Positions 1 through 20,938 of a stretch of DNA of 20,938 bases are shown piece after piece (the first letter of the stretch is position 1; the number at the start of each line of letters is the position of its first letter). The notes under the pieces were generated by a model. That model was not told the origin of the DNA, did not search any database, and worked only from the letters and a program-made list of their open reading frames with translations. Source of the DNA: a virus; IMG/VR virus record IMGVR_UViG_3300035698_020735, positions 1 through 20,938 of that record; one strand, given 5' to 3'. The position numbers and the translations under genes are program-made.

Positions 1-63
1 GAAATGAAGAAGGAAGTAGTTTGTAAATAATTATGTAGAACAATTAAAATAAAGAAAGAATGA
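1..63 (+). pseudogene. 3' remnant of an HREDGPA/MORN-like repeat gene (partial at window edge)
   Basis: The 21 codons from base 1 to the TGA at 61-63 align without gaps to the last 22 codons of the next gene: both read E-M-x-x-E, then C-K, then L-x-R-T-I-K-I before stopping. This is the C-terminal end of a tandem paralogue whose repeats lie left of the window. A TAA at 28-30 sits in frame where the paralogue has GAG (Glu), so the reading is broken about 11 codons early. The original TGA overlaps the next ATG (ATGA at 60-63), the usual sign of a translationally coupled tandem copy. It is called a pseudogene fragment because of the internal stop; the upstream part cannot be seen. A truncated but still functional protein is possible, since only the last residues would be lost. 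Confidence 0.55.
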
Positions 64-365
64 AAGAATACACAGTTAAAGTTTACGAAGATAGAACCGA
101 ATGGTACCTTAATGGTAAATACCATAGAGAAGATGGTCCTGCTATTGAATATGCAGATGGTACTAAATAATGGTGGCTTAATGGACAATGCCATAGAGAA
201 GATGGTCCTGCTATCGAATGGGTAAATGGTTATAAAGCATGGTACCTCAATGGAAAAAAATATACTGAAACAGATTTTCTTGCTAAGACTTCTGTACAAG
301 AAATGACCATGGAAGAACTTTGTAAAGAGTTAGGTAGAACGATTAAAATAATTAAAAAAAGTTAG
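60..365 (+). pseudogene. HREDGPA/MORN-like repeat protein with in-frame TAA
   Basis: Read from the ATG at 60, the frame encodes two copies of a WYLNGK-x-HREDGPAIE unit (about residues 15-30 and 39-55), then a helical tail ending at TAG 363-365. The unit resembles the MORN_2/YwqK-type repeats that are common in small phage and bacterial proteins of unknown role. A TAA at 168-170 interrupts the frame exactly between the repeats (G-T-K-stop-W-W-L-N-G). Repeats of this type often have Glu there, so one G-to-T change of GAA would explain it. The first piece alone is a 36-residue peptide. No in-frame ATG lies soon after the stop, so the second repeat would not be made independently. It is either a decaying gene, a sequencing error, or a stop that is read through. 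Function is unknown. Confidence 0.6.
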
Positions 366-425
366 CGTTTTATTTTTTATTCCCAATAAAATTGATTATA
401 TTTAATTATAATTAAAAACGGTAAT
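366..425 (+). promoter_or_regulatory. AT-rich intergenic leader with nested inverted repeats
   Basis: This 60-base gap can fold as an outer CGTTTT/AAAACG stem (366-371 with 415-420) enclosing two hairpins: TTTTATT-CCC-AATAAAA (375-391) and ATTATA-TTTAAT-TATAAT (395-412). It separates the repeat-gene remnants from the ATG at 426. It could hold a terminator for the upstream genes, a promoter, or both. No clear Bacteroidota -7 box (TAnnTTTG) is visible. AT-rich sequence makes short stems common by chance. Confidence 0.3.
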
Positions 426-593
426 ATGAATATTGAAAACAGAATAAAAGCTTTAAATAGTAGGTTAAATAGTTTAATCGCAATCGCTTCGCTTTTAGAT
501 GATAAAAACGATTATGATACTGAGAGAAAGGATTTGTTAAAAATTGCTATTGAAACTTCTGAAGAATTAAGAATTTTAAACAATAAATTATAA
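426..593 (+). CDS. Small unknown protein, 55 aa
   Basis: An ATG at 426 opens a 55-codon frame ending at TAA 591-593, four bases before the ligase start. The peptide begins MNIENRIKALNSRLNSLIAI and is probably helical: leucine and isoleucine recur at heptad-like spacing with many charged residues, so a short coiled coil is likely. There is no signal peptide or membrane segment. The close spacing to ligA suggests co-transcription. There is no SD; the leader is A/T-rich, as elsewhere in the window. I do not recognise a family. Coding status rests on a clean open frame that fits exactly between its neighbours. Confidence 0.6.
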   Translation: MNIENRIKALNSRLNSLIAIASLLDDKNDYDTERKDLLKIAIETSEELRILNNKL

Positions 594-597
594 TCAT

Positions 598-2427
598 ATG
601 ATAAATCAATTAAGAAAACAAATTAAAGAAGCAAATGAATCATATAGAATAGGTAATCCTATTTTATCTGATTCAGCTTATGATTTGTTAATAGATCAAT
701 TAACAGAACTTAATCCGACTGATGAATTACTTTCTGACGTTGGTCATAATGTTTCTGGTAATCCTCGTAAAGATTTATTACCTATTACGATGGCATCTAT
801 GAATAAAATCAAAACAATGCAAAATGTTTCTGATTGGTGTAGGTTAAAAAATATTTATGAAGCTGACGTTGTTATTTTAACTCCCAAATTTGATGGACTA
901 TCGCTTTGTGTTAGGGAATTAACTAATGAAGCATGGACTCGCGGAAATGGAGTTATAGGCCAAAAATCAGATGATCATTATAATTTAATTAGTAATAAAT
1001 TAATGAACTGCGATAATTTTGAATATACAATTGGTGAAGTTGTAATGAGAAAAGATATCTTCAACGAAAAATATTCTGAGAGATTTGCTAATTCTCGTAA
1101 TTTAGTTGCAGGATTATTAAATTCTAAAACACCAAGTGAAATTTTAGAAGACTGCGATTATATGAAATTTGGAGCTGTTCCGAGTATATCTTCTGACTTT
1201 AAAACGAAGGAAGAAATTTTAAATGACTTAAATAAAAATCAGGAATCAGCAATTCAATTTGAAATTTGTAAAATTTCTGATTTAACTGAAGAATTTTTAA
1301 TTGATACTTTCGCTAAGTTTTCAAAAACATATGAAATTGACGGTATCGTTATTGAAATAAATGATTTATCTGTACAGAATAAATTAGGAAGGGAAACTTC
1401 TTCAAAGAATCCTGTATGGGCTCGCGCATATAAGCACTCTTCATTCGAACAAAGTGCTATAACAAAAGTTATCGGAATTACTTGGAATATTTCTAAACAA
1501 GGTTATTTAAAACCAGTTCTACAAATTGATCCAGTAAAATTAGATGGTGCTACCATTTCAAATGTTACAGGTTATAACGCTCGATTTATTAAAGATTCTG
1601 GATTAGGAGTTGGGGCTGAGGTTTTAATCAAAAGAAGCGGTATGGTTATTCCAGTTATCGCTGAAGTTATAACAACCGTTGAATTTGTTTTACCGGATGT
1701 TCCAAATATTGATTGGAGTGAAAATGGTGTTGAGCTATATACATTAGAAGAAACTGAAGCTCAAAGATTAAAAATGAATATTTCATTTTTTAGAATCTTA
1801 GGAACAGAAAATGTATCAGGTGGAACATTCAAACAATTATGGGACTCAGGATATCAAACTGTAAAAGATATTATAAATCTTACTGAAGCTGATTTAGAAA
1901 AAGTTGATAGATTTGGAAAAAGAAAAGCTTCTATTGTTTATAAGTCAATTCATAAATCAATTTTAAATGTTCCATTAAATAGGTTACAACATGCTACTTC
2001 TTTATTTAAAGGATTAGGTAGTAAAAAATTAGCTTTATTAGAACATTTTAAAACTAAGCCATCTGTTGAAGATATTATGAAGTTAGATGGTTTTTCAATA
2101 ACATTAGCTGAGGCATATATTAAATCTTATGATTTATTCTGGGATTTCATTTCTGAATTACCAGTTACAATTGCTGAAAAGACTGAAATTAAATTAGAGT
2201 CTACTGATTTAGTTGAAAATATATTTGTATTTACCGGAGTTCGTAGAAAAGATTTAAATGAAATTATTGAATCAAGAGGTGGTACAATCGGTTCATCTGT
2301 ATCTAAAACAACAACATATCTTGTAATGAAAAGTGTTGGGAGTGGATCGTCCAAAGAAGTTAAAGCTAATAAATTAGGAGTTAAGGTTATAACGGTAGAA
2401 GAATTAGAACAATTATTAAATGTATAA
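598..2427 (+). CDS. ligA: NAD+-dependent DNA ligase
   Basis: This 609-residue protein seals nicks in duplex DNA using NAD+ as AMP donor and presumably acts in phage replication and repair. Domain Ia (about 1-55) keeps the NMN-binding style segment SDSAYD. The adenylation motif is KFDG with catalytic Lys97; motif III is GEV at 146-148, followed by FANSRNLVAG, matching bacterial FANPRNAAAG. Motif IV is DGIV (248-251) and motif V is WARAYKH (274-280). An OB fold spans about 282-360, helix-hairpin-helix repeats about 396-515, and a C-terminal BRCT domain about 536-609. Bacterial LigA has a four-cysteine zinc finger between OB and HhH; here that stretch (about 365-395) has none, and no Cys occurs after residue 224. 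At 609 residues it is shorter than the usual bacterial 650-700. The ATG at 598 immediately precedes domain Ia, so the start is secure. Confidence 0.95.
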   Translation: MINQLRKQIKEANESYRIGNPILSDSAYDLLIDQLTELNPTDELLSDVGHNVSGNPRKDLLPITMASMNKIKTMQNVSDWCRLKNIYEADVVILTPKFDGLSLCVRELTNEAWTRGNGVIGQKSDDHYNLISNKLMNCDNFEYTIGEVVMRKDIFNEKYSERFANSRNLVAGLLNSKTPSEILEDCDYMKFGAVPSISSDFKTKEEILNDLNKNQESAIQFEICKISDLTEEFLIDTFAKFSKTYEIDGIVIEINDLSVQNKLGRETSSKNPVWARAYKHSSFEQSAITKVIGITWNISKQGYLKPVLQIDPVKLDGATISNVTGYNARFIKDSGLGVGAEVLIKRSGMVIPVIAEVITTVEFVLPDVPNIDWSENGVELYTLEETEAQRLKMNISFFRILGTENVSGGTFKQLWDSGYQTVKDIINLTEADLEKVDRFGKRKASIVYKSIHKSILNVPLNRLQHATSLFKGLGSKKLALLEHFKTKPSVEDIMKLDGFSITLAEAYIKSYDLFWDFISELPVTIAEKTEIKLESTDLVENIFVFTGVRRKDLNEIIESRGGTIGSSVSKTTTYLVMKSVGSGSSKEVKANKLGVKVITVEELEQLLNV

Positions 2428-2436
2428 TAAAACAAT

Positions 2437-2673
2437 ATGGAAACTACCGCACGATACTATTTAGCAAAAAACCAAAGCCTTAGTAATGCCGCTGAGTTTA
2501 TTAGATCACATGGAGAGGAAGGTTTTAGTTTTACTGATAAAAAACTCGATAAATTATACAAAAGAGAAAACGAGAAACTTGCAAAACAATTAGATGCTAG
2601 AGCTGATATTTTTGATAAAAAATATATCGAAACCGGTATTGAAATAGAATGTACTATTGATGATAATTATTAA
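2437..2673 (+). CDS. Unknown charged protein, 78 aa
   Basis: The frame starts at an ATG nine bases after the ligase stop and encodes a 78-residue, highly charged, mostly helical protein. The middle (about residues 30-60) is rich in Lys, Glu and Asp and could form a short coiled coil; the C-terminus is acidic. There is no membrane segment and no recognisable motif. A 6-bp inverted repeat spans the ligase stop (TTATTA 2413-2418 with TAATAA 2425-2430), but a stem of this size is near chance level here. Position between ligA and other small genes suggests an accessory replication-region gene, but that is only context. I do not recognise it. Confidence 0.65.
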   Translation: METTARYYLAKNQSLSNAAEFIRSHGEEGFSFTDKKLDKLYKRENEKLAKQLDARADIFDKKYIETGIEIECTIDDNY

Positions 2674-2688
2674 ATTAAAAATAAAATT

Positions 2689-2838
2689 ATGACAGCTATT
2701 ACATGTTTTTCCGCATTTATGTGTTTAATTATTGGTATGTTAATAACATTAGTAATATTAAACAAAACAGGAATTCTTAATATGGAAACAGATCTTAACC
2801 CAACAGGTAAAAGACTTAGTGATTGGGGAAGCAGTTAA
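2689..2838 (+). CDS. Small single-span membrane protein, 49 aa
   Basis: An ATG at 2689 opens a 49-codon frame ending at TAA 2836-2838. Residues about 3-24 form one strongly hydrophobic segment (TAITCFSAFMCLIIGMLITL and following), long enough to cross a membrane. It is followed by a polar tail NKTGILNMETDLNPTGKRLS ending in DWGSS. The segment has no lipobox-type cleavage site, so it is more likely an anchored peptide than a secreted one. Possible roles include lysis (holin or spanin-like), superinfection exclusion or a membrane adaptor; nothing in the sequence decides between these. It fits neatly between its neighbours with an A-rich leader. Confidence 0.6.
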   Translation: MTAITCFSAFMCLIIGMLITLVILNKTGILNMETDLNPTGKRLSDWGSS

Positions 2839-2854
2839 ATATATAAACAAATCA
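2837..2854 (+). repeat. 18-base intergenic repeat with TATATAAA, copy 1
   Basis: The sequence aaatatataaacaaatca is identical to bases 15466-15483. It overlaps the stop of the small membrane protein gene and lies just upstream of the ATG at 2862. It contains TATATAAA (2840-2847), close to the TATAAATA late promoter of T4-like phages. A promoter role is inferred from its recurrence in gaps, not shown. Confidence 0.35.
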
Positions 2855-2861
2855 TTAATAT

Positions 2862-3452
2862 ATGAAATTATTCGAATCGTATAAATCCAAACACGAACAT
2901 ATTACACTCTTTGATTTGGACGAGACGTTAGTGATTACAAAAAGTAAAATTAAAGTAACTAATCCTAGAACAGGTTATACTACTGAGTTAACACCTCAAC
3001 AATTTAATAACTTCGTCGAAAAGCCAGGTGATAATTTAGATTTTTCTGATTTTAATAGCTTAGAAATACTTAAAGCCGGTGAATTAATAGATAGAGTTTT
3101 TAACATTTTAAAACGATCTATGAAAAGCGGTACTAAAGTCGGTATTATTACAGCTAGACAAGATAGTAATCTTATTCATAAGTTTTTCTTGCATCATGAT
3201 ATTAGAATTAATAAGAAATTTATATTTGCTGTTAATGACCCTAAATTAAAACTTAAAGGATCAACTGCTGAAAAGAAAAAAGAAGCAATAAAAAAATTCA
3301 TTGATATGGGATTTACTTCGTTTGATTTTTATGATGACGATAAGAATAACATTAAGATAATGAACAGTTTAAATAAAGAATACCCAAACATTAATATAAA
3401 TGCTACATTAATAAGTGAAAGGTGGATTCCTACTTTTGAGTCCTTTGTCTAA
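2862..3452 (+). CDS. HAD-superfamily phosphatase
   Basis: This 196-residue protein has the full set of haloacid dehalogenase motifs. Motif I is FDLDETL with the nucleophile Asp18 and general acid Asp20. Motif II is the Thr in GIITAR (Thr97). Motif III is a Lys in the 138-145 region (AEKKKEAIKKF), and motif IV is the acidic cluster FYDDD (156-160). HAD enzymes form an aspartyl-phosphate intermediate with Mg2+. Phage versions act on nucleotides, nucleic acid ends or unknown phosphates; the long insertion between motifs I and II (about 24-75) could set specificity. It resembles the phosphatase half of T4 polynucleotide kinase in motif layout but has no kinase domain or P-loop. The exact substrate is unknown. 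The start follows an A/T-rich leader with TATATAAA. Confidence 0.85.
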   Translation: MKLFESYKSKHEHITLFDLDETLVITKSKIKVTNPRTGYTTELTPQQFNNFVEKPGDNLDFSDFNSLEILKAGELIDRVFNILKRSMKSGTKVGIITARQDSNLIHKFFLHHDIRINKKFIFAVNDPKLKLKGSTAEKKKEAIKKFIDMGFTSFDFYDDDKNNIKIMNSLNKEYPNININATLISERWIPTFESFV

Positions 3453-3463
3453 TCAGATATTGT

Positions 3464-3498
3464 AGAGGCTAAATATATATAAAAAACATTATAGCTTT
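3464..3498 (+). promoter_or_regulatory. TATATAAA motif inside a weak inverted repeat before the TTG start
   Basis: TATATAAA lies at 3476-3483 in the 44-base gap after the HAD gene. It is flanked by AGGCTA (3466-3471) and TAGCTT (3492-3497), a 6-bp stem with one G-T wobble that ends at the TTG start codon of the next gene. The motif matches those at 2840 and 15469. Candidate promoter or leader structure; the stem is short and could be chance. Confidence 0.3.
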
Positions 3499-4072
3499 GA
3501 CAATTGAAATTATAAGTTTTAAGCTTATTTTAGACTTTTTTAAGTATTTATATAAAAATAAGATTAATCTAACGACCACTAAAATTGGATTTTTTGATAA
3601 CGAAAAATATCAATATGTTGATTTTAATTCATTAGAAGAATTACAATCATTTTATAATCAAAACTACACTTATTCCGCTGAAGATACCGGAATAGGTGAT
3701 CTTTGTAGTATCCAATCATTTACAATCACGAGCGATTTATATGATTTTGCAACTGCTTATGTATGTTATGATATATGTAACGATTTTAAAATCAATTCTA
3801 CTGTGGCATATGATAAACAAAGAAATTCACAACGAAATTTATTTTTAAATAGACAAACTAATTTAATTAGTACAACTATTATAGAATATAAATCATTTTC
3901 TAATCAGTTAAAAAGTATATATGCTAGTAAAATTTATTCAATAACTTATGCAACACCCGGTTGGGTTGAAAATACATGGTATCTAAATGCTCTTAAGACG
4001 GCTATAGTTACGCCAGTGAGTACTGAAGAATTTCCTTATAAGGAAAATATTCAAAAGAATCCACCAAAATAA
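3497..4072 (+). CDS. Unknown protein, 191 aa, non-ATG start
   Basis: The frame is open from the in-frame TAA at 3470-3472 to the stop at 4072 and contains no ATG codon at all, so translation must begin at a non-ATG codon; TTG at 3497 (TTG ACA ATT GAA) is the best candidate. The protein is rich in Tyr, Asn, Ile and Phe, with an N-terminal hydrophobic-aromatic helix (about 3-20) and a proline-rich, Lys-rich C-terminus. Near the end is GWVENTWYLN, which looks beta-structured. No catalytic motif is visible. It sits directly upstream of the tail-fibre-like gene with 14 bases between them, so a virion or fibre-related role is plausible but only inferred. Codon use and AT content match its neighbours. 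Confidence 0.65.
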   Translation: MTIEIISFKLILDFFKYLYKNKINLTTTKIGFFDNEKYQYVDFNSLEELQSFYNQNYTYSAEDTGIGDLCSIQSFTITSDLYDFATAYVCYDICNDFKINSTVAYDKQRNSQRNLFLNRQTNLISTTIIEYKSFSNQLKSIYASKIYSITYATPGWVENTWYLNALKTAIVTPVSTEEFPYKENIQKNPPK

Positions 4073-4086
4073 AAAAAATATTAAAA

Positions 4087-5736
4087 ATGTCATTTAACCT
4101 ACAAGAATATATTCTTTTTAGAAGTGAATTAAAAAGAGAACTTTATAATAACGAAGTTGATAGTAATTTTAAAATGGTTGCTAATCCTTGGTCAGAGGAA
4201 AGAACTTACGAAGAAGGTAATGTCGTTTATCACCCAGTTGTTATAACTACAACTGATATAACCGGATCCCCTTTAACAGAAGAGGCATTAGCATGGTGGA
4301 GAGCTAATACAAGATCAACTCGTGGTGTTTTCGATACAGATGAATGGGATTTAATTGGAGGAGTAGGTTCTGGTGATATCACAATAGAATCATCACCCGG
4401 ATTTGGTAAAGTTATTTTGAATTATACTGGAGCAACTGGTGGATTTATTTCTACTAATGATGGAACATTAGCAGCATCTTCACCTAATGATATATTCAGA
4501 TTTATTGCTGGTTCAGGAATGTCTTTACAATATGATGTTACAACAAATACAATTAAATTTATAAACACTGGATCTTTAGGGCAATCAAATATTGGAGAAA
4601 CTCTCGGAACTGGTACACATGAAGATATTTATACTGGAATGGATGGCGTTAAATTAACATTTAGGGGATTAGCAGTAGGCGCTTTAAGTAGTTCTGCGCT
4701 ATCTCTTAACCTTAATGCAATTACAAATAATCTTGAATATAGTTTAAACGAAGCTACGATAAGTTTACAAAATCTTAATAGTGCACAATCAACAGCTGAT
4801 ATGATATCTGATATTAGTTATGGCGCAGGTTTAACAAATAATAATGTATTAATCTGGAGTGCATCAGCTGGTAAATGGGTTCCTTCAACAATTCCAACTG
4901 GAGCACAAGGCGCGCAAGGAGCGCAAGGTATATTAGGTATACAGGGAACGTTCGGTACACAAGGTATACAAGGTATAACTGGAGTTCAAGGAATTCAAGG
5001 TATAACTGGAGTTCAAGGAATTCAAGGTATACAGGGAATTCAAGGAATTCAAGGTATACAGGGAATTCAAGGTATAATTGGATCACAAGGTATACAAGGT
5101 ATAACTGGAGTTCAAGGTATACAAGGTGTTACCACTGACATACCTTCTATATTTACTCATTCGATATTTTTTAAGACGGGTTTACCTAATTATAGAACAA
5201 CTGATGATGTTATGATTGGCGGTTTAGCAGCTGAAGGTGGATGGGCAGCAAATATTTGGGATAAATCTACAGGAACTATTGCGGATTTAACATTAGCTAT
5301 ACCTTTATTAAGTTTAGAAGATGTTAATATGGGTATTCCATTAATAGAAGATATATCAGCTGATATTGGTAAACAATTAGTTATTCGTTTAGCATTATCT
5401 GTGCCATGGTCAACTGGCGATGTCACTGATACTTTAGTAATATGGGCAGGAAAATATAGTCTTAATGATTTTGTTGCATCTAGTAGTAATTTAATATTAC
5501 AAAGATTAGATAATATAGGAGGAGGCGTTCATGGTGTTTATTTAACGAGTCCTTTAACATTACAAAATAGTGAATATTGGTATGTATATGAAGATATCAT
5601 ATTTGAACTTGATAAAGAAGATTTTACTGCAGACACAGACAGATTACTTATAGGGTTTGGATCAGGTAATGGAGAAGCATTAGTAGCAGGTACTTCAGTT
5701 ATAACATATAAAGCGTGGATTAGAGATTCAATTTAA
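4087..5736 (+). CDS. Tail fibre-like protein with collagen-like segment
   Basis: This 549-residue protein has three parts. The N-terminal part (about 30-95) includes Y-E-E-G-N-V-V-Y-H, then AWWRANTRSTRG and DEWDLIGG, which resembles small carbohydrate-binding modules of the chitinase type (CBM5/12-like). A Gly/Ser/Asn-rich beta region follows. Residues 272-348 are 25 consecutive Gly-X-Y triplets, mainly GIQ, GIT and GVQ, a collagen-like trimeric stalk with no proline. The C-terminal part (about 350-549) is beta-rich with Trp and Tyr clusters and is a likely receptor-binding or trimerisation head. Such Gly-X-Y segments are typical of phage fibres. I infer a surface-exposed host-recognition fibre. 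The ATG at 4087 follows an A-rich leader with no SD. The head matches no family I can name. Confidence 0.75.
   Translation: MSFNLQEYILFRSELKRELYNNEVDSNFKMVANPWSEERTYEEGNVVYHPVVITTTDITGSPLTEEALAWWRANTRSTRGVFDTDEWDLIGGVGSGDITIESSPGFGKVILNYTGATGGFISTNDGTLAASSPNDIFRFIAGSGMSLQYDVTTNTIKFINTGSLGQSNIGETLGTGTHEDIYTGMDGVKLTFRGLAVGALSSSALSLNLNAITNNLEYSLNEATISLQNLNSAQSTADMISDISYGAGLTNNNVLIWSASAGKWVPSTIPTGAQGAQGAQGILGIQGTFGTQGIQGITGVQGIQGITGVQGIQGIQGIQGIQGIQGIQGIIGSQGIQGITGVQGIQGVTTDIPSIFTHSIFFKTGLPNYRTTDDVMIGGLAAEGGWAANIWDKSTGTIADLTLAIPLLSLEDVNMGIPLIEDISADIGKQLVIRLALSVPWSTGDVTDTLVIWAGKYSLNDFVASSSNLILQRLDNIGGGVHGVYLTSPLTLQNSEYWYVYEDIIFELDKEDFTADTDRLLIGFGSGNGEALVAGTSVITYKAWIRDSI
4900..5130 (+). repeat. Tandem repeat encoding collagen-like Gly-X-Y triplets
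   Basis: This stretch of 231 bases is built from 9-base units such as GGAATTCAA, GGTATACAA and GGTATAACT. Longer blocks recur; the 27-base block starting GGTATAACTGGAGTTCAA occurs twice in direct succession and in part again near the end. Near-identical units favour slippage in steps of nine bases, which would change stalk length without breaking frame. Open frames on both strands here are by-products of the repeat. Confidence 0.9.
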
Positions 5737-5743
5737 ACAAAAC

Positions 5744-5761
5744 TTTATAAATCCATATAAA
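5744..5761 (+). promoter_or_regulatory. Short inverted repeat upstream of 5770
   Basis: TTTATA (5744-5749) and TATAAA (5756-5761) form a 6-bp stem with loop AATCCA in the 33-base gap between the fibre gene and the next ATG. It may be a promoter-like element (TATAAAAA at 5756) or a weak processing signal. A stem of this length is near chance level at this base composition. Confidence 0.2.
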
Positions 5762-5769
5762 AATAAAAC

Positions 5770-6276
5770 ATGGATAAAGTAGAGGAACCTCAAATTATTG
5801 AAATAAAATATCAATGGTTAAAGGGAGACAAGATCGGTAATGTTGAAATTGTTGATTATGAAAAGGATGAGTGGATCTTCTTTAAGAGTGGTGGAAGAAT
5901 TGCTACAACATTAATTGATGAATATTTACTTGATGTCAGTGATGGTAATACTTTGTCATTAGGCCAACTTGAAACTAATTCTAAACCACAAGAAACAATA
6001 GCAGAAACTTCAAATAAAAGAAAAAGAGATAATGACATATCTCCAATACGTTTATTATTTGATAAACAGAAAAAATATAAAGAGCATAAGTTAATAATTA
6101 ATTTTCCTATAAAGCTTATAGGTACAGATGTCTATAATATTTTAAATTCTTCGTTTGATGAAGATGAAGTTTATGAGCAATTAGAATTGTTCATCAAAGA
6201 TCAATTGAATAAAGATCTATTAATTGAAACATTACATAATGATATAAAAAACCTTATTAAAGAGGTATACAAGTAA
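5770..6276 (+). CDS. Unknown protein, 168 aa
   Basis: The N-terminal 55 residues look like a small beta-barrel (KGDKIGNVEIVDYEKDEWIF, then KSGGRIATTLIDEYLL), reminiscent of SH3-like folds. A polar, probably disordered linker with KRKRD (about 82-87) follows, then a mixed Lys/Asp/Glu-rich helical C-terminal half (about 95-168). No catalytic residues stand out and there is no signal peptide. It is the first of a run of five small unknown genes between the fibre gene and the structural cluster. A virion accessory or assembly role is possible from position only. I do not recognise a named family. Confidence 0.65.
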   Translation: MDKVEEPQIIEIKYQWLKGDKIGNVEIVDYEKDEWIFFKSGGRIATTLIDEYLLDVSDGNTLSLGQLETNSKPQETIAETSNKRKRDNDISPIRLLFDKQKKYKEHKLIINFPIKLIGTDVYNILNSSFDEDEVYEQLELFIKDQLNKDLLIETLHNDIKNLIKEVYK

Positions 6277-6321
6277 GATCACAATAGTCTAATTAAATAA
6301 TATATAATAAAATACAAAGTT

Positions 6322-6696
6322 ATGAATAATATTCCAAACCGTCGCCAGAGAAGACTGGCACTAAAGTATCAAGGGATACTTAAAAATAAATCAAATCTTT
6401 CATATAATTCGTGGACAAAATTTACATCAGAGTCTATTCAAAGTGGTATTAAATTACATGAAGCAAATCGTGATAATGCAGAAACATTAATAGCATCATT
6501 TTTAACTGATAAAGAAGTTAATCTTATTGATCATTGGCAAGAATTTGGTTACAATAAGAAAGAAATTAATTTGTTACGAGAAGCTGTTGCAAACTTAACA
6601 GTTAAAAATAAGAATACTTGGCATGCTGATAAAAAAGTCAGTATAGAGTTATTTAGAAATGTTGCTAAATCATATAGAGATAGAATACATGGTTAA
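6322..6696 (+). CDS. Unknown basic protein, 124 aa
   Basis: The protein starts MNNIPNRRQRRLALKYQG. Arg-rich N-termini of this RRQRR-LALK type are frequent in small phage proteins and could contact nucleic acid or another virion protein. The rest is predicted to be helical, with a central segment DHWQEFGYNKKEINLLREAV and a basic C-terminus. No enzymatic motif is visible. Its last eight bases overlap the start of the next gene (ATGGTTAA, 6689-6696), so the two are probably translationally coupled. The leader has TATATAAT (6301-6308) about 14 bases upstream of the ATG. Confidence 0.65.
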   Translation: MNNIPNRRQRRLALKYQGILKNKSNLSYNSWTKFTSESIQSGIKLHEANRDNAETLIASFLTDKEVNLIDHWQEFGYNKKEINLLREAVANLTVKNKNTWHADKKVSIELFRNVAKSYRDRIHG

Positions 6697-7033
6697 TATA
6701 ATATTAGAACAAGCAAATAATGGCGTAATCAAAAAAATCAATGATGATAATTACGGTGGAAGTAATGAACATAAAATTTCAATAGATGTTTATACAGAGA
6801 CTGAAAGTGATAATTATAAGTTTGATTATATAATTAAATTCTTTTATGAATTAAGTGAAGATTTAGGATTTGACTTAGGAAATAAGTTTAGTGATAAAGT
6901 TTTAACTTTCGGTTATAAATGGGGAAGCCATTATGATCCAACATCGAAAGATATTGATAACAAGATAAAGGAATTGGAAGCAAAAATCGAATTATTAAAA
7001 AGCAATAATGGATATAAACAAAGAAAATCTTAA
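6689..7033 (+). CDS. Unknown protein, 114 aa
   Basis: I take the ATG at 6689 rather than the upstream ATG at 6659. The later start gives an 8-base overlap with the previous gene instead of 38, and the protein then begins MVNIILEQANNGVIKK. The central part is rich in Tyr, Asp and Phe (DYIIKFFYELSEDLGFDLG). The C-terminal 30 residues (DIDNKIKELEAKIELLKSN) form a clear amphipathic heptad pattern, a likely coiled coil for oligomerisation. Its 3' end overlaps the next gene by 26 bases. No family is recognised. The overlap chain suggests the three genes from 6322 to 7412 are expressed together. Confidence 0.6.
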   Translation: MVNIILEQANNGVIKKINDDNYGGSNEHKISIDVYTETESDNYKFDYIIKFFYELSEDLGFDLGNKFSDKVLTFGYKWGSHYDPTSKDIDNKIKELEAKIELLKSNNGYKQRKS

Positions 7034-7412
7034 TTTTAATTTCATTTACTCTAAAGATGCAATTAAAATAAAACAATTTATTGAAACTATTCCGCGTAAT
7101 ATTGAATACATCAATTATATGGATATTTTCAATAAATTGTCTAAAAATGATTATTATCAAACTGAGCCATCAGATATTGTCGTATCATCTTTTTTAATGC
7201 GGCAATTACAAATTATCATCAGTAGACAAACTACATCATCTGTATATTATGTCTTGGGTGAATTAACTGAAACTAATATTCAAGTTATTAAAGATTATGT
7301 TCAATCATTAACTGACAATAATATTATTTACAACATATATCATAGTTGTGATGTTAATGTTAATGGAACTGCAGATTTATTCGATGACATTATTGAATTT
7401 GAAATTGAGTAA
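7008..7412 (+). CDS. Unknown protein, 134 aa
   Basis: The ATG at 7008 lies inside the previous gene in another frame, giving a 26-base overlap; the next in-frame ATG is far inside the protein, so this start is preferred. The protein is a mix of helices and strands: IIISRQTTSSVYYVLGELTE looks like a strand-loop-strand unit followed by a helix (TNIQVIKDYVQSL), and the C-terminus is acidic (DLFDDIIEFEIE). The alternation recalls small Rossmann-like or P-loop-like folds, but no Walker A (GxxxxGKT/S) is present. Function is unknown. The stop (TAA 7410-7412) is followed by the next ATG two bases later. Confidence 0.6.
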   Translation: MDINKENLNFNFIYSKDAIKIKQFIETIPRNIEYINYMDIFNKLSKNDYYQTEPSDIVVSSFLMRQLQIIISRQTTSSVYYVLGELTETNIQVIKDYVQSLTDNNIIYNIYHSCDVNVNGTADLFDDIIEFEIE

Positions 7413-7414
7413 TA

Positions 7415-7978
7415 ATGAAACAACATAGAATTTTTAGTAAAGGGCAATATGCATATTGCTTATTATCTTCTCATACCAAACCCAATATTTTATTACCTGT
7501 TAAAGGTTTAATTATTGATACTTCATGGGATCCTATTAACCCACGATATCAAATTAAGATTCTTAAGATGTATGATAACTATCGATATCTAAAGAAACAT
7601 TTTTTTGATATGAATTTTAAATGGAAATTTGATTTTCGTGCAAAAAAGATGCCAATCAAATCTTCTGATTTTAATACTACTCAAGTATTAGAAAAACGGT
7701 TTAATGAAATTGATAAAGAACGGTTTTATGTAATCGTTGAATCTGTTATGTGTACAAAAACAAAAGTTAGCTTACAAAAATTATTTAATAAAGTTCAATT
7801 TTATTTGATATCTAGAGATTTAAAGAATGTTCGTGTTAATGCATCTAGGCCTTTTTATACAGGAATTTTTACATTAGATAGTACTTTAGAGTTTGATGCA
7901 CGATTTAAAAAGGGCTGGTCTGATAAGTTCAGTGATGATAAAATAGATATAGATAAGTATCTATCTAGCTTAGCTTAA
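7415..7978 (+). CDS. Unknown basic protein, 187 aa
   Basis: This gene follows the previous stop by two bases. The protein is basic and aromatic. Its first 60 residues look beta-structured (FSKGQYAYCLLSS, then LLPVKGLIIDTSWDPINPRY), the middle is Lys/Phe-rich, and the C-terminal part ends with an acidic stretch before KYLSSLA. Only two cysteines occur and no metal or catalytic motif is apparent. It is the last gene before the hairpin at 7979 and the large structural gene at 8005. It may be a conserved accessory gene of the virion cluster, but the sequence alone does not show a role. Confidence 0.65.
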   Translation: MKQHRIFSKGQYAYCLLSSHTKPNILLPVKGLIIDTSWDPINPRYQIKILKMYDNYRYLKKHFFDMNFKWKFDFRAKKMPIKSSDFNTTQVLEKRFNEIDKERFYVIVESVMCTKTKVSLQKLFNKVQFYLISRDLKNVRVNASRPFYTGIFTLDSTLEFDARFKKGWSDKFSDDKIDIDKYLSSLA

Positions 7979-8002
7979 ATATATACTAAAAATAGTGTAT
8001 AT
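7979..8002 (+). promoter_or_regulatory. Hairpin directly before the start of the 8005 gene
   Basis: ATATATACTA (7979-7988) pairs with TAGTGTATAT (7993-8002): ten pairs, one of them G-U, with an AAAA loop. The stem starts one base after the previous stop codon and ends two bases before the ATG at 8005. TATATACT at 7980 resembles the TATATAAA motif of other gaps. There is no T-tract, so it is not a classic terminator. It may regulate initiation, be processed, or contain a promoter. Confidence 0.5.
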
Positions 8003-8004
8003 CA

Positions 8005-9834
8005 ATGACTGCGATTAATTCAGATTTAAACAATATTAATTCTACATTAAATAATGAAATTACAAAACCTGGTGATGGTACCCCACCTAATCCAGGTGCA
8101 AGTTCATCTAATGCTAGATTAGGTGTTTTCGGCGGAGAATCTAAAGGATTTGCAAATGGTGTTGAAAGTATGTTTGCTGAACAATTTTATGTTAATAGAA
8201 AACAAGCTGATGCATTTAGTGTACCAAAGGGTATGGCAACAGAAAGTAATTTAGTCCCACAATCTATTTTTAATCAATATGCCTTATTTAATTTCAGAGG
8301 TATGTATGGAAATTTCCAAGGTGGAAATGTTTATGATAATTATCGTGATATGAATTCTTCGGCTAATCCATTAATGGGTGGTGATTATGCTCATAATGTT
8401 AGTGTAGCTAAATTAATAGAATTTTTCGATGAGTATTATCCTAAAATACCTTACCGTGCTCAGGATTTTTTATATTTAAAGTATTATAAAAAAGTTCCAA
8501 TTAATCATTTAATAACATTAAGAAGATTTCCTACTCCAGTTAATGATAATATTTTCGATTATTCAGTTAGTCCTGCTAGCAATACTCCAGAAAAAACTTC
8601 AGTTAGTGCAACACAAGTAGCAGGAGTAACAGCAGTTAGTTATTTAGGTGAAACTACCGGTAATAAATTAGATGATATTTTAAATTATAGCTTTGGTTTA
8701 AATTGGAAAGAACTTGCAGCTGATGTACAAACAATAGCATCAGAGGATGGGGGATATACTACACAACCATTTTATAATAAGATTGGATCAATTGGCAAAG
8801 CATTTACTGATGTTGTTGCAGGCACTACTGCACAAGAACGATTTAGTAGAGCTAATAGAACTACCGAAGATGCATTATCAACAACTTATGCAAATTTTGT
8901 ATTAGGGCCAGTTAATGTTATTGATAAAACAATGATCAGAGATAGAGGACTTAAGTTTACTAATGATATTAAACTTAACTTTGAATATCAGCTTAAGTTA
9001 TTAAATTATGTTAATCCTAAAATTGCAATGATTGATATCATTAGTAATATGTTAACTATGTCTACAAATAATGCTCAATTTTTTGGAGGTGCTCATAGAT
9101 ATTATGGTAGTGCTGGATTTGTCTCTAGCCAATTCGGTGACATTCAGTTATTAAAAAATGGTAATTTTGCTGGATATATCGGTAGTGTTGTTTCAGCCGT
9201 CGATAGTGGTTTCAAATCAGCATTCGGTGATGAAAATGGAAATTTCTCAGTAGATAGTACTATCGATGGAATTAAGAATGTAGGAAAGAATTTACTAGGA
9301 AATGTATTAGGTGGGTTTTTAAAAGGACAAATTGGTGGTATGGCTGGTACTAAAGCAACTACAGCATTCATTAGTGGTGAACCTACTGGTGATTGGCATT
9401 TAACTGTTGGGAATCCATTAAACCCAATTGTAATGATGGGTAATATGTATTGCGATAGTACAAATATGACATTAGGAAGTGGTTTAGGATATGACGATTT
9501 TCCATTGGAAGTTAAATTTGAAGTTGAACTTAAACATGGCAAAGCTAGAGATAAAGGTGATATTGAAAATATGTTTAATGCTGGTCGAGGTCGTATATAT
9601 GCATCTGCGGGTAACGAAGAGGATATTTTAAATCTTAAAGGTGCAGATGTTAAAACTTATGGATCTATTAAACCAGAAATGGAACAAAGTTTACAACCAA
9701 CACAATCTGCTAATGCTACTCCAGCAGCCGATGTTAATAATAATGGAGTAGGCAATATTAAAAAAAGCGGCGGTTCTGATAAAATATCTAGTGAATATGC
9801 ATCTAACTTAGTTGCAATGATAATAGAATCTTAA
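8005..9834 (+). CDS. Large virion structural protein (baseplate/tail-tube region)
   Basis: This 609-residue protein opens the virion cluster. The N-terminus (1-40) is Asn/Gly/Pro/Ser-rich and probably disordered. Residues about 140-185 (AQDFLYLKYYKKVPINHLIT) look folded. A central region contains FTNDIKLNFEYQLKLLNYVN. A Gly-rich hydrophobic stretch lies around 425-450 (LLGNVLGGFLKGQIGG). At about 457-545 is GEPTGDWHLTVGNPLNPI and then DDFPLEVKFEVELKHGKARD, which I associate with baseplate or tube-initiator type structural proteins of large myoviruses. The C-terminal 70 residues are low-complexity. It is next to a LysM-like gene, as tube-like baseplate proteins often are. The virion role is well supported by context; the exact position in the baseplate is not. 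Confidence 0.7.
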   Translation: MTAINSDLNNINSTLNNEITKPGDGTPPNPGASSSNARLGVFGGESKGFANGVESMFAEQFYVNRKQADAFSVPKGMATESNLVPQSIFNQYALFNFRGMYGNFQGGNVYDNYRDMNSSANPLMGGDYAHNVSVAKLIEFFDEYYPKIPYRAQDFLYLKYYKKVPINHLITLRRFPTPVNDNIFDYSVSPASNTPEKTSVSATQVAGVTAVSYLGETTGNKLDDILNYSFGLNWKELAADVQTIASEDGGYTTQPFYNKIGSIGKAFTDVVAGTTAQERFSRANRTTEDALSTTYANFVLGPVNVIDKTMIRDRGLKFTNDIKLNFEYQLKLLNYVNPKIAMIDIISNMLTMSTNNAQFFGGAHRYYGSAGFVSSQFGDIQLLKNGNFAGYIGSVVSAVDSGFKSAFGDENGNFSVDSTIDGIKNVGKNLLGNVLGGFLKGQIGGMAGTKATTAFISGEPTGDWHLTVGNPLNPIVMMGNMYCDSTNMTLGSGLGYDDFPLEVKFEVELKHGKARDKGDIENMFNAGRGRIYASAGNEEDILNLKGADVKTYGSIKPEMEQSLQPTQSANATPAADVNNNGVGNIKKSGGSDKISSEYASNLVAMIIES

Positions 9835-9836
9835 TT

Positions 9837-10373
9837 ATGAATATAAAATCATTAACATTAAAGAATAAATTAATAGATGAAAATACTGGTGAATATTATT
9901 ATGATTTATCAGCACCATCATTTCTATATGATTCAACACTTGGCATAAAGGCATTACACTATGTTTTACAAGATCAGGTTTGTCGCATTGATAAAATATC
10001 TGAAATATATTTTGGAAGTGGTGAATATATCGATGCTATATGTGTGGTTAATAATATTTTCAATCCATTCACTGTAGCTGAAGGGGATATTTTAGTTATA
10101 CCTAATTTATCAAAAGAAGAAGTTGTATATAAAAGACCTAGTACAATATCAAGAGCAACTACACCACAAGAATCTTATATCGACACGGGTATGCAAAGCG
10201 AAAAGGATCAAAATAGAATTCAACGATTATTAGAAAAAATAAAAGATAAAAAATCAGGTGTAAAAAATCCATTACCAACTAATATGTTACAGCCTGATCA
10301 ATCTGCTAAAAAATATGCAGATAAAAATATAATACTAGGAGCAAATCTTAAATCAAAAAAGCAAATTAAATAA
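9837..10373 (+). CDS. LysM-like baseplate protein (gp53/gpX-like)
   Basis: This 178-residue protein starts two bases after the previous stop. Residues about 35-92 form a LysM-like unit: a strand, the helix DKISEIYFGSGEYIDAICVV, then N-N-I-F-N-P-F and the closing EGDILVIPNL. This is the pattern of T4 gp53 and P2 gpX-type proteins, which bind the tube and hub and connect them to the wedges in contractile tails. The remaining half is Lys/Gln-rich and likely extended. The neighbours (structural protein upstream, gp27-like hub downstream) fit this role. The stop codon lies inside an inverted repeat that ends at the next start. The family call is by pattern, so gp53 identity specifically is less sure than LysM. 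Confidence 0.65.
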   Translation: MNIKSLTLKNKLIDENTGEYYYDLSAPSFLYDSTLGIKALHYVLQDQVCRIDKISEIYFGSGEYIDAICVVNNIFNPFTVAEGDILVIPNLSKEEVVYKRPSTISRATTPQESYIDTGMQSEKDQNRIQRLLEKIKDKKSGVKNPLPTNMLQPDQSAKKYADKNIILGANLKSKKQIK

Positions 10374-10387
10374 TATAAGATTTAATT
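10364..10387 (+). promoter_or_regulatory. Perfect 8-bp inverted repeat before the hub gene
   Basis: AATTAAAT (10364-10371) and ATTTAATT (10380-10387) are perfect inverted copies with an 8-base spacer. The element covers the stop codon of the LysM-like gene and ends one base before the ATG at 10389, the same geometry as at 17670-17696. Being all A/T it would be a weak stem. It may couple termination and initiation, or be chance. Confidence 0.35.
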
Positions 10388-10388
10388 A

Positions 10389-11864
10389 ATGTCAGCAATA
10401 CAAAGAAACATATTAACATTATTAGAACCATCTATTGTATTAGATGAATTATCAATACCGGATTGGGAAAGTGGGACTGATAATGCAGTCGGTGGTGGTA
10501 CAATGAAAGAAAAATTATCTAAGTTTAATATTATTATTCCTGTTTTAAGAATTAATGGGTATGATGTACAGGCTGATAGATTAGTGATGTTTGAATTAAG
10601 TAACACTGGAATTTATCCTACTTGTAGATTTTCTTTTTATGATAGAGATAGATTATTTACAGCTAGACATTTTCCAAAGGATGGTGATATCATACAATTA
10701 TATATAAGATCAGCTGGTGAAGAAACAACATTTAAGCCTTTACGTATAGATTTTACGATCGAAGATATAAAACCATTAGGTGGTGGTGGCTCAACTAGTA
10801 CTTCTGACTTATTTTTAGTTGAAGGTAGAATTAAAATTCCTAATTTATTTACAGAAAAGGTTGAATACCAAACAGATAGCAGTTTTAATTCATTACTTAA
10901 TATATCAGAAAATTTAGAGATAGGATTTGCATCAAATGTAGATGATACTAATGATATCCAAAATTGGACAAATCCATATGACACTTCACAAAAATTTATT
11001 GAAGACATTGTATCAAATTCTTATTTAGATGATAATTCATTTTTTATTGCTTATATAGATCCTTATTATTATCTCAATTTCGTTGAAGTTAATCGCTTAT
11101 TTGATCAAGAAGAATCATTAGAAACTGTTAAAATGTTTACACAAAATGCAGCTGATACTATAGGAGCTAATACAATGGAACCTTCTGATTATGATACTCC
11201 ATATTTTTTAAGCAATATGATGCAAATGCAAGGCACGAGCGCATATATTTCAACATATCAACAAGTAAATAAAAGTGGTCAAATTAGTAAAAATAATGGC
11301 TATAAACGATATGCACAATATTGGGATTTAAAAGAAAGTGAGTTTATAAGCGAATATGTAGATCCGTTAACAACAGATACACCAGGTATGATACCGGTTA
11401 CAAAGGGGAGAATTATCGATGGCGTAATAGAAGGACCTAGAAATGATCAAGTTAAATATAAGTACTTAGGTTCACAAGGTGATAATGTACATGCAAATTA
11501 TCATTATAGTGCCATCTTAAATTATCAAAATATTATAGAGATTAATAAATTAGGAATGATTGTTGAATTAGATATGATAAACCCCGCTATATCTAGGTAT
11601 AGCAGAATTTATTGTCAAATCTTAGAATTTGCTAGTAATGTTAAAAATGTACTTACTGCATCTGCTAACGAAGAAGATGTTCCGCATGGAGCAAAGAAAC
11701 GTGAAGATGGAATTGGTAATGATGCTTCATCTGAGAACGGAATAATTAATGAATATTTGTCTGGATTTTATATCATATCCGGAATTGAATATTTTTTAAA
11801 TAAACCTGGCGGATTACGTATGAGGTTATATCTTAATCGTAGGGAAGTAGTGCCAACAACTTAA
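10389..11864 (+). CDS. Baseplate hub protein (gp27/gpD-like)
   Basis: This 491-residue protein matches the general build of contractile-tail hubs (T4 gp27, P2 gpD, N-terminal part of VgrG). Early strands (INGYDVQADRLVMFELSNTG, about 55-75) form a tube-like domain with FSFYDRDRLF. A middle segment (about 200-235) reads NPYDTSQKFIEDIVSNSYLD followed by FFIAYIDPYYYLNF, the typical hub unit in which a helix is followed by a strand that reads out a stored structure. The C-terminal region returns to beta (about 385-420 and 455-491). In the virion it would form the trimeric hub joining tube and spike. The spike gene is separate and lies two genes downstream. Confidence 0.7.
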   Translation: MSAIQRNILTLLEPSIVLDELSIPDWESGTDNAVGGGTMKEKLSKFNIIIPVLRINGYDVQADRLVMFELSNTGIYPTCRFSFYDRDRLFTARHFPKDGDIIQLYIRSAGEETTFKPLRIDFTIEDIKPLGGGGSTSTSDLFLVEGRIKIPNLFTEKVEYQTDSSFNSLLNISENLEIGFASNVDDTNDIQNWTNPYDTSQKFIEDIVSNSYLDDNSFFIAYIDPYYYLNFVEVNRLFDQEESLETVKMFTQNAADTIGANTMEPSDYDTPYFLSNMMQMQGTSAYISTYQQVNKSGQISKNNGYKRYAQYWDLKESEFISEYVDPLTTDTPGMIPVTKGRIIDGVIEGPRNDQVKYKYLGSQGDNVHANYHYSAILNYQNIIEINKLGMIVELDMINPAISRYSRIYCQILEFASNVKNVLTASANEEDVPHGAKKREDGIGNDASSENGIINEYLSGFYIISGIEYFLNKPGGLRMRLYLNRREVVPTT

Positions 11865-11876
11865 ATAAAAATAAAT

Positions 11877-13112
11877 ATGCCATTATTAGATTATGCAAAT
11901 AAATTAGATCCACAAGGAGTTCAACAAATAGCTGGGCCTTTTGGTTCATATCTTGGGCCTGGTTCATCATTTCCTAATTCATATGATTTTGCAAAAAGAT
12001 TTGTTGCAACTTCATCTACTATTGCGGGAGGTGGTAATGGTGTTACTAGCATAGATGATCCTACATACTTAGGATTTCAATTAAGATTTGATATCAGTTC
12101 ACCATTATTTAGTGGAGCAATAACAGAAACTATGACAAGAACTGAATCTGCATGGACATATCTTGAATCGGTTGGAGAATCACAGAGAGCTAATTATCTT
12201 AAAGATTTTGTGCAAGGTATGCGAGAAATTGAACAAACTAGACAATATTATTGGCAAACAATAGAGGGGCTCGGCACTGCATGGGATAAAACCGTAAATA
12301 TGTTAGATCCATATTCAGGTAGTACTGATTCTGATGCAATGGTAATAGGCTGTCTTGAAGCGATTGATTTAAAAATGTCTGCGTTATTCCACTTGTATAA
12401 AATGGCATGTTATGATGTAAAATATAAAAGAAATATTCTTCCAATAAATTTAATGTATTTTAATATTGAGGTTGATATTTTTGAAATAAGAAAATTTAAA
12501 ACTGTTAGGAATTGGCTAACTACATTAAATCTAAATGATACAGAAGCTGATACTAAAAGTTTAGTAAATGAAAACACATCTAAAATTACATTTAGATTTA
12601 CTGATTGCACGTGGGATCCTACTGCATCAAATGAAGTATTTAAAGCTGTAACTAATACAACAAATACTGAATTTGCAGCAAGTTCAATGAAATGGAATTA
12701 TAGTAATATTGAAATTAAATCTCAATTTTCAGGATATAATACTAAATTAGATGATACTGCTAAATTAGGTGGAGGTGGAACATTGGTTGGTAAAATGGCT
12801 AAAGATTTTGTTAATAACCAAGCTAAAGGAGCAGTTAATAAATTAGAGCGTGGTGCTAAATCACTTATTAGAAATGTTACGTTAGGCAATGTATTTGGAT
12901 TAAGAAATCAAGTATTTGAAACTTTACAAAATCCACAAGCTGTTATTGGCGCATTACAAGGAGCTGCTGTTCAAGCTGCACAAAGTATAAAGGGTAGCAC
13001 TGCAAAGGATGTAGTTAGTCTTGGCGATAATCCATTAGGACCGCCACCAAAAGTACAGACAGGATTTGTATCTACGAATGTGTATGGATCAAAACCGTCA
13101 GGACCTAATTAA
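11877..13112 (+). CDS. Tail tube-like/baseplate structural protein
   Basis: This 411-residue protein lies between hub and spike genes. Residues about 60-160 include PTYLGFQLRFDISSPLFSG and a helical ESQRANYLKDFVQGMREIEQ. A beta region around 190-285 has FRFTDCTWDPTASNEVFKAV and then MKWNYSNIEIKSQFSGYNT, in the style of tube and tube-initiator proteins (T4 gp48/gp54 class). The C-terminal 110 residues are Gly/Ala/Lys-rich with repeated short amphipathic segments (KMAKDFVNNQAKGAVNKLE), ending in a proline-rich tail. A similar Gly-rich stretch is seen in the 8005 protein. The structural role is inferred from context and composition; assignment to gp48 or gp54 would need structure comparison. Confidence 0.6.
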   Translation: MPLLDYANKLDPQGVQQIAGPFGSYLGPGSSFPNSYDFAKRFVATSSTIAGGGNGVTSIDDPTYLGFQLRFDISSPLFSGAITETMTRTESAWTYLESVGESQRANYLKDFVQGMREIEQTRQYYWQTIEGLGTAWDKTVNMLDPYSGSTDSDAMVIGCLEAIDLKMSALFHLYKMACYDVKYKRNILPINLMYFNIEVDIFEIRKFKTVRNWLTTLNLNDTEADTKSLVNENTSKITFRFTDCTWDPTASNEVFKAVTNTTNTEFAASSMKWNYSNIEIKSQFSGYNTKLDDTAKLGGGGTLVGKMAKDFVNNQAKGAVNKLERGAKSLIRNVTLGNVFGLRNQVFETLQNPQAVIGALQGAAVQAAQSIKGSTAKDVVSLGDNPLGPPPKVQTGFVSTNVYGSKPSGPN

Positions 13113-13121
13113 AATTTAAGA

Positions 13122-13964
13122 ATGTCAAAATTAACATCAAAAGAATTAAAAAGTGATAATTTAAAAGATACTCAATGGATAGGTATTGTTGAAGATACTG
13201 TAGATGATTCATATGAAGGTCGATGTAAGATAAGAGTATTTGGCAAAATGGATCAACGAACAGATCCTGGTGATCAAAGTAGTGCTTATGTTTTACCTAC
13301 TAATATTTTACCATGGGCTAGACCTGCTACTTTACAATCAGGTGGTAGTAATAGTGGTAGTGGTATTTTTTCAATTCCAAAATTAGGTTCAGTATTAAGA
13401 ATAACTTTTGATAATGGAAATTATTACTTTCCAATATATCATGAAAATATTTATCCATCAGATGAAGTAAAAGCAGAACTACAAAATTCATATGGAAATT
13501 CCCATATGCTTATATATGATACTGCTTTCGGATTAAGTGCTGGAGATAATGGAAATATTTCAAATGAACGTGAAAACGAAAGCATTAAAGTTTTCTTTAC
13601 TGAAGAAATGGGTTTAATGATGGATTATGCTACTAAAGAAGGCTCAACTTCAATTAATATAAAACCTGATAATAGTATAGAACTTAAAAATCCAAATGGA
13701 GATTCTATAGTAATGTTAAATGACGGTACTACTAACATAACATGTAAGAATTCAAATGTCATTTGTGAAAATATGGTCATTGATCATTCTAAATCAATTG
13801 AATTAGGCAAGGGTGCACAAGAGAAACTTGTATTAGGTAATTCCTTTATGACATTATTTAATTCACATACTCATATTGGAAATATAGGTGCACCTACAAG
13901 TCCACCCGTAAAGCCTATGACTCCTGTTACTCATTTAAGTAAGAAAAATATAAAAACTAAATAA
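13122..13964 (+). CDS. Baseplate spike protein (gp5/gpV-like), no lysozyme domain
   Basis: This 280-residue protein is the membrane-piercing spike. An N-terminal OB fold (about 15-110) contains WIGIVEDTVDD and CKIRVFGKMD and, further on, IPKLGSVLRITFDNGN. A repetitive beta-helix region follows (about 175-240: SINIKPDNSIELKNPNGDSI and on). The C-terminus has NSHTHIGNIGAPTSPP with His249-x-His251, the motif that binds a metal ion at the spike apex in P2 gpV and related tips. T4 gp5 carries a lysozyme domain between OB fold and helix; there is no room for one here, so peptidoglycan cleavage must come from another protein. The order hub - tube-like - spike fits contractile systems. Confidence 0.85.
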   Translation: MSKLTSKELKSDNLKDTQWIGIVEDTVDDSYEGRCKIRVFGKMDQRTDPGDQSSAYVLPTNILPWARPATLQSGGSNSGSGIFSIPKLGSVLRITFDNGNYYFPIYHENIYPSDEVKAELQNSYGNSHMLIYDTAFGLSAGDNGNISNERENESIKVFFTEEMGLMMDYATKEGSTSINIKPDNSIELKNPNGDSIVMLNDGTTNITCKNSNVICENMVIDHSKSIELGKGAQEKLVLGNSFMTLFNSHTHIGNIGAPTSPPVKPMTPVTHLSKKNIKTK

Positions 13965-13966
13965 TT

Positions 13967-14206
13967 ATGCCATTAACGCCATCAGTATTACAATTAGCAA
14001 CAGAAGAAGCATTTGAAAAAGCAATGTTAGTTTTTGCTGAGTTTATATCAAATAACCCAGTGGGTAAAGATGTATCTAGTGAAGCTAGAACCGCCGCTGC
14101 AAAAACGTTCGCATTAATAATTACACCTGCTATCGATGCATATATCAGAAGTGGCGTAGTAACAGTTGCATCTCCAACCGGACCTCTACCTGGAACTATA
14201 ATTTAA
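13967..14206 (+). CDS. Small conserved virion-cluster protein, 79 aa
   Basis: The ATG at 13967 follows the spike stop by two bases. The protein is Ala-rich and helical (PSVLQLATEEAFEKAMLVFA, then EARTAAAKTFALIITPAIDA), ending YIRSGVVTVASPTGPLPG. Short proteins of this style, with an A-I-D-A-Y-I-x-S segment and a Gly/Pro tail, are often found directly after spike or hub genes in phages. The function is not known. It has no signal peptide; the helices are amphipathic rather than clear membrane spans. Translational coupling to the spike gene is likely. Confidence 0.65.
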   Translation: MPLTPSVLQLATEEAFEKAMLVFAEFISNNPVGKDVSSEARTAAAKTFALIITPAIDAYIRSGVVTVASPTGPLPGTII

Positions 14207-14226
14207 TTTATTTTTTCATAAAACCA

Positions 14227-14272
14227 TTTTAAGTTTATGTATATAATAACTGTTATAACTCTTAAACTAAAA
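14227..14272 (+). promoter_or_regulatory. Bulged hairpin directly before the S1-like gene
   Basis: TTTTA-A-GTTTA (14227-14237) pairs with TAAACTAAAA (14263-14272): ten pairs with one bulged A. The structure closes a 25-base loop that contains TATATAAT (14240-14247) and the palindrome GTTATAAC. It ends three bases before the ATG at 14276. A structured leader on an S1-type gene could give autoregulation, as known for E. coli rpsA, but this is inference. Confidence 0.4.
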
Positions 14273-14275
14273 ATA

Positions 14276-15421
14276 ATGATTGAACAAAAAATTACAATTC
14301 AAAATGGAAATGATCCATTAGACACTTACGAAATTATTGCAACCGTTCCAAATGACGTAAAAATATTATCAACTGAACCTGATGTCATAGAAAAAATGGC
14401 AATGTATGGTATATCAGATGAGGATATTAAGTCAGTTAATCAATGTGAATTACAAGATACTAGTATTGTGCGAGGCATAGTATCATCTCTCGATAATCAG
14501 AAAACTAAAGCTTATATTGATATTGGATCAAAATATACTGCTACTTGCAATTTAAGTAAAGAACCTGAATATGTATTAGAACAATTGGCACCAGGTTTAC
14601 AGGTTGATGTTAAATTAAAAAACGATCAAGCCGGTAATATTTATGCCTCTATAATAGATGCATTAAATGAAGGAATTCATAATAATATTCTGGAATCTAT
14701 TGGAGATAAATCTGTTGGATTTACTGCAAAAGTTAAAGAACTTATTTATGGTGGATATTGGTTGAATATTAGCGGAATTACATGCTTTATGCCAGGTTCA
14801 TTAGCCGGTCTTAATAAATTACATGATTTTGAATCATTAGTTGGTAAAGAAATTATTGTTATGCCAATTACATATTCTCGTAGCAAAAATACAATTGTAG
14901 TATCACACAGAGAGTATCTTACTACTCTTATTCCTGGAGCAATTGAACACGTTAAAGAAAACGATAGAGAAATGTATACTGGATTTGTTACAGGTACTGC
15001 TAAATTTGGAGTATTCGTTGAATTTAATAAATGCTTAACTGGATTAATTCCTAAAGATGATTTAGATGAGAAAACTCTAAAACGATTTGAAAATAGAGAT
15101 ATTAAACCAGGAGATGACATGTCATTTTGGTTAAATGAAATTCTATCAGAGAAAAAAATTATTCTTACTCAATTAGGCCCTAGAGAAAATATATGGGATA
15201 CTGCTGATGAGAAATACAAACCTATGATGGTTACAATAGGTACCGTTACAAAAGTAACGGCTTATGGTGCTTTCGTAGAATTAGAAAAGGGAATCAGTGG
15301 TCTTATTCATAAATCTAAATTAAGAAACTACGAACCTGTTAGAGGAGAACGTATCAGTATTAAAATTCAAAGCATTAATACTTCTAGTAAACGAATAACT
15401 TTAGCACTCCCACTCACATAA
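14276..15421 (+). CDS. Ribosomal protein S1-like RNA-binding protein (four S1 domains)
   Basis: This 381-residue protein has four S1 (OB-fold) RNA-binding domains at about 62-128, 147-212, 231-300 and 316-378. The last two are the clearest: TGFVTGTAKFGVFVEFNKCL with GLIPKDDL, and GTVTKVTAYGAFVELEKGIS with GLIHKSKL, both ending in the usual strand (KKIILTQL, KRITLALP). The layout resembles the central domains of bacterial bS1, which docks mRNA on the 30S subunit and unfolds structured leaders. At 381 residues it is shorter than six-domain bS1. I start at 14276, not at the ATG at 14237, because the extra 13 residues lie inside the leader hairpin and add no domain. It sits between spike and amidoligase genes and is followed by a strong terminator. 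Confidence 0.9.
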   Translation: MIEQKITIQNGNDPLDTYEIIATVPNDVKILSTEPDVIEKMAMYGISDEDIKSVNQCELQDTSIVRGIVSSLDNQKTKAYIDIGSKYTATCNLSKEPEYVLEQLAPGLQVDVKLKNDQAGNIYASIIDALNEGIHNNILESIGDKSVGFTAKVKELIYGGYWLNISGITCFMPGSLAGLNKLHDFESLVGKEIIVMPITYSRSKNTIVVSHREYLTTLIPGAIEHVKENDREMYTGFVTGTAKFGVFVEFNKCLTGLIPKDDLDEKTLKRFENRDIKPGDDMSFWLNEILSEKKIILTQLGPRENIWDTADEKYKPMMVTIGTVTKVTAYGAFVELEKGISGLIHKSKLRNYEPVRGERISIKIQSINTSSKRITLALPLT

Positions 15422-15450
15422 CTCAATAATATTTTCCGAATAATTAATTT

Positions 15451-15494
15451 AAGATATCTGATTTGAAATATATAAACAAATCAGGTATTTTTTT
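15451..15494 (+). terminator. Strong intrinsic terminator after the S1-like gene
   Basis: AAGATATCTGATTTG (15451-15465) pairs with CAAATCAGGTATTTT (15477-15491), 15 pairs with two G-U wobbles, loop AAATATATAAA. The stem merges into seven T residues (15488-15494) that end at the ATG of the next gene. It lies 29 bases after the S1-like stop. The loop contains TATATAAA and the second copy of the 18-base repeat (15466-15483). The next gene thus needs read-through or a promoter within the element. Confidence 0.75.
15466..15483 (+). repeat. 18-base intergenic repeat with TATATAAA, copy 2
   Basis: This sequence is identical to 2837-2854 (aaatatataaacaaatca). Here it forms the loop and part of the right arm of the terminator hairpin. 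Both copies lie shortly upstream of a start codon (2862 and 15495). TATATAAA is at 15469-15476. Confidence 0.4.
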
Positions 15495-16790
15495 ATGTAT
15501 TCTAACGAACAGCTTAATGCTATATATGCTTCAAAAATTGGATTTGAGTTTGAATTCTTTTCTAATCAAGATCTAAATCTTACTAAAGAATCTTTATCTA
15601 ATGCTTTAAATAAAAAAATTAGAGTAGAAGAAAAGGCGCATAGTAACTTTACACCAACCGATACATTCTTCAAATTAGAGCCTGATAATTCAGGCGGTTC
15701 TGGAATGATTGAACTAGTAACTGGCGCAATGCCATTTGTTGAGTCCAAATTAATGTTAGCTAAGACATTAAAATGGATCAAAGAAAATGGCAGCACTAAT
15801 GATAGATGTTCAATTCATGTTAATATTTCATTTGATGGTAAAAAATTAGGCCCAAGTTTAAATATGACAAATTTAGATGTTGGAAAATTTGTACTTAATT
15901 TTGATGAGAATAGGGTATATGAAGAATTTCCAAATAGAAAAAATTCTGTATATGCTAAATCGATTAAATTTATTTTACCATTAAACGGAATGATCCAACC
16001 ATCATCAGAACAAGTTTCATGGAAAAATTATATGTTTGCTAATGAAAAATATTATGGCATTAATTTTACAAAAGTGCCTAAAGGATATATCGAATTTCGT
16101 TATATAGGTGGTGCAGATTATGAAAACCGATATAATTCAATATTATCATTAACAGAACATTTTGTAACATCATTATACGATGTATTAGAATATCCAAAAT
16201 ACACGGATAAAGATGTACAGAAATTAAACAAAGTTCTTGAACATCACAAACATATTATCAAATCATATAAATCATATGAAAACTTCCAACAAGAATTTCC
16301 TAAAATAAATTTAATGGTTGATCTACAAACTGCAGATTCAATTATTAAAATGTATTATCCTAAGATAAGAGAACAAATATTTGATTTAGTTACAAAGGCT
16401 GAGATGACTGAAGGTTTAATTAACTACGACAGTGATATTGGCAAAATTCAAATTAAAGATGCAACTCTTATGCAATGTTTTGAAATTAAAAACATCGACA
16501 TAATTGATTGTAAAATTCAAGGGAATATTAAAAAATGTGATATCTTTACATCAGAAATATTGAATTCATCAATGTATGAATGTAACTTATTTGATAATAG
16601 TCAAGTAAATGATAGTAAAATAGAAGAATCTTATGTTAGTAGAGATATTTTATGTGAAGACTCATATGTTTTCGGTAGGAGAGGGGTATTTAGTGGAGAA
16701 ATGAAAGGTGGAATATTTCGACAAGGGAGAGCTACTAAATTTGCTAAATTTTCTAATTGTGAGATAATTGAAATAGAAAAAATTAAATAA
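15495..16790 (+). CDS. Amidoligase-like enzyme with C-terminal beta-helix-like domain
   Basis: The 431-residue protein has the signature of the glutamine synthetase-like amidoligase family (Amidoligase_2 type): GFEFEF near the N-terminus (16-21), LEPDNSG and IELVTG (61-77), CSIHVNIS (105-112) and YIEFRYIGG (198-206). These carry the acidic and His residues that bind Mg-ATP and substrate in that family, whose members join a carboxylate to an amine. A helical part follows (about 210-310). Residues about 317-428 are a repetitive strand pattern rich in Cys, Ser, Asn and Ile (DCKIQGN, KKCDIF, SEILNSSMYECNLFDNSQV), suggesting a beta-helix or pentapeptide-like fold. The substrate is unknown; peptidoglycan-like peptides or protein tagging are possibilities. 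The ATG directly follows the T-tract of the terminator. Confidence 0.7.
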   Translation: MYSNEQLNAIYASKIGFEFEFFSNQDLNLTKESLSNALNKKIRVEEKAHSNFTPTDTFFKLEPDNSGGSGMIELVTGAMPFVESKLMLAKTLKWIKENGSTNDRCSIHVNISFDGKKLGPSLNMTNLDVGKFVLNFDENRVYEEFPNRKNSVYAKSIKFILPLNGMIQPSSEQVSWKNYMFANEKYYGINFTKVPKGYIEFRYIGGADYENRYNSILSLTEHFVTSLYDVLEYPKYTDKDVQKLNKVLEHHKHIIKSYKSYENFQQEFPKINLMVDLQTADSIIKMYYPKIREQIFDLVTKAEMTEGLINYDSDIGKIQIKDATLMQCFEIKNIDIIDCKIQGNIKKCDIFTSEILNSSMYECNLFDNSQVNDSKIEESYVSRDILCEDSYVFGRRGVFSGEMKGGIFRQGRATKFAKFSNCEIIEIEKIK

Positions 16791-16791
16791 C

Positions 16792-17634
16792 ATGGCATAC
16801 GCAAACTGTTCATCAGAAGATGATCTACAATGTTTAGATGCATTGATCAAAGAAATTAATGATGAAATGACAATAGGTTGTCAACTACCATTTACAGTAC
16901 CTAAAAAAGAAGTCGCAAGAATTATTGGCCAAGCGAAGAAATGGTTTTATAAAAATTATGAGGATAGTGTAGAAGAAATATATCTTGCATTACCTGCAAC
17001 AACGTGGGAATCTGATACATTTTCGAAAGGGATTACTACTGATAGTGAAACTTTGTCATCTTCTAATGTAAATAATACTAGAGGTATTGTTTTAATGCCA
17101 TCATCTGTAATTTCAGTAAATGGTGTTTATGAAGTTGGTAAATTTTCAGGTGAAGATGGTGGATTTGGTTCTTCTTCATTTTCATATGGTGATTTTGATA
17201 TGTCAATAGATAAGTTTATATACTCAGATGTTTATGGAGGTGGTATAGGTTCAGAACAATTAATGTATTATGTTATTAATTCAAAATACATTGATAATGC
17301 TAGACAGATTTTACAACACCCCTTATCATTTTCATATAATCGCTTAAATAAGAAATTTAGATTCCAAGGTCAATTTCCTAAAGGTGCTTGTGTTTTTCAA
17401 GTGTATAACAGTATTGCAGATTGTAGTTTATTTGATGATGAAATATTTTACAGATATTGTGTAGCTAAAACAAAAATTCAATTATCAAGAATTTTAGGAA
17501 CCTTCTCGTTTAACTTACCGGGTAACATTACAATAAATTATGATATTTTAGCAAGTGAAGGTAAAGAAGAGTTAGATGCTATACTAGAGGAAATTAAAAC
17601 TGATGAGGGTGTAAATTATTTTCTCACGAGCTAG
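16792..17634 (+). CDS. Virion structural protein, 280 aa
   Basis: The ATG at 16792 is one base after the previous stop. The N-terminal part (10-60) is helical and contains MTIGCQLPFTVPKKEVARII, the centre is Gly/Ser-rich (about 115-155), and the C-terminal part reads LNKKFRFQGQFPKGACVFQV and then KIQLSRILGTFSFNLPGNIT, ending in an acidic helix. Beta-rich segments with aromatic residues around a Gly-rich loop are typical of phage structural proteins. Placement directly before the gp25-like gene supports a baseplate or neck role. I do not recognise a named T4 counterpart. The 63-base gap downstream holds a special ribosome binding region. Confidence 0.6.
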   Translation: MAYANCSSEDDLQCLDALIKEINDEMTIGCQLPFTVPKKEVARIIGQAKKWFYKNYEDSVEEIYLALPATTWESDTFSKGITTDSETLSSSNVNNTRGIVLMPSSVISVNGVYEVGKFSGEDGGFGSSSFSYGDFDMSIDKFIYSDVYGGGIGSEQLMYYVINSKYIDNARQILQHPLSFSYNRLNKKFRFQGQFPKGACVFQVYNSIADCSLFDDEIFYRYCVAKTKIQLSRILGTFSFNLPGNITINYDILASEGKEELDAILEEIKTDEGVNYFLTS

Positions 17635-17667
17635 GATTCCAATATATTATATTTACTTACTACTTTT

Positions 17668-17700
17668 AGGAGAATATATATTAAAAGAATATTCTCAATG
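17668..17700 (+). promoter_or_regulatory. Hairpin-spaced ribosome binding site of the gp25-like gene
   Basis: AGGAG (17668-17672) is the only good SD-like sequence near a start in the window, but it ends 25 bases before the ATG at 17698. Between them GAGAATAT (17670-17677) pairs perfectly with ATATTCTC (17689-17696), ending one base before the ATG. Folding would bring AGGAG close to the start, though it also pairs part of it. T4 gene 25 is known to use a hairpin between SD and start. Confidence 0.5.
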
Positions 17701-18060
17701 ATAAAAGATATCTATAGCAGAGATGTAGATGCACCTAAATATAATGATAATATTATCGAGGTTTCCGATGATATATCTCAACTAATTTTAAAAATAGAAA
17801 ATACTCTATTTACACGAAAGGGTGAAGTCTTAGGCGTAGCTGATTTCGGTTGTAATTTAGACGATCTTGTCTTTTCTTTAGTTCTAAATGAATCTGTTAT
17901 TCAGCAAAGAATAAGTAATCAAATACAAGCATATTGTGTACCTGATACTAATAAATTTACAATTGATGTTGATGTAAAATTTTTCAACACAGTTGAACGT
18001 GATGGTGCTCTTATTGATATTTTTATCAATGAACAGAGAGTACTAGGAGCGTTATTTTAA
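17698..18060 (+). CDS. Baseplate wedge protein gp25-like
   Basis: This 120-residue protein is the conserved wedge component of contractile tails (T4 gp25, P2 gpW, TssE in type VI secretion). The core is TRKGEVLGVADFGCNLDDLV (about 39-58), matching the family pattern of a polar loop with Glu followed by D/E-F-G. Then comes a helix (ESVIQQRISNQIQAY) and two C-terminal strands (KFTIDVDVKF; LIDIFINEQ). It joins sheath and tube at the top of the baseplate through contacts with gp6 and gp53-like proteins. Length is close to T4 gp25 (132). It is followed by the gp6-like gene, the usual order. The unusual leader is described separately. Confidence 0.85.
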   Translation: MIKDIYSRDVDAPKYNDNIIEVSDDISQLILKIENTLFTRKGEVLGVADFGCNLDDLVFSLVLNESVIQQRISNQIQAYCVPDTNKFTIDVDVKFFNTVERDGALIDIFINEQRVLGALF

Positions 18061-18074
18061 AATAATAATAAAAA

Positions 18075-19934
18075 ATGTCATTTTTCAGCAAATCGAGAAT
18101 AAAAGCTACTGAATTATTTTATGATGCATTTGTTTATTTACAAAAAACATATGATCAATCAAGAGAAGTGTTTAGTCCATCATCACCATTTGGTCAACTT
18201 TTAACAGTTATCGCAAATTTAGGCGAAATGATATTTTATTATATTGAATCATCTATTACGGAACTTAATATATCAAGAGCACGTAATATTGAATCAATTT
18301 ATGGATTATCGAGGTTAACGGGTCATGATCCATCTAGAGGAATATCTGCAAGGGGAGTTATTGGTTTAAAACTTAATACTAAAGCTTCAACTTTATTAAA
18401 CGGAAACTATGTACAAATTTTAAATGGAGCCGAAATAGAAATGGGAAATAATGGATTGACTTACTTCCTTAATTTTGACAGTGATTTTATTAGACTTGAA
18501 AAAGGAAATGTTAAATTTACAAACGTTGAATTGATCCAAGGTGAATCTGAAACTCAAAAATTTACAGGAACAGGTTTAACATTACAAAGTTATAATGCCA
18601 TAACGAAAGATATGACAGATAATAATATCATCAAAGTTAAAGTAGATGGTGAACTTTGGAAACGTGTAGATTCTATTTATGATATGAATAATAATGAAAA
18701 GGCATATCTTTGTAAAACTAGTATAACCGGAGGTTTAAGTATATTCTTTGGCACTAATCAATTTGGAATACCACCTGCACTAGGTTCAATTATTGAATTA
18801 ATTTATATTAAGACCAGAGGAGTAGCTGGTAATATTGGTGGCAAAAATCTTGATTTAAAATTCAAAGAAGCAGGCACAGATCAAACCAGTGACTCAATTG
18901 ATCTTAATGAAATATTATCGTTAAGTATTGTTAGAAACCCTTCATTTGGTTCTGATGGCGAAGATCCTAATTTTACGCGTATAATTGCACCATATCAAAG
19001 TAATTCATTTGTTTTAGCAAATCCGAATAATTACATTTATTATTTAAGTAAGTATGATTATTTTTCTTTCATTGATGCATATAATACAAAGGATGATGAA
19101 TATATTGATGATAACAATATCATATACTTATCATTAATACCAGATATTAAAAAGAAATTAACAAGTGATGTTGATTATTTTTCAATAGCACAAGAAGAAT
19201 TTGTAATGACTGACGATGAAAAAGATCAAGTATATGATATATTAAATAATAGTGGAAGACAAGTTATTACAGCAGAAACTAGAATCGTTGATCCTATCAT
19301 TAAAAAATATGTAATTAATATTGTATTAAGATATTATGAAACTGCTGATAAAAATACAATACAAACTGAAATAAGAAGTAGATTAAATGAATATTTCTTA
19401 AATGTAAGTAGAAGAGATAATATTCCAAGATCTGATTTAATTGCAATAGTCGAAAGTGTAGATGGAGTTGACTCTGTTAATATCTTCTTTATATCAGAAG
19501 AAAACGAAACTGCAATTAAGAATGGATATTATTATGTACCTGTTTATGGAACAGATCCTGCAACAGATCAAAAAACATTAATAGAAAATAAAAAGATAGT
19601 CTTGACAACTAACGAAGATCCTCAATTAGGCTTAGATGGATTCGGTGATATCACAATAAAAAAAGGAGAAATTACAATAATTAGAGGAGGGTTCGAAGAT
19701 AGAAACGGTAATGAATATCTTGAAATACCAACCGATAATAAAATAAGTTCTCTTAATATATTCTTTAAAGATGTTGTTGCTAGTGATCTTTATAATAAAA
19801 CTCAACAGGCTAAGTTTAATGCTATTAAAAGAAATAAAGGCACAACTATAGCAACCGGGTCAAATGCAAAAAGTACTAACACTGGAAGATTACAAAGTAA
19901 TTCTGCAGTTAAGTCATTAAAAACAAGTAATTAA
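18075..19934 (+). CDS. Baseplate wedge protein gp6/BaseplateJ-like
   Basis: This 619-residue protein follows the gp25-like gene by 14 bases. The N-terminal 75 residues are helical (TELFYDAFVYLQKTYDQ) and FSPSSPFGQLLTVIANLGEM is the dimerisation-type segment. Beta regions follow around 90-260 with VKVDGELWKRVDSI and GVAGNIGG, typical of the BaseplateJ family (T4 gp6, P2 gpJ). A second part (about 395-490) reads ITAETRIVDPIIKKYVINIV then RRDNIPRSDLIAIVESVDGV, the conserved J domain that ends the wedge protein. The C-terminal 40 residues are Ser/Thr/Lys/Asn-rich and likely disordered. gp6 forms the wedge ring that controls sheath contraction. The assignment is based on family pattern and neighbours. 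Confidence 0.8.
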   Translation: MSFFSKSRIKATELFYDAFVYLQKTYDQSREVFSPSSPFGQLLTVIANLGEMIFYYIESSITELNISRARNIESIYGLSRLTGHDPSRGISARGVIGLKLNTKASTLLNGNYVQILNGAEIEMGNNGLTYFLNFDSDFIRLEKGNVKFTNVELIQGESETQKFTGTGLTLQSYNAITKDMTDNNIIKVKVDGELWKRVDSIYDMNNNEKAYLCKTSITGGLSIFFGTNQFGIPPALGSIIELIYIKTRGVAGNIGGKNLDLKFKEAGTDQTSDSIDLNEILSLSIVRNPSFGSDGEDPNFTRIIAPYQSNSFVLANPNNYIYYLSKYDYFSFIDAYNTKDDEYIDDNNIIYLSLIPDIKKKLTSDVDYFSIAQEEFVMTDDEKDQVYDILNNSGRQVITAETRIVDPIIKKYVINIVLRYYETADKNTIQTEIRSRLNEYFLNVSRRDNIPRSDLIAIVESVDGVDSVNIFFISEENETAIKNGYYYVPVYGTDPATDQKTLIENKKIVLTTNEDPQLGLDGFGDITIKKGEITIIRGGFEDRNGNEYLEIPTDNKISSLNIFFKDVVASDLYNKTQQAKFNAIKRNKGTTIATGSNAKSTNTGRLQSNSAVKSLKTSN

Positions 19935-19936
19935 AA

Positions 19937-20200
19937 ATGGCAAGTAATGATAGAAAAGGATTTCCTAGTGTTTTTAATGTTACATACGAAACTGGATGGG
20001 ATATTAAAAATACTGGATATGACTATACATCGACACTAATGAGAAAAACATTATCTACATATATGTTTCGTAATATTAGATTAGCAACATTCATACAAGA
20101 TCATTTAAATACAATAATGAATTTTTATGTCGATAGAGTTAAATTCATAAGAATCTATTTTAATTATGCAGTTAATAAAGATTATAAAAAAATTAACTAA
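19937..20200 (+). CDS. Small basic baseplate-cluster protein, 87 aa
   Basis: The ATG is two bases after the gp6-like stop. The 87-residue protein is basic and aromatic. It begins MASNDRKGFPSVFNVTYETG with a probable helical middle (FRNIRLATFIQDHLNTIMNF) and ends with Tyr/Lys/Asn. No motif is recognised. Coupling to gp6-like and to the following gene (ATG 20204, three bases after this stop) suggests a tightly co-expressed wedge-associated protein, but the sequence alone does not show a function. Confidence 0.6.
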   Translation: MASNDRKGFPSVFNVTYETGWDIKNTGYDYTSTLMRKTLSTYMFRNIRLATFIQDHLNTIMNFYVDRVKFIRIYFNYAVNKDYKKIN

Positions 20201-20203
20201 TAA

Positions 20204-20938
20204 ATGAATCTTTGGGAACATATATACCTTTTTGACAAGAATGGTAAGTATTATAATTTTGAATATGATTCAATAAATGATATTTGGACAGGTGATATCT
20301 ACTTAACTGAAATTTCAACGAATTTATTTGAGGTTGGCCAAATTTTTATACTTCAAAAATTTTATGATCTTAATACTAACGTTTATAAATTCGGATTTCC
20401 TCATGCATATAACCCAGATGTAACAGGTGGGGGTGATGGTACTGGTGCCGTTAATTGTGGATGGACTGTTGAATGGGAAACCGCTGACCCAGAAGAAATA
20501 TTTTTATTTCAATTTGATTCAAGTTATAATACCGGAACACAATCTTCTTTAGTACAAGAAGAAGATGGTCCAGCTATGGTTAGTTACGATAATATTTTTA
20601 TTGACTTAGATTATGATGCAGCTCAAACTGTGAATAGTGATGGGTTCGTTGTAACTGATGATGTTAGATCTGAAACGATTCAAATTAATTTTGCTATAAA
20701 TTCGTCTGAAGAAAATACATTTAAAAGAACCCTTCTTATTAAAAATGTATGTACAGATTCTACTATTGCTAAAATTACAATATACGGAGAAACTATTGAA
20801 GAAGATGAAAGATTAAAAGTTATGACTCAAAACTTAGGTTATAACATAGTTTCAACAGATAGTAAAATATTCAGAGATACAAATTTAAAAGAAATCTTAC
20901 CGGATTATATAGAAGTTAATCGTAAGAGAAAGGAAATA
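20204..20938 (+). CDS. Unknown structural-type protein, partial (cut by window end)
   Basis: A frame opens at ATG 20204 and stays open for 245 codons to the end of the window, with no stop. The visible part is rich in Asp, Thr, Asn and aromatics. It starts MNLWEHIYLFDKNGKYYNFE and includes a Gly-rich loop (TGGGDGTGAVNCGWTVEWE) and SSLVQEEDGPAMVSYDNIFI. Mixed strands with acidic loops and no signal peptide or enzymatic motif fit a baseplate or tail structural protein. It lies just downstream of the gp6-like wedge gene, so a gp7- or gp8-like wedge component is possible. The rest of the gene is needed to say more. Confidence 0.7.
   Translation, partial: MNLWEHIYLFDKNGKYYNFEYDSINDIWTGDIYLTEISTNLFEVGQIFILQKFYDLNTNVYKFGFPHAYNPDVTGGGDGTGAVNCGWTVEWETADPEEIFLFQFDSSYNTGTQSSLVQEEDGPAMVSYDNIFIDLDYDAAQTVNSDGFVVTDDVRSETIQINFAINSSEENTFKRTLLIKNVCTDSTIAKITIYGETIEEDERLKVMTQNLGYNIVSTDSKIFRDTNLKEILPDYIEVNRKRKEI

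Follow-up and report, generated by a model that had tools for sequence, protein, structure and literature searches.

Organization of the locus and domain structure of the S1-like protein

The window, a 20.9-kb virus contig of 20,938 nucleotides, carries late genes of a contractile-tailed phage. Situated on its plus strand at positions 14276–15421 is a gene for a bS1-like protein of 381 residues, which is composed of four S1/OB domains according to profile, structure and PDB matches. The gene is preceded by that of a gp5-like baseplate spike/hub protein of the lysozyme family (13122–13964, plus strand). It is followed on the same strand by a gene for a 431-residue protein without assigned function (15495–16790), a head-tail adaptor Ad2-like neck protein (16792–17634) and, after a gp25-like protein of the baseplate cluster starting at 17698, a gp6-like baseplate wedge protein (18075–19934). 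The position between spike and wedge genes given by the earlier sequence-only reading is thereby confirmed. A collagen-like protein with many GIQGIQ-type repeats, which is variable in relatives and probably a tail-fibre-like protein, is encoded at 4087–5736, and scans of the window for Rfam families and tRNAs were empty.

An ATG at 14237 leaves the S1 reading frame open upstream of 14276. The start at 14276 is favoured, since relatives share this N-terminus (M[IT]EQEITIQ...) and since the alternative ATG abuts a conserved TATATAA box.

With the Pfam S1 profile alone, two stretches of the protein were matched, corresponding to D3 and D4 only (62.7 bits, above the cut-off), and D1 and D2 were detected only with full-length bS1 profiles. 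NCBIfam full-length bS1 models cover residues 48–378 in domain order with a top score of 134 bits, and in the PDB, E. coli bS1 was matched with E = 1.5e-27, residues 53–378 aligning to residues 12–346 of bS1. A profile of 38 members of the phage family gave E = 2.2e-50 against E. coli bS1 and E = 2.3e-44 against a bS1 of 591 residues (9zcd). The AlphaFold2 model of the 381-residue protein (mean pLDDT 82.6, pTM 0.58) displays strand sets near residues 64–125, 149–210, 233–298 and 319–377, and the top Foldseek matches are bS1 chains in 30S mRNA-delivery and 100S structures (6.7e-23 to 1e-12). Domain pairs superpose well, with a TMt of about 0.7 for D1–D2 against bS1; the placement of the domains relative to each other is unreliable in the model, as reflected by a whole-chain TMq of about 0.35. 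The product of 14276–15421 is a four-OB-fold protein colinear with D1–D4 of bS1, far beyond chance. The four domains read from the sequence are borne out by bS1 profiles, PDB match and model alike, and the proposed Pfam search and structural comparison with bS1 returned D3 and D4 by Pfam and bS1 as the best Foldseek match.

The N-terminal element (residues 1–46, 14276–14413), predicted to form a strand hairpin (2–9 and 17–24) and a short helix (37–42), occupies the place of the N-terminal anchor of bS1 and is well conserved in the lineage, with a mean majority frequency of 0.73. It is followed by D1 (about residues 63–130, 14462–14665), which has the lowest conservation of all domains (0.59), and by D2 (residues 145–213, 14708–14914), which has the highest (0.81) and displays a bS1-type GG..V...G..xF.PGS motif. 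Both C-terminal domains, D3 (residues 229–300, 14960–15175) and D4 (residues 318–381, 15227–15418), lie, like the preceding elements, on the plus strand. Within D4, the aromatic and histidine RNA site is retained, Tyr330, Phe333 and His345 being invariant in the lineage, whereas Pro259 replaces the canonical RNA-site histidine in D3.

Previously, it was shown that bS1 is anchored to the ribosome by an N-terminal helix which stacks on uS2, and by Asp39 and Lys43 of D1 (PMC4288201). The latter two residues, which contact the zinc pocket of uS2 and form salt bridges with this protein, align with Asp82 and Lys86 of the phage protein; both are nearly invariant in the lineage, and not both are retained in every Mahaphage or Lak copy. 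Moreover, a helix motif of the phage family, [E/K]-S-[FY/H]..xL (E-S-[FY]-type), aligns with the uS2-anchor helix of bS1. Tyr44 of this region is invariant in an alignment of seven phages; the protein of the window has an aspartate at position 36, that of the first aromatic residue, and the model is of low confidence at residues 51–61. D4 of bS1 is thought to contact mRNA at −12 to −15 in Bacteroidota (PMC6847099). The features of the docking side and of D4 fit a ribosome-bound mRNA catcher, although as similarities in sequence they prove nothing.

Comparison with ribosomal protein bS1 (rpsA), including that of Bacteroidota, revealed a shared D1–D4 order, D2 motif and Asp39/Lys43 equivalents, and a similar N-terminal helix motif from which the window protein departs at position 36. 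In contrast to bS1, the phage protein has a phage-specific N-terminus, belongs to a separate clade and scores below the curated NCBIfam rpsA cut-offs (368–918 bits), the best score of 134 bits being reached where the cut-off is 624. Furthermore, E. coli bS1 has six domains as opposed to four in the phage protein. A nuclease or transcription factor is ruled out: bS1 models score 65–134 bits compared with about 41 for PNPase and about 36 for RNase R, both through single domains, and the top structures are bS1 on ribosomes. Profile and Foldseek searches of the 381-residue protein found no catalytic or partner domain beside S1 of the kind that marks RNase R, PNPase, Tex or NusA. The tight match to a nuclease, which had been named as the outcome that would speak against a bS1-like identity, is thus absent.

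Conservation of the neighbourhood, phage relatives and host

A single-sequence scan of IMG/VR with S1 gave no matches, and an alignment query retrieved at least 533 relatives of S1, the best 80 of which were used. Among these 80, one gene order is found: spike, S1, 15495, neck, gp25, wedge. Because the first relatives had been found with S1 itself, the neck gene served as an independent bait; at the neck-baited loci with sufficient upstream DNA, S1 is present in 71 of 71, at the expected distance and on the expected strand in 70. In LR756500.1, a huge phage of 462 kb, synteny extends across the whole module and S1 is 41% identical. The 431-residue protein encoded downstream of S1 shows about 56–72% identity in most relatives and is present, unlinked, in Mahaphages.

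Outside this lineage the arrangement is not kept. In Lak-A1 and in Mahaphages of 634–735 kb, S1 orthologue and wedge gene are more than 100 kb apart (437.7 kb versus 279–281 kb in Lak-A1, 684 versus 575 kb in LR756501), and within 20 kb of S1 neither wedge nor hub homologues turned up in these phages. Due to this lack of linkage, the location among baseplate genes appears to be a habit of the lineage and not a functional requirement, and a functional tie of S1 to the baseplate is unlikely. Likewise, bS21 was rejected as a fixed partner, being present in four Mahaphages but absent from LR756500 and Lak-A1.

In a tree of 25 rows, the phage S1 proteins (17 rows from this lineage, four Mahaphages, Lak and LR756500) are separated by a branch of 100/100 support from eight bacterial-type bS1 proteins, a small bacterial sampling. 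On the sequences, the S1 of the window belongs to one phage-only clade together with those of Mahaphages, up to 735 kb in genome size, and Lak. The wedge protein ranks every S1-bearing huge phage above S1-free phages with named hosts, which is consistent with S1 having been acquired once, by the ancestor of the phages that carry it. Two of the Mahaphages (L006, 8800–10674; L007, 8792–10654) carry, about 10 kb from S1 and on the opposite strand, DNA ligases to which the NAD-dependent ligase of the window (598–2427) is 60% identical.

For Mahaphages, hosts among the Bacteroidetes have been predicted (PMC7162821), and most wedge relatives whose host is named are phages of Bacteroidota. Taken together, these two lines suggest that the host of the window phage is probably a member of the Bacteroidota. 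The S1 proteins of Lak-A1 (P0007) and of one relative (L089) start with an F[ND]W-type N-terminus, as does a Bacteroidota bS1 (L179) whose gene is 81% identical at the nucleotide level to rpsA of Bacteroides finegoldii. This motif hints at an origin of the phage S1 from bS1 of Bacteroidota. However, the tree fails to place the phage proteins beside Bacteroidota bS1, so that such an origin stays a lead. A scan of genome contigs matched two MAG contigs and no host bS1. One of them, ONCO01000010.1, assigned to an 'Erysipelotrichaceae' MAG (L090), carries S1 at 44% identity and, on the opposite strand, gp25-like and wedge homologues, and is for this reason probably a mis-binned phage contig.

Phage-encoded rpS1 has been described before. 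Al-Shayeb et al. 2020 (PMC7162821) reported it in huge phages and proposed a link with non-SD starts; with these phages, Mahaphages and Lak, the lineage of the window shares the S1 clade and the missing SD motifs, and differs in the fixed position of S1 in the baseplate cluster. LR756500.1 matches the lineage in both position and neighbours. Microcystis phage PhiMa05/MaAM05 likewise encodes bS1 (PMC13157829), but as a separate, host-type acquisition (Vampirovibrio-like) located beside ispH, bL21 and bL27 and outside this clade. An S1 motif protein of Virus NIOZ-UU157 (A0A7S9STL2), known as a database entry only, was matched in the structure search with 54% identity over the full length (E = 6.5e-51). 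The S1 of the window is a real, conserved phage bS1 and represents a new lineage of an already described kind.

Translation starts, promoter-like boxes and a hairpin

SD-like motifs were found at none of the 18 starts of the window, compared with 60% of T4 starts by the identical method, in agreement with the sequence-only reading that almost all starts lack them. That reading had taken their absence to make a dependence on S1-type mRNA binding likely, an argument which does not hold for the phage S1. In the records of PTm1, MaF61, PAU, pT24 and MA9V-1, related Bacteroidota-type phages with homologous wedges, an S1 domain was found nowhere, and SD motifs occur at 2.7% of 183 starts. The share is 2.4% in six huge phages that carry S1 (210 starts), and both values are close to what shuffling of the respective set leads one to expect. 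The A-richness at −14 to −11, a region coinciding with the presumed mRNA contact of bS1 D4 in Bacteroidota (PMC6847099), is equal in both sets. Bacteroidota themselves are described as not using SD (PMC6847099, PMC9976891), the latter source portraying their ribosomes as hiding the anti-SD. Since S1-free relatives are equally SD-less, such starts track the host phylum and give no evidence of a need for phage S1, and S1 was discarded as their explanation. The argument drawn from the published correlation between rpS1 and non-SD starts in huge phages (PMC7162821) is weakened accordingly, as Bacteroidota hosts alone can explain this correlation. SD-less starts are shared by related phages that carry S1 and by those that do not, which provides a natural comparison.

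Located on the plus strand 36 nt upstream of the S1 start is the box TATATAATAA (14240–14249), a putative late promoter of S1. A TATATAA-type box is present at −45 to −10 of S1, mostly at −39 to −34, in 51 of 55 distinct relatives, where 13.3 are expected. Lineage-wide, 275 such boxes lie near starts versus 53 after shuffling, the sequences being related and not independent. Enrichment near starts was also seen in Mahaphages and T4, and was not found in PTm1, MaF61, PAU or pT24. Boxes of the type ATATATAAA at 2839–2847, 3475–3483 and 15468–15476 end 14–19 nt upstream of gene starts, and in the relatives (L010–L089) this box is enriched at −37 to −20 of starts. Their spacing suggests late promoters with very short leaders. 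A generic terminator/promoter scan of the window was uninformative in such A/T-rich DNA.

Among the starts checked, the sole standout in folding is a 15-bp hairpin with the loop AAATATATAAA at 15451–15491 of the plus strand (−17.3 kcal/mol, z = −2.9), which ends 3 nt before the start at 15495. Stems of at least 8 bp are found in 68% of 41 distinct relatives versus 2.8% with a shuffled arm, and the hairpin covaries, with several pair types at most stem positions and a fixed loop. The loop holds the late-promoter-like box TATATAAA. Of the hairpins said to abut several late starts, including that of S1 itself, only this one stood; those at 17698 (z = −0.58) and at the start of S1 (z = −0.95 or +0.99) are not significant, and the idea that S1 unfolds a hairpin at its own start falls with the latter. 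The read-through mRNA of T4 gene e conceals its start by folding, whereas transcripts initiated at the late promoter are devoid of the 5' arm and stay open (PMC3014915). By analogy, the hairpin at 15451–15491, with the promoter-like box in its loop, looks like a switch of the gene e type, in which a late promoter lies inside an inhibitory hairpin. Because the gene e arrangement needs no S1 to open, the hairpin can be explained without S1.

Possible roles of the phage S1

A takeover role of S1 is a plausible hypothesis; neither the missing SD motifs nor the hairpins can be counted in its favour. Our leading explanation, held with slightly more confidence than doubt, is that of a phage-owned bS1, made late, which docks on the host 30S subunit and catches SD-less late phage leaders. 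The protein would be an old copy of host ribosomal protein S1, trimmed to D1–D4, which gained a phage-specific N-terminus. Its production late in infection is suggested by the conserved promoter-like box preceding the gene. Docking could occur via the N-terminal helix and D1–D2 on the uS2 side, as in bS1, while D3–D4 may catch leaders which, in the abundant late mRNAs of the phage, are A/U-rich and SD-less, so that the phage S1 would supplement or replace host bS1. The bS1-like domain order, the helix motif, Asp82/Lys86, retention at all 71 loci and the S1 gene's own TATATAA box speak for this explanation, as do the bS1 matches in profile and structure searches, the D2 motif, the RNA site of D4, the single phage clade and the A-rich region at −14 to −11. 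Against it count the low conservation of D1, the main docking domain, the aspartate at position 36, the lost D3 histidine, the unmet rpsA cut-offs and the fact that related Bacteroidota phages manage without S1 and show the same start-site features.

The weak conservation of D1, next to strongly conserved D2–D4 and new N-terminus, would be expected of a bS1-derived RNA-binding protein acting off the ribosome, as a chaperone or stabiliser of phage mRNA or as a co-factor of its decay, much as host bS1 serves T4 RegB or Qβ replicase. S1 domains are frequent outside ribosomes (PMC6375957), and extraribosomal roles of bS1 with phages are known (PMC13157829). However, the N-terminal helix motif and the Asp39/Lys43 equivalents persist, and the domain order is wholly bS1-like with no other functional domain fused, which makes this alternative rather unlikely. 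The same predicted docking side, in combination with four domains instead of six and the loss of the D3 histidine, could also belong to a dominant-negative competitor, which, by occupying the place of bS1 on uS2, would stop host translation instead of aiding phage mRNA. We regard this as improbable, since a late-type promoter box and a location in the structural cluster mismatch early host shut-off, and since a pure blocker would not need the invariant RNA-binding residues of D4. Least probable is a virion or baseplate component or assembly factor: the invariant gene order at 71 of 71 loci of the lineage would suit it, but the distant position of S1 in Lak and the large Mahaphages does not, and the protein has no structural-protein homology.

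A more far-reaching form of the ribosome-bound explanation is that an ancient phage bS1, with its own N-terminal docking element, takes the place of the host protein on 30S subunits of Bacteroidota at a late stage of infection and thereby favours late phage mRNAs, which might be initiated at TATATAAA promoters only a short distance from the AUG. We put this forward tentatively, as possible but doubtful. If true, the exchange would amount to a ribosome variant made by a virus, in a phylum without SD use. It bears on the question of whether phages build altered ribosomes, as the lineage keeps bS1 as a core gene of its late module, S1 being present in every complete neighbourhood examined.

Follow-up and report, generated by a model that had tools for sequence, protein, structure and literature searches.

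The window analysed here (the whole 20,938-nt stretch of viral DNA, IMG/VR record IMGVR_UViG_3300035698_020735) encodes a 381-residue protein with four S1/OB domains, and the evidence strongly supports its identity as a homologue of ribosomal protein bS1 that ends after domain 4, rather than an RNase or a NusA/Tex-type protein, because its second domain matches domain 2 (D2) of bS1 and no other bS1 domain. The S1 gene is a core gene of a phage clade and is under purifying selection. We think it fairly probable that its product is the bS1 of a large phage lineage, docking on the host 30S subunit and favoring initiation on phage mRNAs that lack Shine–Dalgarno (SD) motifs. The window is a 20.9-kb fragment, and translation genes outside it are beyond view. 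Features of the locus are collected in Table 1.

TABLE 1. Annotated features in and around the S1 gene of the window.
Feature	Position	Strand	Evidence and remarks
Baseplate spike/hub-like gene	13122..13964	+	PHROG baseplate hub; conserved upstream neighbor of S1
79-aa gene between spike and S1	13967..14206	+	Found in 41/110 relatives
Promoter-like element TATATAATA upstream of S1	14240..14248	+	Clade conservation; promoter function inferred
A-rich, SD-less leader of S1	14255..14275	+	Clade comparison
Phage bS1 homologue, 381 aa	14276..15421	+	ORF, Pfam, NCBIfam, PDB sequence match, AlphaFold fold, domain HMMs
N-terminal extension, residues 1-58	14276..14449	+	Predicted beta-hairpin 2-24, then two less confidently modeled helices (37-43, 48-58)
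OB domain 1, residues 61-128	14456..14659	+	Model, residue mapping, HMMs; least conserved domain
OB domain 2, residues 147-212	14714..14911	+	Best conserved of the four; bS1 D2-specific
OB domain 3, residues 230-300	14963..15175	+	HMM scores for bS1 D4-D6 above D3; aromatic F244/F247 retained
OB domain 4, residues 317-379	15224..15412	+	Y330/F333/H345 retained at canonical S1 RNA-face positions
Inverted repeat before start 15495, with TATATAAA (15469-15476) in loop	15451..15491	+	Folding, clade comparison
Conserved downstream neighbor of S1	15495..16790	+	Distant homologues match Amidoligase_2
gp25-like baseplate wedge gene	17698..18060	+	Pfam GPW_gp25 E 4e-4, below family cut-off
gp6/baseplate J-like wedge gene	18075..19934	+	Pfam, PHROGs; S1-independent bait

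Sequence and Fold Relationships of the S1 Protein

A preliminary description of this DNA had read four S1 domains in one 381-residue protein, and its coordinates, length and domain count are correct by Pfam, NCBIfam and AlphaFold. It had also judged the protein bS1-like rather than a nuclease or transcription factor, a view that the D2 specificity, the fold, the residues at uS2-contact and RNA-face positions and the lack of any other Pfam domain now bear out. The profile search and structure prediction against bS1 that it had proposed gave S1 models only in Pfam (E 4e-17) and, as the nearest fold, bS1 on the 30S subunit. NCBIfam bS1 models are colinear with residues 48-378, and a PHROGs search returned no family for the protein. 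A longer reading frame from the in-frame ATG at 14237 was ruled out: the S1 clade agrees on a start at 14276, with a conserved opening M[I/T]EQ..., and ATG 14237 coincides with the promoter-like element.

The AlphaFold model, computed from a 33-row alignment (pLDDT 85, pTM 0.61), contains four OB folds at about residues 63-125, 149-210, 233-298 and 319-377, preceded by the beta-hairpin and two low-confidence helices (Table 1); the N-terminal helix region aligns with the uS2-binding N-terminal helix of bS1. Among PDB entries, E. coli bS1 on the ribosome ranks first by sequence (E 1.5e-27; E. coli residues 12-346) and 30S mRNA-delivery complexes rank first by fold (9gut_B, E 1.2e-24). Residues 1-350 of 9guv_B match model residues 35-381 with a Z of 14.4, and the D1-D2 pair of 9guq_B superposes on the model over 165 aa at 4.1 Å. 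The match over four domains has an rmsd of 14 Å, which we infer to reflect free inter-domain angles. PDB matches to RNase R, NusA, Tex and eIF2-alpha involve mostly single OB domains. An S1-domain RNase, NusA, Tex or GSP13-type identity was rejected, because these families rank below bS1 by both sequence and fold and because Pfam gives S1 models and no catalytic or KH domain.

Descent from bS1, as opposed to membership in the generic S1 fold, was assessed by scoring HMMs of bacterial D1-D6 on the individual domains of 23 phage proteins. The D1-D2 pair is bS1-specific, very clearly for D2 and weakly for D1. The second domain scores best on bacterial D2 in 23/23 phage proteins, with a mean of 49 bits versus ≤7 on any other domain, and the first domain scores best on D1 in 16/23 (10.1 versus 6.5 bits for the window copy). 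Orthology of the third domain is ambiguous; by score it appears D4-D6-like rather than D3-like (23-24 versus 13 bits). The fourth domain is best on D4 in 14/22 phage proteins, with D5/D6 close behind. The window protein reaches 117.7 bits on the curated rpsA equivalog model versus a cut-off of 577, a cut-off that does not discriminate here because only 2/14 control genomes pass it.

Residues that E. coli bS1 uses on the ribosome point partly in the same direction. In the published structure, Lys43 enters the uS2 zinc pocket, Phe120 and Phe130 form the mRNA patch and Phe9 stacks on uS2 (PMC10123108). Mapped from these published contacts onto the 23 phage proteins, the Lys43 position is K86 in the window (K/R in 21/23), Phe120 is Y161 (Y/F in 23/23), Phe130 is F171 (F in 23/23) and Phe9 is Y44 (Y in 18/23), while Phe5 (K40 in the window) and Phe79 have no conserved equivalent. 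By this alignment, the uS2- and mRNA-contact positions of bS1 appear largely retained in phage S1s. Variants occur in other huge phages (L003-L007): domain 4 is missing from the Lak protein, and in several of these S1s FMPNTLAG takes the place of FMPGS in D2.

Distribution and Conservation Within the Baseplate Module

A single-protein query of viral contigs found no match, and alignment queries recovered hundreds, with at least 533 S1 relatives in IMG/VR. All 110 S1-seeded loci carry a shared module on the same strand and in the same order, with the spike gene in 103, the next gene in 109, and gp25 and gp6/J in 108; the few missing genes may reflect contig ends or divergence. When wedge protein J served as an S1-independent bait, 38 loci were fetched, four of them truncated before the S1 site, and S1 was present in 34/34 of those reaching it, at 37-59% identity. 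Median dN/dS is 0.11 (0.06-0.21; 137 pairs of clade members). D1 is the least and D2 the most conserved domain, and D2-D4 are better kept than D1. The location between spike and wedge genes given in the preliminary description stands, with a PHROG baseplate hub on one side and the gp25-like and gp6/J-like genes on the other.

The nearest large genome, the 462-kb LR756500, has full synteny and 41% S1 identity. In LR756501-504, LR745206 and Lak, the S1 gene is located away from the baseplate module. A single clade with 100/100 support unites the phage S1s, those of LR75650x, LR745206 and Lak included. We take the LR records (LR756500 etc.) to stem from the study of Al-Shayeb et al.

Several neighbors deserve description in their own right. 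Amidoligase_2 scores above the Pfam cut-off in syntenic homologues of the gene after S1 (L146, L147) and below it in the window copy, the product of which is a putative amidoligase-fold protein within the baseplate module. An NAD-dependent DNA ligase with BRCT (598-2427) shares ~60% identity with the ligases of two huge phages (L005, L006; 635 and 642 kb); there the ligase lies ~10 kb from S1, and no other window gene matches those stretches. A tail-fiber-like ORF (4087-5736) has collagen-like G-x-Q-G repeats (GIQGIQG...) at about 4875-5140. An 87-aa ORF (19937-20200) ends in a stop, although homology to LR756500 goes on in the same window frame (19937-20938); at the end of this ORF the LR756500 match shifts frame, and the region probably holds either a pair of neighboring genes or one gene that has been split.

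Host Lineage and Origin

A Bacteroidota host, and an old capture of S1 from Bacteroidota, is the likely and best reading of these sequences, because some phage S1s share an F-D/N-W motif with a Bacteroidota bS1 clade and because relatives of wedge protein J occur in Tenacibaculum, Flavobacterium and Chryseobacterium phages. Among the Bacteroidota bS1s sampled, 17 carry the motif upstream of D1; it was found in 0/34 other Bacteroidota bS1s and 0/79 other bacteria. The 14 motif-bearing bS1s that entered the tree group as a single 100/100 clade, which we take to be class Bacteroidia. Among phage proteins the motif is present in L089, L146, L147 and Lak and absent from the window and LR756500 S1s. 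Bacterial bS1s among those found are at most about 25-31% identical to the phage S1, and the long stem of the phage clade blocks its placement among bacteria in the tree. A grouping of phage S1s with Bacteroidia may hold: a quick tree built minus two long rows does not reject it (p-AU 0.41). Identity with the recently described moraphages found no support: the seven records tested (fragments except LR756500) contained no HSP70, and the main text of the moraphage paper mentions no ribosomal proteins.

Start Sites Without Shine–Dalgarno Motifs

The preliminary description had noted that almost all starts in the window lack SD sequences, and the counts agree: SD-like motifs precede 0/19 window starts and 14/367 non-redundant clade starts, versus 14.2 expected by shuffling. 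A frequency peaks at 0.59-0.68 at -11 to -15 of clade starts. The same A peak has been described for F. johnsoniae, with domain 4 of bS1 positioned close to it (PMC6847099). That initiation would consequently depend on S1, as had been argued, is weakened by three phages, Tenacibaculum PTm1, Flavobacterium MaF61 and PAU, whose baseplate wedge genes are related and in which no S1 is detectable. SD-like starts in these phages are near chance (4/55, 2/47 and 2/38, respectively), and their A-rich -11 to -13 peak is the same. In the Delftia phage PhiW-14, SD motifs precede 28/38 starts. SD absence and the A-rich peak come with Bacteroidota hosts, and host lineage explains them; they are no evidence for S1 use, because S1-less Bacteroidota jumbo phages are equally SD-less.

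This control corrects a current argument, in that missing SD motifs alone do not indicate a phage S1. Al-Shayeb et al. (2020; PMC7162821) drew support from the association of phage rpS1 with SD absence, a correlation that is probably confounded by host lineage. How start sites are chosen without SD pairing in Bacteroidota is unsettled, with bS1 a suspected reader of the A-rich leader.

Promoter-Like Elements and Hairpins

An ATATATA core lies ≤60 nt from the S1 start in 47/53 non-redundant clade members. Elements of this type also precede the unit-starting genes at 15495 (26/27), gp25 (32/32) and 6322 (16/17) and are absent before tightly packed genes, and on this basis S1 is apparently transcribed as a separate unit that carries an A-rich leader. 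TATATAA occurs on the + strand of the window at 2840, 3476, 6301, 14240 and 15469; across the clade it precedes S1, 15495 and 6322, with the related ATATATA element before gp25. This conservation makes TATATAA a likely phage promoter motif.

Hairpins had been proposed to abut several late starts, including that of S1 itself. The proposal fails at the S1 start, where folding is no better than in shuffles (z -0.38), and survives at the next start, where the hairpin at 15451-15491 has a z of -3.9 versus shuffles and carries the TATATAA promoter-like element in its loop. The latter hairpin is present in many, not all, relatives by single-sequence folding, and RNAalifold on a MAFFT alignment gave no pairs and no consensus structure for it. 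We regard the arrangement as a candidate promoter inside a hairpin, and as a lead only. Certain T4 late promoters lie within hairpins that hide starts on read-through mRNA, and the arrangement before 15495 resembles them. A conserved element after S1 was rejected as an intrinsic terminator for the clade; the T-run is missing in most relatives.

Possible Roles of the Phage S1

Under the reading that we favor, domains 1-2 would dock on the host 30S at uS2, adjoining the mRNA exit channel, and domains 3-4 would bind single-stranded A-rich 5' leaders. The phage bS1 would replace or supplement host bS1, and initiation on SD-less phage mRNAs would be favored while the surrounding virion genes are expressed. 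Binding to the 30S subunit, displacement of or exchange with the host protein, a bias toward phage mRNA and late timing are the inferred parts of this model. The gene content of S1-carrying huge phages fits an initiation toolkit: IF3 is encoded in LR756500, LR756501 and LR756504, and bS21 in four S1 phages (LR756501/502/504, LR745206), although bS21 was not found in LR756500, which has IF3 and S1. With F. johnsoniae components, initiation on one SD-less mRNA rose twofold once bS1 was supplied (PMC9976891). Counter to this model, the anchoring domain D1 is the least conserved and scores best on bacterial D1 in only 16/23 phage proteins, the N-terminal helix has low model confidence, Phe5 and Phe79 lack conserved equivalents, and S1-less Bacteroidota phages manage with equally SD-less starts. 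Low D1 conservation may mean host-specific adaptation or an off-ribosome function. More tentatively, and in our judgment unlikely, ribosomes would be specialized during virion production: the phage bS1, distinguished by its N-terminal beta-hairpin and its altered third domain, would outcompete host bS1 on uS2, and the A-rich leaders of late phage mRNAs would let it select these over equally SD-less host mRNAs.

The same domain pattern could instead describe a bS1-derived RNA chaperone or cofactor that acts off the ribosome on phage mRNA decay, structure or fate, without replacing ribosomal bS1, a role that we consider possible though unlikely. It would fit the better conservation of the RNA-contacting D2-D4 than of the ribosome-anchoring D1, the loss of D4 from the Lak homologue and the variation in D1 and N-terminus among other huge-phage homologues. 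Host S1 offers parallels, as it activates T4 RegB and serves in Q-beta replicase. Host S1 has been documented as a phage cofactor (PMC13157829, discussion), and whether phage rpS1 acts "on or off the ribosome" was left undecided by Al-Shayeb et al. (2020; PMC7162821). Retention of the bS1-specific D1-D2 pair, with equivalents of Lys43 and Phe120/Phe130, speaks for the ribosome nonetheless, and the co-occurrence of IF3 and bS21 points to initiation.

A protein lacking domains 5-6 and with an altered third domain could also occupy uS2 without full function, as a decoy that displaces host bS1 and shuts down host translation without itself promoting phage initiation. We find such a decoy quite improbable, considering that phage starts are of the same SD-less, A-rich type as those of the probable host, where an unselective block would harm the phage, and that the D4 RNA-face residues are conserved. 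The constant site in the baseplate module (next gene in 109/110 S1-seeded loci, S1 in 34/34 wedge-seeded ones reaching the site) might suggest an S1-fold protein recruited to the baseplate, perhaps delivered with the DNA; this is very improbable for a gene that is apparently transcribed separately and has a promoter-like element to itself, that lies outside the baseplate module in other huge phages and whose product has the bS1 fold and no structural-protein domain by Pfam, PHROGs or fold search. Finally, rpsA is a common host gene and several "phage" records with rpsA look bacterial, such that contamination or a recent host-gene capture could be misread as a phage gene. The chance of this is negligible: it is refuted by the tail genes that flank S1 throughout the clade, the identity of only 25-31% to any bacterial bS1 found and the single 100/100 clade of phage proteins.

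Comparison With Known Systems

Compared with bacterial bS1 (E. coli rpsA and four-domain bS1s), the window protein is alike in its colinearity over domains 1-4, fold, D2 identity and main contacts. It differs in being ~25-31% identical, in lacking D5-D6, in its extra N-terminal beta-hairpin, in a third domain nearer D4-D6 than D3 and in scoring below curated rpsA cut-offs. Naturally minimized, evolving fast and sequenced in hundreds of variants, the viral protein lends itself to finding out what parts of bS1 are indispensable, and it makes takeover of initiation testable by ordinary biochemistry.

A bS1 has also been reported in the jumbo phage record PhiMa05 (PMC13157829), though the match is weak (27.5% over 57% of the query) and the gene context is unrelated and bacterial-looking. 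In that record (MW495066, L008), rpsA has ispG, ispH, mqnC and a gene for a secretin in its vicinity. Another record labeled phage (MT835643, L163) carries a Bacteroidota-type full-length bS1 and also looks bacterial. Counts of phage ribosomal proteins that draw on such records need care.

A close precedent in logic and location is the phage bS21 of Chen et al. (2022; PMC9723584), a late-expressed copy of an exchangeable 30S initiation protein encoded among late structural genes of phages with predicted Bacteroidetes hosts. It is a different protein, and late expression was shown there; late timing of S1 would be a parallel.

Phage rpS1 itself is already known, although Mizuno (2019) set S1 aside as ambiguous and a true rpS1 was considered hard to confirm and present "in a few genomes" (Al-Shayeb et al., 2020; PMC7162821). 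The window protein resembles the huge-phage rpS1 of the latter study in being phage-encoded and multi-S1-domain, in occurring in SD-poor genomes and in its proposed redirection of initiation, and its closest database relative, LR756500, is a metagenomic huge-phage record. It differs in that bS1 ancestry is here confirmed by D2 and in that S1 is a syntenic core gene of the baseplate module in hundreds of IMG/VR contigs. The new elements are this ancestry, the Bacteroidota N-terminal motif, the clade-wide core status and the SD control, and they set this protein apart as an unusually widespread phage S1 that seems to be a true S1, not an RNA-binding protein of some general type.
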